A stretch of DNA of 64,000 bases from positions 2,480,001 through 2,544,000 of the forward strand of contig NC_015172.1 of the NCBI RefSeq assembly GCF_000190635.1. Direction: 5' to 3'. Shown in pieces: positions 1 to 64,000 of the stretch (position 1 is its first letter; each line of letters starts with the position of its first letter). The notes below the pieces were generated by a model, which worked only from the letters and a program-made list of their open reading frames with translations, was not told the DNA's origin and did not search any database. The translations under genes were made by a program, and so were the position numbers. Origin of the DNA: Syntrophobotulus glycolicus DSM 8271. Its GTDB lineage: Bacteria > Bacillota > Desulfitobacteriia > Desulfitobacteriales > Syntrophobotulaceae.

Positions 1-121
1 CCGGTGATACTCCAAGATCAAATTTGCGGGAAATTGTCCTTGATCCCACAGGTTCGGCCGTCGCAATATAATCCTGAATAATGGCCCGTAAAATTTTTTG
101 TTTTCTTTCATCCATTCCCAT
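1..121 (-). CDS. hrcA: Heat-inducible transcription repressor HrcA, N-terminal part
   Basis: Only the first ~40 codons are inside the window; the gene runs off the left edge. The readable N-terminus ([14 protein letters not shown], then [10 protein letters not shown]) is the winged-helix DNA-binding start typical of HrcA, which represses chaperone operons by binding CIRCE. Three in-frame ATGs exist, at 136, 121 and 115. The one at 121 is preferred because a GGGTGG motif lies 5 bases upstream. A CIRCE element and a sigma-A-type promoter stand directly in front, so the gene is autoregulated. hemW and lepA lie upstream in the usual order; grpE-dnaK-dnaJ would be expected beyond the edge. Confidence 0.9.
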
Positions 122-140
122 CTTGACCACCCGCATCTTG

Positions 141-167
141 TTAGCACTCTCATTTGGTGAGTGCTAA
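141..167 (-). promoter_or_regulatory. CIRCE operator (HrcA binding site)
   Basis: TTAGCACTC, a 9-base spacer, then GAGTGCTAA: an exact match to the CIRCE inverted repeat. It lies just downstream of the promoter and just upstream of the hrcA start. Confidence 0.97.
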
Positions 168-177
168 TTCTGACCAT

Positions 178-206
178 ACATTAGCATGAAGGTAAAATAT
201 TGTCAA
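178..206 (-). promoter_or_regulatory. Sigma-A promoter of hrcA
   Basis: On the minus strand, TTGACA (206-201), a 17-base spacer and TAATGT (183-178). Transcription would start within or just before CIRCE, the usual architecture for HrcA repression. It lies in the gap after hemW, so hrcA can be transcribed separately from hemW. Confidence 0.8.
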
Positions 207-222
207 GGCTTTTTGCAAAGAT

Positions 223-1404
223 TCAAAGCATAAACTTTGTCAGAACAGCATTCGCCACAAAAAAATATTGAGGGTTCAGCTTTAACCTTCCATGATCGGC
301 TAACAGGTACCCTTTTTGCATATATTCTGCCAAAAATTCTCTATAAATATCCTCTATATTGCGTTGAAATTTTCCGTAAAATGTTTCAAAAGCAATCCCT
401 TCAGCCGTCCTCAATCCCAGCATCATGAATTCAGAAATCATTTGCTCCTCCGTCAGGTATTCCCGGTCTTCTGCTTGAGCCTGCCGGGCATAGCCCTCTG
501 CCAGGTTCAAATTATACTGATCGAGGCTGTCTATATTTTTACTTCTTACTCCTTTTAAGCAGGATACGGCCCCCGGACCAAGCCCAAGATATTGATCCCC
601 CCGCCAATAGGACAAATTGTGCCGGCACTCATAACCGGGGAGCGCAAAGTTCGATATTTCATAGCGGGCATATCCCGCTGTTTCCAGAAGTTCAACCGCT
701 CCCTCATACATATCGGCCTGCAGATCATCGTCCGGCAGACAGACATTGGCTTTGCCGGCGCCGTCAGAACCGTATTCCCGGCCGAAAGGTGTTTCCTCTT
801 CCAAAGTCAGGGCATAGAGAGAAAGATGCTGAGGCTTAAAGGCTATCGCTTTTTCCAGAGTCTCAAACCACTTTTCCATTGTCTGTCCCGGCAATCCGAA
901 CATCAAATCCAGGTTTAGATTATCGATTCCCGCTCCACGAATGATTTTAACCGCCTCTTCCACTTGTTTGACCCCGTGAATTCTCCCGATCTCCTTTAAA
1001 AAGCCGTCATCTAAAGCCTGTACCCCCAGAGAAACCCGGTTGATCCCAAAGGCCTGCAAAATTTGCGCTTTCTTTTCGTTGATTGTTCCCGGATTGCATT
1101 CTATGGTCCTCTCTGTTCTTCCGTCGTTCCGGCCGGCTATTTCCCCGATCAGAATAAGCAATTCCTTTAATTCCCCTTCATCCAGCACCGACGGTGTTCC
1201 TCCCCCAATAAAAAGAGAAGATACCCCGCCCGGGGCATCCTGTCTGCGCAGAGAAATTTCCTTCCGTATACCCTCCAAATATTTACGGATCAAGACACTT
1301 CTGTTTTTGTCCTCTTTCCCGTTCGGGGCCAGAGCAACGGAATAAAAAGCACAATACGGACACTTTTTTACACAAAACGGAACATGTACATACAAGGCAG
1401 TCAT
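223..1404 (-). CDS. hemW: Radical SAM heme chaperone HemW (coproporphyrinogen oxidase-like)
   Basis: A 393-residue protein of the HemN/HemW radical SAM family. The Cx3Cx2C cluster motif is at Cys11, Cys15 and Cys18 (PFCVKKCPYC), followed by the GGGTPS motif and a C-terminal HemN domain (YLGLGPGA). HemW is a cytoplasmic heme-binding chaperone rather than a true oxygen-independent coproporphyrinogen oxidase, although older annotations call it HemN. The ATG at 1404 is chosen because GGAGGG lies 7 bases upstream; a GTG sits one codon earlier. It follows lepA by about 30 bases and precedes hrcA, the standard lepA-hemW-hrcA order. Confidence 0.93.
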   Translation of the reverse strand: MTALYVHVPFCVKKCPYCAFYSVALAPNGKEDKNRSVLIRKYLEGIRKEISLRRQDAPGGVSSLFIGGGTPSVLDEGELKELLILIGEIAGRNDGRTERTIECNPGTINEKKAQILQAFGINRVSLGVQALDDGFLKEIGRIHGVKQVEEAVKIIRGAGIDNLNLDLMFGLPGQTMEKWFETLEKAIAFKPQHLSLYALTLEEETPFGREYGSDGAGKANVCLPDDDLQADMYEGAVELLETAGYARYEISNFALPGYECRHNLSYWRGDQYLGLGPGAVSCLKGVRSKNIDSLDQYNLNLAEGYARQAQAEDREYLTEEQMISEFMMLGLRTAEGIAFETFYGKFQRNIEDIYREFLAEYMQKGYLLADHGRLKLNPQYFFVANAVLTKFML

Positions 1405-1433
1405 CACTTGTCCCTCCGCCCGTTCCTGAATAT

Positions 1434-3239
1434 TCAGTCGTCCATTTTCAGTACGGCCATAAAAGCATCCTGAGGAATTTCCACACTGCCAACCTGCTTC
1501 ATCCGTTTCTTCCCCTCTTTCTGCTTTTCCAAAAGCTTGCGTTTCCGGCTGATATCACCGCCATAGCATTTGGCCAATACATCCTTGCGCATCGCCTGAA
1601 TGGTCTCCCTGGCAATAACCCTTGTCCCGATTGCCGCCTGAATCGGCACCTCAAACATCTGTCTGGGAATGAGCTTACGCAGTTTTTCCACAAGTTTCCG
1701 TCCGCGAGGATAAGCTTTGTCCTTGTGAACAATAAAAGACAGCGCATCAACGATCTCGCCGCTAAGCATGATATCCAATTTAATCAGGTCGGATTCCTTA
1801 TAGCCCTTCAACGCATAGTCCAGAGAAGCAAATCCTTTTGTCCGGGATTTGAGCTGGTCAAAATAATCATAGACAATTTCACTGAGCGGAAGCTCATAAT
1901 GAAGACTTACCCTGGTCTCCGTAATATATTCCATGTTCACAAAGGTTCCGCGTTTTTCCTGATTCAGCTCCATAATTGCCCCTACATATTCCGAAGGAAC
2001 CATGACCGTAGCCCTGACCACAGGTTCCTCTATGCTGGCAATTTCTCCGGCTGAAGGCATTAAAGCGGGGTTATCGATATAAATTACTTCACCGTCAGCC
2101 TTATTTACTTTATAAACAACACTGGGCGCTGTCGTAATAATATTCAGACCAAATTCTCTTTCCAGTCTTTCCTGAATGATTTCCATATGCAAAAGTCCCA
2201 AAAAACCGCACCGAAAACCAAAGCCCAAAGCGGCCGATGTCTCATTTTCATACATCAGACTGGCATCATTTAATTGCAGTTTTTCCAAAGCGTCCTTTAA
2301 ACGGTCATACTCAGAGGTTTCCACCGGATACAGCCCGCAGAAAACCATAGATACGGCTTTCCGGTATCCCGGCAGCGGCATGGGTGCCGAATTGCGGGCA
2401 TCTGTCACCGTATCCCCGACCCTGGTATCTCCCACATTTTTGATGCTCCCCGCGATATAACCGACATTACCGGCTTTAAGCTCCTGTACGGGAGTCATTT
2501 CCGGCGTAAAGACACCTGTTTCAATCACTTCAAAAATCTTGCCTGTCGACATCATTTTAATGGAGGTCCCCTTGCTCACCTTCCCGTCAAAAAGGCGGAT
2601 ATAAGGGATCGCGCCCCGGTAAGAATCAAATTTAGAGTCAAAAATCAATGCCTTAAGCGGAGCGGAATCATCACCTTGCGGGGGCGGGACCCTGTTCACA
2701 ATGGCTTCCAGGATTTCCTCCACACCCTGTCCGCTTTTGGCCGAAGCCAAAATCGCGTCACTGGCATCCAGACCGATGATCTCCTCGATCTCTTTTTTCA
2801 CCCGGTCCGGTTCAGCACTGGGAAGATCAATTTTATTAATCACCGGAATAATCTCCAGGTTATTTTCCAAAGCCAGATAGACATTGGCCAAAGTCTGGGC
2901 CTCAATCCCCTGGGCGGCATCAACAACAAGCAAGGCCCCTTCACAGGCAGCCAGGCTTCTGGAAACCTCATAAGAAAAGTCCACATGACCCGGGGTATCG
3001 ATCAGATTCAGTTCATAGATCTCTCCATCAGCCGCCTTGTACTTCAGCCTGACCGCCTGAAGCTTAATCGTAATCCCGCGTTCTCTCTCCAGGTCCATCG
3101 AATCGAGGACCTGTTCCTTAAGCTCCCGGGCAGACAGTGTTCCTGTATGCTCAATCAAACGGTCGGCCAGAGTAGACTTGCCATGGTCAATATGCGCGAT
3201 AATAGAGAAATTTCTGATTTTGGACGAGGCTTGAGCCAT
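1434..3239 (-). CDS. lepA: Elongation factor 4 (LepA), ribosomal back-translocase GTPase
   Basis: 601 residues, the normal length for LepA. The GTPase domain is intact: G1 AHIDHGKS at 15-22, G3 DTPGH at 81-85 and G4 NKID at 135-138. EF-G-like domains follow, and the Lys/Arg-rich LepA-specific C-terminal region ([20 protein letters not shown]) comes near the end. LepA binds the ribosome and remodels stalled or mistranslocated complexes. The ATG has AGGGGAG upstream, and a good promoter lies about 90-110 bases before the gene. It is probably the first gene of lepA-hemW. Confidence 0.97.
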
Positions 3240-3325
3240 ATTTTTATACTCCCCTAAAAATCTAATTATTTTTCCACAAGATGTTCTATCCTATTGGACC
3301 GGATATGTTTTGTTTTCAGCCCCTA

Positions 3326-3355
3326 ATTATAGCAAATAAAGCACTGTCCTGACAA
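3326..3355 (-). promoter_or_regulatory. Promoter of lepA-hemW
   Basis: On the minus strand, TTGTCA (3355-3350), an 18-base spacer and TATAAT (3331-3326). It lies in the gap between murJ and lepA and points at lepA. Confidence 0.75.
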
Positions 3356-3404
3356 CAAAAGCATATTTTTCCGGTCGTTTATGTTGATCGTTCTTTTTGT
3401 TTCT

Positions 3405-4988
3405 TCATGTGGTTCTTTTTTCCGTTGTTCCTTTTTTGCGTCTTCTTAACATATCCATAGCCATTTCGTACTCTTCCATTTTCATGATCTTTGTAGCAAT
3501 TGCATAGAAAACCATCCCGGCCAGGCTTCCGCAGATCAAGACCCCCAGAGACCCTGCTTTGCCGCTTCCCAGGCTAAACTCCAGGAGCCTGGCTAAAACA
3601 AACACGATCAGTCCCATCAAAAGTGAAACCACTGTTGCTTTGAATGTCGTTGATATGATGGTCCGGGCATCTATCCTGCCCATGATCCTGCGTAAAAAAA
3701 CAAAAAGTAAAATCATTTGCAGGACTACTCCAAGACTGGAGGCCAGAGCCAAGCCCCCGTGGGCCAGAGGACCGACCAGAATAAACATCCAGATTATACT
3801 GAAAAGCATGGCAGCCAGTCCGATAAAAACGGGAGTCCAAGTATTTTGCATAGCATAAAAAGCTCTGGGTAGAATCTGGATTACAGCCTGAGCAGTCATC
3901 CCCAGACAGAAGAAGAAAAGAGGTATAGATGTAAGCAGAGTATCATTGGCTGTAAACTTACCATGTTGGAACAAAAATGTAATAAGCGGCTCTCTAAGCA
4001 CGATCATTCCGACTGAAACAGGCATTGTCATATAAATGACAAGCCTGGTCACGCCGGAAATGGTTTCAATCAGATCCTCGGTCTTTCTTAATGCCGCCTG
4101 TTCAGTCATGGTCGGAAATACCGCCACCCCGATTGCCAAAGCGAAAATTCCGATCGGCACCTGAAACAGCCTGTAGGAATACCAGATGGCAGTCAGGCTG
4201 CCCGGGATCAAAGCCGAGCCCAAATTGGAATTCACGGCCACCTGCAGCTGATTAAGGGTATACATAATAATGATCGGCAAAGAAAGGGCTATGATTTTTC
4301 TGACCCCGGGATGCTTCAAATCAATCACCGGATAATAACGCCAGCCTACCTTACGCAAGTAAGGCAGCTGGACCAAAAAATTTGCCAAAGCTCCGATAAC
4401 CACTCCGAAAGCAAAACCGGAAATACTTCTGGGATCATCAGAATGAGACATCAATGCTCCAAAAAAAATAATACTGGCGTTATATAAAACCGTTCCGACC
4501 GCTGAGGGCCAAAAGATTTTATGGGAATTCAAAATACCCATGATTATCCCGCTCAAAGCCAGAATGACCGGCTGCATGAGCAGGATCCGGGTAAGATATA
4601 CTGCCAGTTCCTTATTTTGAGAAGTAAACCCGGGTACCTGAAAGGCGATAAATTTGGGGGCAAAAATCATCGCTGTAACGACCAGCGCACATAAAGCCAG
4701 GAAAATCACATTCGTCACCGAACTGATGACCTTCCAGCCTTCTTCTTCCTCACCCTTGGCAATATACTCGGACAGGACCGGAATGAGCGCCGCGCTGAGC
4801 ACTCCCCCCACTAAGAGCCAGTAAAGGAGATCCGGCAAGATAAACGCTGTATTATAGGCATCGGTGGCCCCGATCTTGCCAAAAAGCCCGGCCATCAGCG
4901 ACTCCCTGACAAAACCCAGGATTCTGGATACCAAATTTGCCGCCGCCATAAATCCGGCGGCCTTCATCATCTTTTGCGTAGTAGACAT
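3405..4988 (-). CDS. murJ: Lipid II flippase MurJ (MviN family)
   Basis: A 527-residue polytopic membrane protein with the MurJ/MviN signature near the start (NLVSRILGFVRESLMAGLFG) and about 14 hydrophobic segments. The family flips the lipid II peptidoglycan precursor across the membrane. The Lys/Arg-rich tail (RRRKKGTTEKR) would be cytoplasmic. It sits between spoIIP and lepA, so it may supply envelope synthesis in growth or in sporulation; other MurJ-like paralogues such as SpoVB exist in this class, and the exact paralogue cannot be settled here. No convincing terminator follows. Confidence 0.88.
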   Translation of the reverse strand: MSTTQKMMKAAGFMAAANLVSRILGFVRESLMAGLFGKIGATDAYNTAFILPDLLYWLLVGGVLSAALIPVLSEYIAKGEEEEGWKVISSVTNVIFLALCALVVTAMIFAPKFIAFQVPGFTSQNKELAVYLTRILLMQPVILALSGIIMGILNSHKIFWPSAVGTVLYNASIIFFGALMSHSDDPRSISGFAFGVVIGALANFLVQLPYLRKVGWRYYPVIDLKHPGVRKIIALSLPIIIMYTLNQLQVAVNSNLGSALIPGSLTAIWYSYRLFQVPIGIFALAIGVAVFPTMTEQAALRKTEDLIETISGVTRLVIYMTMPVSVGMIVLREPLITFLFQHGKFTANDTLLTSIPLFFFCLGMTAQAVIQILPRAFYAMQNTWTPVFIGLAAMLFSIIWMFILVGPLAHGGLALASSLGVVLQMILLFVFLRRIMGRIDARTIISTTFKATVVSLLMGLIVFVLARLLEFSLGSGKAGSLGVLICGSLAGMVFYAIATKIMKMEEYEMAMDMLRRRKKGTTEKRTT

Positions 4989-5028
4989 AGCTCTCTCTTT
5001 TCGGGTAAATCCTTATTCAGAAATTATA

Positions 5029-6063
5029 TCATTGTTTTAAACACTCCTTCAATACTTCTGCCAAAGGCTCAACCGAGTTCAGGGCTTCCTCCGGAGAATT
5101 GAGCTGGCTGCCGACTTCCAATAAAACGGCGCCATTGGACAAATGCTGATTGTACCTGGCCTGCAAGGCATAGTTTGGATTCTGCGAGAAAAGTCCCGGA
5201 TATTTTTGCTGTCCGACACCAATGATCTTTTTCACCAGCTGATTATTTTTTTCCCAATGAGGATTCTTCTGACCGACGACAAACAATATTTTGGCCATAT
5301 TCTTATCTTCCAGCCTCACCACTCCTTTTCCGACTTCGGGCGGGAGCCCGTCCCGGTGTAAATCGATCAAAATCCGAATCGTCGGATTTTCCTTAAGCAG
5401 CTTCTGGGCCGAATTGATTGAGCGGCTATAGGCGCTCATAAATTCCTTATCATTGATGTCCGTGTTGTGAACTGTTCCTATACCCTTCTTGTTCAACGTT
5501 TCCGCGAGGGCCTTGCCGACAGCCACCACATCACCCTGCCCGTCGGCATGATCCTTTCTGCCGGAATCATCCCCTGTATAGTTTTCGGAATTATGGGTAT
5601 GGTAGATCCCCACTAAAATATCCTCATCATTTTTGGCCGGAGCCGGTTCAGCCGGAACATAATTTTCAATGGGTTCAATATTTGCTCCTTCCATTTCAGG
5701 GTCCTGAGGATTATAAGCCCATCCCAGCCAGTATGGGCCGTCTCTGGGCGGGGCAAAATAACCCAAAAAATATGTCCTGGCATCTGAAATATTAACTCCT
5801 GTCAGAAGAAACATCCCGATTCCTGCCGCTTGCTTTCGCAGTTGATCTATTTTTACCTGCTCAGGCCCGGCCAATCCGGGTATACCTTCCAAAATAATAT
5901 TTTCAAACGGAAAACTTCTCTCCGCAAGAACCTTAATCACATAACCGGTACTGTCATTGGAAATTGCAAAATAAATTGAGGTCGAAAAAGAGACCAGAAA
6001 AAATCCGATACAAACAATCATTACCCATCTCTTTTCAAAAAACAAAACACCACCACCTTCCAT
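5029..6063 (-). CDS. spoIIP: Stage II sporulation protein P (peptidoglycan hydrolase)
   Basis: About 344 residues. An N-terminal membrane anchor (WVMIVCIGFFLVSFSTSIYF) is followed by an extracytoplasmic domain with the SpoIIP amidase/endopeptidase signatures GIYHTHNSENYTG and DLHRDG, ending with an LLEVGSQLN-type motif. SpoIIP acts with SpoIID and SpoIIM in septal thinning and engulfment. The open frame extends upstream to 6387, but that stretch is antisense to rpsT and not SpoIIP-like. The ATG at 6063 has a poor ribosome site. A TTG at 6045 preceded by AAGGTGG with 7-base spacing is a good alternative start, only six codons shorter. gpr, usually next to it, is absent. Confidence 0.9.
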   Translation of the reverse strand: MEGGGVLFFEKRWVMIVCIGFFLVSFSTSIYFAISNDSTGYVIKVLAERSFPFENIILEGIPGLAGPEQVKIDQLRKQAAGIGMFLLTGVNISDARTYFLGYFAPPRDGPYWLGWAYNPQDPEMEGANIEPIENYVPAEPAPAKNDEDILVGIYHTHNSENYTGDDSGRKDHADGQGDVVAVGKALAETLNKKGIGTVHNTDINDKEFMSAYSRSINSAQKLLKENPTIRILIDLHRDGLPPEVGKGVVRLEDKNMAKILFVVGQKNPHWEKNNQLVKKIIGVGQQKYPGLFSQNPNYALQARYNQHLSNGAVLLEVGSQLNSPEEALNSVEPLAEVLKECLKQ

Positions 6064-6119
6064 ATTAAGGAATATGAGGGTTGTTTTACCGATAGAACAA
6101 TTTTTTTTTACAATATTCC

Positions 6120-6149
6120 TTGCATCTATTTTGTCATCTATGATAGAAT
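6120..6149 (+). promoter_or_regulatory. Probable promoter of rpsT
   Basis: TTGCAT (6120-6125), an 18-base spacer and TAGAAT (6144-6149), about 45 bases before the rpsT start, in the divergent spoIIP/rpsT gap. Confidence 0.55.
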
Positions 6150-6193
6150 AATCTTTGCGTAAATGTACGGTAGTTCGTTTGAAGGGGGTGACT

Positions 6194-6472
6194 ATGCTAA
6201 TGCCGAATATTAAATCCGCTGTGAAAAGAGTTGAGCTCTCCAAAATCAGGAATCTAAAAAATTCCGCCGCTAAGTCTGCCTTGAAAACAACAATACGCCG
6301 TTTTGAGGAAGCTCTTGCCGCAGGGCCTGAAGGTGCTGCCGAAGCTCTTCGCAAGGCTACCAGAGCACTGGATAAAGCAGCCTCCAAAGGCTTGATTCAT
6401 AAAAACCAAGCTGCTCGCAGAAAATCAAGACTAACGAAAAAACTCAGCGATACAAAAAACCAGGCGAGCTAG
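6194..6472 (+). CDS. rpsT: 30S ribosomal protein S20
   Basis: A 92-residue basic protein beginning MLMPNIKSAVKRV. The SAVKRV start, Ala/Lys-rich helices and KNQAARRKSRLTKKL tail are characteristic of S20, a primary 16S rRNA binder. The ATG at 6194 has AGGGGG 5 bases upstream; the ATG at 6200 (MPNIK) matches the usual family start but is 11 bases from that site. rpsT is transcribed against its neighbours, as in Bacillus, where it lies between holA and gpr-spoIIP. A strong terminator follows. Confidence 0.96.
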   Translation: MLMPNIKSAVKRVELSKIRNLKNSAAKSALKTTIRRFEEALAAGPEGAAEALRKATRALDKAASKGLIHKNQAARRKSRLTKKLSDTKNQAS

Positions 6473-6512
6473 AGGAATTTGTTCAACCAATACTCTAACC
6501 CGTTACGAGAAA

Positions 6513-6556
6513 GCAGGCATCCGTTTACAATCATGTGAATGGATGCCTGCTTTTTT
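6513..6556 (+). terminator. Rho-independent terminator of rpsT
   Basis: A 10-bp perfect stem GCAGGCATCC / GGATGCCTGC with an 18-base loop, followed by six T residues. Confidence 0.9.
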
Positions 6557-6596
6557 ACCCTTTCCCTGTGCTAAGCAACGACATATCTGAACTTGA

Positions 6597-7388
6597 TTAG
6601 ACAGGCGGGAAAATGCTTTCAAAATCAGTCAATATTTTTAGAAGGCGCCCATCAAGAAACGTCAAGGCCTTTTCTCGGATTTCAGCCGGGACACCGTAAT
6701 AGGCTTGGGCTATACCGCCCGTAATCGCGGCCAGAGTATCACTGTCACCGCCGATCGAGACCGCATTGCGAATGGCATCCTCGAAAGATCCTGATTCAAG
6801 AAAGGCCATAATCGCCTGCGGCACGGTATCTTGACAAGTTTGGTTGAATTTATAGCTGTCACGTATCATGTCGAGTGTAAAATTCAACGGGTAATAGTAC
6901 TGGTCTACATGGTTCCGGATTTCGAAAATGTTTTTTCCCTCACGGGCAAGAAAAACACAGACGGCGGTTGCTTCCGCTCCCTTTATCCCTTCGGGATGAT
7001 TATGGGTGACCTCGGTGACTTTGCGTGAAAGCCGCTTTGCCCCGTCGATCGTTTCAGCCGCGAAAGCACAAGCAGATACGCGCATTGCCGAACCATTGCC
7101 GAAACTATGATAAGGCTGGGGATTGTCCGAGTACAGCCATTGCCTGAACATCCCGCCATAGCCGCAGTCAGGGTACAGGCGGCCAACCTCCTGCATTGCT
7201 TTAACGGCGAAAGCTCCAAGCTTATCCTGATCTCCGGCGCAATCCAGCAGAGCCTTCGCCACCGCCAGGCTCATCACGCTGTCGTCCGTAAATTTACAGT
7301 GAGAAGTAAACAAGTCAAATTCTTTCGTCTTGATTGTGCTGCACTCAAACTGTGAACCGACAAGATCACCGATGATTGCTCCAAGCAT
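6597..7388 (-). CDS. ADP-ribosylglycohydrolase family protein
   Basis: 263 residues, the normal size for DraG/ARH-type hydrolases, which remove ADP-ribose from proteins, nucleic acids or small molecules using two Mg2+ ions. The metal-binding motifs are present: N-terminal GAIIGDLVGS, FTDDS at 33-37 and GGDSDT at 213-218. The start has AGAGG 8 bases upstream. No ADP-ribosyltransferase is visible nearby, so the substrate is unknown. It lies between the convergent rpsT terminator and holA, a position normally without such a gene, so it is probably an insertion into an otherwise conserved block. Confidence 0.88.
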   Translation of the reverse strand: MLGAIIGDLVGSQFECSTIKTKEFDLFTSHCKFTDDSVMSLAVAKALLDCAGDQDKLGAFAVKAMQEVGRLYPDCGYGGMFRQWLYSDNPQPYHSFGNGSAMRVSACAFAAETIDGAKRLSRKVTEVTHNHPEGIKGAEATAVCVFLAREGKNIFEIRNHVDQYYYPLNFTLDMIRDSYKFNQTCQDTVPQAIMAFLESGSFEDAIRNAVSIGGDSDTLAAITGGIAQAYYGVPAEIREKALTFLDGRLLKILTDFESIFPPV

Positions 7389-7437
7389 GTTAATTACCTC
7401 TTTAAAAAAATAAGAAAAAGAAACTGCCGGGCAAACC

Positions 7438-8472
7438 TTACTTGCAAAGTTTGATCACCATCATTTCCAATAAAAACTGCGGATCTCCCCCGCTTGTCTT
7501 AAAGGCGATATCCGTATTCAAACAATCTTCCAGGGCTTTTTCCAGCATCGGGAAAGTGAATTTTGCGGACTGGCGAAAAACCTTATTCGCTTCAAAGGGC
7601 TTGATCGAAGCGACTCTCACCAATTCCTCGGGCTTCCCCCCCCCGGTTCTGAGATAACATGCCGTTAGCAGCAATCTTACCTGGCGTACGATCATTGTAT
7701 TTACCTTCAGATAGTGTTCCCTTTCCACGACTTCCCGAAGTCTTTGCAGGGCTTCCCCGGCGTTTCTGGCGGCAATTCCGTCCAGCATTTTAAACACCGT
7801 TGTTTCCGCCATGGGAATACAAACAGCCCCAATATCTTCCTTCATGATTTCCTGTCTGTCCCCAAGGTAGACCGCCAGCTTTTCTATCTCAGCGCCTAAT
7901 ATCCCGGTATGATGCCCTGACCACTCCGCCAGGTAGGACGCGGCCTGCATTCCGATGGTTTTCCCGTTTGCCCTTGCTTCGGCCCCTATCCATTCCTGCC
8001 ACTCTCCGGTTCCACTAGGCATAGCAAATTCAATGATTCTGCCTGCTTTAGCCATGGCCTGATATAGCCTGCGGCCTTTATTCGCTTTATTGGCAATGAT
8101 ACATAAAATGCTTGAAGGATTAGGATCTTGCAGATAGTCAATCAAAGGTTCAACCGACCAGGAATCCTGGTCCATCTCCTCATCCTCCGAACTGTTTTTC
8201 TTTTTTGCCTGATCGAAATAAGGAGCATTGTCCACAATCACCAATTTGCGGGAAAACAAAGCAGAGGAATTCAGCGTTTCGATGATCTGATCCACAGGTA
8301 TCTCTTTCCCTTGCATGATCTCAATATTGCTTCCTGAAGGATCTTCCCTCAGAAACAGCTTTTTCATTCCTTGAACACTTTGTAAAAGGGAATACCTGTC
8401 CTCCCCGTATAACAGATAAACAACTGCCAGATTTTCTTCCTCAATATCCCTCTTCAGCCGATCAAAAGACAT
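7438..8472 (-). CDS. holA: DNA polymerase III subunit delta
   Basis: 344 residues, the usual HolA size. The N-terminus matches the family pattern (VVYLLYGEDRYSLLQ), with the three-domain clamp-loader layout and the conserved C-terminal KTSGGDPQFLLEMMVIKLC region. The delta subunit opens the beta sliding clamp within the clamp loader. The ATG is preceded by GGTGGAGAGAG. The start overlaps the end of a doubtful small membrane ORF by 11 bases. Its location between the competence block and rpsT is the same as in Bacillus (yqeN). Confidence 0.94.
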   Translation of the reverse strand: MSFDRLKRDIEEENLAVVYLLYGEDRYSLLQSVQGMKKLFLREDPSGSNIEIMQGKEIPVDQIIETLNSSALFSRKLVIVDNAPYFDQAKKKNSSEDEEMDQDSWSVEPLIDYLQDPNPSSILCIIANKANKGRRLYQAMAKAGRIIEFAMPSGTGEWQEWIGAEARANGKTIGMQAASYLAEWSGHHTGILGAEIEKLAVYLGDRQEIMKEDIGAVCIPMAETTVFKMLDGIAARNAGEALQRLREVVEREHYLKVNTMIVRQVRLLLTACYLRTGGGKPEELVRVASIKPFEANKVFRQSAKFTFPMLEKALEDCLNTDIAFKTSGGDPQFLLEMMVIKLCK

Positions 8473-8668
8473 CTCTCTCCACCTTAAATATCCATACTTG
8501 GATCATTTGTTCAAATACCGGATTCCTCGGCCTGATGTGTTCAAGCCCCATAAAAAGTATATACCCGGCCAATACTATTATGCAATAAACAAAAAAAAGC
8601 CCCTTCAATTTCATGAAGGGGGAAAGAAAGAGGAGGAGAAAAGAGATGTTCAACACTATTATTTCCAT
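8462..8668 (-). CDS. Possible small membrane protein upstream of holA
   Basis: A 68-residue frame beginning MEIIVLNISFLLLF, with two hydrophobic segments (about 3-16 and 20-38) and a charged tail. For it: AGAGG lies 7 bases before the ATG, and its end overlaps holA by 11 bases, suggesting translational coupling. Against it: a perfect hairpin with a T-run, probably the terminator of the upstream cyclophilin gene, lies inside the frame. It occupies a place similar to yqzM in Bacillus but does not resemble it. Function unknown. Confidence 0.4.
   Translation of the reverse strand: MEIIVLNISFLLLFLSPFMKLKGLFFVYCIIVLAGYILFMGLEHIRPRNPVFEQMIQVWIFKVERDVF
8591..8621 (-). terminator. Rho-independent terminator, probably of the cyclophilin gene
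   Basis: On the minus strand, an 8-bp perfect stem CCCCTTCA / TGAAGGGG with a 6-base loop, then C and eight T residues. It lies about 120 bases beyond the cyclophilin stop and inside the small membrane ORF. Confidence 0.75.
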
Positions 8669-8742
8669 GTCATTCCTCTTTTTATTCATTAATTTATATT
8701 TTTTGTTAAATTATTCAGAAAAGATGACGATCCAAACTACTT

Positions 8743-9261
8743 TCAGCTTATTTCCGGTTCTTCATATTCGACACCTTTGGTATCGACCGTGACGGTCTTT
8801 ATTTTTTGCTGTTCAATCGGCCTGTCCCGGTAATCTGTTTCCGCTGAAACAATTCCATCAGCAACATCCAGACCTTCGATAACCTTGCCAAAGGCCGCGT
8901 ATAAACCATCCAGATGGTCCGCATCTTCGACCATGATAAAGAATTGTGAACCCGCAGAATCATTATCCTGGGAGCGGGCCATGGAGAGAACCCCTCTGGT
9001 ATGTATCAGATCGTTTTTGATTCCATTGGAACTAAATTCCCCTTTGATTCCATAACCGGGACCGCCCATGCCTGATCCGTTGGGACACCCTCCCTGAATC
9101 ATGAACCCGGGAATTACTCTGTGAAAAATCAGGCCGTCATAAAAACCCTTCTTGATCAGGGAAACAAAATTACGCACGGTGTTCGGCGCAGCCTCAGGAT
9201 ACAGCTCAGCCTTTATGATCCCCCCGTTTTCCATTTCAAAGGTTACAATTGGATTTTCCAT
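8743..9261 (-). CDS. Peptidyl-prolyl cis-trans isomerase, cyclophilin type
   Basis: 172 residues. Cyclophilin motifs are clear: FHRVIPGFMIQGG containing the catalytic Arg, GVLSMAR, and NDSAGSQFFIM. There is no signal peptide or lipobox, so it should be cytoplasmic. It speeds proline isomerisation in folding proteins. The open frame extends 8 codons further to a TTG at 9285, but the ATG at 9261 gives the usual N-terminus (MENPIVTFEMENGG). It follows comEC by about 45 bases, and a terminator lies downstream. Confidence 0.93.
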   Translation of the reverse strand: MENPIVTFEMENGGIIKAELYPEAAPNTVRNFVSLIKKGFYDGLIFHRVIPGFMIQGGCPNGSGMGGPGYGIKGEFSSNGIKNDLIHTRGVLSMARSQDNDSAGSQFFIMVEDADHLDGLYAAFGKVIEGLDVADGIVSAETDYRDRPIEQQKIKTVTVDTKGVEYEEPEIS

Positions 9262-9330
9262 TTGGCATCCCATCCTTTCAATCAATTGGCTCTATTTTAA
9301 CATATCAGCAATCATTACAAAATACCTGAT

Positions 9331-11706
9331 TTAGTTCCTCTCCGTTGACAGGGTCATTCCCCGGCGGCCCAGGACAAGCGTGACCGTCCCGTCCTCATCC
9401 GTGCGGTAGACCGGGATACCTCTCTCCTCCCAATACTCCACAACCTCAGGCGCAGGATGACCATAGCGATTTTTACCGACAGAGATAACCACTCCCCGCG
9501 GGGAAATCTCCTGATAGAAATCGGGAACCAGTGATCCCTTGCTCCCATGATGGGGGATCTTCAGAAAATCCGCTCCCCAATCATCTCCCCTTGCCTGGAT
9601 ATCTTGAATTTCTTGCTCGGCCATATCTCCGGTCAATAACACTTTAAAGCCTTCATATTCAGCCAATAAGACAAGTGAGCCGTCATTGAAGCTCTCCGTC
9701 TCTGTATTGTGATATCCGCTTACAGGACCCAAAAAATGCAGAACCAGTCCCGAATCGTAACGGAGGACATCTCCCGCGCCCAGCCTGCTTATCCTGTTTT
9801 CTCTCCAAAAAGGCTCCGGTATTCCTTCCCGCCATTTTAGCTCCGCTTCATGACCGCCGGTTTGCGGTAAGCCTACTTTTTCTGTGGGAATATTGTTTAA
9901 AAGATATTCTCCTCCGCCTAAATGATCCCTGTCCGGGTGAGTAAACAAAACCATGTTCAGTTTTCCTATCCCTTTATGTAAAAGATAGGGAAGAACAATC
10001 GTTTCTCCGGCATTAAAGCTGTCTGTTTGGGGCCCGCTGTCGACCAGCAGGGTTTCCTCTGCTGTTTGGAGCAGGATACAGTCTCCCTGCCCGACATCAA
10101 GAAAAACTATCCGGATATCTCTTCCGCTGTACCCATGGAAAATCACCGTCAGGAAGAAAACAAAGAGCAAAATCCCTGCCGCCTGTTTTTGCGTAATCAG
10201 ATTCTTCACCTTGAACTTCCTTAACCCTACATTGACAATAAAGACCGCTTTTTCCCTGTCTCCAAACAAAAGAAAAATCCCCAGGTACCAGAAAAGCCAA
10301 AATGCCTTTCCCGGCTCCAAAACCCAGAAGTCCGCCCAGGGTAAAGAGGCCAGGATAACAAGACCCTTTTGCGAAAGCTCCAGAAGCCAAAAGGCTGCTG
10401 TAAGAAAGATCCTGGCCAGAAAAGGCAGAAAGATGAGCAGCATCCCGATCAGACCCAATTCCAACACCGCGCCCAGGACATATCCAATAAACAGATTAGC
10501 TGCCAGGCCGACCAGGGACACTCTATGGAATACCGTCATCAGAATGGGCATCGCCATGATCTGTGCGCCCAATCCCAAACAAAAAGCGGTTCTCAATCCC
10601 GCAGGCATCGCCGCGAAGGGCTTTTTCCCCTCCAAAAGCGGAGTCAGCAGGATGATTCCTAAGCTTGAAGCAAAAGAAAGCTGAAAACTCACATCCCGGA
10701 GATAAAGAGGATTGTGCAAAAACAGCAGAACTCCGGCAAATGCCAGCCAGCGCAAAGCGGATACCTGCTGCCTGGAGATTCTGCCCGCCAATACTGCCGA
10801 TACCAGAATCGCTGCCCTTAAAACAGGAGGATGAAAACCGCACAATGAGGCATAAAGCCAGATAAATCCTAAACTCGCCGCCGCCCTCAGTTTAAGCGGG
10901 AGAAAAAAGAATATCCCCCAGGCCAAAAGCAAGACAAAGACAATATTGGACCCGGATGCCGCAAAAACATGAAGGACTCCGGTAACCTTAAACAGTTCTA
11001 CCAGGTCTTTGTCTAAACCCCAGGTGTCCCCAAAAAGGATTGCTTCCATCAAGCCGGCTTCAGCAGGCCGCATCTCCATGAGGATTTGATGAAACTTATC
11101 CCGCAACAGCCAGTTCAAGGGAGGATCTCCTTTCCGAACCAGTATCGCTTCCCCTTTGGCCGTTAAAATCCCATTGATTCCCCTTACCGCATAATAGACA
11201 GGAGCATGAAAGCCGCCTTCAACTCCCGGTTCTTTGGGCTGTTCGAGCTTCACACGAACTCTTATCCGGTCACCGGGAGTCACCCTGCTCCAGCCGTCCG
11301 CAAAACCTTCCTTCCCAGAATAAACAGCGATGATATAGTTGCCTTCAGTCCCATATCGGCTTTCTCCAAAAACATTGCTGATCCTCAATACCCCCCTGGC
11401 TGAGGAAGAATCAGCCTGCCAGTCTTCAAGAATGCCCTCCACCGTAATATTGTCCATGGTTACAGGAACAGAAAGCCCTTTATCGGCAGTCATTCCCAGC
11501 AGACAAGCGGCTCCGAAACCGGCCAGAAGCAGCCACCATTCAGCTCTTCTTAAACGACCGAAAAAATCCCGGGGTTTCCAAACCAACCATCTTAAACAGA
11601 TCAGGAAAAGCAAAAATCCTATCCATATCCCGGCTTTGCTGAAGTACACTCCCGCAATTCCTCCGGCAAGAACTGTTCCGGCCCTGTTCACCCATTTGTC
11701 CGTCAT
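9331..11706 (-). CDS. comEC: DNA internalization competence protein ComEC/Rec2
   Basis: 791 residues with the full ComEC layout: N-terminal membrane segments and a soluble DUF4131-type domain, the central multi-spanning Competence domain (HVFAASGSNIVF near 240), and a C-terminal metallo-beta-lactamase domain from about 520 (VFLDVGQGDCILLQT, FTHPDRDHLGGG, LLTGDMAE, KIPHHGSKGS). ComEC forms the channel for single-stranded DNA uptake, and the MBL domain is proposed to degrade the other strand. The start lies 3 bases past the comEA stop, so the two are co-translated. This suggests retained DNA uptake ability, although no other competence genes are in the window. Confidence 0.95.
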   Translation of the reverse strand: MTDKWVNRAGTVLAGGIAGVYFSKAGIWIGFLLFLICLRWLVWKPRDFFGRLRRAEWWLLLAGFGAACLLGMTADKGLSVPVTMDNITVEGILEDWQADSSSARGVLRISNVFGESRYGTEGNYIIAVYSGKEGFADGWSRVTPGDRIRVRVKLEQPKEPGVEGGFHAPVYYAVRGINGILTAKGEAILVRKGDPPLNWLLRDKFHQILMEMRPAEAGLMEAILFGDTWGLDKDLVELFKVTGVLHVFAASGSNIVFVLLLAWGIFFFLPLKLRAAASLGFIWLYASLCGFHPPVLRAAILVSAVLAGRISRQQVSALRWLAFAGVLLFLHNPLYLRDVSFQLSFASSLGIILLTPLLEGKKPFAAMPAGLRTAFCLGLGAQIMAMPILMTVFHRVSLVGLAANLFIGYVLGAVLELGLIGMLLIFLPFLARIFLTAAFWLLELSQKGLVILASLPWADFWVLEPGKAFWLFWYLGIFLLFGDREKAVFIVNVGLRKFKVKNLITQKQAAGILLFVFFLTVIFHGYSGRDIRIVFLDVGQGDCILLQTAEETLLVDSGPQTDSFNAGETIVLPYLLHKGIGKLNMVLFTHPDRDHLGGGEYLLNNIPTEKVGLPQTGGHEAELKWREGIPEPFWRENRISRLGAGDVLRYDSGLVLHFLGPVSGYHNTETESFNDGSLVLLAEYEGFKVLLTGDMAEQEIQDIQARGDDWGADFLKIPHHGSKGSLVPDFYQEISPRGVVISVGKNRYGHPAPEVVEYWEERGIPVYRTDEDGTVTLVLGRRGMTLSTERN

Positions 11707-11709
11707 CCC

Positions 11710-12285
11710 TTATTGTCCGACCGTCAGATACCCTGACATCTTTTCATAGGTCTTTTCTCCGATTCCCGACACATTCTTCAGGTCCTCCGGAGTATTGTAC
11801 AATCCATTGTCCTTACGGTAATCTATAATCCTCTTGGCTAAAGCCGGCCCTATCCCCGGAATCCTGTCAAGCTCAGCCAGGTCTGCCGTATTAATATTTA
11901 CTTTTTCCGAGGAGCTGCTTGAAGTGTCCCGATTATCCGTCGTACTGCCGGGTTCTGTGTCCTTCTGACTTTCCATTGCCGTCTTCTTTGCGGGAATGAT
12001 AATTTTCTGTCCGTCTTTCAGCTTTTGGGCGGGATTAATCATATCTAAATCAGCCTCTGAAGTGACCTGAGCAGCTTTTAACGCGTCATCCATACGGGCA
12101 TCCAGGGCCAGACGCAGCATCCCCGGCTGACGAACCGCCCCCGTAATATAGACCACAATATCCCCGTTGTTGGGGTCCTGCTCAAACTCCACCGGAGATT
12201 TGACAGGCAGGAAAACTCTTAACGCAGCCGTCACCAGCAACAGACCTAACGCTGCCCACCACAGCACTTTAGCTTTATTTCTCAT
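11710..12285 (-). CDS. comEA: Competence protein ComEA, DNA receptor
   Basis: 191 residues. A membrane anchor at about 7-27 is followed by an SLBB domain (VVYITGAVRQPG), a Ser/Thr-rich linker, and a C-terminal helix-hairpin-helix domain (VNINTADLAELDRIPGIGPALAKRII then GIGEKTYEKM). ComEA binds incoming double-stranded DNA on the cell surface and passes it to ComEC, encoded immediately downstream. comEB is not next to it. Confidence 0.95.
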   Translation of the reverse strand: MRNKAKVLWWAALGLLLVTAALRVFLPVKSPVEFEQDPNNGDIVVYITGAVRQPGMLRLALDARMDDALKAAQVTSEADLDMINPAQKLKDGQKIIIPAKKTAMESQKDTEPGSTTDNRDTSSSSSEKVNINTADLAELDRIPGIGPALAKRIIDYRKDNGLYNTPEDLKNVSGIGEKTYEKMSGYLTVGQ

Positions 12286-12354
12286 GATCTGCCCCCAATA
12301 TACTGAAAAAGTATTTTTAGGAACATTCTTCCTTTTATTCTAAAATCCTTCCTG

Positions 12355-12392
12355 ATTAGAGCTGAAATTCTTTATTAGAGCTGAAATTCTTT
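12355..12392. repeat. Perfect tandem duplication of 19 bases
   Basis: ATTAGAGCTGAAATTCTTT occurs twice in immediate succession (12355-12373 and 12374-12392) in the gap between comEA and the divergent cell-wall-binding gene. It may be a recent slippage duplication or paired regulator sites. Confidence 0.9.
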
Positions 12393-12510
12393 TTATTTTT
12401 TATGTTGTTTTTTTGGCGCCGCTATCATTATCTTTACCTTTTTTGACGATATAATTAAAGTAATCGTCCCCTGAGACAATCATCAACTTTTACTAAGGAG
12501 GCTCCTTTCA

Positions 12511-14175
12511 ATGCGAAAATGTTCCCTTCTCAAACGTTTTTTTTGTCTGCTGCTCACTGTGTCAGTCCTGTTTATCTTTTCCTCCCAAAGTAAGGAAGCA
12601 TACGCTGAAAATAGAGTTTCCCGACTGGCCGGACCGGACAGGTACCGGACAGCCGTCCAGATTTCCCAGGCAGGCTGGAAAACTTCTAAATATGCCATCA
12701 TTGTCCGGGGCAGCGACTTTGCCGATGCTCTTTGCGCCGTGCCCCTTGCCCAAAAATACAATTGTCCCATTCTGTTCTCCAATTATGATCTGACCAACTC
12801 CGCTACCCTTGATGAGCTGGACAGACTGGAGGCAGAAAATATTTTGATTGTCGGCGGCTATGGCGCAATATCCGATAATGCTGAAAAAGAGCTGGATTCC
12901 ATCGACATTGACAATATCGAACGCATTTTCGGAGCGGACAGATACGAAACTTCGGTTGAAATCGCCAAAAGACTCGGCAGCAAGGATGTCGCTCTGGTAA
13001 CAGGGAACGATTATTCCGATGCTCTGTCCATCTCTTCCATTGCCTCGATCAAAGGCCTTGCCATTCTGCTCTGTCCCCAAAATAACATCCCGGACTCAGT
13101 AAAAAACCACCTGGATAACTATAAAATTGAGCATACCTATATTATCGGAGGAACCGGAGCAATCAGTAAAAGCATCGAGAAACAGGTGCCTGCTCCGACC
13201 AGAATCAATGGGAAAAACCGTTATGAAACAAACAAGCTTATTCTGCAGAAATTCTCTTCCGATCTGGATTTTAACAATCTCTTTGTCTCCCGGGGCGAAG
13301 GCTCCGATGGGTTTGCCGATTCCCTGGCCGGAGGAGCCCTTGCCGCTCAGTTCGGTTCTCCGATTATCCTGGTCAACAACAAATTGCCTCAAGGAACAAG
13401 AGATTATTTGAGAACCAAACTGACTGTCGCCAGTCATCTTACTGTTTTAGGTGGAACCGGCGCCGTACCTGATGAAGTGGTGAGCCTTCTTCTCGACGAT
13501 CTGGGCAAGATGAAAAAAAGTATTTTTGACCAGCCGGGCACATACGGACCTTCTTCAGGAACAAGCACGGTAGCCGGAAGCATCGATATTGAAGCAGGCG
13601 ATATTACCGTTCAAAATACCGTGATCGAAGGCGACCTTTTACTTGGTGAAGGAATATATTACGGTGATGTCATCCTGAAAAACGTTACGGTAAAAGGACA
13701 AATCACCATCAGGGGCGGATATAATTCTCTCCTTCTGGGGGATGCGCTGACAGCAAAACTGATTACGATTAATGTTCCGGATAAAAAAACAACCAACCTT
13801 GCGGTCAAGAATAAATCAAAGATCGCCAAGGTAAAAACCCTTTCCCCCGCCACCCTTGATGATTCCCAGGAAACTTCCGCCGCGGGCGGCTTCAATGATG
13901 TTGATGCCCGGCTCGGAGATCTCACCCTCCTGGGCACTTTTAATACTCTGAATGTCTCTGCCGCCGGAGCAGATATTCTTCTGGAACAGGCGGAGATTAA
14001 AGCTCTGAACGTCATGTCCCCGGCAACAGTATCCGGTGAGGGAAAAATAACAAAGGCAACCATCAGCAGCAATGGAGTTGTTCTGGAAATCAAACCCGGG
14101 ACAACGGCCATCCAGTCGGGCTATGAGGCTGAGGTAGACGAAGAATGGCTGGTAGGGCCTATTCCTGTGAAATAA
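12511..14175 (+). CDS. Secreted cell-wall-binding repeat 2 (CWB2) protein with beta-helix-like C-terminus
   Basis: 554 residues. A signal peptide (charged MRKCSLLKRF, hydrophobic core, likely cleavage after AYA near 32) precedes three CWB2 repeats at about 36-121, 137-219 and 230-325, each opening with R-[LIF]-x-G-x-[DN]-R-Y and ending with GGxGAI/V. CWB2 triplets bind anionic wall polymers in clostridial surface proteins. Residues ~345-554 form short hydrophobic/polar strands (ITVQNTVIEGDLLL, VILKNVTVKGQITI) suggesting a right-handed beta-helix with unknown ligand. AGGAGG lies upstream of the ATG. The gene is divergent from comEA and convergent with leuS, interrupting a minus-strand block. 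Confidence 0.88.
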   Translation: MRKCSLLKRFFCLLLTVSVLFIFSSQSKEAYAENRVSRLAGPDRYRTAVQISQAGWKTSKYAIIVRGSDFADALCAVPLAQKYNCPILFSNYDLTNSATLDELDRLEAENILIVGGYGAISDNAEKELDSIDIDNIERIFGADRYETSVEIAKRLGSKDVALVTGNDYSDALSISSIASIKGLAILLCPQNNIPDSVKNHLDNYKIEHTYIIGGTGAISKSIEKQVPAPTRINGKNRYETNKLILQKFSSDLDFNNLFVSRGEGSDGFADSLAGGALAAQFGSPIILVNNKLPQGTRDYLRTKLTVASHLTVLGGTGAVPDEVVSLLLDDLGKMKKSIFDQPGTYGPSSGTSTVAGSIDIEAGDITVQNTVIEGDLLLGEGIYYGDVILKNVTVKGQITIRGGYNSLLLGDALTAKLITINVPDKKTTNLAVKNKSKIAKVKTLSPATLDDSQETSAAGGFNDVDARLGDLTLLGTFNTLNVSAAGADILLEQAEIKALNVMSPATVSGEGKITKATISSNGVVLEIKPGTTAIQSGYEAEVDEEWLVGPIPVK

Positions 14176-14186
14176 TCAATTGCCCA

Positions 14187-14234
14187 AAAAGGAATGGCCG
14201 CGGTACCAAAGCGATACTGCGGCCATTCCTTTTC
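14187..14234. terminator. Bidirectional terminator between the CWB2 gene and leuS
   Basis: A long perfect stem AAAAGGAATGGCCGC / GCGGCCATTCCTTTT with A-rich left and T-rich right flanks, able to end transcription from both convergent genes. Confidence 0.9.
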
Positions 14235-14254
14235 TTTTTGACGGAGAAAAAAGC

Positions 14255-16738
14255 TTACTTCACAACAACGTTGACCAGTTTTCCGGGGACAGTGATAATT
14301 TTGACGATTGTTTTCCCTTCAACCAGTTGTATCACTTTCCCAGAAGACCTGACAAGCCTTTCCAGGTCCTCTGCCGGGATTGCGGCAGGTACCTGAAGCC
14401 GGTCCCTGACCTTGCCATTGATCTGTAAAACAACAGTAACCTCGTCCTCGATCAGGGCATCCTCATCGCACTGCGGCCAGGCCCGCCTGTGAATACTCTC
14501 TTCATGTCCGAACTCATGCCATATTTCTTCCGTAATATGAGGGGCAAACGGAGACAGCAGAAGCAGGACCGTCTCTATTCCTTCCTTGAATGAAGCCGGA
14601 TCGGCCCCGGGCTGTTCCTTATAGAGATACAAAGCATTGACCAGCTCCATAACAGAGCTGATCGCCGTGTTGAAATTAAAACGTGTTCCCACATCGGCAG
14701 TCACTTTTTTGATCGCCAAATGGATCTGACGGCGGATATCCTTTATTCCCTGTTCTCCGGTCTCATTGGAATCCGTCTGGACATCTTCCCGGACCCTGAC
14801 TGCTTCATGGTACTGGTAAGCCAGTCTCCAGACCCGGTTCAGGAACCTGTAACAACCTTCAACACCTTGCTCGCTCCATTCCAGATCTCTTTCCGGAGGA
14901 GCTGCGAAAAGGATAAACAGTCTGGCCGTATCAGCCCCAAACCTGCCGATAATTTCTTCCGGACTGACCACATTGCCCTTTGATTTGGACATCTTGGAGC
15001 CATCCATACAAACCATGCCCTGTGTCAGCAGGTTTTCAAAGGGCTCGTCAACATGCAGATAGCCAAAATCTCTGAATACTTTGGTGAAGAACCGGGAGTA
15101 CAGCAAATGCAGAATCGCATGTTCCACCCCGCCCACATACTGGTCTACATTCATCCATTTGTCAACAGCTTCAGCGGCAAAGGCCTCCTTGGCATTACGC
15201 GGATCACAGTACCGCAGAAAATACCAGGAGGAACACATAAAGGTGTCCATGGTATCCGTCTCCCGGCGGGCTTTGCCTCCACACTGGGGACATACGGTTT
15301 CCAGAAAGCTTGAGGAGGTAGTGAGCGGGTTATCTCCCGGTTTAAACACCACATCATCCGGCAGCCGGACCGGCAATTGCTCAACCGGCACAGGCACGAT
15401 ACCGCATTGATCACAATAAACCATCGGAATAGGCGCCCCCCAATAGCGCTGGCGGGAAATCAGCCAGTCACGCAAGCGGTAATTGATTTTTTTCTCTCCC
15501 AGTTTGAATTTTTCCAGTTTGCCGGCCATTCTTTCCCGGGCTGTCTCATTATCCATCCCGTTAAAATCGGGGGAATTGACCATCATTCCATTTTCCGTAT
15601 AGGCGGCGGCCATCGGCAAATGGATTTGTTCTTCCGGCATATCTTCTGGTCTGATTACTCTGGTGACAGGCAGATTGTATTTTGCGGCAAACTCAAAGTC
15701 TCTCTGGTCATGAGCAGGGACTCCCATCACCGCACCTGTTCCGTAGTCCAATAAGACATAGTTGGCAATCCATATCGGGACCAGTTCCCCACTAAGCGGA
15801 TTGATACAACGGCTCCCGATAAACAGTCCTTCTTTCTCTGTTTCTGTTGAAGTCCTGGCAATTTCATTCAGGCCCTTCATTTTTTCAATGAACGCCTGTA
15901 CATCCTTTTCGTAAGGAGTCCCTTTGGTCAACTCCGCAACCAGGGGATGTTCAGGAGCAAGAACAAGACAGCTGACTCCAAAAATTGTATCCAGTCTGGT
16001 TGTAAACACCGTGATCATTTCTTTGCGCCCTTCAAGCTTGAACTTGGCCTGCGCGCCTTCAGAGCGGCCAATCCAGTTGCGCTGCATGGTCTTTACCTTT
16101 TCCGGCCAGCCTGTCAGTTTTTCCAAATCATTAAGCAGTTCTTCGGAATAATCCGTAATCTTAAAAAACCACTGTTCCAGGTCCTTTTTCGTTACTTCCG
16201 TCTCACAGCGTTCACAAGCGCCATCCACAACCTGCTCGTTGGCGAGAACGGTATTACAGGAAGGACACCAATTGACAGCCGATTTTTTCTTGTAGGCCAG
16301 TCCATGCTGATAAAGCTCCAGGAAGATCCACTGGGTCCAACGGTAATACTCCGGATGACAGGTTGCGATTTCCCTGTCCCAGTCATAGGAAATTCCCATC
16401 TCCTGCAGCTGGCTCCTCATATTGGCTATATTTTTCCAGGTCCATTCCGCAGGCGGGGTCTGATTTTTGATTGCCGCATTCTCCGCGGGCAGTCCAAAGG
16501 CATCCCAGCCAATAGGATGAAGAACATGATATCCCTGCATCCTTTTAAATCTGGCGATCACATCGACAATGGAATAATTCCTGACATGTCCCATATGTAG
16601 GTTTCCTGAGGGATAAGGGAACATGGCCAGGGCATAAAACTTCTGTCGGTCATCCTCAGAGGTTTGATCAACTCTTTCTTCCACCCATTTTTTCTGCCAT
16701 TTAGGCTCAATTTTATCAAACAGGTAACGTTCCTGCAT
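14255..16738 (-). CDS. leuS: Leucyl-tRNA synthetase
   Basis: 827 residues. Class I signatures: HMGH at about 48-51, KMSKS at about 580, a connective editing domain and an anticodon-binding C-terminal region. The ATG at 16738 ([10 protein letters not shown]) has a perfect AGGAGG 8 bases upstream at 16747-16752; the frame continues 7 codons further without a ribosome site. It lies downstream of rsfS with a 67-base gap that contains a palindromic hairpin but no T-box. It is the last gene of the minus-strand obgE-leuS run and ends at a bidirectional terminator. Confidence 0.97.
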
Positions 16739-16763
16739 CTGTCTAACCTCCTGTATCATCTAG

Positions 16764-16787
16764 AAAGCTTGGCTCACGCCAAGCTTT
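16764..16787. repeat. Palindromic hairpin between rsfS and leuS
   Basis: A perfect 10-bp inverted repeat AAAGCTTGGC / GCCAAGCTTT around TCAC. No T-run follows on the minus strand, so it is not a standard terminator; it could be an mRNA stability or processing element. Confidence 0.6.
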
Positions 16788-16805
16788 GTGTAAATCCAGG
16801 TCTTT

Positions 16806-17159
16806 TCAGACACCGAGATTTATTTCCTGAGCATCTCCCCACAAACGTTCCAAACTGTAAAATTCCCTGGCCTCCGGAATCATGATATGGATCACCAGAT
16901 CTCCGCAGTCCATCAGCACCCAGCGCCCGTCAGATAATCCTTCCACCCTCAGCACCGGAATTTGTTCTTCCTTAAATTTTTCCTGAAGGTGCTCCGTAAT
17001 GGCTTTCGTTTGGATAGGTGTATTCCCGGTAACGATAATGAAATAATCTGTAACGGCGGAAATACCCCTGAGATCAAGGACGACAATATCATGGCCCTTT
17101 TTATCCAAAATATAGTCGGTAACTATCTTCAGCTTCTTCTGAGATAATTCCAAATTCAA
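16806..17159 (-). CDS. rsfS: Ribosomal silencing factor RsfS (Iojap/YbeB)
   Basis: 117 residues, typical for RsfS. Family pattern GHDIVVLDLRGISAVTDYFIIVTGNTPIQTKAI followed by GLSDGRWVLMDCGDLVIHIM. RsfS binds uL14 on the large ribosomal subunit and blocks subunit joining when nutrients are short. Its start overlaps the yqeK stop by 4 bases, so the two are translationally coupled, matching the nadD-yqeK-rsfS order of Bacillus. Confidence 0.95.
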   Translation of the reverse strand: MNLELSQKKLKIVTDYILDKKGHDIVVLDLRGISAVTDYFIIVTGNTPIQTKAITEHLQEKFKEEQIPVLRVEGLSDGRWVLMDCGDLVIHIMIPEAREFYSLERLWGDAQEINLGV

Positions 17160-17773
17160 ACCTCCCTTGAAACTGATAAATGATCAGAAAAACCGCCTCT
17201 TGACTTTCCTGTTCTTTTTTCCAAATCAAGAAAAGCGAGCCTGGTCAGAGGATGTACCGGTCTTCCCTGTTGTTCCAGATAGGCCAGCATGTGGCCTACA
17301 CAGGCATAAGTGCCCTCTATAAGGTCATCATACAACTTCTCACGCAGGTTGTCTACTCCTGTAAAGGACCTGCCCGGCTCAATCAGATCAGCACTGTAAA
17401 TCAGCATTTCCAATGCGGACATTCCCGGCCTTCCCAGAGTATGATTGGCTACGGCATTCAAAATATCTATATCTGTCATTGCATAATCATGTTCCAGCAC
17501 ATAGGCCGCCAGTCTTCCATGCAAAACCTGAGGGTTAACCAGATCCTCAGGGCAGGAGATCAGGCCGAGGGCCTGGGCAAGAGCCTTTTGCTCAGACCAG
17601 GGGCGTTCTTTTTCCAAATCATGCGTAAGAGCGGCTATGCTTGCCGATTCTGAGTTGATGCTGTACTTTCCCGCCAGTTCAACCGCAACCTGTTCTACCC
17701 CCAAGACATGCTGGTATCTTTCCGCGGATAATTTTCCCTGGACCAGCTTTCGATAATCATCAGGATGATCCAT
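17156..17773 (-). CDS. yqeK: HD-domain nucleotide phosphohydrolase YqeK (Ap4A hydrolase type)
   Basis: About 205 residues from the ATG at 17773 (MDHPDDYRKL). The HD signature is visible: RYQHVLGVEQVA, then ALTHDLEK, with a later H..GRPG segment. YqeK proteins hydrolyse diadenosine tetraphosphate symmetrically to two ADP. The open frame runs another 26 codons upstream, but the normal family length favours the internal start, which has a GAGGG motif at slightly long spacing. It overlaps rsfS by 4 bases. Confidence 0.85.
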   Translation of the reverse strand: MDHPDDYRKLVQGKLSAERYQHVLGVEQVAVELAGKYSINSESASIAALTHDLEKERPWSEQKALAQALGLISCPEDLVNPQVLHGRLAAYVLEHDYAMTDIDILNAVANHTLGRPGMSALEMLIYSADLIEPGRSFTGVDNLREKLYDDLIEGTYACVGHMLAYLEQQGRPVHPLTRLAFLDLEKRTGKSRGGFSDHLSVSREV

Positions 17774-17982
17774 GATATGATTCCCTCTTCCTGCTGTTTC
17801 TGCCAACATTACAACAGATACAAAAAAAGAAAAGCGGTACAGCAGTATCACTGTACCGAAATTCTTTTAGAGTCCCAGTCCTCTTAAGATAAACCCATAT
17901 TTATGTAACCAAGCCTATAAATCCGGTATCATCAAATATCATAATTTATCTTTAAGAAACTCCTCAACTCCAAACTCAATGA

Positions 17983-18237
17983 TTAGACAGTCTGGCGAGG
18001 TCTTGCTTCGTTAACTGTCAAAGAACGACCATTAAAGTCTTTGCCATTGAGTTCCTCAGCCAGACGTTCTGCATCTTCATCCGCAACCTCTACAAAACCA
18101 AAGCCTCTCGAACGGCCGGTTTCTCTGTCGGTAATAATTCTGCTGCCGATTACATTGCCGAACTCGGCAAAGTATTCAGTCAGTTCTTCTGAAGATGTTG
18201 CCCACGGAAGATTGCCAACATACAGGGTTTTGCTCAT
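17983..18237 (-). CDS. RRM-domain RNA-binding protein
   Basis: An 84-residue protein consisting of a single RRM. RNP2 is LYVGNLPW near the N-terminus, and RNP1 is RSRGFGFVEV in the second half, with the aromatic residues that stack on RNA bases. A short Arg-containing tail follows. Bacterial single-RRM proteins resemble eukaryotic glycine-rich and cyanobacterial cold-inducible Rbp proteins; their targets in Firmicutes are mostly unknown. AGAGG lies 8 bases before the ATG, and the gene has its own promoter. It interrupts the otherwise conserved nadD-yqeK pair, so it is probably an independent one-gene unit. Confidence 0.92.
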   Translation of the reverse strand: MSKTLYVGNLPWATSSEELTEYFAEFGNVIGSRIITDRETGRSRGFGFVEVADEDAERLAEELNGKDFNGRSLTVNEARPRQTV

Positions 18238-18283
18238 CAAATTCACCTCTATAAATATTTTGATAATATTATGAACATCTATT

Positions 18284-18313
18284 AATATAGTATACCTTGT
18301 AGCAATTAGTCAA
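18284..18313 (-). promoter_or_regulatory. Promoter of the RRM protein gene
   Basis: On the minus strand, TTGACT (18313-18308), an 18-base spacer and TATATT (18289-18284), leaving a leader of about 45 bases before the ATG. Confidence 0.65.
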
Positions 18314-18322
18314 ATACATTTT

Positions 18323-18964
18323 TTATTTTTTTTCATATAAATGGTTATTTTTTATATATAACCGTACTTCTTCAGGCAGGAGATAGCGTATGGACCTTTG
18401 ATTTTTTACCTTGATTCGAATATCCGTGGAAGATATTGCCAGAGCAGGAATCTCCAGCTCCGTAATCCTCCCTTTTACTTCAGGATAAAGATCATAAATC
18501 CTTTTTAGAGAATCCCCCGCGTCGTATCCAGGCCTTGAAGCTCCGATGATTCTTGCCAGTCTGATGATTTCATTTGGCTCACGCCAGGCAAGAATGTCTT
18601 CCAAAACATCGGATCCGGTGATGAAGTAGAGCTCCTGCTGCGGAAACAATCCCTTGAGCGTACGCAGAGTATCTATTGTATACGTAGGGCCATCCCTTTC
18701 TATCTCCAAACGGGAAACCTTAAAATAGGAGTTATCCCTGATGGAGAGTCTGACCATTTCATAACGCAGGTTAGGGTCTGTCACCGGACAATGATTTTTA
18801 TGCGGGGGTATCCCCGTTGGAATAAACAAAACATTGTCAAGCCCGAACACCGTTCTCGCCGTTTCAGCGGCAACCAGATGCCCATAGTGGATCGGGTCAA
18901 AAGTTCCGCCCATAATGCCCAAATGTTTTCCGCCTGCTATTGCTTCAATAATTTCTGTTTCCAT
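18323..18964 (-). CDS. nadD: Nicotinate-nucleotide adenylyltransferase
   Basis: 213 residues. The nucleotidyltransferase motif GIMGGTFDPIHYGHL is near the N-terminus, and the second signature ISSTDIR is near the C-terminus. NadD converts nicotinate mononucleotide and ATP to deamido-NAD in NAD synthesis. The ATG has AAGGGG 6 bases upstream. It follows yhbY with a gap of about 24 bases, as in the yqeI-yqeJ pair of Bacillus. Confidence 0.95.
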   Translation of the reverse strand: METEIIEAIAGGKHLGIMGGTFDPIHYGHLVAAETARTVFGLDNVLFIPTGIPPHKNHCPVTDPNLRYEMVRLSIRDNSYFKVSRLEIERDGPTYTIDTLRTLKGLFPQQELYFITGSDVLEDILAWREPNEIIRLARIIGASRPGYDAGDSLKRIYDLYPEVKGRITELEIPALAISSTDIRIKVKNQRSIRYLLPEEVRLYIKNNHLYEKK

Positions 18965-18988
18965 CTCTTTCCCCTTTGGCTAATACAG

Positions 18989-19279
18989 TTAAGAAAGCTC
19001 AATTTTCGGTTTGTCTTTTGACCTTTTATAAAGGAGAAAATTCCTGCCAATGACCTGTACAAGCTCTGCTCCGGCATCTTCAGCCAGCTGCCCTGCAATA
19101 TTTTCGGGAATCTGCGCACAGTTCTGGAGTACTCTTCCTTTGATCAATTCCCGCGCTTCCAGAGCATCAGTAACCTGCCTGCGCAGATTGTCTGTGATTT
19201 CTTCCTTGCCGACCAACAAAATTGGAGTGATCTGATTGCCCAAGGAACGCAAATGCCTCTTCTGTTTTCCCGTCAGCAT
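18989..19279 (-). CDS. yhbY: YhbY-family RNA-binding protein (CRM domain)
   Basis: 96 residues forming one CRM domain: MLTGKQKRHLRSLGNQITPILLVGK, with the GKEEIT loop and C-terminal VQVIGRNFLLYKRS. YhbY proteins associate with pre-50S ribosomal particles. The ATG at 19279 has GGAGGG 9 bases upstream; the longer frame is disfavoured. The start lies only 2 bases past the obgE stop, so the two ribosome-assembly genes are coupled. Confidence 0.93.
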   Translation of the reverse strand: MLTGKQKRHLRSLGNQITPILLVGKEEITDNLRRQVTDALEARELIKGRVLQNCAQIPENIAGQLAEDAGAELVQVIGRNFLLYKRSKDKPKIELS

Positions 19280-19281
19280 AC

Positions 19282-20559
19282 TTATATTCCCTCCGACCAT
19301 TCAAGTTCCAAATGACCAATTAGGACCTTGTCTTTTTCTTTGATCCCTTTTTTGATTAAGGCATCGTCGATTCCCATCGTCTTAAGAATTTTTTGGAAGC
19401 GCCTCAGCCCGTCTTCCGTGTCCAGATAGGACATGGCGGCATGTTTTTCCACTTCTTTGCCCTTGACAATAAAGATTCCGTTTTGGTCCCTCTCCACAGA
19501 GAAACGCTGGTTTTCTTCCGGTCGGACTATCCTGTGCTCATCAAGAGCGGCTGTAAATTCCAGAGGTACGGCCCCAGGCAGAATTTCCGCGATCCTGTGC
19601 AAAAGCTTTTCCACCCCTTCTCCTGTTACCGCTGAGATTGGGAAAATCTCATAACTGCCGCCAATCGTCTCTCTGAGCTTTGCCAGATTCCCTTCCGCCC
19701 CGCTGAGATCGGTTTTATTAGCGGCAACCAGCATTGGTCTTGTCGCCAATGTCTGACTGTAAAGATTTAATTCTTTGTTAATCTTCACAAAATCTTCGAC
19801 AGGATCACGATCCTCCGAGCCGGATATATCTAAAACATGAACCAGAACTCTGGTCCGTTCCACATGGCGGAGAAACTCGTGTCCCAAGCCGGCCCCGGAA
19901 TGGGCCCCCTCGATCAGTCCCGGGATATCGGCCATGACAAAGCCGGTCTCGTCAATGTTTACCATTCCCAGGTTAGGGACAAGTGTCGTAAAATGATAAT
20001 CGGCAATTTTAGGTTTGGCCGACGATACTCGGGAGATAAGAGTCGATTTTCCGACATTGGGGAATCCAACCAGTCCTACATCCGCTAGGAGCTTAAGCTC
20101 CAGAATCAGGCATTTTTCCTGACCGGGCTCTCCCTTTTCGGCAATGGTCGGCGCTTTATTGGTATTGCTCATAAAACGGGCATTGCCTCTGCCGCCCCGC
20201 CCGCCCTTAGCCACAATTTCACTTTGGCCGTGTTTCGTCAAATCGGCCAGGATCTCCCCACTCTCTTCGTCTTTGACCACAGTGCCTACAGGAACCCTCA
20301 GGGTAAAATTCTCCGCCCCCCTGCCGTGCATGTTCTTTCCTTGACCATGCTGGCCCCTGTCTCCCTTATAATGGCGTCTGTAACGGAAATCCACAAGGGT
20401 CCGCAGCCCTTCGTCCGCTTGAAAAATAATGCTGCCTCCCCGTCCCCCGTCCCCGCCGTCAGGACCTCCCATCGGGACATACTTCTCCCTGCGGAAAGAA
20501 ACAATACCGGATCCCCCGTCACCGGCTTTTACAAATATTTTAGCTTGATCATAAAACAT
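19282..20559 (-). CDS. obgE: GTPase ObgE/CgtA (Spo0B-associated)
   Basis: 425 residues in three parts: the glycine-rich Obg fold (GGDGGRGGSIIF; GGRGGRGNARF), the GTPase domain (GFPNVGKST, DIPGLIEGA, NKTDL) and the C-terminal Obg_CTD from about 340. Obg acts in 50S assembly and stress signalling, and in Bacillus is needed for sporulation through the Spo0 phosphorelay. The ATG has AGGAGA 9 bases upstream. It follows the spo0B-like gene, as in Bacillus. Confidence 0.97.
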   Translation of the reverse strand: MFYDQAKIFVKAGDGGSGIVSFRREKYVPMGGPDGGDGGRGGSIIFQADEGLRTLVDFRYRRHYKGDRGQHGQGKNMHGRGAENFTLRVPVGTVVKDEESGEILADLTKHGQSEIVAKGGRGGRGNARFMSNTNKAPTIAEKGEPGQEKCLILELKLLADVGLVGFPNVGKSTLISRVSSAKPKIADYHFTTLVPNLGMVNIDETGFVMADIPGLIEGAHSGAGLGHEFLRHVERTRVLVHVLDISGSEDRDPVEDFVKINKELNLYSQTLATRPMLVAANKTDLSGAEGNLAKLRETIGGSYEIFPISAVTGEGVEKLLHRIAEILPGAVPLEFTAALDEHRIVRPEENQRFSVERDQNGIFIVKGKEVEKHAAMSYLDTEDGLRRFQKILKTMGIDDALIKKGIKEKDKVLIGHLELEWSEGI

Positions 20560-20605
20560 GCAGTGTCTTCTCCTGAATCTATTGTTATCCTACACGGATG
20601 TCAAT

Positions 20606-21100
20606 TTAGATATGATTTCCCTGAAAGTCGGAAGAAAATAGCAGCTCCTGCTTCTTAAAAAAATCAAACCGGCAGGTAAAACCATTATCCTGAGCAGTCA
20701 GCACAATAGCCGCATTGCTTTCCTCCAGATTCTCATCAGGAAGAATCCGGCTCAGGCATTCTTTAGTATATCCATGAAACTTTTCAGCATACCTTTGCCA
20801 GTTATCCGCCCTGTTGACTTGCCTGTCATACCTCAAAACAAAGCTGGTCTTTACTCCCTTGAAGCGCAGCCCAAAAAGCCAGCCCAGAAGCAAGGCTTGA
20901 AAATGCTTGTCCGGGATTTTATAGGCTTCCTGTTGCGGCTCAAGTTCTTTAACGACAGTATTCATATATTCTATCGCTTTTTCAGGCATGTTCAACTGAA
21001 GATAGCCACGAATGACCTGGAAATTATTCAAAAAATCATGCCGTTGAACTTGAAAGCAGTCCAGCTGCTCTAATAAAATATTTTCTTCCAGTTCAGACAT
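20606..21100 (-). CDS. Spo0B-like sporulation phosphotransferase
   Basis: 164 residues. The N-terminal helical hairpin matches the SPOB_a dimerisation and phospho-accepting domain, with the candidate phosphorylated His at residue 21 in RHDFLNNFQVIRGYLQL. The remainder is a short, poorly conserved domain without ATP-binding boxes, as in Spo0B. In Bacillus, Spo0B carries phosphate between Spo0F and Spo0A and lies between rpmA and obg, exactly the position seen here. The ATG at 21100 has AAGGAG at good spacing; the longer frame crosses a terminator-like hairpin. It could be a general SPOB_a histidine phosphotransferase rather than a true phosphorelay member. Confidence 0.75.
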   Translation of the reverse strand: MSELEENILLEQLDCFQVQRHDFLNNFQVIRGYLQLNMPEKAIEYMNTVVKELEPQQEAYKIPDKHFQALLLGWLFGLRFKGVKTSFVLRYDRQVNRADNWQRYAEKFHGYTKECLSRILPDENLEESNAAIVLTAQDNGFTCRFDFFKKQELLFSSDFQGNHI

Positions 21101-21120
21101 CGCAATTCTCCTTTTCATAC

Positions 21121-21155
21121 ATAAACAAATAAACCCCCGGGTGAAACCCAGGGGT
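21121..21155 (-). terminator. Possible weak terminator or attenuator after rpmA
   Basis: On the minus strand, a 9-bp stem ACCCCTGGG / CCCGGGGGT (one G-T pair) with a 5-base loop, followed by an interrupted T-rich run (TTTATTTGTTTAT). It would reduce read-through from rpmA into the spo0B-like gene. Confidence 0.55.
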
Positions 21156-21167
21156 AAGCTGCAAAAA

Positions 21168-21443
21168 TTATTGAACCTGAGCAACGGGATTCTCCGAATA
21201 AACACTTACTTGCTTTCGGAACTTATCCTTGCGTTCAAACTTAACATAGCCGTCGGCAAGTGCAAAAAGAGTGTCATCAGACCCGATTCCACAGTTCTTG
21301 CCGGGGTGGATCTTGGTCCCGCGTTGTCTGACCAAAATGTTGCCCGCCGTGACGAATTGTCCGTCGGCCCGTTTCACACCAAGACGTTGGGATTCACTGT
21401 CCCGTCCGTTTCTGGTACTTCCCATTCCCTTTTTATGAGCCAT
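21168..21443 (-). CDS. rpmA: 50S ribosomal protein L27
   Basis: 91 residues beginning [20 protein letters not shown], a full L27 reaching the peptidyl transferase centre. The ATG at 21443 is preceded by GGAGGTG. Most Firmicutes L27 proteins carry an N-terminal extension (ending LFA or FFA before HKKG) that is removed by the Prp protease. Here the protein starts directly at the mature AHKKG end, and no prp gene lies between rplU and rpmA. Confidence 0.97.
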
Positions 21444-21511
21444 TAAAATCACCTCCGTAAATCGTCTTCTTAAACAAAGACGTTTGTCATCCTATGCTCT
21501 ATAAAAAAAAT

Positions 21512-21829
21512 TTAAATGCTGATGGATTCGATCGCGATTTTTGTATAAGGCTGACGATGCCCTTTTTTGACTCTGACGTGTTTTTTGGGCTTATAGCGGA
21601 ATGCGATTACTTTTTTCGCTTTGCCATGCTCAAGTATTTTGGCTACAACCTTGGAACCCTCAACAACAGGTGTCCCCACGGTCACCTTGCCGTCGTTGCC
21701 GACAAGCAAGACCTTGGATATCTCAACTGTGGTTCCAACTTCAGCATCCAGCTTCTCAACATTGATCGCCGAGCCTTCCTGAACTTTGTATTGTTTTCCA
21801 CCAGATTCGATTATTGCATACATTTTCAT
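21512..21829 (-). CDS. rplU: 50S ribosomal protein L21
   Basis: 105 residues ([19 protein letters not shown]), close to the usual length, with the C-terminal [13 protein letters not shown] signature. The ATG at 21829 has AGGAGG 4 bases upstream; an ATG two codons later is at 10 bases and is an equally plausible start. It is the first gene of rplU-rpmA, with a structured leader and a strong promoter upstream. Confidence 0.96.
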
Positions 21830-21934
21830 TACACCTCCTTCACCCATACTCGCCTCTGTGCAGGTCGATCCTGTCAGGGATCCGTTTGATTTACCCATCG
21901 AGAGCGGTTGTGGTAAGAAGCCACCACATCGAGT
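21830..21934 (-). promoter_or_regulatory. rplU 5' leader (candidate ribosomal protein L21 leader)
   Basis: About 100 bases between the promoter and the rplU start. A hairpin GTGGT...ACCAC is visible near 21909-21925, and a second potential stem with GATCC/GGATC arms lies near 21868-21882. Firmicutes rplU genes often carry an autoregulatory L21 leader; matching it to that family is an inference. Confidence 0.45.
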
Positions 21935-21935
21935 A

Positions 21936-21965
21936 ATTTTAGCACCTCTGACTGCATAGTGTCAA
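21936..21965 (-). promoter_or_regulatory. Promoter of rplU-rpmA
   Basis: On the minus strand, TTGACA (21965-21960), an 18-base spacer and TAAAAT (21941-21936). Confidence 0.8.
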
Positions 21966-21997
21966 CACTTCACTTCAATATCCCACCTAATCGGACA

Positions 21998-22765
21998 TTA
22001 AGCTTGATTTTTCGACCAATCACTACAATCCGGGCATTCCTTCCGGCCGGCCTGAAGGGCATCCTCAATCGGGGTAAGCAAAATTTCTTCTTTTCGCACA
22101 AAAAGTCCCTCCCTGACCGTCATTACCCCATCCCGGTCTATGGGGAATTCCTCCAGCAAAACCAAGCTGTCCAGAATATCTCCCGGCCGGGCCGTTCCCT
22201 CATTGCCTATTTTCATCTCCAGCCGCAGAGTACAAGCATTACCGGCTGCTTCAAGCACCCGGGCGGCTAATACATAGTGGCGGATATCTTTTTCAACAAT
22301 CTTGTCCCTTTGTCTGCGCTTATGCAGAACCGTACCTCTTGCCAGCCAACGGTCCAAAAACAGCTCGATCTCCTCCCTTCCCAGCTCTCTCAGGAAAGGA
22401 ACTTCAACCTGATATCTGGCCACATTGATTACTGCCATTAAAGCTTTGGGATGAGCCGGCATCATTGCTCCTTCTATGATCCGGATACCGGCGGGCAGCT
22501 GCTCCTGCAATAATTTGATGATTGCCGCGGGATCTTGTTCCGCCATCAGGTCTTCCCTGATCTCAATATCCACATACTCTCTTTCTCCCTCAACCCCAAC
22601 AGGCAACGGCGCCCCGAAAGCAATTTTAGGGTGAGGGTTAAACCCTTCCGAATAAGCTGCTTTTATCCCTGCCCGGCGCAAAGCCCTGTCAAAAACTCTC
22701 GTCAAATCAAGGTGGGCGATATATTTAGTCTGATTCTTTTTGGCATAAGCCATTCTTAGTCTCAT
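21998..22765 (-). CDS. TIGR03936-family protein (radical SAM-linked, DUF2344)
   Basis: 255 residues. The N-terminus (RMAYAKKNQTKYIAHLDLTRVFDRALRRAGI) and the segment YSEGFNPHPKIAFGAPLPVGVEGEREY are diagnostic of the DUF2344 family, which is nearly always encoded beside, or fused to, a TIGR03960 radical SAM protein. The ATG at 22765 is preceded by GGGGAGG. It overlaps the end of that radical SAM gene by 41 bases, so the two are tightly coupled. The biochemical role is not established; the family occurs next to rplU/rpmA in many Clostridia, hinting at RNA or ribosome modification. Confidence 0.88.
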   Translation of the reverse strand: MRLRMAYAKKNQTKYIAHLDLTRVFDRALRRAGIKAAYSEGFNPHPKIAFGAPLPVGVEGEREYVDIEIREDLMAEQDPAAIIKLLQEQLPAGIRIIEGAMMPAHPKALMAVINVARYQVEVPFLRELGREEIELFLDRWLARGTVLHKRRQRDKIVEKDIRHYVLAARVLEAAGNACTLRLEMKIGNEGTARPGDILDSLVLLEEFPIDRDGVMTVREGLFVRKEEILLTPIEDALQAGRKECPDCSDWSKNQA

Positions 22766-24629
22766 CAGAACCTCCCCTATTTCCCTTAAGCCTGCCGGAA
22801 TCAGCCAAATCAGGACAGACACCGCATCCGGTACATCCTTTCCGGCAGTCGGGAGTCGAAATACCGGCCAGAGCTTTTTGATACTCCTTCTGCAGGTACC
22901 TTTCGCTTACACCACAACGCAAATGCTTCCAGGGCAGAATTTCATCTGTGGAAAACCGGCGGTTCGCATAGAACGGTATATCTATTCCTAATTCATTCAT
23001 ACTTTCCTGCCATTGCTCAAAGTTTAAATATTCCGACCATCCGTCAAATTTGCAGCCCTTTTGCACAGCCCTTTCCAGCAGAGCGGCAATTTTCCTGTCT
23101 CCTCTGGCCAGAATCGCTTCTAAAAGGCTTGCCTGCACATCATGATACAGATATTTTATTCTGGCATCTTTGAGTTTCTTTTTTAAATACTCCTGTTTTT
23201 CCCTTAATCCTTCCGGCCGGTCCTGTCCCTCCCATTGAAAGGGTGTCTGGGCCTTCGGTACAAACGAACTGGTGGAAATCGTCACTTTGGCCTTTCTGCA
23301 CCCGGCTTTTTTTCCTGTTTCCAAAACCTTACGCGCCTGCTCAACGATCCCGTCCAGATCCTCATCCGTTTCAGTGGGAAGCCCGATCATATAATAGAGC
23401 TTAATGCTGCTCCAACCGCCCTTGAAAGCCGCCTCCGCAGTCTTCAGCAGGTCCTCCTCCGTCACCCCTTTATTGATCACATCCCGCAGCCTTTGTGTGC
23501 CTGCCTCCGGAGCAAAGGTCAGACCGGATTTCCGGACCTTTTGTACTTCCCTGGCCAGATCAGGATCGAAAGAATCCAGCCTCAGTGAGGGCAAGGACAC
23601 ACTTACCCCCTGATCCTGAAGCCTGTCCATCATTTGCCCGAGAAGGTTTTTAACCCCTGAATAGTCGCTTGTGGATAAGGATACCAGAGAAATTTCTTCA
23701 TAGCCGGTCTTGTCTATCGAGGCCAGAGCTTGTTGCAAGAGGAGCTCTGGATCCCTTTCCCTGACCGGACGGGAGATCATCCCGGCCTGGCAAAATCGGC
23801 AGCCCCTGGTACATCCTCTCATCACCTCCAGCATAACCCTGTCATGAACCGCCTCCGTATAGGGAACGATACAATCCACCGGGAAATAGGCCGAACTGAA
23901 ATCCTGAACAACCGCCTTGGTCACCGTAGCCGGAGCCCCGGAGCTGGGCTGGATTTTTTTGATCGTTCCGTTTTCATGATAGTCAACAGAATAAAATCCA
24001 GGGACATATACACCTTGCAGCTGTGCCGCCTCCTGTAATATCTCCCTGCGGGAATGCCCTCCGGCTTTCCCCTGAGAAAATACCTCCAGGAGCCTGGGCA
24101 GAACGTCCTCTCCTTCCCCTAAAACAAAGAGATCAAAGAAGGGTGCTATCGGCTCAGGATTGTAACAACAGGGACCTCCGCCGACGATCCAGGGATCCCC
24201 GTCCGTTCTTTGCTCACTGCGCAATGCGATCCCGCTTAATTCCAGCATATTTAAAATATTTGTATAGCTCAGCTCATATTGCAAAGTAAACCCGATCACA
24301 TCAAATTCCTTCAGGGGATGAAAGGACTCCAAGGAATAGAGAGGAATCCCTTCCTCTCTCATCAAGCCTTCCATATCGGGCCACGGAGCAAAAGCCCTTT
24401 CACATAAAAATTTTTCGCCGGAATTCACTAAGCCGTATAATATTCTCAAGGCCAGGTTGGACATTCCTACTTCATAAACGTCGGGAAAGGCAAAGACCAT
24501 CCTCAGATCGGCTTTGTCCCAGTCCTTGAGCCGCATATTCCATTCACCGCCGACATAACGGCCCGGTTTGGTTACTTTAGGCAGTATCCGCTCGATCCGG
24601 TTCCTTATCTGTGTGCTGTTGTTTTCCAT
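22725..24629 (-). CDS. TIGR03960-family B12-binding radical SAM protein
   Basis: 634 residues. An N-terminal cobalamin-binding-like domain (LRMVFAFPDVYEVGMSNLALRILYGLVN) is followed by a radical SAM core with the cluster motif CTRGCRFCQAG and by a C-terminal region with a further Cys cluster (CRKGCTGCGVC). The family resembles B12-dependent radical SAM enzymes, but its reaction is unknown. Its 3' end overlaps the TIGR03936 gene. The start has GGGAGG upstream at slightly long spacing. The RNase E/G gene often found between this pair and rplU is missing. Confidence 0.9.
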   Translation of the reverse strand: MENNSTQIRNRIERILPKVTKPGRYVGGEWNMRLKDWDKADLRMVFAFPDVYEVGMSNLALRILYGLVNSGEKFLCERAFAPWPDMEGLMREEGIPLYSLESFHPLKEFDVIGFTLQYELSYTNILNMLELSGIALRSEQRTDGDPWIVGGGPCCYNPEPIAPFFDLFVLGEGEDVLPRLLEVFSQGKAGGHSRREILQEAAQLQGVYVPGFYSVDYHENGTIKKIQPSSGAPATVTKAVVQDFSSAYFPVDCIVPYTEAVHDRVMLEVMRGCTRGCRFCQAGMISRPVRERDPELLLQQALASIDKTGYEEISLVSLSTSDYSGVKNLLGQMMDRLQDQGVSVSLPSLRLDSFDPDLAREVQKVRKSGLTFAPEAGTQRLRDVINKGVTEEDLLKTAEAAFKGGWSSIKLYYMIGLPTETDEDLDGIVEQARKVLETGKKAGCRKAKVTISTSSFVPKAQTPFQWEGQDRPEGLREKQEYLKKKLKDARIKYLYHDVQASLLEAILARGDRKIAALLERAVQKGCKFDGWSEYLNFEQWQESMNELGIDIPFYANRRFSTDEILPWKHLRCGVSERYLQKEYQKALAGISTPDCRKGCTGCGVCPDLADSGRLKGNRGGSDETKNGLCQKESD

Positions 24630-24717
24630 GCTTTCCGGATTTCCTCCCAGCTAAAATGACTTATACTATCCAATATCGCAAGGAAAATTATAGCACACCG
24701 TTATCGAGTAGAGCAAT

Positions 24718-25629
24718 TTACAGCAACTCACCGACCGAACATTTCCATCCCTTCTCCAGCATCCCCTGCATGACCTGAGTCTCGCTCAAGGTCCTTTCCA
24801 CCCTGTCCTTTGAGCCTATGACACTGATCAGGCTGTAGGAATCCATATTCAGCTCATCAATAATGGCGGCTATGGGTGTCGACTTGTTCACCGTCAGGCA
24901 CCTGCTTCGCATTAATCCCCTGCTGAGAAGCTGTTCTTTTTTTCTGCAAAGATTTTTCAGAAAAACGATCCTGGCATTGGCCAATTCCCTATTGCTGCCG
25001 ATCCAAAAGAAAAATCCCAGCACGATAATGGTATACGGATTAAAAAAATAGAAAAACCGGGCCTGTAAATAAAAACCCATGAAAATCATGACCCCGCCGA
25101 GAACCTTCCCCATATAGGCCAGTCCTTTGCTGATCCTGACAAAGCCGAACCGATCCGCCAGAAAAGCCCTGACCATTCTTCCTCCATCCAGCGGCAGCAC
25201 AGGAATCAGATTAAATAATCCCAGCCATAAATTAATTTGTACAAATTCCAAAGCCCATCTGCCTTCAAAAATACCGTTCATCCTCAAAGCCTGACCCGCA
25301 ATGAACAGAGCGATATTGAGAGCGGGGCCGGCCAGGGCGATCACTGCCTCTTCAAGCTTGCGCCCTTCAAACGTATTTTCCATCACCGCCGTTCCCCCAT
25401 ACGGATAAAGGATGACCCCCTGAACCTTAATCCCATATCCTTTTGCCGCAAGAATATGCATGGTATCATGAAGCAAAACCAGTATAAAGATGAGAAGGAC
25501 CTTTGCGGCCATCCCTAATATCGCACAAATCAGCATCAGCACCAGAAAAGAAGGATGCACCTTGAAGGAAATCCCCCCGATCTCGATTCCTCTAGACAAA
25601 ACGCTATTTTTCCAGGCTTTCTTCATCAT
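24718..25629 (-). CDS. spoIVFB: SpoIVFB-like M50 intramembrane metalloprotease with altered active site
   Basis: 303 residues. It has several membrane segments, the second M50 motif NLIPVLPLDGGRMVRAF, and a C-terminal CBS-like domain, as in SpoIVFB, which cleaves pro-sigma K at the forespore membrane. The first zinc motif reads HDTMH at residues 54-58 (25456-25470) instead of HExxH, so the catalytic Glu is replaced by Asp. The codon reads GAT clearly and the frame is intact. It follows spoIVFA by about 22 bases, supporting the SpoIVFB assignment. Confidence 0.85.
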   Translation of the reverse strand: MMKKAWKNSVLSRGIEIGGISFKVHPSFLVLMLICAILGMAAKVLLIFILVLLHDTMHILAAKGYGIKVQGVILYPYGGTAVMENTFEGRKLEEAVIALAGPALNIALFIAGQALRMNGIFEGRWALEFVQINLWLGLFNLIPVLPLDGGRMVRAFLADRFGFVRISKGLAYMGKVLGGVMIFMGFYLQARFFYFFNPYTIIVLGFFFWIGSNRELANARIVFLKNLCRKKEQLLSRGLMRSRCLTVNKSTPIAAIIDELNMDSYSLISVIGSKDRVERTLSETQVMQGMLEKGWKCSVGELL

Positions 25630-25651
25630 CCGGCAGTCCCTACTCTTATTC

Positions 25652-26407
25652 TTAATTTTGGATGAGGTATGGAACAGGATTGACAGCCTTGCCGTCTTTG
25701 CTCAGTTCAAAATAAAGCCAGGGCTGTTTCCTGGGAGCGGACACCCCGACAGTCCCGATTTTTTTGCCTGATGATACAGGGTCCCCTTTCCTGACCGCTA
25801 CATCGCCTAAATTGCCCAATACCCCGATCCAGCCTTCTCCGAAATTGATATACACCGTATTCCCGCTCAGACTGTTGTTCTCAATGTCCACGACGATCCC
25901 CTCATGAGGACAGAGAACTACGGTGCCTAAAGAGCTCTGAATTTCTATCCCCTTGCTCTTTTGATTATCATAACCTAATCCCTGAAATTCCACCTTGATC
26001 ACACCCGCTACCGGCGGATAAAATTGCTGGTTTACGGCCTTATTCACTTGAATGCTTTCTGCCGGACTGAGGCCTACGGCATCTCTTGCCATATTATTGA
26101 GAGAGGAATACACATTGCCGCTTTCCATGGCGGTCTCATAGGCACTGTAGACCGACCTGGAAATCAGATCGGTGCCATTGGAGCTGAATATTACTGTTAG
26201 AAATAACAGGGCAGAAAGCAGGACTCTCTTTTGACTGCCGGACCAATTGACCAAAATATCTTTTTTGCCTCGTTTTTTTGTTTGGAAAGAACTCTTTTTG
26301 AACAAATTTTCCGGTTCGAAGAAGCCGGAATTGTCCCTGTGGGTTTTGCCGATTTCATGAGCTGCTTTTTCCCATTCCCAATCATCCCATCTTTCCAGCG
26401 GGTTCAT
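25652..26407 (-). CDS. spoIVFA: SpoIVFA-like protein with degenerate LytM/M23 domain
   Basis: 251 residues. It has a long charged cytoplasmic N-terminus (WDDWEWEKAAHEIGK), one membrane segment near 70-85 (RVLLSALLFLTVIFSS) and an outside LytM-like domain (GTVVLCPHEGIVVDIE; WLYFELSKDGKAVNPVPYL). Key zinc ligands of active M23 peptidases appear to be missing, as in SpoIVFA, which anchors and inhibits SpoIVFB in sigma-K activation. The ATG at 26407 has AGGAG 8 bases upstream. It is directly upstream of spoIVFB. Confidence 0.85.
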   Translation of the reverse strand: MNPLERWDDWEWEKAAHEIGKTHRDNSGFFEPENLFKKSSFQTKKRGKKDILVNWSGSQKRVLLSALLFLTVIFSSNGTDLISRSVYSAYETAMESGNVYSSLNNMARDAVGLSPAESIQVNKAVNQQFYPPVAGVIKVEFQGLGYDNQKSKGIEIQSSLGTVVLCPHEGIVVDIENNSLSGNTVYINFGEGWIGVLGNLGDVAVRKGDPVSSGKKIGTVGVSAPRKQPWLYFELSKDGKAVNPVPYLIQN

Positions 26408-26474
26408 TTTCTTCACTCCTCAAATTGCCTGACATGATCTTAAGACAACCTGATAAATGATATGCCCGATAACA

Positions 26475-26501
26475 TAAAAAAGAACAGCTTTTCACTGTTC
26501 A
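26475..26501 (-). terminator. Rho-independent terminator after rodA
   Basis: On the minus strand, GAACAG / CTGTTC with a 7-base loop followed by six T residues. Confidence 0.75.
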
Positions 26502-26546
26502 TGGCAAGATATCCCGCAAGAAGAAATCCTTTTTTTCAAAAGAAGC

Positions 26547-27719
26547 TTAAAACATCATCTTTTCTCCCCTCAGGCCTACACTGATCACCAAACCGATTGC
26601 TGCCATATTGGCCCACATGAAGCTTCCGCCCGAGCTGATAAAAGGCAGGGGAACTCCTGTAACCGGCATAATCCCGGAGGTCATCCCAATGTTGACTAAA
26701 ATATGAAAGGTGATCATGGATACGACCCCGGTAATAATCAGCACGCCATAAGTGTCCTTGGACTTGGTGGCAATCGTGATGCAGCGCAGCAATAAGATAC
26801 AGTAGGCCAAAATCAGGCTGGAGGTCCCGATAAAACCGAATTCTTCGCCAATAATCGCGAAGATAAAATCCGTATGGTGCTCAGGCAGGATATTCAGCTG
26901 TCCCTGGGTACCTAACCTATACCCTTTTCCCCAAAACCCGCCCGAACCAATGGCATAGATCGACTGGGTAACATGATAGGCATCATCAGAAACACTCTTC
27001 TCAGGATTGATAAAAACCAAGAGCCTCTCTAATTGATAGTTCTCCAGAGGAATCGGCATACCCTCCAAATAACTCAACGGCCCCGGCAAATCTTTCGCCA
27101 CATGAAAATAAATAGAACAGACAGCGATCAAAAACACAGCGAGAATCAGCCCGCCAAACTTCAAAGGATGAGCACCGGCAACAAACATCATCCCCACAAA
27201 AATCGCGCCGAAAACCAGAGCGGTGCCCAGATCGGGCTGAACAAAGATTAACAGCATGGGAGGCAGCACAAACAAAAAGGCTGGAATGAATTCCCGGAAA
27301 GTATTCAGCCGCCCTTTGCGTTTAGACAGGAAATCAGCGAATGTCACGATAATCATGACCTTTGCCAGCTCCGAAGGCTGAATGCCATAATTCTCCGTAA
27401 CCGGGATCCAGCGTTGAGCGCCTTTCGCCGATTCTCCTATGACAAATACCAGAGCCAGCAATACCAGCATGCCGCCGTAAATCCACCAGTTCACCTTCTG
27501 CAGGTTTGTATAATCGAACAGTGCGGCAACGACAACAATGACCAGCCCGGTTATAATCCAAATCGTCTGGGTTTTCACATAGTGATAGGGGTCAGACGAC
27601 ATGACATTTATCGAGGCGGTACTGAGAATGAACAGGCTGGCAATAAGCAGGATCAAAAGGACTCCTACCATCACCGGATCTATTCCCCGGAAATTTCTTG
27701 GATCAATCTTAAAACGCAT
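26547..27719 (-). CDS. rodA: SEDS-family peptidoglycan glycosyltransferase RodA
   Basis: 390 residues with about 10 membrane segments. SEDS motifs include AKGAQRWIP, IQPSELAKV, FVQPDLGTA, the loop HHTDFIFAIIGEEFGF, and the C-terminal GVPLPFISSGGS. RodA polymerises glycan strands during lateral wall growth together with a class B PBP, encoded nearby as mrdA. It is in the min/mre neighbourhood rather than a division cluster, which favours RodA over FtsW/SpoVE. A terminator precedes it (after minE) and another follows, so it is probably a single-gene unit. Confidence 0.93.
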   Translation of the reverse strand: MRFKIDPRNFRGIDPVMVGVLLILLIASLFILSTASINVMSSDPYHYVKTQTIWIITGLVIVVVAALFDYTNLQKVNWWIYGGMLVLLALVFVIGESAKGAQRWIPVTENYGIQPSELAKVMIIVTFADFLSKRKGRLNTFREFIPAFLFVLPPMLLIFVQPDLGTALVFGAIFVGMMFVAGAHPLKFGGLILAVFLIAVCSIYFHVAKDLPGPLSYLEGMPIPLENYQLERLLVFINPEKSVSDDAYHVTQSIYAIGSGGFWGKGYRLGTQGQLNILPEHHTDFIFAIIGEEFGFIGTSSLILAYCILLLRCITIATKSKDTYGVLIITGVVSMITFHILVNIGMTSGIMPVTGVPLPFISSGGSFMWANMAAIGLVISVGLRGEKMMF

Positions 27720-27866
27720 ATAATCATCCTACTCCGACTTGATCAGCTGATGAACATCTTTTGGTGTAAAATAGCTCAAATAAACAGACAAAACTGCCAC
27801 GATCATGATCAATTCTCAATGTCCATGCTTGGATCTATGTTTATCTCTATTTTACCTGATAAACAC

Positions 27867-27901
27867 AAAAAAACAAACCTGACATTTCCGGCCAGGTTTG
27901 C
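27867..27901 (-). terminator. Rho-independent terminator after minE
   Basis: On the minus strand, CAAACCTG / CAGGTTTG (8 bp) with an 11-base loop and a run of seven T residues. Confidence 0.88.
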
Positions 27902-27925
27902 TTTCCGATTTTGCTGAAAAGGTTT

Positions 27926-28219
27926 TTATAAACTTGCCTGAACCTGTTCATGATAATCTCTGCGGATTTGTTTCACCGGAATCGTGGCAATTAAGGCTAC
28001 CTCCTTATCATCTTCATCGAGATGGACTTCCATTTCCGCTTCATCAATGATCATGTAGTTTTTGATTACCGTAATGAGGTCCTCTTTCAGCTTGTTCATC
28101 AGATACGGGGAAATCGTTGCTCTGTCATGGACCAACACTAATCTCAGGCGCTCTTTGGCAAAATGCCGGCTGCCCCCGGTACTATCTTTGCCCAGCACAC
28201 GATATATGAATTCCCACAA
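27926..28219 (-). CDS. minE: Cell division topological specificity factor MinE
   Basis: 97 residues. It has the MinE pattern: an N-terminal amphipathic and MinD-contact helix (ERLRLVLVHDRATISP), then the dimerisation domain (EDLITVIKNYM). MinE stimulates MinD ATPase and drives pole-to-pole oscillation. The start is TTG, preceded by AGGAGG at 8 bases. It lies about 30 bases after minD and ends at a terminator. Confidence 0.95.
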   Translation of the reverse strand: MWEFIYRVLGKDSTGGSRHFAKERLRLVLVHDRATISPYLMNKLKEDLITVIKNYMIIDEAEMEVHLDEDDKEVALIATIPVKQIRRDYHEQVQASL

Positions 28220-28248
28220 GGTGAATACCTCCTTCCAATGTTAGGCCT

Positions 28249-29043
28249 TCAGCGCATGCCAATAATTTTTTTAAACTTATCAATCAGGCCGCCGGACACA
28301 TCAAGATTCAGCAATGGAACCTGCTCGCCCTTGATCCTTTGTGCGATTCTGCGAAACGCTTCCCCCGCATCTGAATTAAAATCCATTACTGCCGGCTCCC
28401 CTTTATTTGTCGAAATGACAATCTTATCGTCTTCCGGGACTACCCCCAACAGATCAACGGCCAGAATATCAACAACATCATCGATATCCATCATATTGCC
28501 CTGTTTGACCATTCGCGGCCTCATCCTGTTTACAATCAAACGCGAATCATGAAGCTCAGCGCTTTCCAAAAGCCCTATGATTCTATCCGCATCCCTGACG
28601 GCACTCACCTCCGGTGTCGTCACAACTACGGCCTTATCGGCCCCTGCGATGGCATTGTAAAAGCCCTGCTCTATTCCTGCCGGACAATCAATGATTGTAT
28701 AATCAAATTCCTGCCTTAATTCCTCACACAGTTTTTTCATCTCGGCGGGATTTACCGCCGTTTTGTCTTTTGTCTGAGCCGCAGGAAGCAAATACAAGTT
28801 TTCAAACCTCTTATCTTTGATCAGGGCTTGTTTCAGCCTGCAATTACCACTGGTCACATCCACAATATCATAGACGATTCTGTTTTCCAGTCCTAAAACC
28901 ACATCGAGATTTCTCAATCCTATATCCGTATCTACCAGTGCTACTCCATGTCCTGCCGAAGCCAGGGCCGCTCCTAAATTTGCAGATGTTGTTGTCTTTC
29001 CAACCCCACCCTTACCGGACGTTACCACAATTATCTCTCCCAT
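28249..29043 (-). CDS. minD: Septum site-determining ATPase MinD
   Basis: 264 residues. The deviant Walker A motif GKGGVGKTT is at the N-terminus (MGEIIVVTSGKGGVGKTT), with switch motif DTDIGLRNLD and the C-terminal amphipathic membrane helix (LIDKFKKIIG). MinD recruits MinC and is released from the membrane by MinE. The ATG at 29043 follows AAAGGTAGG; the frame extends 25 codons further upstream without support. Unusually, no minC precedes it: the upstream neighbour is mrdA. Confidence 0.97.
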   Translation of the reverse strand: MGEIIVVTSGKGGVGKTTTSANLGAALASAGHGVALVDTDIGLRNLDVVLGLENRIVYDIVDVTSGNCRLKQALIKDKRFENLYLLPAAQTKDKTAVNPAEMKKLCEELRQEFDYTIIDCPAGIEQGFYNAIAGADKAVVVTTPEVSAVRDADRIIGLLESAELHDSRLIVNRMRPRMVKQGNMMDIDDVVDILAVDLLGVVPEDDKIVISTNKGEPAVMDFNSDAGEAFRRIAQRIKGEQVPLLNLDVSGGLIDKFKKIIGMR

Positions 29044-29162
29044 GATAAAGCCTACCTTTCCTGTAATCTGTGTAAAACAAAATAAGTTCAAGCAGTTGCT
29101 TCTTCCATTTGCTGTCAATCTCTAATTCTACAGCCTCACCCTATTTCCTTTCCATAAAAAGC

Positions 29163-29192
29163 AAAAACCGAGGTTCAAATTCCTCGGTTTTT
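29163..29192 (-). terminator. Rho-independent terminator after mrdA
   Basis: A perfect 11-bp stem AAAAACCGAGG / CCTCGGTTTTT with an 8-base loop, closing the mreBCD-mrdA unit before minD. Confidence 0.88.
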
Positions 29193-29206
29193 CCGGCTCA
29201 ACCACC

Positions 29207-31273
29207 TTATTTCCAGCCAAAGTAATGTTTAAACGCCGCTTTTGCGACAAGACCGGCCGTATTTCCGCCATGTCCTCCATATTCAACCACTCCGGCAAAA
29301 GCAATCTGCGGATTCTCATAGGGAGCAAAAGCGACAAACATCCCATTATAGCTATCCCCTAAATATGAGCCCTTTGATCCGATCTGAGCCGTACCGGTCT
29401 TTCCTCCCCCGCTGAATTCGGGAACATCATAGAAAAGCCCGCTTGCCGTACCGGCTCCACTGGTGACCTCCGACATCGCCTTTTTCATGATCTGCAGGTT
29501 CTCCTGGGAAATAGAGACCTGATTAAGCAAGGTCGGCTCATTCTGCTTCACTACCGCTTTGCTCAATGGATTGATTACCTTATCGACGACATATGGCTGG
29601 TAATGTTTCCCTCCGTTGACGATTGCAGCGACATAGTTCGCCAGCTGGATCAGGGTATATGAATTGTAGCTCTGCCCGATCGAGCTGCCGAAAGCGTCAA
29701 ACAGCCTCCATTCGACCTGATAAGTGGTATTGTCCTTATACTCCAGCTCAACCTGATTAATTTCTTTCTGTTTGCTTCTTTCATATTTCTGGATGTCGGC
29801 CGCAGCCGCGCCCTTCTCCAATTCAGCGTACTTTTCTTCAATCTCTTCCAACTGTGTCTGGTGCTTGCGGTCAAAGTATGGTTTAAAAAACTCTTTTTTC
29901 CAAGCCGCCGAAGGAGCGGTTCCCGTCCCTTCCAGAGGCAGGTCAATGCCTGATCTGACACCCAGACCAAACTCATGGGCAACAGTACGAATATATTCAG
30001 GATCATTTTCAAAAACACGCCGGCCGATCACCTGAAAGTAAATATTGGAAGAATGAGCCAATGCCGAGTAAAGATTCACATATTTAAAATAATTTCCGCC
30101 CCATTCCTCAACCCCCTGAAGCTGAGCATCCTGATTGCCTAAAGAGGACATCACATCATTCACGGTTTCATCAGGGGAAACCAAACCCTTTTGCAGGGCA
30201 GCCAGCCCGGTTAACATCTTAAACGTTGAGCCCGGAGCATACAGCCCGCTTATGGCGCGGTTAAAAGCCGCCGCATTTTCAGCGCGGAAATATTTTTCCG
30301 TAGTTTCCTCAGAAATAATACCGGTCAGGTCATTAGGGTTCATATAGGGCAGAGAAGCCATAGCCAAGACCTTGCCCGTATTCACCTCAATGACGACCGC
30401 CGCCGCGGCCTTAGCATCGGGATAGTCATGCCGGATACTCTCAATCACCCTTTCCATCTCGTCCTCAACAACTTTTTGCAGAGAACTGTCGATAGTCAGC
30501 TGAATCGTATCCCCTGGCTGGGCGCCCTGAACCTTTTCCTTGACTACCGGACGGCCCTTGCTGTCTATTCCCACTCTGTTAATGCCGTGGGTCCCTCTCA
30601 GCCAGTAATCATAGGTCTTTTCCACACCCATCTTACCGACCAGATCACCCTGGGTATATTGGTAGGTGTCTCCAATTTCCTCCCCCTGCTTATTGAACTG
30701 CTCGATTTCCTCCGGGCTGATCTCCCGTACAAACCCCAAAACCTGTCCCGCTATCTGATCTTGCGGATACACCCTCACCGCCAAAGCCTCAATACTGACA
30801 CCCGGCAATTCATTGGCATGCTCGGCAATGATCGCCTGAAGCACAGGAGAAACCTCCTCCATAATTGTAACCGGCTTATAGTTTTGATTACGGATCAGGA
30901 CAAAAATATCCTCGGCAATATTCTCAACCGATTGATTAGGGTACTTCCAGTACGGCTTAACATACTCGGCCAGCTTTTGCACGACACTTTTCCAATCCTT
31001 ATTCGTATTTTGCATATCCGTCCAATCAATCACCAGAGTGGTTTTGGGTACACTTTTGGCCAAAACAGCACCCTTAGAATCGGTGATTGTTCCCCTGACC
31101 GCCGAAGTCGTCACGGTCTTCACCACATTGTTCTCCGCTTTCTGCGAGTAATATTCGGCATTGGCAATCTGCCGCCACCAAAGATTAAAGCCAAGAATGA
31201 AAAACACCAAAATGACAACTATACTGAAAACAGTCAGCCTGTTGTTGTATACTTTTTTTTCTTTATTTTCCAT
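29207..31273 (-). CDS. mrdA: Penicillin-binding protein 2 (elongasome transpeptidase)
   Basis: 688 residues. One N-terminal membrane anchor (about 10-30) is followed by a PBP dimerisation domain (AVRGTITDSKGAVLAKS) and a transpeptidase domain with the SxxK motif (APGSTFKML), SxN motif (HSSNIYF) and KTGTAQ. It is the partner of RodA in lateral wall synthesis. An unusual Lys/Glu-rich helical insert with coiled-coil character (HQTQLEEIEEKYAELEKGAAAADIQ onward) lies inside the transpeptidase domain between SxN and KTG. It follows mreD by about 22 bases and ends at a strong terminator. Confidence 0.94.
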   Translation of the reverse strand: MENKEKKVYNNRLTVFSIVVILVFFILGFNLWWRQIANAEYYSQKAENNVVKTVTTSAVRGTITDSKGAVLAKSVPKTTLVIDWTDMQNTNKDWKSVVQKLAEYVKPYWKYPNQSVENIAEDIFVLIRNQNYKPVTIMEEVSPVLQAIIAEHANELPGVSIEALAVRVYPQDQIAGQVLGFVREISPEEIEQFNKQGEEIGDTYQYTQGDLVGKMGVEKTYDYWLRGTHGINRVGIDSKGRPVVKEKVQGAQPGDTIQLTIDSSLQKVVEDEMERVIESIRHDYPDAKAAAAVVIEVNTGKVLAMASLPYMNPNDLTGIISEETTEKYFRAENAAAFNRAISGLYAPGSTFKMLTGLAALQKGLVSPDETVNDVMSSLGNQDAQLQGVEEWGGNYFKYVNLYSALAHSSNIYFQVIGRRVFENDPEYIRTVAHEFGLGVRSGIDLPLEGTGTAPSAAWKKEFFKPYFDRKHQTQLEEIEEKYAELEKGAAAADIQKYERSKQKEINQVELEYKDNTTYQVEWRLFDAFGSSIGQSYNSYTLIQLANYVAAIVNGGKHYQPYVVDKVINPLSKAVVKQNEPTLLNQVSISQENLQIMKKAMSEVTSGAGTASGLFYDVPEFSGGGKTGTAQIGSKGSYLGDSYNGMFVAFAPYENPQIAFAGVVEYGGHGGNTAGLVAKAAFKHYFGWK

Positions 31274-31297
31274 CAAACCGCCGCCCTAATCGATTTT

Positions 31298-31810
31298 TTA
31301 ATAGAGGTCATATTTTGATCGTTTCTTCAGCCAGCCCGCTGTAAACGATCTGTGAACCGGTGGATAAGTAATGGGAACCAGCAGAGCATTGTATAAAGAG
31401 ATTAAAATTATGAGCCTGGCCGTATAACCGAGGCTCCAATTCAATCCTGCCGCCGAAGTCAGAAAAGCAATGAGAGCCTGCCCGATCAGGGAAAGACAAA
31501 AAACCAGAACAGTGGTTAAGGGGATATTGTCCCTGTACCAGCGTTTCTGAAAGTAACTGCTCCCAAGCGCTAAAACGATGAACGTAAATACATACAGGCC
31601 CAAATATCTTCCGAGGTAGAGATCAACGATAAGCCCCGTAACCGCGGCTAAAATCACTCCCTCCGAGGTCCGGTGATGCAGGGCCAGATAGATTAACCAC
31701 AGCATAGCCAGGTCAGGCTTAATTCCGTCCCAGGAAAGGTAGTAAAACAGAGTGCCGGGGAAAATGAGACATAAAACAAGAATACCCGCCATCAGAAAAT
31801 AACGCATCAT
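31298..31810 (-). CDS. mreD: Rod shape-determining protein MreD
   Basis: A 170-residue integral membrane protein with five to six hydrophobic segments and the MreD-type pattern (PDLAMLWLIYLALHHRTSEGVILAAVTG; LYLGRYLGLYVFTFIVLAL). It joins MreC in the elongasome membrane complex. Its start overlaps the mreC stop by 4 bases. Low sequence conservation is normal for MreD, and the mreB-mreC-mreD order makes the call firm. Confidence 0.92.
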   Translation of the reverse strand: MMRYFLMAGILVLCLIFPGTLFYYLSWDGIKPDLAMLWLIYLALHHRTSEGVILAAVTGLIVDLYLGRYLGLYVFTFIVLALGSSYFQKRWYRDNIPLTTVLVFCLSLIGQALIAFLTSAAGLNWSLGYTARLIILISLYNALLVPITYPPVHRSFTAGWLKKRSKYDLY

Positions 31811-32673
31811 TTCGCTCCTGCCGTATCCACAACATAGACTTCTTCCAAAATATCAAAATTAACAATAGGCTCGATCAGCGCCGTTTTGAACAAGCCCGTA
31901 TTGTCCAGAATGACCTTATCTACTACTCCTATCGGAATGTCTTTAGGGTACACACCGCCCAATCCGGAGGTTAAGACCAGATCACCGGGGTTCACCTCGT
32001 CATCTTGTTTAACATTCATTTCCAGAGAGCCCGTGGCCGTTATCCTCGAACCGTTACCATAGGTTCCCTCCACAACCCCAAAGATTGCGTTTCCTTTGCT
32101 GTCACGCACTAAAGCCCCCGCTTCCCCCTGCCCGTCCAAAATAAGGAGAACATCCGAGTAAGCGGCTGAGGCGGAAATCACCTTCCCAACCAGCCCCAGA
32201 TTGGCAACGACCGGATCATTGACTTTAACCCCGTCTTTTGTCCCTCTATTGATTGTTACGGTCTGATACCAGGCCATCGGATTCCGGTTAACCAGACTCG
32301 CCCCGATCTTGGGGTATTTATCGAGAACGGGACTTTGAAATTTTCCCTTATCCATCTCCTGATAGCGTAAACCGGCAAGAACCTGCTGCTTAAGCTGCAG
32401 GTTGTCCCCGGTTAACTTTTCGACTTGTTTTTTCAGTTCTTCATTTTCCGCTTTGACTTTGCTGAACGTAAAAATAGCGAAAAAATTCCCTTTAATACTG
32501 TTTCCGGCTCGCCAAATGAAGCTTTCCACAGGTGAAAGCACAACCTCCATCGCCCCTCCGACAGGATTGGCAAAGTTGCTTCCGATTCCTGTTAGCCTCA
32601 TTGTCGTGATGGTCACAAGAATAATGGCAAATGTAACCACACCAATCAGCATCGGACTGATTTTATTGCCCAC
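31807..32673 (-). CDS. mreC: Rod shape-determining protein MreC
   Basis: 288 residues. An N-terminal membrane anchor (about 8-25) is followed by a coiled coil around 75-100 (KAENEELKKQVEKL) and a double beta-barrel periplasm-side domain (GLVGKVISASAAYSDVLLI; LGGVYPKDIPIG). MreC links MreB inside to PBP2/RodA outside. The start is GTG with GGAGGAA upstream. It overlaps mreD and closely follows mreB. Confidence 0.95.
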   Translation of the reverse strand: MGNKISPMLIGVVTFAIILVTITTMRLTGIGSNFANPVGGAMEVVLSPVESFIWRAGNSIKGNFFAIFTFSKVKAENEELKKQVEKLTGDNLQLKQQVLAGLRYQEMDKGKFQSPVLDKYPKIGASLVNRNPMAWYQTVTINRGTKDGVKVNDPVVANLGLVGKVISASAAYSDVLLILDGQGEAGALVRDSKGNAIFGVVEGTYGNGSRITATGSLEMNVKQDDEVNPGDLVLTSGLGGVYPKDIPIGVVDKVILDNTGLFKTALIEPIVNFDILEEVYVVDTAGAK

Positions 32674-32690
32674 CTGTTATTCCTCCGCTC

Positions 32691-33707
32691 TTAGCTTTTC
32701 TGTAAAGCGGCAATCTTACGCAGGACGTCTTCATCATCCAAAACCTTGCCTGTCCCGATAGCTACACAAGAAAGCGGGTCCTCAGCCAGATGAACGGGAA
32801 TGCCCGTTTCATCGGCAATCAGTCTGTCCAGGTTTTTTAGCAAGGAGCCCCCGCCCGCCATCATAATACCGCGGTCCATAATATCGGCCGCCAATTCAGG
32901 CGGTGTCTTTTCCAGACACGACTTTACCGACTCTACAATAGCCGATACCGGTTCACTCAGAGCTTCAACGATCTCCTCAGCTGTAATCTCCACCGTTTTC
33001 GGCAAACCGCTCAGAAGGTCGCGTCCTTTGATTTGATAAACGGCCCCCTCTTCCGGCATATAGGCAGCACCGATTTTCTTCTTGATATCTTCGGCCGACT
33101 GATAGCCAACGGATAAATTATAGGTCTTTTTAATATAAGCGATAATGGCTTCATCCATCTCATCACCCGCAACCCTGATCGAACCGGAAGTGACAATACC
33201 TCCAAGTGAGATGACGGCGACCTCGGTTGTCCCTCCGCCAATATCCACGATCATGTTTCCGGTAGGCTCGCTCACGGGAAGCCCTGCGCCAATGGACGCG
33301 GCCATCGGTTCCTCCATAATAATGGGATCTTTGGCACCGGCGGCCAGAGCGGCTTCCTTAACAGCCCGTTCCTCAACCGCGGTTACCCCTGAAGGCACGC
33401 AAATAACCACCCGCGGCCGGGCAAACATAAACTGCGACCCTACCGCCCTGTTGATAAAATACTTCAGCATCTTTTGCGTAACATTAAAATCCGAGATGAC
33501 CCCGTCTTTCAGGGGCCTGATTGCCACGATATTTCCCGGCGTACGTCCGATCATCTCCTTGGCCCTGTCCCCTACAGCCAGAGGTTCCTTACTCTGCAGA
33601 TCCATAGCGACAACCGAAGGCTCACGAACAACAATTCCTTTACCTTTCATATGAACAAGCGTATTCGCTGTACCAAGATCAATTCCTAAATCTCTGGAAA
33701 AAAACAT
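32691..33707 (-). CDS. mreB: Rod shape-determining actin homologue MreB
   Basis: 338 residues. Actin-fold phosphate loops are visible: [13 protein letters not shown] at the N-terminus, [17 protein letters not shown] mid-protein, and [15 protein letters not shown] near the C-terminus. MreB filaments guide lateral wall synthesis. The start has GGGAG 6 bases upstream. It is the first gene of mreBCD-mrdA; radC and maf lie upstream as in many Firmicutes. Confidence 0.98.
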
Positions 33708-33805
33708 AGTATACTCCCAACTTTCATTCTGTAATTATATCCATACCTGAATAGTTTACCATGATCAAATAATTTAATCCTTAGAAATCAATTTTGCCTC
33801 TTCGA

Positions 33806-34498
33806 TTAAATCATCCCTTGTTCCTTTAAACTGACGTACCTTCCATCACCGATAATGATATGGTCGAGAACAGAGATTCCCAAAATCCTGCCGCATTCAT
33901 CAAGCCTCCGGGTAATTTCCAGATCCTCCTGACTTGGTGACGGATCACCGCTTGGATGGTTATGCAGCAAGATCAGAGAATGTGAATTCCTTTTTATTGC
34001 TTCTTTGAAGCATTCTCTAGGATGAACCAGAGAAGAATTGAGCGATCCTATCGAAATCTCGCTGATCCCAAGCAGCATTTTTTTCGTATTGAGATGCATC
34101 ACCCTAAAGTGCTCCCTGTCTAAAAAACGCATTTCCTCCATCACGAGGGCTGACGCATCTCCGGGTGAGCTGACAATCGGCCTTTGCCCATAAGTAGACG
34201 AAGCACTCCTGCGGCCAAATTCCAGGGCGGCTTTAACCTGAGCGGCCTTGGCCTGTCCGATTCCTCTGATCTGTTCAAAATCGTGGACCGACTTTCCGGC
34301 CATGGAGGAAATGCCCCCGGCCTCGGTCAGAATTCTTGCCGCTAAATCCAGTACATTCTCTCCTTTAGAGCCTGTCCCTAAAAGAATGGCTAAGACCTCC
34401 GCGTCGGATAAAGACTGCGGTCCTATCCTGTACAAACGCTCCCTTGGCTTAAGTTCGCAAGGAAGATTTTTCAATGGATTACAGACTTTATTGCCCAT
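33806..34498 (-). CDS. radC: RadC-family JAB-domain protein
   Basis: 230 residues. An N-terminal helix-hairpin-helix-like region (FEQIRGIGQAKAAQVKAALE) is followed by a JAB/MPN metalloprotease-like domain with the HxHx(n)D motif (LLHNHPSGDPSPSQED). Despite its name, a role in DNA repair is not established. It lies between maf and mreB, its usual location in Firmicutes (ysxA in Bacillus). Confidence 0.95.
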   Translation of the reverse strand: MGNKVCNPLKNLPCELKPRERLYRIGPQSLSDAEVLAILLGTGSKGENVLDLAARILTEAGGISSMAGKSVHDFEQIRGIGQAKAAQVKAALEFGRRSASSTYGQRPIVSSPGDASALVMEEMRFLDREHFRVMHLNTKKMLLGISEISIGSLNSSLVHPRECFKEAIKRNSHSLILLHNHPSGDPSPSQEDLEITRRLDECGRILGISVLDHIIIGDGRYVSLKEQGMI

Positions 34499-34527
34499 AT
34501 CGCATACCCCGTATTCATCTGCCGCTC

Positions 34528-35130
34528 TTACCCGGGCAGTATTCCCCTATCCTGAAGCTTTTGCTCCAGCAGTTCTCTGGGAAGCCCGATAACATTGGTT
34601 AATGACCCAACAATATGATCTACAAACATTTCTGCTTTTCCTTGAATTCCATATCCTGCTGCTTTATCCATGGGCTCTCCTGTTGAGATATAATCTTCGA
34701 TCTCCCGCCCGCTTATTTCTTTAAATACTACAGTTGTCACTTCGACCCAGGTCAGATAACCTTTTTCCTCTTCAGCCATTGTAATGGCATCCACCAAAGC
34801 AATCCCGGTCATGACCTGATGAGTCTTTCCGCTCAAAGCGGAAAGCATGTTCCAGGCATCTTTTTCATTCAATGGTTTGCCCAGCATCGTTCCATTAAAA
34901 ACGACCAGTGTATCTGCTCCCAGAACAACATCCGAACTGCTTCCGGTTTGTCTCCGCCAATTCTCCCAGCCTTTAAGAGCCTTGCGCCCGGCGATTTCCA
35001 TAACAGCCTCCTCCGGGGCAAGCCCCTGAGGAACGGTCTCCGAAACGTTTCCCCCGACAAGGTTGAAAAGATATCCCCATTGTGTAAGAAGTTCCCGCCG
35101 GCGCGGTGAAGAAGAAGCTAAAACAAGCAA
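34528..35130 (-). CDS. maf: Maf-family nucleotide pyrophosphatase
   Basis: 200 residues. The family N-terminus LVLASSSPRRRELL is clear, followed by VLGADTLVVFNG and KAAGYGIQGKAEMFVDHIVGS. Maf proteins hydrolyse non-canonical or modified nucleoside triphosphates (dTTP/UTP type) and in Bacillus affect septum formation. The start is TTG, with AGGAT 9 bases upstream. It precedes radC-mreB. Confidence 0.95.
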   Translation of the reverse strand: MLVLASSSPRRRELLTQWGYLFNLVGGNVSETVPQGLAPEEAVMEIAGRKALKGWENWRRQTGSSSDVVLGADTLVVFNGTMLGKPLNEKDAWNMLSALSGKTHQVMTGIALVDAITMAEEEKGYLTWVEVTTVVFKEISGREIEDYISTGEPMDKAAGYGIQGKAEMFVDHIVGSLTNVIGLPRELLEQKLQDRGILPG

Positions 35131-35254
35131 CCGTACACATCCTATCCTCTATTGTGCGAGTCATGAAAAAGTACAACAAGCCAGGGCCAATTGTCCCCGG
35201 CTAAGAAGTCCTTATTTAGTTTAACATTTTACATTTTTTTTCGCAAGAACATAT

Positions 35255-36850
35255 CTAACCGGTTTTTCCCTCTGATTGCGACAAAATAACAATATATAAA
35301 GCATCCAGCAAAGCCATGGCGCTGGCCCGGAGAATATTTGTCGCCACTCCCACCGTGCCCCAGCTTCGCAGCCCCCATCTGGTCTCAACGACGACCCGGA
35401 CAGTAGCTCCGGTTCCGTGAGAACCGTCAATGACCCTCACTTTGTAATCGCTTAGCTCACTTTCCTCAATAATAGGAAAGAAAACACTGAGGGTTCTTCT
35501 CAATGCCTTATCCAAAGCATGAACCGGCCCGTCTCCTTCTCCGGCAATATGCTCAGACCTGTCGCCAACCCTGACTTTGACTACGGCGACAGAGTCCAGC
35601 TCTCCCCTCAGCGGGTCACTCCATACATGGTAATCCTCCAAAACAAACGGCCGCCTGAGCAAGCCCATAATATCCAGCAACAGCAGGTCTAGGCTCCCTT
35701 CCGCCGTATCGTACTGAAAGCCTTCCTTTTCCGCCTGCTTGATCCTGTCCATCGCTTTTTCCACAAGAGGATCGTCCTTGGTGATCTCCGGCTGAAACTT
35801 TTTCATTCTCTGGCATAAATTTGCCTTGCCGGACTGTTCAGAAACCAAAATTCTGCGTTCATTGCCGACTGCCGAAGGATCAATATGCTCAAAAGTTTTG
35901 TGATTCTTGATCACAGCGTCGACATGCATCCCCGCTTTGTGCGCAAAGGCGCTTTTCCCCACGAAGGGCTGCTTTTCGTCAAAAGGATAATTGGCCAATT
36001 CGGCTACATAACGGGATAAATGGCTCAGATCATTCACGGTTTCCGCTCCGAGCACCTGATATCCCAATTTTAATTGGAGCCAGGGAACGAGTGTACTTAA
36101 ATTGGCATTACCGCATCTTTCCCCGAAGCCGTTCCAGCTCCCCTGAATTTGATTTGCCCCTGCCTGTACGGCCGTCAAACTATTGGCTACAGCCATACCT
36201 CCGTCATTATGGGCATGAATGCCCAGATACCGGGGGACAAAAGCTTTCCCGGCAGCCAATACTCCCTTCCGGATCTCATCCGGAAAGGCCCCGCCATTGG
36301 TGTCGCACAGAACAACACCCGTCGCTCCGCCCTCTAAGGCCGCTTCCAAACAAGCCAGGGCAAAATCAGGATCATCCGCAAAACCGTCAAAAAAATGCTC
36401 GGCATCAAAGAATACTTCCTTGCCGCCCGCCGACAAGAACCGGACCGATTCTCTGATCATTCTCCAATTTTCCCTGTGGTCGGTCCGCAGCACTTCCTTG
36501 ACATGCAGCTTCCAGGCCTTCCCGAAAATCGTCACTGCCGGAGCACAGGAAGATAATAAATTGCTCAGGATTTCACTGTTTTCCGGCTCCTCCCCCACCC
36601 TGCAGGTACTCCCGAAGGCCGCAATTTTAGACATCCCGGAGCCTATGGTTTCGGAGGAAGCAATCCTGTTAAAAAATTCATCATCCTTAGGGTTTGAACC
36701 CGGCCAGCCCGCTTCAATATAGTGAACTCCGGTCTCCATGATTTTTGCCAGATAGAGCATTTTGTCTTTGACCGAAAAGTGCACTCCTTCTCCCTGTGCC
36801 CCATCTCTTAATGTTGTATCATAAATATAGACGGCCTTTTTCCCGGACAT
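35255..36850 (-). CDS. cimA: (R)-citramalate synthase
   Basis: 531 residues. The HMGL-like catalytic domain opens with VYIYDTTLRDGAQGEGVHFSV, with GIHAHNDGGMAVANS supplying metal ligands, and a C-terminal LeuA allosteric domain starts near 410. CimA condenses pyruvate and acetyl-CoA to citramalate, the threonine-independent entry to isoleucine synthesis. The N-terminal GEGVHFS and overall length separate it from 2-isopropylmalate synthase. The ATG at 36850 is chosen because it directly starts the domain behind a purine-rich GGGAGAGGAAGAGG. It stands alone, away from other branched-chain genes. Confidence 0.9.
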   Translation of the reverse strand: MSGKKAVYIYDTTLRDGAQGEGVHFSVKDKMLYLAKIMETGVHYIEAGWPGSNPKDDEFFNRIASSETIGSGMSKIAAFGSTCRVGEEPENSEILSNLLSSCAPAVTIFGKAWKLHVKEVLRTDHRENWRMIRESVRFLSAGGKEVFFDAEHFFDGFADDPDFALACLEAALEGGATGVVLCDTNGGAFPDEIRKGVLAAGKAFVPRYLGIHAHNDGGMAVANSLTAVQAGANQIQGSWNGFGERCGNANLSTLVPWLQLKLGYQVLGAETVNDLSHLSRYVAELANYPFDEKQPFVGKSAFAHKAGMHVDAVIKNHKTFEHIDPSAVGNERRILVSEQSGKANLCQRMKKFQPEITKDDPLVEKAMDRIKQAEKEGFQYDTAEGSLDLLLLDIMGLLRRPFVLEDYHVWSDPLRGELDSVAVVKVRVGDRSEHIAGEGDGPVHALDKALRRTLSVFFPIIEESELSDYKVRVIDGSHGTGATVRVVVETRWGLRSWGTVGVATNILRASAMALLDALYIVILSQSEGKTG

Positions 36851-36919
36851 CCTCTTCCTCTCCCTTCGAAACTCATTTATTATTATATGGCCCCGTCTTG
36901 CGGCTGACAAGAATAAACG

Positions 36920-36957
36920 AAAAAACCCGCTTTTGTCCATATCAGCCAAAGCGGGCT
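36920..36957 (-). terminator. Rho-independent terminator after rex
   Basis: On the minus strand, CCCGCTTT / AAAGCGGG (8 bp) followed by six T residues. Confidence 0.85.
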
Positions 36958-37003
36958 AATGATTGATAACCAGTACCGGGTAACGGTTGAGCTTACTGAC
37001 GGT

Positions 37004-37636
37004 CTAAGCCATTTTACCGGCGTAATTGAACGTCAACACTTCAAGATTAACCATCAGGTCAACATTACGCAGCTCTATCTCCGGAGGAACATTAAGGACA
37101 ATAGGGGCAAAGTTCAGGATAGCTTTCACTCCGCATTTCACCAACCTGTCCGCCGCCTCCTGCGCAGAGGATGTCGGAACTGTGATGGCGCCGATCTGCG
37201 TTTTGTTTTTTGGAATGACCTCCTCCATCCTGGAAACAGGCATTACCTCCACCCCATCAATCAGCATCCCTATTTTTTGGGGATCATTATCGAAGATACT
37301 GGTGATGATAAAACCCCGTTCTTTAAACCCGCGGTAATTGCTTAACGCCGACCCCAGGTTTCCCAGCCCGACCAGAGCAATACTCCATTCATTGCTCAAT
37401 CCCAAAATGCGCAGAATATTTAAATGAAGATCCTTCACATTATATCCTACCCCCCGGATCCCGAACTCCCCGAAATAGGCGAGATCCTTTCTGACCTGAG
37501 CAGGGCTGACCCCCACTCCTTCCGCAATATCACCTGATGAAATTGTAATGATCCCCTTGCGGTCAAGCTCCGCCAGGTATCGGGAATAAACTGACATTCT
37601 GATAATTGAGGCCTCAGGAATCTTTAATGTTTTCAA
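37004..37636 (-). CDS. rex: Redox-sensing transcriptional repressor Rex
   Basis: 210 residues. An N-terminal winged helix (IPEASIIRMSVYSRYLAELDRKG; ISSGDIAEGVGVSPAQVRKDLAYFGEFGIRGVGY) is followed by a Rossmann domain (ALVGLGNLGSAL) that binds NADH/NAD+. Rex represses fermentation and respiration genes and releases DNA when NADH rises. The start is taken as TTG at 37636, which has GGGGG 6 bases upstream; an ATG six codons earlier at 37654 has no ribosome site. I see no clear Rex operator (TTGTGAANNNNTTCACAA) in front of it. Confidence 0.93.
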   Translation of the reverse strand: MKTLKIPEASIIRMSVYSRYLAELDRKGIITISSGDIAEGVGVSPAQVRKDLAYFGEFGIRGVGYNVKDLHLNILRILGLSNEWSIALVGLGNLGSALSNYRGFKERGFIITSIFDNDPQKIGMLIDGVEVMPVSRMEEVIPKNKTQIGAITVPTSSAQEAADRLVKCGVKAILNFAPIVLNVPPEIELRNVDLMVNLEVLTFNYAGKMA

Positions 37637-37775
37637 TGGTATCCCCCGTTTCATGTGATGTAGGATTTATTTCAAAAGATTATTTATTCCAAAAATTAAG
37701 TTAATTATATCACTACCTCCAGACAATGCAACTCGGCGAAAAAAAGATGGGGCTTGATTTTTACCGGTTAGGCTC

Positions 37776-38498
37776 CTATTTTTTGCTGAATTGATCATTA
37801 TGATTAAAATACTTCGTTGTTATGTCTTTATATTCGTTAAATAACTGAAAAAGCTTTCTGCTGTCCGGCTTTACTGCGCTTGCTTGCCCGTTCGGATCTT
37901 GTTCCTGCCGGATTTCCTGAATGATCTGCCGGATTTTAACGAGATCGCCGGGACATTTTTCCGCACTTAGAACAGCTGTATACCGGCTTACTTCCGGGTT
38001 ATTGAGATCTCTCTTTGCCAAAAGCTCATTGGCAAGCTTTAACATCTGAATCGTTGTACCGATATCCTTGCCCGTCACCTTAAAATGCAGGGCAGGGTAT
38101 TCCACTTTTTTGGTCCAGTTGCTCACTCCGTTTTGTTCCAGTTTTTTGCTGATTTCTGCCCCCTCTTCTTTTGTTGACGTCATGCCTACCGATACAATGT
38201 CGTTTTTTTCCTCAATAATACCGGCCTTCCAGCCCTTGTTTCCCAAATTGGTTACTGCCGCTTCGGCATTCCCTCTATTCTGATATACTCCTGTCTGACA
38301 AGTCCAGAATTCCAGCTTGGACAAAACAAGGATCTCCTCTTGTGTTTCCTGAGTATTGGCCGTATCCTGGACATGATCCTTAGAGACCATCTGAATAAAG
38401 ATCTGTCCTGTTTTCCACAGGAAAAATCCCGCGGCTGTTATTCCTATTATTACCATTATTATTTTAATCAAACATGGAACTTTTTTAAATTTGCCCAT
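37776..38498 (-). CDS. SPOR-domain membrane protein
   Basis: 240 residues. One N-terminal membrane segment (IIMVIIGITAAGFFLW) is followed by an extracytoplasmic region with a SPOR-like repeat (FWTCQTGVYQNRGNAEAAVTNLGNKGWKAGIIEEKNDIVSVG). SPOR domains bind denuded glycan strands at division or sporulation septa. The C-terminal half is helical and unfamiliar. The ATG at 38498 has GAGGGAG 8 bases upstream. It lies between rex and the second CWB2 gene, likely as its own unit. Confidence 0.75.
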   Translation of the reverse strand: MGKFKKVPCLIKIIMVIIGITAAGFFLWKTGQIFIQMVSKDHVQDTANTQETQEEILVLSKLEFWTCQTGVYQNRGNAEAAVTNLGNKGWKAGIIEEKNDIVSVGMTSTKEEGAEISKKLEQNGVSNWTKKVEYPALHFKVTGKDIGTTIQMLKLANELLAKRDLNNPEVSRYTAVLSAEKCPGDLVKIRQIIQEIRQEQDPNGQASAVKPDSRKLFQLFNEYKDITTKYFNHNDQFSKK

Positions 38499-38606
38499 AT
38501 CAAAAACTCCCTCTATGAAGCTTGTTAGTTCAAGCATATGAGGGAGCCGTAAAAAATAGACATTAGATTTTTTTATGTGTACATTACCTCTTTGGACATA
38601 CGAAGG

Positions 38607-40430
38607 TCAATCCATTATCTGCCTTTCGGAACCATCAGTTTTCACTTTGATTATTTGTTCGGATGAGTTATTGGCGTAGTATACCCAATCTCCTGCCACT
38701 TGAATAAACAATGCCGTTTCATCACTTATTTTCGTCTTGTTCGTTCCGTCTGTTTTGATTTTATACAGCTTATTTTCATCAGAGGCATTGGAATAATAAA
38801 TCCAGTCGCCCGCGACATTGAGAAACTCGGCCTGATCATCCGTCACTACGGCATAATCCGTTCCTTCCTTTTTTACTTTGGCCAGAGCCGTGTTTTCGCC
38901 GCTGCTGTCCGCCACTTCAAAGTAAAGATCATCACCCGCGACATTCAGGAACATCATGGAACCGCCTTCATAAACAATCGCCGATCCGGTCCCATCCGTT
39001 TTTATTTTATGGAGTTCTCCCTGACCAGAGGTGTTGATTGTTGTATAGTAGACCCAATCCCCCGAAACACTGATTTCCAGAGCCGGTTCATCCGTCAGTT
39101 TGGTTTTTGCCGTTCCATCGGTTTTGATTTTGTACAGGTTGCCTGAATCTGAAGCATTCATATAATAAATCCAGTTCTCGGCAACGACAATATACATGGA
39201 TTGATCATCGCTTAATTTCGTCCGACTTGTCCCGTCAGTTTTGATTTTATACATATTCAATTTTTGATCCGCAGCATCGGCATAATAGACCCAGTCTCCC
39301 GCGACATTGATAAATCCTGGGATATCTTTGCTCAATTCCTGCTTGCCGCTGCCATCTGCTTTTACTTTGTAAAGAGCATCATTGTGATAATAAATCCAGT
39401 CGCCTTGAACAGCGACAAATCCCATATTGGTGATATTTCCCGATGTATTGCCATAGACATTGTCGGTCAAAACGGTTGAGGAAACGGCCCCTTGTCCGCC
39501 CAGGATGGATATCTCATTGATTAAAGACATCCTGGCATAGAGATAGTCCGCCGTGACGATAGGCAAGGCTTGATCAACCAGAATAATCGGGGCCGATGCT
39601 TTCGGGGCTAAAGCAGAACCGGCCAGAGCGTCGGGGAAATCTTTACCTGTTGCGATATAAACCTTATCTAAGGATAGATCATCTGCAAACCTGTTTAAAA
39701 CAGCAATATTTGTCCGATACCTGTCGGAACCTCCTATTCTTTCGGGGACAGGCAGCTGGTTCATCACCTGCTCACTGATCACCCCTGTTCCGCCAATCAC
39801 AAAAGCCTTTGTGACCGCGCCCCCGGCAATAAACTCCTTCACATCCTCCGGCAGCCGGTTTTTTTGCGATAAAACAATCGGCATTCCTTTAGCGGCCGCA
39901 ACCGGGGCGATAGAAAGGGCATCGGGGAATCCTTCTCCGGTTGCCACAACGATTTCTGAGCTGACCTTAAAATTTGCCGTCATATACCGGGCAATTTCCA
40001 GGGATGTCGCATATCTGTCGGCACCCGCCAGCCTGGCTACCTGAAAATGCTCCGTTTCCAATTGTGTTTTTATTTCTTTGGAAATGACCCCTTCACCACC
40101 GACGATGAAAACATTCTTGGCCTGTAACCTGGCAAGCTCAGCATTGAGCTCCTTGGTCAAGGTTTTTCCGATTAAAAGTATCGGAGCGTCCAGTTGCTTG
40201 GCCAGGGTGGCCGCACTGAGCGCATCCGGAAAAGACTGACCGGTTGCTAATACAACATTTTCCGACACTTTCCATCCAGTTTGGGAAATCGCAATGGCCG
40301 TCCCGTACCTGTCTGCAGCCTCAAGGCGCTGCGTTGTCGCCGCAAATCCTTGATTCGGGGGCATGAAGACAATTGCCATACTGATCAGACCAAAGACTGC
40401 CATCAGCCGCAAAGATAATTTGCTTTTCAT
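38607..40430 (-). CDS. Secreted CWB2 protein with DUF5050-type seven-repeat C-terminus
   Basis: 607 residues. A signal peptide (cleavage near GFAA, ~30) precedes three CWB2 repeats (about 33-118, 132-220, 230-325; motifs RLEAADRY, RLAGADRY, RIGGSDRY), the same wall-anchoring unit as in the plus-strand gene near 12.5 kb. From about 333 there are seven tandem repeats of 37-42 residues with the core xxVAGDWxYYxN...LYKIKTDGTxxTKL, as in DUF5050 proteins; seven such units could close a beta-propeller. AGGAGG lies 6 bases before the ATG at 40430. Ligand unknown. It separates the SPOR gene from folC. Confidence 0.88.
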   Translation of the reverse strand: MKSKLSLRLMAVFGLISMAIVFMPPNQGFAATTQRLEAADRYGTAIAISQTGWKVSENVVLATGQSFPDALSAATLAKQLDAPILLIGKTLTKELNAELARLQAKNVFIVGGEGVISKEIKTQLETEHFQVARLAGADRYATSLEIARYMTANFKVSSEIVVATGEGFPDALSIAPVAAAKGMPIVLSQKNRLPEDVKEFIAGGAVTKAFVIGGTGVISEQVMNQLPVPERIGGSDRYRTNIAVLNRFADDLSLDKVYIATGKDFPDALAGSALAPKASAPIILVDQALPIVTADYLYARMSLINEISILGGQGAVSSTVLTDNVYGNTSGNITNMGFVAVQGDWIYYHNDALYKVKADGSGKQELSKDIPGFINVAGDWVYYADAADQKLNMYKIKTDGTSRTKLSDDQSMYIVVAENWIYYMNASDSGNLYKIKTDGTAKTKLTDEPALEISVSGDWVYYTTINTSGQGELHKIKTDGTGSAIVYEGGSMMFLNVAGDDLYFEVADSSGENTALAKVKKEGTDYAVVTDDQAEFLNVAGDWIYYSNASDENKLYKIKTDGTNKTKISDETALFIQVAGDWVYYANNSSEQIIKVKTDGSERQIMD

Positions 40431-40511
40431 GATCATCCTCCTGAGTTATTGTTCGACATCAAATATTTTACTCGCTCCTGTGTAAAACCGATACGCGAAC
40501 AATTTGCCTCC

Positions 40512-40549
40512 GTTGGGATATCCTAGATCAGTTGGGATATCTTACATCA
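40512..40549. repeat. Imperfect tandem duplication of 19 bases
   Basis: GTTGGGATATCCTAGATCA followed directly by GTTGGGATATCTTACATCA, 17 of 19 positions identical, in the gap between folC and the second CWB2 gene. Confidence 0.8.
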
Positions 40550-41887
40550 TCAGAAAAGTAAATTTTTGTTCAGACAAGACCTGACCTCACCCAGCAGGTA
40601 CAAAGAACCCGTTACCAGAAGCATATCTCCCGGGGCCAGCATTTCCAGCCCTTCCCGGACAGCCTGCTCAGGGTCCTCAATAGACCGGACCTTGTCCGGC
40701 CCAATCATCCTGCCCGCAACATCCTGAAGAGACCTCCAGTTTCCTGCCCGCGGCGAATCAGGCTTGGTGATGATCACCTGATCAGCCAGAGGAAAAAGGA
40801 TCTCTGCTGCTTTTTCTCTCTCTTTGTCGGCAAGCATACCCAGACACAGCACCAGTCTTTTTCCGGCCAGCACGGTGTCTCTGAGTTCTGATTCCAAGGC
40901 ATCCCTTAGCGCGGTCATCCCATCGGCATTATGGGCCCCGTCCAGAACGATTTTAGGCTCCGCGGAAAAAACCTCCAAACGGCAAGGCCACTCTGCGGAT
41001 TGAAGACCTTGGACAACATTTTCCTTCGTAATCCCAAATCCGTACCTGTCCCGCAAGACCTCACAAACGGCCAGGGCGGCACAGGCATTGCTGAACTGGT
41101 GTCTCCCCAGCAAAGCCGGCTTCAACCCCTTGATCCGCCATTGGCGTCCCTGATAATCGAAACTGCGGGGTCCCCTTTGCTGCCATGAGACATCCTGCCC
41201 GACCCTGATCAATTCCGCCTGACATTCCCTCGCTTTTTCCGTCAGCACAGCCAAAGCCTCAGCCTTTTCCGCAGAGGTGACCACAGGAACACCTTCTTTG
41301 ATTATCCCGGCCTTGACCCTGGCAATCTCCGCGATTGTCCGCCCCAGATAGTCCATATGGTCCAGTCCTATACTGGTGATCACCGCAATTAATGGATTGA
41401 CCACATTGGTAGAATCGATCTCTCCCCCCAGACCGACTTCCATCAGGACAATATCCGGCTGCAATCTGGCGAAATAGAGAATCGCCAGCACTGTGCTCAC
41501 CTCAAATTCTGTCGGGTGCTCTATCCCGGAAGCGACCACCGCCTGCAAGTGCGGCTTGATTTCCTTCAGGAGGGACACGAAATCAGAGCGCCCGATCATC
41601 TGACCGTCAATCGTAATCCGTTCCCGGTAGTCCTCCAGATGAGGGGAAATAAACATTCCTGTCCGGTACCCGGCAGAACGCAAAATCGCGGAAAGGAAAG
41701 CGGCCGTCGAGCCCTTTCCATTGGTTCCCCCGATATGAACAATTTTCAGAGAACGCTCCGGATTGCCCAATCTGGCCAGCAGGGAACGTATCCGGTCAAG
41801 ACCGAGATTAATCCCAAATTGACACAGGCTATGGATAAACTCCATAGCCTCCTCATATTCTCCATAAAATGCTGGTTCCGGTTTCAT
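40550..41887 (-). CDS. folC: Bifunctional folylpolyglutamate / dihydrofolate synthase
   Basis: 445 residues. It has the Mur-ligase-like ATP motif HIGGTNGKGSTAAF, the Ser/His-containing segment GMFISPHLEDYRERI, and a C-terminal domain with VLDGAHNADGM. FolC adds glutamates to folates (and in many bacteria glutamate-ligates dihydropteroate). The start has AAGGAT upstream. It lies directly downstream of valS by 25 bases, the usual valS-folC pair. Confidence 0.95.
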   Translation of the reverse strand: MKPEPAFYGEYEEAMEFIHSLCQFGINLGLDRIRSLLARLGNPERSLKIVHIGGTNGKGSTAAFLSAILRSAGYRTGMFISPHLEDYRERITIDGQMIGRSDFVSLLKEIKPHLQAVVASGIEHPTEFEVSTVLAILYFARLQPDIVLMEVGLGGEIDSTNVVNPLIAVITSIGLDHMDYLGRTIAEIARVKAGIIKEGVPVVTSAEKAEALAVLTEKARECQAELIRVGQDVSWQQRGPRSFDYQGRQWRIKGLKPALLGRHQFSNACAALAVCEVLRDRYGFGITKENVVQGLQSAEWPCRLEVFSAEPKIVLDGAHNADGMTALRDALESELRDTVLAGKRLVLCLGMLADKEREKAAEILFPLADQVIITKPDSPRAGNWRSLQDVAGRMIGPDKVRSIEDPEQAVREGLEMLAPGDMLLVTGSLYLLGEVRSCLNKNLLF

Positions 41888-41912
41888 CCGACCAAATCCT
41901 TTGCACGAGAAA

Positions 41913-44591
41913 TTATAAACTCAGTTCCGCCAGCCTGTTCCGGAGAGACTGCAGCCTGCTGACCACAGCCTGAAGTTTTTCTCTTTCTTTATCGACAACA
42001 TCTGGCGGAGCTTTGGCAATAAAGCCCCCATTATTCAGCTTGCCTTCCAGCCTTTCCTTCTCCTTGACCCCGGCTTCAATCTCCTTGCGTACTTTGGCGA
42101 TTTCCTTATCGAAGTCCAGAAGGCCCCTTAACGGAATATAAACCGTCAGGCCATTTAAAACAGCACTGGCCGTTTGGGGAGGTTCCCCTCCCTTTCCATC
42201 CGTAATCGTGATCTTTTCCGCCATCGCCAGCTGTTTAATTTCATGAATTCCGGCATGGAGAATCTCTCTGGTCGAATGGTCGGCAGCAGCCAAGATCAGA
42301 TCCGCTTTCCGTCCGGGAAGCACATTCATCTCCGCCCGGATATTGCGAACCGCTCTGATGACATCCATCAGGACATTCATTTCCGCTTCAATCTTTTCAT
42401 TCCGGCAGCCAGCGGCTTTCGGATAATCCTGAAGCATGATGGTCCTGCCCGGAACATTCAAATGCTGCCAGATTTCCTCCGTCAGAAACGGCATGAACGG
42501 ATGCAAAAGTCTCATGGTTCCTTCCAAAACCTCCCGTAAGATCCTCTGGGCAGTATGGCGTCCCTCTGAGTTTTCCCTGTCATAAAGCCTTCTTTTGCTC
42601 AGCTCGATATACCAGTCGCAGAATTCGTTCCAGATAAATTCATAAAGCAGCCTGGCCGCTTCCCCCAGGTCAAACCTGTCTAAAGCTGTCGTCACCGCTT
42701 TCACCGTGCCGTCATAGCGGGATAATATCCACTTGTCGGCCAGAGTCAGCTCCCCTCCCGGCGTGGCTGCAAAGTCTTCCAGATTCATCAGGACAAAACG
42801 GGAAGCATTCCAAATCTTATTCACAAAATTACGGGAAGCCTCCAGTTTTTCAGAATGAAAGCGCAAATCATTGCCGGGAGTGTTGCCGGTAATCAGAGTA
42901 AATCTCAAGGTATCCGCTCCGTAGCGGTCGATCACTTCCAGCGGATCAACGCCATTCCCCAGGGACTTGCTCATTTTACGCCCCTGAGCATCGAGAATCA
43001 GGCCATGAATCATGACTTGATGGAAGGGGACTTCCCCCATAAACTCCATACCCATAAAAATCATTCTGGCTACCCAAAAGAAAATAATATCACGTCCGGT
43101 CACCAGAACACTCGTCGGGTAAAATTTCTTGAGATCTTCGGCATCTTTGGGCCAACCCATCGTGGAAAAAGGCCATAATGCCGAAGAAAACCAGGTATCC
43201 AGAACATCCGGGTCCTGCTCCAAATTCTTGCCGCCGCACTTTGGGCACGCTGCCGGATCTTCCCGGACGCAGATCTCGGCCCCGCAATCCTGACAATACC
43301 AGACCGGAATACGGTGTCCCCACCACAGCTGGCGGGAAATACACCAATCCCGGATATTCTCCAGCCAGCCGGTATAGATCCTGGCGAAACGGTCCGGGAC
43401 AAACTTCAGGCGGCCATCCCGGACAACCTCCATCGCCGGTCCGGCCAGAGGAGCCATCTTGACAAACCATTGCCTGCTGACCAACGGCTCAACAACCGTC
43501 GAACAACGGTAACATTCCCCTACCGCATGACTGATCGGCTCAATCCTGACCAGGAGCCCCTGCTCTTCCAGGTCCTTCACCACAAGCTTTCTGGCTTCAT
43601 AACGGTCCAGTCCCCGGTATTTTCCGCCGTTTTCGTTGACTGTACCATCCTGGTTCAAGATATTAATCTGCTCCAGCTGATGACGCAGTCCCATCTCAAA
43701 GTCATTCGGATCGTGGGCCGGCGTGATCTTCACCGCACCGGTCCCAAATTCCCGGTCAACATAGTCGTCGGCGATCACCGGAATCTCCCTGTTCATCAGC
43801 GGCAGCAGCACTGTCTTGCCAAGGAGAGAGCCATACCTCTCATCCTCAGGATGAACAGCCACCGCCACATCCCCCAGCATAGTCTCCGGCCTGGTTGTGG
43901 CCACAACAACCCCCGGACCGCCATCAGAGGCCGGATACCGGATATGCCACAGATTGCCGTCTCTTTCAACATGCTCAACCTCAATATCGGAGATTGTGGT
44001 ATGACATTTGGAACACCAGTTGACAATATAGTTCCCCCTGTAGATCAATCCCTGTTCATAAAGCTTGACAAAAACTTCTCTGACCGCTTCCGAACAGCCC
44101 GCGTCCATGGTAAAACGTTCCCTCGACCAGTCACAGGAAGCACCCAGTCTGCGCAGCTGCTGCGTAATCTTTCCTCCATACTGTTCCTTCCACTGCCAAA
44201 CCCGTTCCAGGAATTTTTCCCGGCCCAGCTCCTGCCTGCTGGTCCCTTCCTCAGCCAGCTTTTCTTCCACCTTGGCCTGAGTGGCAATCCCGGCGTGGTC
44301 TGTTCCCGGCAGCCAAAGAGTATCATAGCCCTGCATCCTCTTGTAACGGGCCAGAATATCCTGCAAAGTGCTGTCCATGGCATGACCCAAATGCAAAAAA
44401 CCGGTAACATTGGGCGGGGGCATGACAATGCTGAACGCCTCTCTGTTTCCCGCAGCGTCTTTTCCAGGAGCTGTTTCCTTGTCCCCTGCGGCTTCCGGTT
44501 GGAAAAACCCGTTTTCTTCCCAGAATTTATACCATTTGCCTTCAACCTGGTCTGGCTCATATGTTTTGGCCATATCCTTTTCTTCCCTCAT
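41913..44591 (-). CDS. valS: Valyl-tRNA synthetase
   Basis: 892 residues. Class I motifs: [16 protein letters not shown] (HIGH) near the N-terminus and KMSKS at about 536, with a central editing domain and a C-terminal coiled coil ([27 protein letters not shown]) that contacts tRNA. The ATG at 44591 ([12 protein letters not shown]) has AAGGGG 7 bases upstream; the ATG at 44573 gives a more usual N-terminus but has a poorly placed site. Expression is governed by the T-box leader upstream. Confidence 0.97.
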
Positions 44592-44620
44592 AAAAATTCC
44601 CCTTTTCACCAAATATCATG

Positions 44621-44899
44621 AAAAAAAGCCCCCCATCCTTTAAAGGACGAAAGACTCCGCGGTACCACCTTTTTTCCGGAAAAGCGGCAGCAAATCCGGC
44701 TCTCTTCGCTGTAACGGGCCGCCCGGCAAAAAGGTACACTCCCCAGTTCTTGTCTCCAAAAACCGCTCAATAAGTTCCCTTCCGCCCCTCCCGTGCGACC
44801 CGGGCCCAGTACCGTAGAAACCTCACAGCACCGCCTGGCGGTGGTTTCTTCTCTGAACGGCCGAACGACCTTTCCTCACGATCATAGGGTTTTTCCTTT
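44621..44899 (-). promoter_or_regulatory. T-box riboswitch leader of valS
   Basis: The minus-strand leader holds the T-box sequence AGGTGGTACCGCG at 44670-44658, preceded by a long stem I region (AGAGA...GTGAG elements near 44815-44845). It ends in a 14-bp terminator stem (44655-44628, G-T pairs allowed) and seven T residues (44627-44621). Uncharged tRNA-Val should stabilise the antiterminator and allow valS-folC transcription. I could not assign the specifier codon with certainty; GTC in GGGTCGCAC or GTA in GGTACTGG are candidates. This explains the long non-coding gap upstream of valS. Confidence 0.93.
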
Positions 44900-44904
44900 T
44901 TTCC

Positions 44905-44933
44905 ATTATACGGAGAGATCCTGTACTTGTCAA
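44905..44933 (-). promoter_or_regulatory. Promoter of the valS T-box leader
   Basis: On the minus strand, TTGACA (44933-44928), 17 bases, TATAAT (44910-44905): perfect consensus hexamers and spacing. Confidence 0.93.
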
Positions 44934-44966
44934 AGCATCGGCTTTATTTTTCCCTTTCATCATCCA

Positions 44967-45317
44967 TTACAGATTGATCACGATAACCCCTGTGATGATC
45001 AGAACTGTCCCGATCATTTTGGGCCCGTTAACCATTTCCTGGAGGAAGAGCCAGGATAACAAAAGAACAATAACATACCCCAGACTGACCATGGGGTATG
45101 CGACACTCAAATCCATTCTCCTCAGCACAAGGATCCATAAGAACATACTGCTGACAAAACAAAATACTGCGATCAGCAAGGCCGGGCTGAACAGCATGCT
45201 TCCGATCATCTTGACTAGCCCGCCCTCTGATTTCAACCCGCCGGCACCGAGCTTTAACAAAAACTGTCCCCCGGCACCCAAAACAATAGAAACCAAAGCC
45301 AAAAGATATATTTTCAT
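44967..45317 (-). CDS. Small EamA/DMT-family membrane transporter (ArnE-like)
   Basis: 116 residues with four predicted membrane helices, the size of SMR/ArnE half-transporters. The segment AYPMVSLGYVIVLLLSWLFLQE matches the EamA/SMR pattern. Its start directly abuts the stop of the GT2 gene, and that gene overlaps a GT39 gene. In comparable operons such proteins flip undecaprenyl-phosphate sugars across the membrane, so a role as lipid-linked sugar flippase is more likely than drug export. This role is inferred from context. Confidence 0.78.
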   Translation of the reverse strand: MKIYLLALVSIVLGAGGQFLLKLGAGGLKSEGGLVKMIGSMLFSPALLIAVFCFVSSMFLWILVLRRMDLSVAYPMVSLGYVIVLLLSWLFLQEMVNGPKMIGTVLIITGVIVINL

Positions 45318-46049
45318 CTACCTTACCTTAGCCAGCAAGGAAAAATACCCTCTCACCGTGCGCATCACCCGCATTTTACTTTCACCCTGCTTTAAGTGAT
45401 AATTCAGGATAAGCGGCACTTCTCCGGCTTTAACTTTCATTTTGCTGAACTTAGCCGCGATTTCGGCCATACAGTCAAATCCATTGGTCGTCACCAAACT
45501 GTCCCATCTGATCAGGGCCTTTTTTAATGTCCCGACCCGGTAAGCCCTGAACCCTGATGAATAGTCATTCAAATGAACAATAGGAAAAAACATTTTAAAA
45601 TAAAGCATTGCTCCCCTGCTGTAAACCTTTCTCAACAAGGTTAAGCCGATCTCCCTGCCTCCTTCAGTGAAACGCGAAGCGACGACCAGATCCAGGTCCT
45701 CTTGCAGCAAACGGTCGATCATCCGCTCAATAAGGTGAGGGCTGTGCGTATTATCCGCATCCAGGGTGACCAGAATATCTTCGCTTTCCAGTTCCTCAAT
45801 CGCGTAACGCAAAATACTTTTTACCGCTTCCCCCAGTCCCAGATTGCGCTGGTGCTTGAGAAGAACAATATACTCCTCACTCAAGGCCGCCTTTTCTACC
45901 ACCAATGCTGTCCCGTCCGTACTCCCGTCTTCAACAACCAGGACCCTGATCTCATATTTACTGCTCTCCCGCAGATCACGAATGCTTGCCAGGACCTTTT
46001 TGATCCCCTCTTCCTCATTATAAGCAGGCAGCCCAATCAGAACCTTCAC
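45318..46049 (-). CDS. Family 2 glycosyltransferase (polyprenyl-phosphate sugar synthase type)
   Basis: 243 residues. The GT-A fold begins VLIGLPAYNEEEGIKKVLASI, with VVEDGSTDGT and the DxD-like VTLDADNTHSPHLI, typical of dolichyl-phosphate mannose synthase-like enzymes. It lacks the C-terminal membrane helices of some relatives. It is expected to load a sugar from a nucleotide donor onto undecaprenyl phosphate. The start is GTG. It overlaps the GT39 gene by 4 bases and is followed at once by the small transporter. Confidence 0.87.
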   Translation of the reverse strand: MKVLIGLPAYNEEEGIKKVLASIRDLRESSKYEIRVLVVEDGSTDGTALVVEKAALSEEYIVLLKHQRNLGLGEAVKSILRYAIEELESEDILVTLDADNTHSPHLIERMIDRLLQEDLDLVVASRFTEGGREIGLTLLRKVYSRGAMLYFKMFFPIVHLNDYSSGFRAYRVGTLKKALIRWDSLVTTNGFDCMAEIAAKFSKMKVKAGEVPLILNYHLKQGESKMRVMRTVRGYFSLLAKVR

Positions 46050-47527
46050 CGCAATACCCCTTTCATTGCACTGCTTTGCGCGGGCCGGTTGAGCCTGAAA
46101 ATGGGATATCCTTTGACCGGTTCAATTTTTTCATAGGTCTGAACCACGTACTCCAAAAAGCTTCCATCTTCATCTCCGTACACTTTTCCCTGAATCGGGA
46201 TAAAATAATTGGCCCCGCTGCGAATATATAAGTCCAGCTCTTCCCGGAGATCTTCGGACGCCCGATGATCATTGCCGGTATACAGCCGCCATCCCCGCCT
46301 TCCCGATAAGCTCAGGACACAGGGATCGAGAGACCCGACCACCAGGAGGTCTTCTGCAGAAGTCAAAGCTTGTACAAGTCTGACCTCTTCCTGCATCTTA
46401 GTATTGACCGCATACATCGGTTTTAATTCCTGAAAGCTGCTGTATCCGATCAGCAGCAGGATGAGAAAGGAGACCGGCAGCAGGACACGCTTCTCCGCCA
46501 GCCGGCCCAGAAAAGAACCGGCCAGCAGGGCAATGGGCGGGGTCAAAAAAATAAGGTAATAAGAAGAACGAATCGTACTGACGATAAAAATAGCCTCAGC
46601 CGCCATCCCTAAAAACCAGAAGATTATTGTTTTGTCCTTTTTCCAGGCAGTAATCATTCCCAGGGGCAAAAGATACAAAACATGACGGGTCATCGTTCCC
46701 GGAATTTCCAGCCGAAAAAAATCCCAAGCCTCCCGGCTGTAAAAAGCACTGCCAATCCTCCGCAAAACAAGACCTTCAGTGATACTGAGCGCAAAATGAA
46801 ATTCAGCCGTAGAATTGCTGTAGATGTAATACCCGCCCGCGACACTGCAGATAAACAGCGTGAAAACCCATAACTCCCTGTTCTTGAGAAAACTCCAGCC
46901 AAACCTTTTCCAGCACAGATACACCATAGGTACGGCAATAAAAGCCGTCGGCGGCTTCGTCATCAAGGCCAGCGCAAGGAAAATTGAACTCAGCGCCAGT
47001 CCTTTCCCAACAGGCTTGTCTATCCATTTGTCAAAATAAAAGAAGCCTCCCAGCAAAAACATCAGCCCGGCGGCCTCCGGCATAATCGCCCGGGAAAAGT
47101 ATACATTGACCGGCAGTATGCCGTAGATCAGCAGGCTGAACAATGCTTTCTCAAACCCCATTTGTTTTCTGGCATAACAGTATAAATAGCCGGCCGACAC
47201 CAGATAAAAGCAGATGGGAACCAGGCGGGCCAAAAAATAATGAAATCCGAAAACCTGATAAAGCACAGCAATGATCAAGGTCGTAACCTGTAATTCCAAC
47301 GCCGGGACATTGGGCAAGGGACCGTCATAATTAAAGTTTGGAGACAAAAGATTAAAATCATATTGCACAAAGTTGCGGGCTATCGATTCCGTATCGGCCT
47401 GCCGCCAGCTTTCTTTATTCTCCAGAGGCGGGACATCCAGATGATACAGTCTCAACGTCAATAAAAAGACCATTGAGATGAAAAAGATTACCGTTTCTTT
47501 TTTTTTCAGGATTTTTAACAATTGCAT
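46046..47527 (-). CDS. Family 39-type (ArnT/PMT-like) membrane glycosyltransferase
   Basis: 493 residues with about 10-12 membrane segments and a C-terminal outside domain. The first loop after TM1 carries acidic residues (SWRQADTESIARNF) like the catalytic loop of GT39/GT83 enzymes. These transfer a sugar from a polyprenyl-phosphate carrier to an outside acceptor such as wall polymers, lipids or proteins. It is first in a three-gene operon with GT2 and the small flippase. The acceptor is unknown. Confidence 0.85.
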   Translation of the reverse strand: MQLLKILKKKETVIFFISMVFLLTLRLYHLDVPPLENKESWRQADTESIARNFVQYDFNLLSPNFNYDGPLPNVPALELQVTTLIIAVLYQVFGFHYFLARLVPICFYLVSAGYLYCYARKQMGFEKALFSLLIYGILPVNVYFSRAIMPEAAGLMFLLGGFFYFDKWIDKPVGKGLALSSIFLALALMTKPPTAFIAVPMVYLCWKRFGWSFLKNRELWVFTLFICSVAGGYYIYSNSTAEFHFALSITEGLVLRRIGSAFYSREAWDFFRLEIPGTMTRHVLYLLPLGMITAWKKDKTIIFWFLGMAAEAIFIVSTIRSSYYLIFLTPPIALLAGSFLGRLAEKRVLLPVSFLILLLIGYSSFQELKPMYAVNTKMQEEVRLVQALTSAEDLLVVGSLDPCVLSLSGRRGWRLYTGNDHRASEDLREELDLYIRSGANYFIPIQGKVYGDEDGSFLEYVVQTYEKIEPVKGYPIFRLNRPAQSSAMKGVLR

Positions 47528-47657
47528 TAAGCCCTCGTCATTGCTGTCTTTACCTGAACGATTACAGGTGTCTCCAGCACATTTTTCCCTTGAATCGCTC
47601 AGCAGAATTAATCACCGGTAAAAACAGTATTGACCAAAATGGTCCACTTTAGTAAAA

Positions 47658-48092
47658 TCATGATATTTTTTTAAAAAAGTTCGTTTCTTCCTCCTCTTCT
47701 TTATCCTCGTTCAAAAAGTGATACGTCCGGCCGGATTCCAGACGGCCCTTTTTCATGATCCCTGTACCTAAAATGCCGGATAACAGACCCAAAATCAGAC
47801 ACTCTCCAATCACCGATATGGCCCCGCTTGGATTGATTGGGAAAAACAGGGCCAAAAGAAGGATGCCGATCAATGCATAGCTGGCCGCCGCCAAAGCAGC
47901 AGGAATAAGCATCCCGCTGTCCCTGGCCGCCTTATAGCCCGCCGATAAACAGCTTAGCATCAAGCCGAAATCAATCACATAGGTAATCGTGTCCTGGTCA
48001 AAGCCCAGCACCGCACTTGAAAACACAGCCAAAAGTGTCAGTACAGTGACCAGCAAGCCTGTTGTAATTCCCTTCAGAATGCTTTTGCTCAA
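47658..48092 (-). CDS. TIGR04086-family membrane protein
   Basis: About 144 residues with four membrane helices and a charged C-terminal tail (KEEEEETNFFKKIS). The pattern SILKGITTGLLVTVLTLLAVFSS fits the TIGR04086/YrzE family of unknown function. A TTG at 48092 with GGGGTGG 5 bases upstream is the preferred start; GTG at 48101 is three codons earlier. It is isolated between the GT39 gene and a terminator, so probably has its own promoter. Confidence 0.75.
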   Translation of the reverse strand: MSKSILKGITTGLLVTVLTLLAVFSSAVLGFDQDTITYVIDFGLMLSCLSAGYKAARDSGMLIPAALAAASYALIGILLLALFFPINPSGAISVIGECLILGLLSGILGTGIMKKGRLESGRTYHFLNEDKEEEEETNFFKKIS

Positions 48093-48148
48093 AAATACCA
48101 CCCCGTTAAAAATTTATGAGACAGGCATCTTTGATATTCATCTCCAAA

Positions 48149-48183
48149 TAAAAAAATAGCCTTGCTTATGCGCAAAGGCTATC
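48149..48183 (-). terminator. Rho-independent terminator after the engB-linked hypothetical gene
   Basis: On the minus strand, ATAGCCTT / AAGGCTAT (8 bp) with an 11-base loop, followed by a T-run of eight. Confidence 0.88.
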
Positions 48184-48238
48184 TTGATCTCAAGGCCGGT
48201 CTTTATTCAAACAGGTTAATCTTGAATCCTTAACTCTC

Positions 48239-48709
48239 CTACCGTAAAACCAGCTCAAACGCTTCTTTATGTTTGCTGTAATCCCAATTCATCTGCAGAA
48301 CATTGATGAAGTTTTTCTCCTGATCGACCAGCCAGACGACCAGCTTATCCACTTTACCGAGCTTCTCCGCCAAATATTTCTGCTGTTCTCCATTTTCCCC
48401 CGGAATTGTCAGGTAGAATTCCAGATTGAAGGAGGGAAAAGCAAAAATCATGGTCATATGTAAATCCAACCCTTCGGCATTGGCACTGTCCTGAACATGA
48501 ACCTTGACATCGGCATAAATCTCTTCTTCTTTTCTGAAGTCTTCAGCCGCTTCCTCATTGCACACGATCAGAAAAGAGACAAGGATCCTGTCCTGATCCC
48601 CCATGACCGAAGGAGTCACCGAACTGAGTTTAAAATCCCGGTATCCCGGAAAGGCCTCGGCCATAATCTCCAGAAGGCCTGCTTCCTGTGTCTGCTTTTC
48701 ATTTGACAT
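48239..48709 (-). CDS. Hypothetical cytoplasmic protein downstream of engB
   Basis: 156 residues, no membrane segment or signal peptide. It is acidic with alternating beta and helix-like stretches (ILVSFLIVCNEEAAEDF; DLHMTMIFAFPSFNLEFYLTI). I do not recognise a family. The ATG at 48709 is preceded by GAGGTGG, and the gene lies 10 bases after engB and before a strong terminator, so it is cotranscribed with engB. The open frame extends further upstream into engB without support. Confidence 0.75.
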   Translation of the reverse strand: MSNEKQTQEAGLLEIMAEAFPGYRDFKLSSVTPSVMGDQDRILVSFLIVCNEEAAEDFRKEEEIYADVKVHVQDSANAEGLDLHMTMIFAFPSFNLEFYLTIPGENGEQQKYLAEKLGKVDKLVVWLVDQEKNFINVLQMNWDYSKHKEAFELVLR

Positions 48710-48719
48710 CTCATCCACC

Positions 48720-49373
48720 TCACTTTTCTTTTTTATCATCATGCTCTGCCGGAGTACCGGCTTCTGACGGCATAACAGCCTCAGCGGCATTCTGCAGCAA
48801 TTGGTCTACTTCTTCATGGAGCTCTCTGTTTCCTGTTCCGTCCACAGCAGAGAAAGGAATAATTTGTTTCCAGTCTTCCACACCCAGTGTTTCGGCTATG
48901 ATTTTCAGCTGGACGATCTGACGGCTGCGTGAAAGTTTGTCAGCCTTGGTCGCAACCAATAACATGGGGATTCCCCTGTCCCGCAGCATTTTTACCATAG
49001 TCTTGTCGTCTTCAGTCGGTTTATGCCTGATATCCACAAGCTGAATGACCCCAAGCAGATTGCCCCTTTTTTGAAAATAAGTCTGCATCATCCTGCCCCA
49101 GCGGGCCTTGACTTCCAGAGAAACCTTGGCATACCCGTATCCCGGAAGGTCGACCAGATACCACTCATCATTAATATGAAAAAAGTTAATCGCCTGAGTT
49201 TTTCCCGGTGTTTGTCCCACCCTGGCCATATTCTTCCGGTTGAGGAATTTATTGATCAGGGAAGATTTTCCGACATTTGAGCGGCCGGCCACCGCAAGCT
49301 CCATGCTGACACCCGGAGGATACTGCTCCGGCTTTACCGCCGAGATGATATATTCTACTTTTCGTATGATCAT
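48720..49373 (-). CDS. engB: Ribosome biogenesis GTP-binding protein EngB/YsxC
   Basis: 217 residues. GTPase motifs: AVAGRSNVGKSSLIN (G1), VDLPGYGYAKV (G3) and ATKADKL (G4). YsxC is needed for late 50S assembly. An acidic C-terminal extension (EAGTPAEHDDKKEK) lies beyond the GTPase fold. It is downstream of lon, as in Bacillus (lonA-ysxC). Confidence 0.96.
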   Translation of the reverse strand: MIIRKVEYIISAVKPEQYPPGVSMELAVAGRSNVGKSSLINKFLNRKNMARVGQTPGKTQAINFFHINDEWYLVDLPGYGYAKVSLEVKARWGRMMQTYFQKRGNLLGVIQLVDIRHKPTEDDKTMVKMLRDRGIPMLLVATKADKLSRSRQIVQLKIIAETLGVEDWKQIIPFSAVDGTGNRELHEEVDQLLQNAAEAVMPSEAGTPAEHDDKKEK

Positions 49374-49410
49374 GATCTATTACTCCGTCTTAATATGATG
49401 AAAAGAAGAC

Positions 49411-51825
49411 TTAAAGCGGTCTTTCCTGCGGATTATGATTCCCCGCCTCATCAACCATCTCCAGCTCACTGAATTCAGAATATACCGGTACATCCCTTAA
49501 ATACTGAACAGACTCGGATACCGGCAGCAAAGCTACATTGAGGACCTCTTCCATCCGCTCAACCAAAATAAACTCCAATTCCTTGCGGACTTCCTGCGGA
49601 ATTTCCTCCAGATCTTTTCTGTTGTCTTTGGGCACAATGACCTTCTTTAGACCGGCCCTGTGGGCAGCAAGCGCTTTCTCCTTTAATCCGCCTATCGGCA
49701 GGACATTGCCCCGCAATGTGATTTCTCCGGTCATGGCCACATCCTGACGTACGGCCCGTTTTGCCAAAGCAGACGCCATAGCGGTCGCCATGGTGATCCC
49801 TGCCGAAGGACCGTCTTTGGGCACGGCGCCTTCCGGTACATGGATGTGCAGGTCAATCTTATCATAAAAATCATCCCTGATTCCAAGCTCTGAAGCGTGG
49901 GAACGCACGAAAGTCCAACCGGCCTGTGCGGATTCCTTCATGATATCACCGAGCTTGCCGGTAAGCGTGAGCACCCCTTTACCCACCAAAGGAGTCACTT
50001 CAATCATCAGGACCTCCCCGCCCACTTCTGTATAGGCAAGTCCGGTAGCAGCCCCGATTTCCGGTTTATGGGCCGCCGCCTGATGCTGAAAGCGGGATGC
50101 TCCCAGCAGCTTCTCAACATCCTCAGGCATGATGGTCTGTGGCTTCCATTCATTTTTTACCACCTTTACGGCAACCTTACGGAGCAGGTTGGCAATCTGC
50201 CGCTCCATATTCCGAACCCCGGATTCCCGGGTATAGCCGCGGACAATCTTGCGAACAGCACTGGGATCAATGCTGACCTGATTATCTTTGAGGCCATGGC
50301 CCTTCATTTGCTTATTCACCAGGTGTTCCACGGCAATATTGACCTTTTCCTCTTCCGTGTAGCCGCTGAGCTGGATCACCTCCATCCTGTCCAGAAGGGG
50401 CCGGGGAATGGTGTCCATACTATTGGCCGTCATAATAAACAACACTTTGGACAGGTCAAAGGGAAGCTCCAGATAATGATCCGTAAAGGTGTTGTTTTGC
50501 TCCGGATCAAGGACCTCCAGTAAGGCCGAAGCCGGATCTCCCCTTAAATCCGAAGTCATCTTGTCTATTTCATCAAATAAGAACACCGGGTTTCTGGTCC
50601 CTGCCTGACGAATACCCTGAATCACCCTGCCGGGCAAGGCTCCGATATATGTCCTGCGGTGCCCCCTGATTTCCGCCTCGTCACGTACTCCCCCCAGAGA
50701 CATCCGGACAAATTTACGGTCCAAAGCTCTGGCGATCGATTTGGCCAAAGAAGTCTTGCCCACACCCGGCGGGCCCACCAAACAAAGAATCGGACTCTTC
50801 ATCTTTGATGTCAGCTTCCGGATGGATAAGAACTCAATGATCCGTTCCTTAACCTTTTTCAAACCGTAATGATCTTCATCCAAAATTCTTTCCGCCCTGA
50901 TTAAATCAGCCTTATCCCGGCTGGTCTTATTCCACGGCAGAGCCAGGATCCAATCCAGATACGTTCTGACCACTGTCCCTTCCGATGAAGATACAGGCAT
51001 CTTATCCAGGCGGTCAATCTCTTTCAAGGCCTTTTCCCTGGCCTCTTCGGTCAGATTCCCCTTATTGACTTTCTCTTTATATTCTTCGATTTCAGCCTGC
51101 TTCTCGTCCTTGTCGCCAAGCTCCTTTTGAATCGCCTTCATCTGTTCACGCAGGTAATACTCCTTTTGGGCTTTCTCCATCTGTTTGCGCACTCTCAGAC
51201 CGATCCTGCGCTCCAATTCAAGGATCTCAATTTCCCGCATGATCAGTTCAGTGATTTTTTCCAGCCTGTCACTGATGTTCATTGCCTCCAGAACAGCTTG
51301 TTTATCTTCTATTTTAAGGTTTAAATGAGAAGCGACCAGGTCTGCCATTCTCCCCGGTTCTTTGACCGCAAGGACTGAGCCGATGGTCTCCGGTGAAATG
51401 CGCTTGCTTAACCGGGCGTATTCCTCGAATTGGTGATGCAGGCTCCTGCACATCGTCTCAATTTCACGCGTCAGATTATCATCATTGGTCATCCTGATGA
51501 CTCTGGCCTTAAAGAACGGCTCTTCCTCGATAAATTCATCTACTTGCCCTCTGGTGATCCCTTCCACCAGCACCCTGAGCGTCCCTCCCGGAAGCCTGAG
51601 GAGCTGCTTGATCTCGACAATTGTCCCTACAGTATACAGGTCGTCCGGCGTAGGGTTATCAATCTCGATTTCCTTTTGAGCCAAAAGCAGTACCTGCTTA
51701 TCCTTCAGCATAGCATCCTCAATGGCAGCCATTGAGCGTTCCCTGCCTACATCAAGATGAATCAGCATATATGGAAAAACGAGTATCCCTCTCAATGGGA
51801 GAACAGGAAATTCAAGTTTAGGCAT
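49411..51825 (-). CDS. lon: ATP-dependent protease Lon (LonA)
   Basis: 804 residues, the standard LonA length. It has an N-terminal LAN domain ([15 protein letters not shown]), a coiled-coil region, an AAA+ module ([19 protein letters not shown]) and a C-terminal Ser-Lys protease domain ([13 protein letters not shown] with the catalytic Ser, [14 protein letters not shown] with Lys). Lon degrades misfolded and selected regulatory proteins. The start has AGAGGAG upstream. It lies between lonB and engB. Confidence 0.97.
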
Positions 51826-51890
51826 TTTTCTATCTCCTCTCGATTATCCTCGGTTCAAATATTCTACCATTTTTACTTTAGGCAAGCAAA

Positions 51891-53600
51891 TCACACCGGC
51901 ATTTTGATGCCCTTTAAAAGGTTATGCAGAGAAGTGTTCTTTTCTGCCAGATTCACTTCCACCGTTTCCACCCGCGTATTCGGAATCAAGACAGCGGTCA
52001 AAACCTCTGTCAGAGAATCGACAGGGATCACCTCCACCCCGTCTTCCATATCTTCAAACTTCATTTGCCAGTTTTCCCGGGGAATGAAAATCCTTTTGCA
52101 TCCGGCTTGAATCGCTGCTTCTATTTTGGCGCTTACCCCTCCCACAGGCATGACCTTCCCTCTGATCGACAATTCGCCGGTTACAGCACAGGTGTTATCC
52201 GCCTTTAACTTTGTGATTGCCGAATATACGGCCGCAGCCATGGCTACCCCCGCTGAGGGACCGTCGATCGGTGTGCCGCCGGGGAAATTGACATGAATAT
52301 CAAAATTACGGGGTTCCACACCGAACTCTTTGCGCAGTACAGTCATGGCATTCTCCACAGAAGAGCGGGCCATGCTTTTGCGCCGCACTTTCCGGCCTTC
52401 CCTGCTGCCCTGTTCTTCTTCTTCAACAATACCGGTTACAAATAAATCCCCCTTGCCGCTGGAGGCGGCATAAGCCGTAACCTCCAATTCCAGGAGCGTA
52501 CCGGTATTGGACCCATAAACGGCAAGACCATTGACCACTCCGACCTGCGGACTGTCCGGGATCTTCTTTTCGAGGCGCGGTACATACTGTCCGGTTGTCA
52601 CCACCCATTCAATAATCCGCCGGTCGAGGCAATTCAGCCCTTCATTGCCCGCCACCCCGGCGGCCAGCTGAACGATATTAACAGCCTCCCGGCCATTATT
52701 GGCATATTTCTGAATAATATCCAACGCTTCATCACTGATTCGCATTTCAATTTTAGCGGCTGCTTTACTGGCCACTATCCCGATCTCTTCAGGCAATAGA
52801 TTCCGGAAAAAGATTTCTATGCAACGGGAACGAATCGCCGGCGGGATCTCCGCCGGGCTTTTGGTCGTGGCACCGATCAGCCTGAAATCCGCCGGCAAAC
52901 CATTCTGAAAAATATCATGGATATGGGCCGGAATATTGTTGTCCTCCGAGCTGTAATAAGAGCTTTCCAACATCACCTTCCGGTCTTCAAGCACCTTGAG
53001 GAGTTTATTGATTTGAATGGAATGGAGTTCCCCTATCTCATCAATAAAGAGCACCCCTCCATGGGCCTTACTGACCGCGCCCATCTTCGGTTGAGGGATG
53101 CCGGCTACTCCCATGGCTCCCGCTCCCTGATAAATCGGATCATGGACCGACCCGATCAGAGGATCGGCAATCCCTCTTTCATCAAATCTTGCCGTCGCCC
53201 CGTCAAGCTCGATATACTTGGCATCAGGAGCAAAAGGGGAAAGATTACTCTTCTTGGCTTCCTCCAGAACCAGTCTGGCCACAGCCGTTTTTCCCACTCC
53301 CGGCGGACCGTAAATCAGAACATGCTGGGGATTGGCGCCGCAGATGGCGGCTTTCAGGGCCTTGACCCCCTCCTTCTGCCCGATGATTTCTCTGAGATCC
53401 CCCGGTCTCGTTTTTTCCGAGAGAGGAACAGAAAGAGAGATTTTCCGGAGTTTGATCAACCTTTCCCTTTGTTTCCGGGCCTCCTTTTCCAGACTGACTT
53501 TGTTTCCCTGCTGCTGCTTAAGGGCAAACCAAAAATAAGCCCCTACAATGATGATAAAGATAAACTGCACGACCATCATCAACATCGCCAATTCATTCAT
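51891..53600 (-). CDS. lonB: Lon-like ATP-dependent protease LonB (sporulation type)
   Basis: 569 residues. An N-terminal membrane segment (MVVQFIFIIIVGAYFWFAL) replaces the LAN domain; the AAA+ module has GPPGVGKTA and VLFIDEIGEL, and the protease domain has the Ser motif DGPSAGVAMAA and Lys motif PVGGVSAKIEAA. In Bacillus, LonB is a forespore (sigma-F) protease encoded directly upstream of lonA, the same order as here. There is a 65-base gap to lon. Confidence 0.94.
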   Translation of the reverse strand: MNELAMLMMVVQFIFIIIVGAYFWFALKQQQGNKVSLEKEARKQRERLIKLRKISLSVPLSEKTRPGDLREIIGQKEGVKALKAAICGANPQHVLIYGPPGVGKTAVARLVLEEAKKSNLSPFAPDAKYIELDGATARFDERGIADPLIGSVHDPIYQGAGAMGVAGIPQPKMGAVSKAHGGVLFIDEIGELHSIQINKLLKVLEDRKVMLESSYYSSEDNNIPAHIHDIFQNGLPADFRLIGATTKSPAEIPPAIRSRCIEIFFRNLLPEEIGIVASKAAAKIEMRISDEALDIIQKYANNGREAVNIVQLAAGVAGNEGLNCLDRRIIEWVVTTGQYVPRLEKKIPDSPQVGVVNGLAVYGSNTGTLLELEVTAYAASSGKGDLFVTGIVEEEEQGSREGRKVRRKSMARSSVENAMTVLRKEFGVEPRNFDIHVNFPGGTPIDGPSAGVAMAAAVYSAITKLKADNTCAVTGELSIRGKVMPVGGVSAKIEAAIQAGCKRIFIPRENWQMKFEDMEDGVEVIPVDSLTEVLTAVLIPNTRVETVEVNLAEKNTSLHNLLKGIKMPV

Positions 53601-53772
53601 TGCGTATCCTTCCTCCTATGTCATAATATTTCCTAGTATTTACAGGAAGGATCAAAATGAAACATGAAAAGCCGTCAGACCTAAAATCGCCTGGCACCAT
53701 CATTGCTTTTCTTTACCGTTTGGGATATGATCGATCAATGCTCATTAAAATATGCACTTCAAAATCATTTAA

Positions 53773-54321
53773 TCAAAACAATGTCTTAGAGGATACTACA
53801 ATAATCGCCGCAATGACAGAACCAAAGGTATTAAATAATAAATCAAAATTCGTATCAGCAAGCCCATCCTGTTCTTTTGTTTTGAATACTGTATCAACAG
53901 CAAATTCCATCAGTTCAAACAATACTCCCAACAGGGCCCCTAAAGAAAGAACAAAGATAAAGATCAGTACTTGAGAATGAAATACAGGCTGATAAAGATT
54001 ACCTAAAACTAAAAATGCAAACAGGCAAAGAGAACAGGTTCCGAACAGGTGAAGGTACCTGTCAAAGACTCTTGACTTTACATAGTAGCCAAGGTTTTTT
54101 CCGATAAAGAAATGCATGAAAATCGTCATAACGACCAACAAAACAACGAAATCATAGACCCGGAAATCATATGCGAATTCCAAAAGAATAAAAGCGAGAA
54201 AAGCAAAATACGCTAACACAAATCCCAGGAACATTTTCAGATTTTTTCTACGAAAGAAACTTAGAAATGTTGATCCGATCATTAATGTAAAAACAACCAA
54301 AGAGATCATTGGCAGATTCAT
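53773..54321 (-). CDS. Multi-spanning membrane protein of unknown function
   Basis: 182 residues, six likely membrane helices. The C-terminal segment LFELMEFAVDTVF...GLADTNFDLLFNTFGSVIAA resembles the acidic, Asn-containing motif of DUF2238/YjdF-like membrane proteins, but I cannot assign it firmly. It sits between clpX and lonB, where no gene is usual, with long gaps on both sides, so it is probably independently transcribed. Its DNA is more AT-rich in appearance than its neighbours, which may point to later acquisition. Confidence 0.75.
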   Translation of the reverse strand: MNLPMISLVVFTLMIGSTFLSFFRRKNLKMFLGFVLAYFAFLAFILLEFAYDFRVYDFVVLLVVMTIFMHFFIGKNLGYYVKSRVFDRYLHLFGTCSLCLFAFLVLGNLYQPVFHSQVLIFIFVLSLGALLGVLFELMEFAVDTVFKTKEQDGLADTNFDLLFNTFGSVIAAIIVVSSKTLF

Positions 54322-54546
54322 CTGATTTACACCTTTTACAAATTATTCTCACTGTTTTTCAGTGGGCTTATGGTAGCTTTCCCAGATAAAATCAGGTTAT
54401 ACCTCTCTCCATAACCGGTCAGACCGAAGAACACAGCAGGATATTCTGATCAATATTGGAAAATAAAAATGGAACAGCAGATGAGTAATCTCCACTGTCC
54501 CAAATCTCTTTTCGTAAAAATAAACTTTGAATCAATGACCTGTCCG

Positions 54547-55800
54547 TTAAGCCGATTCCTGATTCTTCCCCTCAAGCTTAATCAGCTCGGGATCTGCCTT
54601 TTTCACGATGGACTCTTTATTCACGACGCATTTTGTCACATCGGTCCTGGTCGGAATATCATACATGACATTGAGCATGGTTTCTTCCACGATTGCTCTT
54701 AGACCACGGGCACCGGTATTACGGCGGATCGCTTCTTCCGCAATCGCTTTGAGCGCATCCTCAGTAAATTCCAACTGTACCCCATCCATCTCCAGCAATT
54801 TTTCATACTGCTTGACCAAAGCATTTTTGGGCTCGGTGAGAATACGTACCAAGGCATCCTGATCCAGGGCCTCTAAGGTAACAACCACCGGAATTCTGCC
54901 TACAAATTCCGGAATTAATCCGTATTTCAGAAGGTCCCCCGGCATGATCTGTCTGAGCAGCTCGCCGACATTTTTTTCGCTTTTCTTTTGAATCTCAGCC
55001 CCAAAACCCATGGTCTTTTTGCCTGTGCGGTTTTGAATGATTTTTTCAATGCCGTCGAACGCACCGCCAACAATGAACAAAATATTTGTTGTATCCAACT
55101 GAATAAATTCCTGATGCGGATGCTTGCGTCCTCCCTGAGGCGGTACGCTGGCAACAGTCCCTTCCAGAATCTTCAGCAGTGCCTGTTGTACCCCTTCTCC
55201 TGATACATCCCGGGTTATAGACGGATTTTCGGACTTGCGGGCTATTTTATCTACCTCATCAATATAGATGATTCCTCTTTCGGCCTTTTCGATATCAAAA
55301 TCTGACGCTTGAATAAGCTTGAGCAGGATATTTTCAACATCCTCCCCCACATATCCGGCTTCGGTAAGTGATGTTGCATCGGCAATCGCAAAGGGAACAT
55401 TCAAAATCTTGGCTAGAGTAGATGCCAGTAATGTTTTCCCGGAACCAGTCGGTCCTAACATGACAATATTGGATTTCTGAAGCTCAACATCGTCAATCTT
55501 GCTGCTCTGGCTGATCCTTTTATAGTGATTGTATACCGCCACAGAAAGGACTTTTTTAGCCTGTTCCTGCCCGATTACATATTGATCAAGTATCGCCTTT
55601 ATTTCGACTGGCTTGGGGATTTCCCCAAAATCGGTATCCATTTCGTCATGCAGTTCCTCTTCGATGATCTCATTGCATAGTTCTATGCATTCATCACAGA
55701 TATAAACACCAGGTCCGGCAACAAGTTTTTTTACCTGATCCTGAATCTTACCGCAAAACGAACACTTGAGTTGATTTTTGTCATCACCATATTTTGCCAA
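54547..55800 (-). CDS. clpX: ATP-dependent Clp protease ATP-binding subunit ClpX
   Basis: 417 residues. An N-terminal C4 zinc-binding domain (CSFCGK...CDECIELC) is followed by the AAA+ core: [19 protein letters not shown], and pore loop GYVGED. The loop that docks on ClpP, usually IGF, reads MGF here (KKTMGFGAE). The start is probably TTG at 55800, which has AAGGGG 8 bases upstream; GTG at 55809 is too close to that site. It follows tig directly, while the expected clpP is not between them. Confidence 0.97.
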
Positions 55801-55841
55801 AATGCTCACCCCTTTTCAGTGAAATATTGTCTCCGGTCAAC

Positions 55842-57179
55842 TTATTCTCCATTGACCTCATTTGCCTCTTGCTTCTGGCCGGCGGATCCTTCCTGGAAAT
55901 CATTGTTGGCCACCAGAAAATCAATTGTTTTATCGGAAATCATACCCAATTTAAACCAATCTAATTCACCGCGGGCAGCAAGCATTGTCTGTAATTCTTC
56001 AACCTTGCGTCCATACTGCTCAGAAAGCCTTGTCATCTCTGCTTGCATTTCTTCATCAGATACTGTAATTCCTTCTTTTTTAGAAATGGTTTCAAGAACA
56101 AGCTCTGTTTTTATTCCTTCAACTGCCTGAGGCCGATAGCTTTCTTTGAGCTGATCTTCATTCATATTCAGATATTTCGCGTATTGCTCCATTGTTAAGC
56201 CTTGATAAGAAAGGTTTCTGGCCATTTCTTCCACAATGGAGTCTAATTTTGAGGCGACCATGCTCTCAGGAATCTCCACACTGGCATGATTTACCGCCTG
56301 ATTGACAACCTGGGCACGGAATTCATTTTTCAGCCTTAGTTCAGTTGCCTCAATCATTTTTTCCTTAATATCGGCTTTCAGCTCCTCCAGGGTATCAAAT
56401 TCACTGATATCCTTGGCGAATTCGTCATCAAGAGGAACCAGCTCTTTACGTTTGATCCCCTTTACCGCGACCTTAAATTCGGCATCTTTACCGGAAAGCT
56501 CCGCACTGTGATATTCATCAGGGAAACGTACTTTAACCGTGACCTCTTCACCGATTGAGGACCCGATCAGCTGATCTTCAAAACCGGGTATGAATGTGCC
56601 GGAACCAATGACCAGCTCATGATCTTCTCCCTTGCCCCCGGCAAAAGCCACACCATCAACAAAGCCTTCAAAATCAATGGTTACGCTGTCTTTATTCTCA
56701 ACCTTGCCTTCTTCAACCGTGTTTAACTTGGCATGCGTTTCTTGACGGCGAACGAGCTCTTCATCAACTTTTTCGTCGGTAACTTCCGCCTTCTGGGGTT
56801 CCACCTTCAGTCCAAGATATTGGCCAAGTTCAACTTCAGGCTTTACATCAACAATAACCTTGAAAATGAAATCCTTGCCTTCCTCTGCCTGAACCAGATC
56901 AACCTCGGGCTTGGAAACAGGAGCAATTCCGCTTTCTTCAACGGCTTTGGCATAAGCAGGCCCAAGCATGGGGTCAATCGCTTCATTAATAATATAATCC
57001 TTACCAAGATGTCTTTCTATTATATGACGGGGGGCTTTTCCTTTGCGAAAGCCGGGAATATTTACCTGCCCGGCAACTTTCTTGGCAGCTCTATTGATTG
57101 CTTGTTCAAATTCCTTGACATCAACCGTAATTTCCAAAGCCACCTTGTTCTTTTCTACATTCTCCACTTTAACAGACAT
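55842..57179 (-). CDS. tig: Trigger factor (ribosome-associated chaperone, PPIase)
   Basis: 445 residues. It has the ribosome-binding tail (NIPGFRKGKAPRHIIE), a central FKBP-type isomerase domain (about 155-245; VTIDFEGFVDGVAFAGG) and a long helical C-terminal chaperone domain. Trigger factor meets nascent chains at the ribosome exit. The ATG at 57179 has AGGAGG 6 bases upstream. Typical order is tig-clpP-clpX; here clpX follows at about 40 bases. Confidence 0.97.
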   Translation of the reverse strand: MSVKVENVEKNKVALEITVDVKEFEQAINRAAKKVAGQVNIPGFRKGKAPRHIIERHLGKDYIINEAIDPMLGPAYAKAVEESGIAPVSKPEVDLVQAEEGKDFIFKVIVDVKPEVELGQYLGLKVEPQKAEVTDEKVDEELVRRQETHAKLNTVEEGKVENKDSVTIDFEGFVDGVAFAGGKGEDHELVIGSGTFIPGFEDQLIGSSIGEEVTVKVRFPDEYHSAELSGKDAEFKVAVKGIKRKELVPLDDEFAKDISEFDTLEELKADIKEKMIEATELRLKNEFRAQVVNQAVNHASVEIPESMVASKLDSIVEEMARNLSYQGLTMEQYAKYLNMNEDQLKESYRPQAVEGIKTELVLETISKKEGITVSDEEMQAEMTRLSEQYGRKVEELQTMLAARGELDWFKLGMISDKTIDFLVANNDFQEGSAGQKQEANEVNGE

Positions 57180-57359
57180 TGTGCTCCTCCTTGAACCTAT
57201 CATTGTCATTTATATCTTTTTATATAACCATTCTCTGCTAAAAACAAACCTCGTAAAGTGAATTTCAATAAAAATCTCTGTGTAAAAATCTTTAAAACAG
57301 ACATTAATATTATCAGAACTTCAAAAAATAATCAACCTTTGCCTCTTATTGATTTCAGC

Positions 57360-58544
57360 TTAACCACCAATAACCTGTTCCTTGCTGACCCTTTCTTTCT
57401 CCCGCAAATTGATGATCGCCCGGGCGGCTTTTTGGGAAGAGCAGTTCGGAAGGGCACTGCCGGCCAGTTTGGACATTTCCCTCAGGATTCCCGGATTTTG
57501 CGATAAGTACTGCAAGACTCTGGTCAATTCTTCTGAGCTTAACACCGTCATCCCGCCTCCCGTACTTTCTACAAACTCCGCATTCCCATCCTCCTGCCCG
57601 GGAATTGGCTTAAACATTAAAATAGGGAGACCCAAAGTCAAGGCTTCTGATATGGTCAAGGCTCCTCCTTTACTGACCAGAAGATCGGAAGCCGCCATCA
57701 ATTCCTCAACATAATTGACATACCCCAGGCACTTTAAAGGAAAAAGGCATTCCTTTTCAGATTGCTTCAAGGCCTGATAGTACTCTTCATCTTTGCCGGC
57801 TACAATAAGGAACTGAAGCTGGAGCCTGGGATTAAGACGATTAATCGCTTTGATGATCTCAGTGGCTTTAGAGGTGGGCCCATAAGCTCCGCCCATAAAG
57901 AGGATTGTCGTTTTATTCGGATCAAAACCCAATTTTTTTCTCAATTCCTCTTTGTCTAAATCCTGCTCGAATTCCAATCTGATTGGGATCCCGGTGATCA
58001 TAATGCTTTCTTCTTTAATTCCTGCTTCAATCAGTTTCTCTTGAACCTGACGGCAGCCCACAATATACAAATCAATGCCGGGGTGAATCCACATTCCGTG
58101 AATGACATAGTCTGTCACTACTGTCACAAGCGGAACCTTAATCAAGCCTTTACGCTTCAGTTCCGCCAGAACACCCGCGGACATAAAATGAGTATTGACG
58201 ATAATATCGGGTTCCATTTCCCGAATGTAATGAATAAAGCTTTTCTGCCTGAACCCTTTGACAAAATTACGGTATTTATTTTCTGCGTGAGTCGTATTTG
58301 TATATTTAAAAATTTTGCCCCAAATTGACGGAGTATTTTTTACCATTTTTAAATAAGCCGTCCGCATAAGAAAATCGGTTCCTTTCGGAAAAAATGAACC
58401 GTAATCACAGTGTCTGATTTGCGCGTCCTTCGGAAGCATAGACCTTAAGCCCTCGGCCAAAGCCTCCCCTGCCTGATAGTGCCCGCCGCCGAATTTAGAA
58501 GATACGATAAGTATGCGAGGCTCAAACAAATAATTTCCCTCCAA
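57360..58544 (-). CDS. Glycolipid glycosyltransferase (MGDG synthase / UgtP-like, GT28)
   Basis: 394 residues. The N-terminus matches the MGDG-synthase domain (ILIVSSKFGGGHYQAGEALAEGL), and the C-terminal half has the GT28 nucleotide-sugar site (FMGGAYGPTSKATEII; SKGGALTISEALTLGLPILMFKPIPGQEDGNAEFV). Such enzymes add glucose or galactose to diacylglycerol, giving glycolipids or anchors for lipoteichoic acid. It stands alone between tig and the hemolysin III gene. Sugar and number of residues added cannot be read from sequence. Confidence 0.87.
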   Translation of the reverse strand: MEGNYLFEPRILIVSSKFGGGHYQAGEALAEGLRSMLPKDAQIRHCDYGSFFPKGTDFLMRTAYLKMVKNTPSIWGKIFKYTNTTHAENKYRNFVKGFRQKSFIHYIREMEPDIIVNTHFMSAGVLAELKRKGLIKVPLVTVVTDYVIHGMWIHPGIDLYIVGCRQVQEKLIEAGIKEESIMITGIPIRLEFEQDLDKEELRKKLGFDPNKTTILFMGGAYGPTSKATEIIKAINRLNPRLQLQFLIVAGKDEEYYQALKQSEKECLFPLKCLGYVNYVEELMAASDLLVSKGGALTISEALTLGLPILMFKPIPGQEDGNAEFVESTGGGMTVLSSEELTRVLQYLSQNPGILREMSKLAGSALPNCSSQKAARAIINLREKERVSKEQVIGG

Positions 58545-58642
58545 ATATAGAAATAATTATTGCTTTTTATATTATAACTGGACAACTATGATTTTTCTTC
58601 TTTTTTACATTATATTTTTACATTTATTTTTACAATTTGTTG

Positions 58643-58681
58643 AAAAAAACCCCATTCACGCGACAGTGAAATGAGGTTTCC
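58643..58681 (-). terminator. Rho-independent terminator after the hemolysin III gene
   Basis: On the minus strand, an arm AAACCTCATTTCAC pairs with GTGAATGGGGTTT (one bulge, one G-T pair) and is followed by a T-run. Confidence 0.75.
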
Positions 58682-58723
58682 TTGACCAATCCGTCCTCTT
58701 CTTATAGTGGTTCCCAATTTTCC

Positions 58724-59371
58724 TTAAACTAAAACATATCGATAAACAAAAACATAATGAGACAGACTGCCTGCCAGAATGAATAAATGAAATATTTCAT
58801 GGAACCCCAGCTTAAAGACACACAATCTTTTCGGCTTCAGGGCGTAAAAGACTGAGCCCGCGGAATAAAACAGGCCTCCTAAAACCAGCAGGAAGACCCC
58901 TTTACCGGGCAGAGCCTGAGACAGGGGGAAAATGAAACCTGCGGCAATCCAGCCTAAAACCAGGTAGAAAGAAGTATACAACCAGCGGGGAGCGTCCAGC
59001 CAGACCAGCTTTAAGATTATTCCGATAAGGCTGAGACTCCAAATCGTGATTAAAAGGCCCATGCCCAGCCGGCCATGGAGGGTAACAAGGCATACAGGTG
59101 TATAGGTCCCGGCGATTAATACATAGATCATGCAGTGATCCACCTTGCGTAATCCGCGGATCACCCTTTCCCGGGATTTTACACTGTGATAAACAGTTGA
59201 GGCAGTATACAGGCAAATCAGGCTTAAACCAAAAATCAGGGCCCCGGTAATCTGCCTCCAGCTACCGGAATCAGCCGTATGAACGATTAAGAAAACCAAA
59301 CCTGTCAGAGATAGTATCGCACCTGTTAAATGAGACATCGCATTGATTGGCTCCCTGATTCTCGCAAGCAT
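58724..59371 (-). CDS. Hemolysin III / PAQR-family membrane protein
   Basis: 215 residues with seven membrane helices. PAQR signatures are present: REPINAMSHLTGAILS at the N-terminus, STVYHSVK, DHCMIYVLIAGTYTP, and the C-terminal GFHEIFHLFILAGSLSHY with conserved His residues. Bacterial members are called hemolysin III/YqfA, but a role in membrane lipid homeostasis is more likely than haemolysis. AGGAGG lies upstream of the ATG, and an AT-rich palindrome overlaps the putative promoter. Confidence 0.93.
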   Translation of the reverse strand: MLARIREPINAMSHLTGAILSLTGLVFLIVHTADSGSWRQITGALIFGLSLICLYTASTVYHSVKSRERVIRGLRKVDHCMIYVLIAGTYTPVCLVTLHGRLGMGLLITIWSLSLIGIILKLVWLDAPRWLYTSFYLVLGWIAAGFIFPLSQALPGKGVFLLVLGGLFYSAGSVFYALKPKRLCVFKLGFHEIFHLFILAGSLSHYVFVYRYVLV

Positions 59372-59399
59372 TTGTTAACCTCCTAAATATTCTTGTAAT

Positions 59400-59422
59400 T
59401 ATATAGTTTTTAAAACTATATA
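59400..59422. repeat. 23-base AT-rich palindrome upstream of the hemolysin III gene
   Basis: TATATAGTTTT, one central base, AAAACTATATA: perfect 11-bp arms. It overlaps a TATAAT box (minus strand, 59403-59398) and may be a repressor site for the hemolysin III gene. Confidence 0.6.
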
Positions 59423-59589
59423 CCAGTATATCCATATTATAACTTGTTGTAAACCTCGGCGCAATAGATCTGACGTTAAACGACATCATCATTTAAAAAT
59501 AGTTCCCGTTTTTTATTTGACGAAATGTTTAATTCAATGATTTTTTGTACTACAATATGAAAATAAGGATTTAGACCGGAGGAAATAAA

Positions 59590-60087
59590 ATGCCCCACAA
59601 AGAACTGAAAGACTCGGATATTCCTAATATAGATGTTTACATGGATCAGCTGATCAGCTTTTTTGAAGAGTATCTTGATTCCTACAGAAGAGATCCTAAA
59701 GAAAAAGTCCTAACTAAAACCATGGTTAATAATTATGTTAAAAACGGAGTCATGGAGAAACCTACTAAAAGAAAATACAATAAAAATCAGTTAAAGTCTT
59801 TATTTATTATTTATCATCTTAAGCAAGTATTATCCCTTCAGGATATTAAAAGTTTTTTTGAGCTTTCTGATTCCATTTATCGCAAAGATGATTTATTCCA
59901 AAACTTCCTCGATGCACAAAACAAGGCATCTCAGGATATGGATACCCTTTTAAAAAACACGGAAAACGGAGACCCGAGGGCCATCACCGAAATGATCCTC
60001 CACCTGGCTGTCGAGGCTTTTGCCCGCAAACGCCTGGCGGAGAAGCTGATTGATGACATGAATAATCAAAAGCAGACGGAAAACTGA
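59590..60087 (+). CDS. DUF1836 protein, MerR-like regulator
   Basis: 165 residues. The region LTKTMVNNYVKNGVMEKPTKRKYNKNQLKSLFIIYHLKQVLSLQDIKSFF is the DUF1836 signature, a winged helix-turn-helix related to the MerR DNA-binding domain but without an obvious effector domain. The ATG has CGGAGGAAA upstream. It is divergent from the hemolysin III gene and convergent with the large GT39 gene. Target genes unknown. Confidence 0.88.
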   Translation: MPHKELKDSDIPNIDVYMDQLISFFEEYLDSYRRDPKEKVLTKTMVNNYVKNGVMEKPTKRKYNKNQLKSLFIIYHLKQVLSLQDIKSFFELSDSIYRKDDLFQNFLDAQNKASQDMDTLLKNTENGDPRAITEMILHLAVEAFARKRLAEKLIDDMNNQKQTEN

Positions 60088-60176
60088 AAGCATTTCTGAT
60101 GATCAGACATGCTTTCAGATCCTCTCCATCTGCTCTGGCTCTATCGCCGAAATTAAACGGTCTTCATCAATAGGCT

Positions 60177-62303
60177 TTAGTTTGAACCCATACTGTCTGT
60201 ATAATCCTTCAAGTCATAAAGCTGAGCGGAGCTTCTGCTCCCCGTATCATTCCCCGCCGACACCGGTTTCCCATTTTCGCTGACCCAGCTCATGATCTCA
60301 CTGTTGGATCTTCCCCCTCTGTTCCCAGCCATGACATATCTGATTTCCCCTTCAGCCGCCAAAGCTTTGAATTCTTCCAAAGTCAGGGGGCTGTTGTTCC
60401 CTAAGAAACCGCCCAGACACATTACGGGCTCTCCGGTCTGAATGATGATATCAGCACAATCATTTGCAGAAGAAACCACAAGAAGATATTTCTGATTGGC
60501 TGTTTTATTCTCCTGCAAGAACTCGATCAAAACGGAATTTGCGTTATTTTCATTGATTCTCGCATTGTTCCCATTATTATTGACAGAAGTATTTGTACGA
60601 TAAAATGATTTAGCCTGTGATAACAATTCTAAACCGGCAGCAGGGAAAGAGCCCCCGCTTCCGGAAAATATTGCTGCCGCTGATCCCACCAACGGCGTGA
60701 TCAGGATTCCTGTCAAGGCTAAACCGGCCAAAGCTTTCCAGAGCTTATTTTTTTTGTTGCCTCTGTCAGCATCGCTTTCACCTCGAACATCATCATCGTG
60801 TTCCTGTTTCTTTCTGAGGTTGATTAAGCCCAAGAGCGCCGAAGAACCGCAACAGGCCAGGGCAACTATCCCCATCAGGATTTTGACAAGATAGCCTGAA
60901 TCAATAAAATAGCTCAGCATCAGGATGTGCACAGCTCCCGACACAAATAAAGCCGAAGGGAGCAGCCATGATTTCCAGCCTCCCTCTTGATACTGTTCCC
61001 ACATGGAAGCCATTCCGATACCCGCCAAAGCAGCTGCCGGCGCGGCCATCATCGTCAGGTAATAGGAATGCCAGGTACCTGTGTTATAGCTGAAATAAAC
61101 AAATTCCGGCAGGAACCACATCAGCCACAAGGCCAAAGCCTGCTTTCTCCGGGTATTCAATCCTGTCCTGAATTTTTCATTGAGGGCGGCCGCAATGAAG
61201 CCAAACAGGGCCAGCGGAATAAACCACACGATCTGGTCAGAAAGAATATTTTTGGAGAATAACCTGGACAATCCCGCTGCCGTCTGTCCCCCAAAGCTGC
61301 CCGCGAGCCCGCCGCCGGCACCTCTGCCAGCACCGCCGCCAGGCATCATCCCGCCGCCCTGTCCCCCGCCTCCCTGCATCCCTGCAGGCGGCTGTGTGCT
61401 CTCACCCTCATTTCCGCTTGTCTCCCGGCCCCTCATCTGCCTGTCATCATTAGTCCCCCCGAAACCGGGACCCCCGCCGGGACCCCGTCCGGAGCCTTTG
61501 CTGTCTCCTATTATTCCCGCGATATTAATTCTTTCCAGGCCATTATGTCCGGTGATCAGTTCCATAACCGTATTATTGGTGCTGCTGTCAATATACGGCC
61601 TCTGGTTTGCCGGTACAGCATCAACGATCAGGGCCCAGGAAAGAGAGACAACGAGAAGCACCGCGGTTCCTGCCGTCAGATGAAGGATTCTTTTTGGCAA
61701 AGAAATTGAGGTAGAAAATAAATAGGTTCCATACAAGGCCGGTAAAATCAAATAGGCCTGAAGCATCTTGATATTAAAACCAAGCCCGACCAGGACCATA
61801 GCCGCGATCAGGTATTTGAGCCTGCCTTTTTCAGCCGCGACGGAAACGGCCCAGCAAGCCAGCAACAGAAAGAAAACCAGCATATTATCCACGGTGTTAT
61901 TTCTGCTTACCGCCACAAAAACAGGCGTCACTGCCAGAAATAAGGCCGAGACCAACCCTGCCGCACTGCCAAAAGACCTTTTGACCAGATGGTACAAAAC
62001 GATGACTGAAAGCACTCCGGCCAGCGCCTGCGGCAATAAGATACTCCAACCGCTAAACCCGAATATCTTTGCCGAAACAGCCTGAAACCAATATCCCAGA
62101 GGCGGTTTGTCGATCGTGACAAAACCGGAGGGGTCAAACGATACAAAAAAGAAGTTTTTCAGATTTAATGTCATGCTTTTCACTGCTGCCGCATAATATG
62201 AATTTGCATAACCTTCCTTGCTCAAATTTGTAAAATTAAGAACTGCTGACAACAAAGAAATTAAAAACATGGCCAGTGTTTCTTTGGTCATCTTTTTTTT
62301 CAT
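60177..62303 (-). CDS. Large GT39-family (ArnT/PMT-like) glycosyltransferase with Gly-rich loop
   Basis: 708 residues. The first outside loop carries the catalytic-type motif FVTIDKPPLGYW, followed by many membrane helices (NTVDNMLVFFLLLACWA) and a C-terminal outside domain of about 140 residues. The family transfers sugars from polyprenyl-phosphate donors on the outer face. A low-complexity Gly/Pro/Met-rich stretch (DNA 61284-61505) lies in an outside loop. The ATG at 62303 has AGGAGA upstream. It is a single gene, separate from the GT2-GT39 operon near 46 kb, but could use the same lipid-linked sugar. Confidence 0.88.
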   Translation of the reverse strand: MKKKMTKETLAMFLISLLSAVLNFTNLSKEGYANSYYAAAVKSMTLNLKNFFFVSFDPSGFVTIDKPPLGYWFQAVSAKIFGFSGWSILLPQALAGVLSVIVLYHLVKRSFGSAAGLVSALFLAVTPVFVAVSRNNTVDNMLVFFLLLACWAVSVAAEKGRLKYLIAAMVLVGLGFNIKMLQAYLILPALYGTYLFSTSISLPKRILHLTAGTAVLLVVSLSWALIVDAVPANQRPYIDSSTNNTVMELITGHNGLERINIAGIIGDSKGSGRGPGGGPGFGGTNDDRQMRGRETSGNEGESTQPPAGMQGGGGQGGGMMPGGGAGRGAGGGLAGSFGGQTAAGLSRLFSKNILSDQIVWFIPLALFGFIAAALNEKFRTGLNTRRKQALALWLMWFLPEFVYFSYNTGTWHSYYLTMMAAPAAALAGIGMASMWEQYQEGGWKSWLLPSALFVSGAVHILMLSYFIDSGYLVKILMGIVALACCGSSALLGLINLRKKQEHDDDVRGESDADRGNKKNKLWKALAGLALTGILITPLVGSAAAIFSGSGGSFPAAGLELLSQAKSFYRTNTSVNNNGNNARINENNANSVLIEFLQENKTANQKYLLVVSSANDCADIIIQTGEPVMCLGGFLGNNSPLTLEEFKALAAEGEIRYVMAGNRGGRSNSEIMSWVSENGKPVSAGNDTGSRSSAQLYDLKDYTDSMGSN

Positions 62304-62501
62304 ATAGATTCTCCTTTTGATCAAAATCAGCCTGCTCCGGAGAACATTAATTGATTTGAATATCCTATTGAATTAATATACCAAACTACAATAAAAATTT
62401 TCTGAATAGCTCCTGAATATTTGCTGAAAAGACTTGAAAATTTTCTTCCATCCTTCATCATCTCTTTTCATTGCGATCATACGTATAAATACACATTCAT
62501 C

Positions 62502-62530
62502 TTTACACACGTGTTAACACGTGCTAAAAT
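62502..62530 (+). promoter_or_regulatory. Promoter of the hicA-hicB locus with palindromic operator
   Basis: TTTACA (62502-62507), a 17-base spacer and TAAAAT (62525-62530). A perfect 16-base palindrome CACGTGTTAACACGTG (62508-62523) fills the spacer, an ideal place for a HicB-type repressor to block RNA polymerase. Confidence 0.75.
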
Positions 62531-62554
62531 ATTATCAAAAAGAGGGAACAGTAA

Positions 62555-62694
62555 ATGAAAACAGACGAACTGCTCAAGCTCCTAGCACAAAACAACATAA
62601 AAATAAAAAGGAAAGAGCAAAAGGTACACTGAACAATATTCTAAAAGACGCGGGATTTGAAATAAGATTCCGTATCTCTCTCAATATAGTTTGA
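62555..62694 (+). pseudogene. hicA: hicA toxin remnant (internal deletion and frameshift)
   Basis: The N-terminus MKTDELLKLLAQNNIKIKRK is HicA-like with a good AGAGGG ribosome site, but the frame stops at 62630-62632 after 25 residues. In another frame, from 62623, the HicA C-terminal signature KGTLNNILKDAGFE continues to a stop at 62692-62694. The middle of the toxin, including the GSHH-type catalytic segment, is missing. HicA is normally an mRNA interferase of about 60-80 residues. This one cannot be active. Confidence 0.85.
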
Positions 62695-62709
62695 AAGGAG
62701 ATTCTAATT

Positions 62710-63108
62710 ATGGCTAAATATCTATTTCCCGCAGTTTTTACGCCTGAACCCAACGGCGCCCATTCAATCAATTTTCCCGATATCGAAGGCTGCTATACTC
62801 AAGGGGATAACTTGCAAGATGCCTATGAAATGGCTGAGGATGTCTTGTGTTTGCTCCTGTATGATCTCGAGGAATCTAAAGAACCCATTCCCGCCCCTTC
62901 AAATCCAACCGATATTGCTTTCGTGCAAGGATCTTTCGTAAGTTTAATTGGAGTTGATACTCTCGAATACAGAAAATTTCATGACAACAAAGCGGTTAAG
63001 AAAACACTTACCCTTCCTCAATGGCTAAATACCATTGCAGAAGAAAAGAACGTAAATTTTTCTCAGGTTCTGCAAAACGCTTTAAAGGATCATTTAGGTA
63101 TTCAATAA
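62710..63108 (+). CDS. hicB: HicB-family antitoxin
   Basis: 132 residues. The N-terminal partial RNase H-like HicB fold (FTPEPNGAHSINFPDIEGCYTQGDNLQDAYEMAEDVL) binds the toxin. The C-terminus has a ribbon-helix-helix DNA-binding segment (KKTLTLPQWLNTIAEEKNVNFSQVLQNAL). AAAGGAG precedes the ATG. Its toxin partner upstream is broken, so this antitoxin is an orphan that may still repress its own promoter or neutralise other HicA toxins. Confidence 0.93.
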   Translation: MAKYLFPAVFTPEPNGAHSINFPDIEGCYTQGDNLQDAYEMAEDVLCLLLYDLEESKEPIPAPSNPTDIAFVQGSFVSLIGVDTLEYRKFHDNKAVKKTLTLPQWLNTIAEEKNVNFSQVLQNALKDHLGIQ

Positions 63109-63171
63109 GCTCAACAAAAAATAAATCCAGGGATCTAATCATTAAATATGCAAAAGATTATCTTTCATTGA

Positions 63172-63201
63172 TTGATAAATAACCCGATCCAGTGATATAA
63201 T
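63172..63201 (+). promoter_or_regulatory. Probable promoter of tRNA-Leu
   Basis: TTGATA (63172-63177), an 18-base spacer and TATAAT (63196-63201), about 54 bases before the tRNA. Confidence 0.65.
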
Positions 63202-63254
63202 AGATCAGAATCATTGATGCTGATTAAGGTTTTTACCTTAAACGCTGATTCTAT

Positions 63255-63337
63255 GCGGGAGTGGCGGAATTGGCAGACGCACTGGATTTAGGTTCCAGCG
63301 GGAAACCGTGGGGGTTCAAGTCCCTTCTCCCGCACCA
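63255..63337 (+). tRNA. tRNA-Leu, anticodon TAG
   Basis: 83 bases including encoded CCA. Acceptor GCGGGAG pairs with CTCCCGC; the anticodon arm CTGGA-TTTAGGT-TCCAG gives TAG (reads CUA); a long variable arm and GGTTCAAGTCC T-arm fit class II tRNA-Leu. Confidence 0.95.
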
Positions 63338-63348
63338 CAATTTGTCCG

Positions 63349-63374
63349 AAAACCCGCTGTTCAAGCGGGTTTTA
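63349..63374 (+). terminator. Terminator of tRNA-Leu
   Basis: AAAACCCGCT, loop GTTCA region, AGCGGGTTTT: a stem of about 8-10 bp ending in T residues, 12 bases past the CCA end. Confidence 0.75.
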
Positions 63375-63393
63375 GAGTTTCCTAAGCAACATT

Positions 63394-63419
63394 TTAACAG
63401 TTATTTAACTGTTTTTTTT
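63394..63419 (+). terminator. Second terminator-like hairpin downstream of tRNA-Leu
   Basis: AACAGTTA / TAACTGTT with a short loop and eight T residues; it may back up the tRNA terminator. Confidence 0.6.
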
Positions 63420-63454
63420 ATTTGCAGACTAAAAGTATAAAAAAAAGAAGGCCA

Positions 63455-63576
63455 TTAAGCCTTCATTGCTTCCACCAATCTTTTCGTTCCCACCATATTG
63501 ATGGCCCTTTTTAAATTGTATGCAAGGAAACTGAGCCCCAGCTCGCCTGTGGCTTTTTCTATGCCCTTGCATAATA
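63455..63576 (-). mobile_element. Transposase C-terminal remnant (IS1182-like)
   Basis: About 40 residues read on the minus strand: LNLLCKGIEKATGELGLSF then LAYNLKRAINMVGTKRLVEA, ending at a stop at 63457-63455. The GELGLSFLAYNLKRAINMVG pattern is the C-terminus of IS1182-type DDE transposases. No start, catalytic residues or second inverted repeat remain, so it is a dead fragment that abuts the ferredoxin gene end. Confidence 0.7.
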
Positions 63577-63593
63577 GATTTAGAGTAATATTA

Positions 63594-63782
63594 TTACTTC
63601 TTAACTGTTCGAATTGCACCCATAGGACAATAACTTACACATTTTCCACATTCAGTACATTTGGCCGCATCTACAGTTGGAGCTTTGTATCCTTGTTGCT
63701 TTAAAGCTCCGACTGGACATACCCTAATAGACGGACACGGATGGTTTTGAGGACACCTATTCTTTTCAACTATAATTGCCAT
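63594..63782 (-). CDS. Small 4Fe-4S ferredoxin-like protein
   Basis: 62 residues. The C-terminal half has a canonical cluster motif CTECGKCVSYCP. The N-terminal half has Cys in a spaced pattern (CPQNHPCPSIRVCP) that differs from the usual CxxCxxC; the third Cys-Pro could close the second cluster, as in related short ferredoxins. An electron-transfer role is inferred. The ATG at 63782 has AAGGAG 9 bases upstream, and that site sits at the foot of a long hairpin. The gene upstream is a likely metal-cofactor protein. Confidence 0.88.
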   Translation of the reverse strand: MAIIVEKNRCPQNHPCPSIRVCPVGALKQQGYKAPTVDAAKCTECGKCVSYCPMGAIRTVKK

Positions 63783-63794
63783 TACAAACAACTC

Positions 63795-63853
63795 CTTATA
63801 AAACAGAATGTTATTATACCCAGTAGGGGTATTGTAGCATTCTGTTTTATAAG
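63795..63853 (-). promoter_or_regulatory. Long hairpin with nested CsoR/CstR-like inverted repeat before the ferredoxin gene
   Basis: Perfect 16-base outer arms (63795-63810 and 63838-63853; CTTATAAAACAGAATG and its complement) enclose an inner ATACCC/GGGTAT repeat (63816-63832), similar to operators of CsoR/CstR-family sensors. One arm touches the ferredoxin ribosome site, and a TATAAT-like box lies inside. Confidence 0.65.
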
Positions 63854-63920
63854 AATCAATATATAGCTTTACAACAATTTCATTTGCCTATCTCCCTAGA
63901 AGGTATGCCTTTTTGAAATT

Positions 63921-64000
63921 TTAATGTCCCCCACATTCACCATGATGTTGATGTTGATGGCAAACAGAGCCTGTTGATTGAAGCTGGCCTTGTAAATATT
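63921..64000 (-). CDS. C-terminal end of a His-rich metal-binding protein, possibly NifX/NifB-type cofactor protein
   Basis: Only the last 26 codons are inside: YLQGQLQSTGSVCHQHQHHG then ECGGH and a stop at 63923-63921. The Cys/His-rich tail resembles the end of dinitrogenase iron-molybdenum cofactor (NifX/NifB) family proteins, which often lie next to small ferredoxins like the one downstream. The family call is an inference; another His-rich metal chaperone is possible. Confidence 0.5.
   Translation of the reverse strand, partial: YLQGQLQSTGSVCHQHQHHGECGGH

Follow-up and report, generated by a model that had tools for sequence, protein, structure and literature searches.

The SpoIVFB intramembrane protease of Syntrophobotulus glycolicus DSM 8271, which has the motif HDTMH in place of HExxH, is an otherwise ordinary enzyme with a real but rare and conservative change in its active site, and it is most likely, as judged from comparative sequence evidence, active with aspartate as the general base. 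The general base of intramembrane metalloproteases is usually taken as invariant, and here its natural swap to Asp has happened at least twice, with signs of loss of function being absent, so that motif scans accepting only HExxH would miscall such enzymes as dead. The known biology of sigma-K activation is left unchanged by this finding.

The spoIVFB Gene, Its Motif, and Its Neighborhood

The features discussed here lie in the window, that is, the whole stretch of 64,000 nucleotides that was analyzed, with the exception of sigK, for which genome coordinates are given.

24718–25629, minus strand: spoIVFB, 303 aa, M50B site-2 protease with a C-terminal CBS domain (Pfam, Foldseek, and sequence match)
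25456–25470, minus strand: HDTMH, residues 54–58 (CAT GAT ACC ATG CAT), with H54 and H58 as zinc ligands
25465–25467, minus strand: D55, codon GAT, in the position of the catalytic Glu, as read from the sequence
25459–25461, minus strand: M57, the residue preceding the second His of HDTMH
25186–25188, minus strand: codon of D148 of PLDGGR, the third zinc ligand, intact and invariant in the orthologue alignment
25652–26416, minus strand: SpoIVFA-like partner, 254 aa, with an M23/LytM-type domain (Pfam PF01551, E 6.7e-20), directly upstream of spoIVFB
G000:C1:1952520–1953272: sigK of S. glycolicus, encoding a complete pro-sequence with the cleavage site LVS/Y

The initial annotation had placed HDTMH at residues 54–58, with the Asp codon at 25465–25467, and both the reading and the coordinates proved exact; it had also described PLDGGR and the SpoIVFA partner as intact, which was borne out by the conserved D148 and by the SpoIVFA-like gene directly upstream. 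The protein contains a Peptidase_M50 domain (Pfam PF02163, E 5.9e-16), and its zinc ligand set, formed by the His pair of HxxxH and the Asp of LDG, is complete (H54, H58, and D148) and invariant in the orthologue alignment, with D55 standing where HExxH has its Glu. At the sequence level, the protein matches SpoIVFB and the site-2 protease MJ0392, and its AlphaFold2 model (mean pLDDT 80.9) found as top Foldseek matches the B. subtilis SpoIVFB:pro-sigmaK structures 8vjl (E 1.9e-12) and 8vjm (3.3e-12), over 285 columns, followed by the archaeal site-2 protease 3b4r. From its orthology, its partner, and its substrate, we argue that the S. glycolicus protein is a variant SpoIVFB, in which the Asp is still a carboxylate.

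The SpoIVFA-like gene is separated from spoIVFB by a 22-base gap, and the M23 domain of its product, as read from the sequence, lacks the usual zinc ligands, having GIEIQ and LYFEL in their places; such a ligand-less domain would be as expected for SpoIVFA. Downstream of spoIVFB lies a radical SAM gene (TIGR03960), and the order spoIVFA/spoIVFB/radical SAM is repeated in the distant relatives L124 and L268–L271. Elsewhere in the window, the ORF at 20606–21205 (minus strand), located between obg and rplU where spo0B is expected, encodes an HDFLNNFQ motif like that around the Spo0B histidine of sporulation phosphotransferases.

Reality, Rarity, and Origins of the Aspartate

A sequencing or assembly error would mean that a real GAA or GAG codon was misread as GAT, for which a single base change suffices, and DSM 8271 is the one strain represented. 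Against this, the S. glycolicus assembly consists of one contig of 3,406,739 bases, and the genome was finished at 215x (167x Illumina plus 48x 454) and Illumina-polished, with a stated error rate of <1 in 100,000 (PMC3156405), which makes an error at codon 55 unlikely. The ORF, moreover, runs without a stop or frameshift, and the change from Glu to Asp was also found independently in three other genomes. We thus consider this explanation of D55 extremely unlikely, and it was dropped because of the finishing quality and the independent recurrence of Asp.

At annotation, an alignment had been suggested to see whether Asp is fixed in related genera; the 29 nearest orthologues all carry Glu. Across the phylum, 175 of the 179 distinct SpoIVFB orthologues have HExxH and 4 have HDxxH; besides S. 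glycolicus, the carriers are L069, L071, and L124, all with HDFFH and all from one distant genus, g217, whose sample consists of these three species (Asp in 3/3); the genome that carries L124 is complete and 3.6 Mb in size. The sister genera of g217 have HEFFH (L271) and HEFSH (L270), and when the motif residue was masked for tree building, two separate changes to Asp were recovered. Since these sister genera keep Glu, Asp arose twice, and the Glu-to-Asp change in SpoIVFB has at least two evolutionary origins.

The Glu form of the motif pattern was present in 102 of the 398 sampled genomes of the phylum. The scan for the Asp form in 84,980 species, which is non-exhaustive because it missed L124 (recovered by the profile search alone), gave 12 loci, only two of which, L069 and L071, belong to site-2 proteases; the remaining ten were rejected as coincidental hits, lying in frames that are unrelated or do not code. 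Our literature search on Asp-form or HDXXH SpoIVFB found no paper reporting the Asp variant. Given such rarity, Asp is not neutral in SpoIVFB, and we count this against the view that the enzyme works. As a separate observation, in G003, a 77% complete genome of the same family as S. glycolicus, pro-sigma-K was found and a SpoIVFB match was absent, probably because of the incompleteness of the genome.

Substrate and Sporulation Context

The initial annotation had asked whether sigma K carries a pro-sequence, and it does: the sigK product of S. glycolicus reads MITELFFVGAALSILKGITLLVS/YINNNAFPQPLS, with a likely TTG start, in agreement with its relatives, and the cleavage site is kept. The pro-sequence and an LVSYI cleavage site are also present in two HDFFH species (L275 of G464 and L276 of G352). 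The unusual motif, taken by itself, could suggest that sigma-K processing is dispensable in S. glycolicus, with sporulation or the pro-sequence having been lost, and it had been proposed that this processing is not needed in the organism. This proposal fails against the retained pro-sequence with its conserved LVS/Y site, the SpoIVB encoded in the genome, and the description of the species as spore-forming (PMC3156405), which leave it a negligible probability; the loss of pro-sigma-K or of sporulation was dropped on account of the pro-sequence and SpoIVB.

Probable Catalytic Competence and Evolutionary Constraint

We regard it as highly probable, from the sequence evidence, that the S. glycolicus protein works as an ordinary SpoIVFB and cleaves pro-sigma-K in sporulation, with Asp55 replacing Glu as the activator of the zinc-bound water. 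In such an enzyme, H54, H58, and D148 would hold the zinc, and the carboxylate of Asp55, one carbon shorter than that of Glu, would still reach the zinc-bound water and act as the general base, with competent catalysis at a rate that is probably somewhat reduced. SpoIVFA, SpoIVB, and presumably BofA would regulate this SpoIVFB as they do in Bacillus.

The general-base position matters, given that the E44Q change abolishes SpoIVFB activity (PMC11486902), E44 being the presumed activator of water (PMC9042235). The earlier statement that a Glu-to-Asp change usually cripples metalloproteases holds for some families, among them aminopeptidase B, where E326D caused a complete loss (PMC2241622), and this fatal outcome favors a pseudo-protease, namely, a SpoIVFB inactivated by Asp55 that is now structural or decaying, while another protease matures sigma-K. 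The same explanation gains from the two other M50 proteins encoded in the S. glycolicus genome, an RseP-like protein with HEAGH and a protein with HEFAH, both with an intact Glu. For SpoIVFB itself the statement seems not to hold, since Yu and Kroos in 2000 reportedly found that the Glu-to-Asp change of HEXXH (E44D) in the B. subtilis enzyme permitted function, and they are said to have named site-2 protease as the one further example in which Asp was known to be tolerated. This reported result speaks against an inactive enzyme, and the sequence evidence points in the same direction, independently of it.

Further arguments against a pseudo-protease come from the retained pro-sigma-K substrate, the conserved zinc ligands, and the evolutionary behavior of the gene. 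Had Asp inactivated the enzyme, its gene should show decay or relaxed constraint; the S. glycolicus SpoIVFB matches 59 of the 62 columns that are invariant in 29 relatives, and its three departures (E>D, A>G, and T>S) are, by the nature of the exchanged residues, all conservative. Its rate is average and without acceleration, the path length to the outgroup family being 2.07 compared with a mean of 2.04 (sd 0.15) in 14 HExxH relatives. In the case of g217, where Asp is of independent origin, the dN/dS of spoIVFB lies at 0.046–0.075, which is not higher than the 0.095–0.102 of comparisons with or between its HExxH sister genera, with dS close to saturation in some of these pairs, nor higher than the 0.07–0.21 of the genes neighboring spoIVFB. 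By this measure, spoIVFB of g217 is under strong purifying selection, which was gauged in g217 only, the S. glycolicus lineage being one genome without a close sister. As for the marks of a metallopseudopeptidase, the ligands and a carboxylate are kept here, and constraint is neither relaxed nor shifted. We therefore hold the pseudo-protease, which had also been suggested at annotation, to be very unlikely; the decay of spoIVFB was dropped in view of the rate comparison and of how few invariant columns are altered.

The Residue Before the Second Histidine

All four Asp SpoIVFBs have Met or Phe before the second His, whereas a bulky residue (F, M, I, L, W, or Y) occupies this position in 5 of the 175 Glu SpoIVFBs. 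This association between the bulky residue and Asp across two origins is no more than suggestive, the pattern having been spotted post hoc and the Asp enzymes amounting to two independent origins. A rather doubtful idea is that natural HDxxH SpoIVFBs work because the bulky residue moves the helix, bringing the shorter Asp within reach of the water; on this view, it would be a second-site change that was permissive for both swaps of the general base. In the g217 lineage, Phe may have preceded Asp, since a sister genus has HEFFH (L271).

Comparison with Known Site-2 Proteases

The S. glycolicus enzyme shares with B. subtilis SpoIVFB (8VJL/8VJM) its fold, the HxxxH and LDG ligands, the CBS domain, the adjacent SpoIVFA, and the pro-sigma-K substrate with its conserved cleavage site; it differs in its general base, Asp instead of Glu, and the two are about 21% identical in the structural alignment. 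The E44D form of the B. subtilis enzyme has the identical change in the identical position, with function reportedly permitted, although it is a laboratory mutant, in contrast to the natural Asp of S. glycolicus and of all three sampled g217 species. The archaeal site-2 protease MJ0392 (3B4R) has the core S2P fold and zinc site in common with the S. glycolicus protein, at 29% identity, but it keeps Glu in its HELGH motif. The HDFFH SpoIVFBs of g217 resemble it in their natural HDxxH, the bulky residue before the second His, and the adjoining SpoIVFA, whereas they are about 30% identical to it and their Asp is, on the tree, of separate origin. The sister genera with HEFFH and HDFFH constitute natural pairs for probing what makes Asp acceptable.
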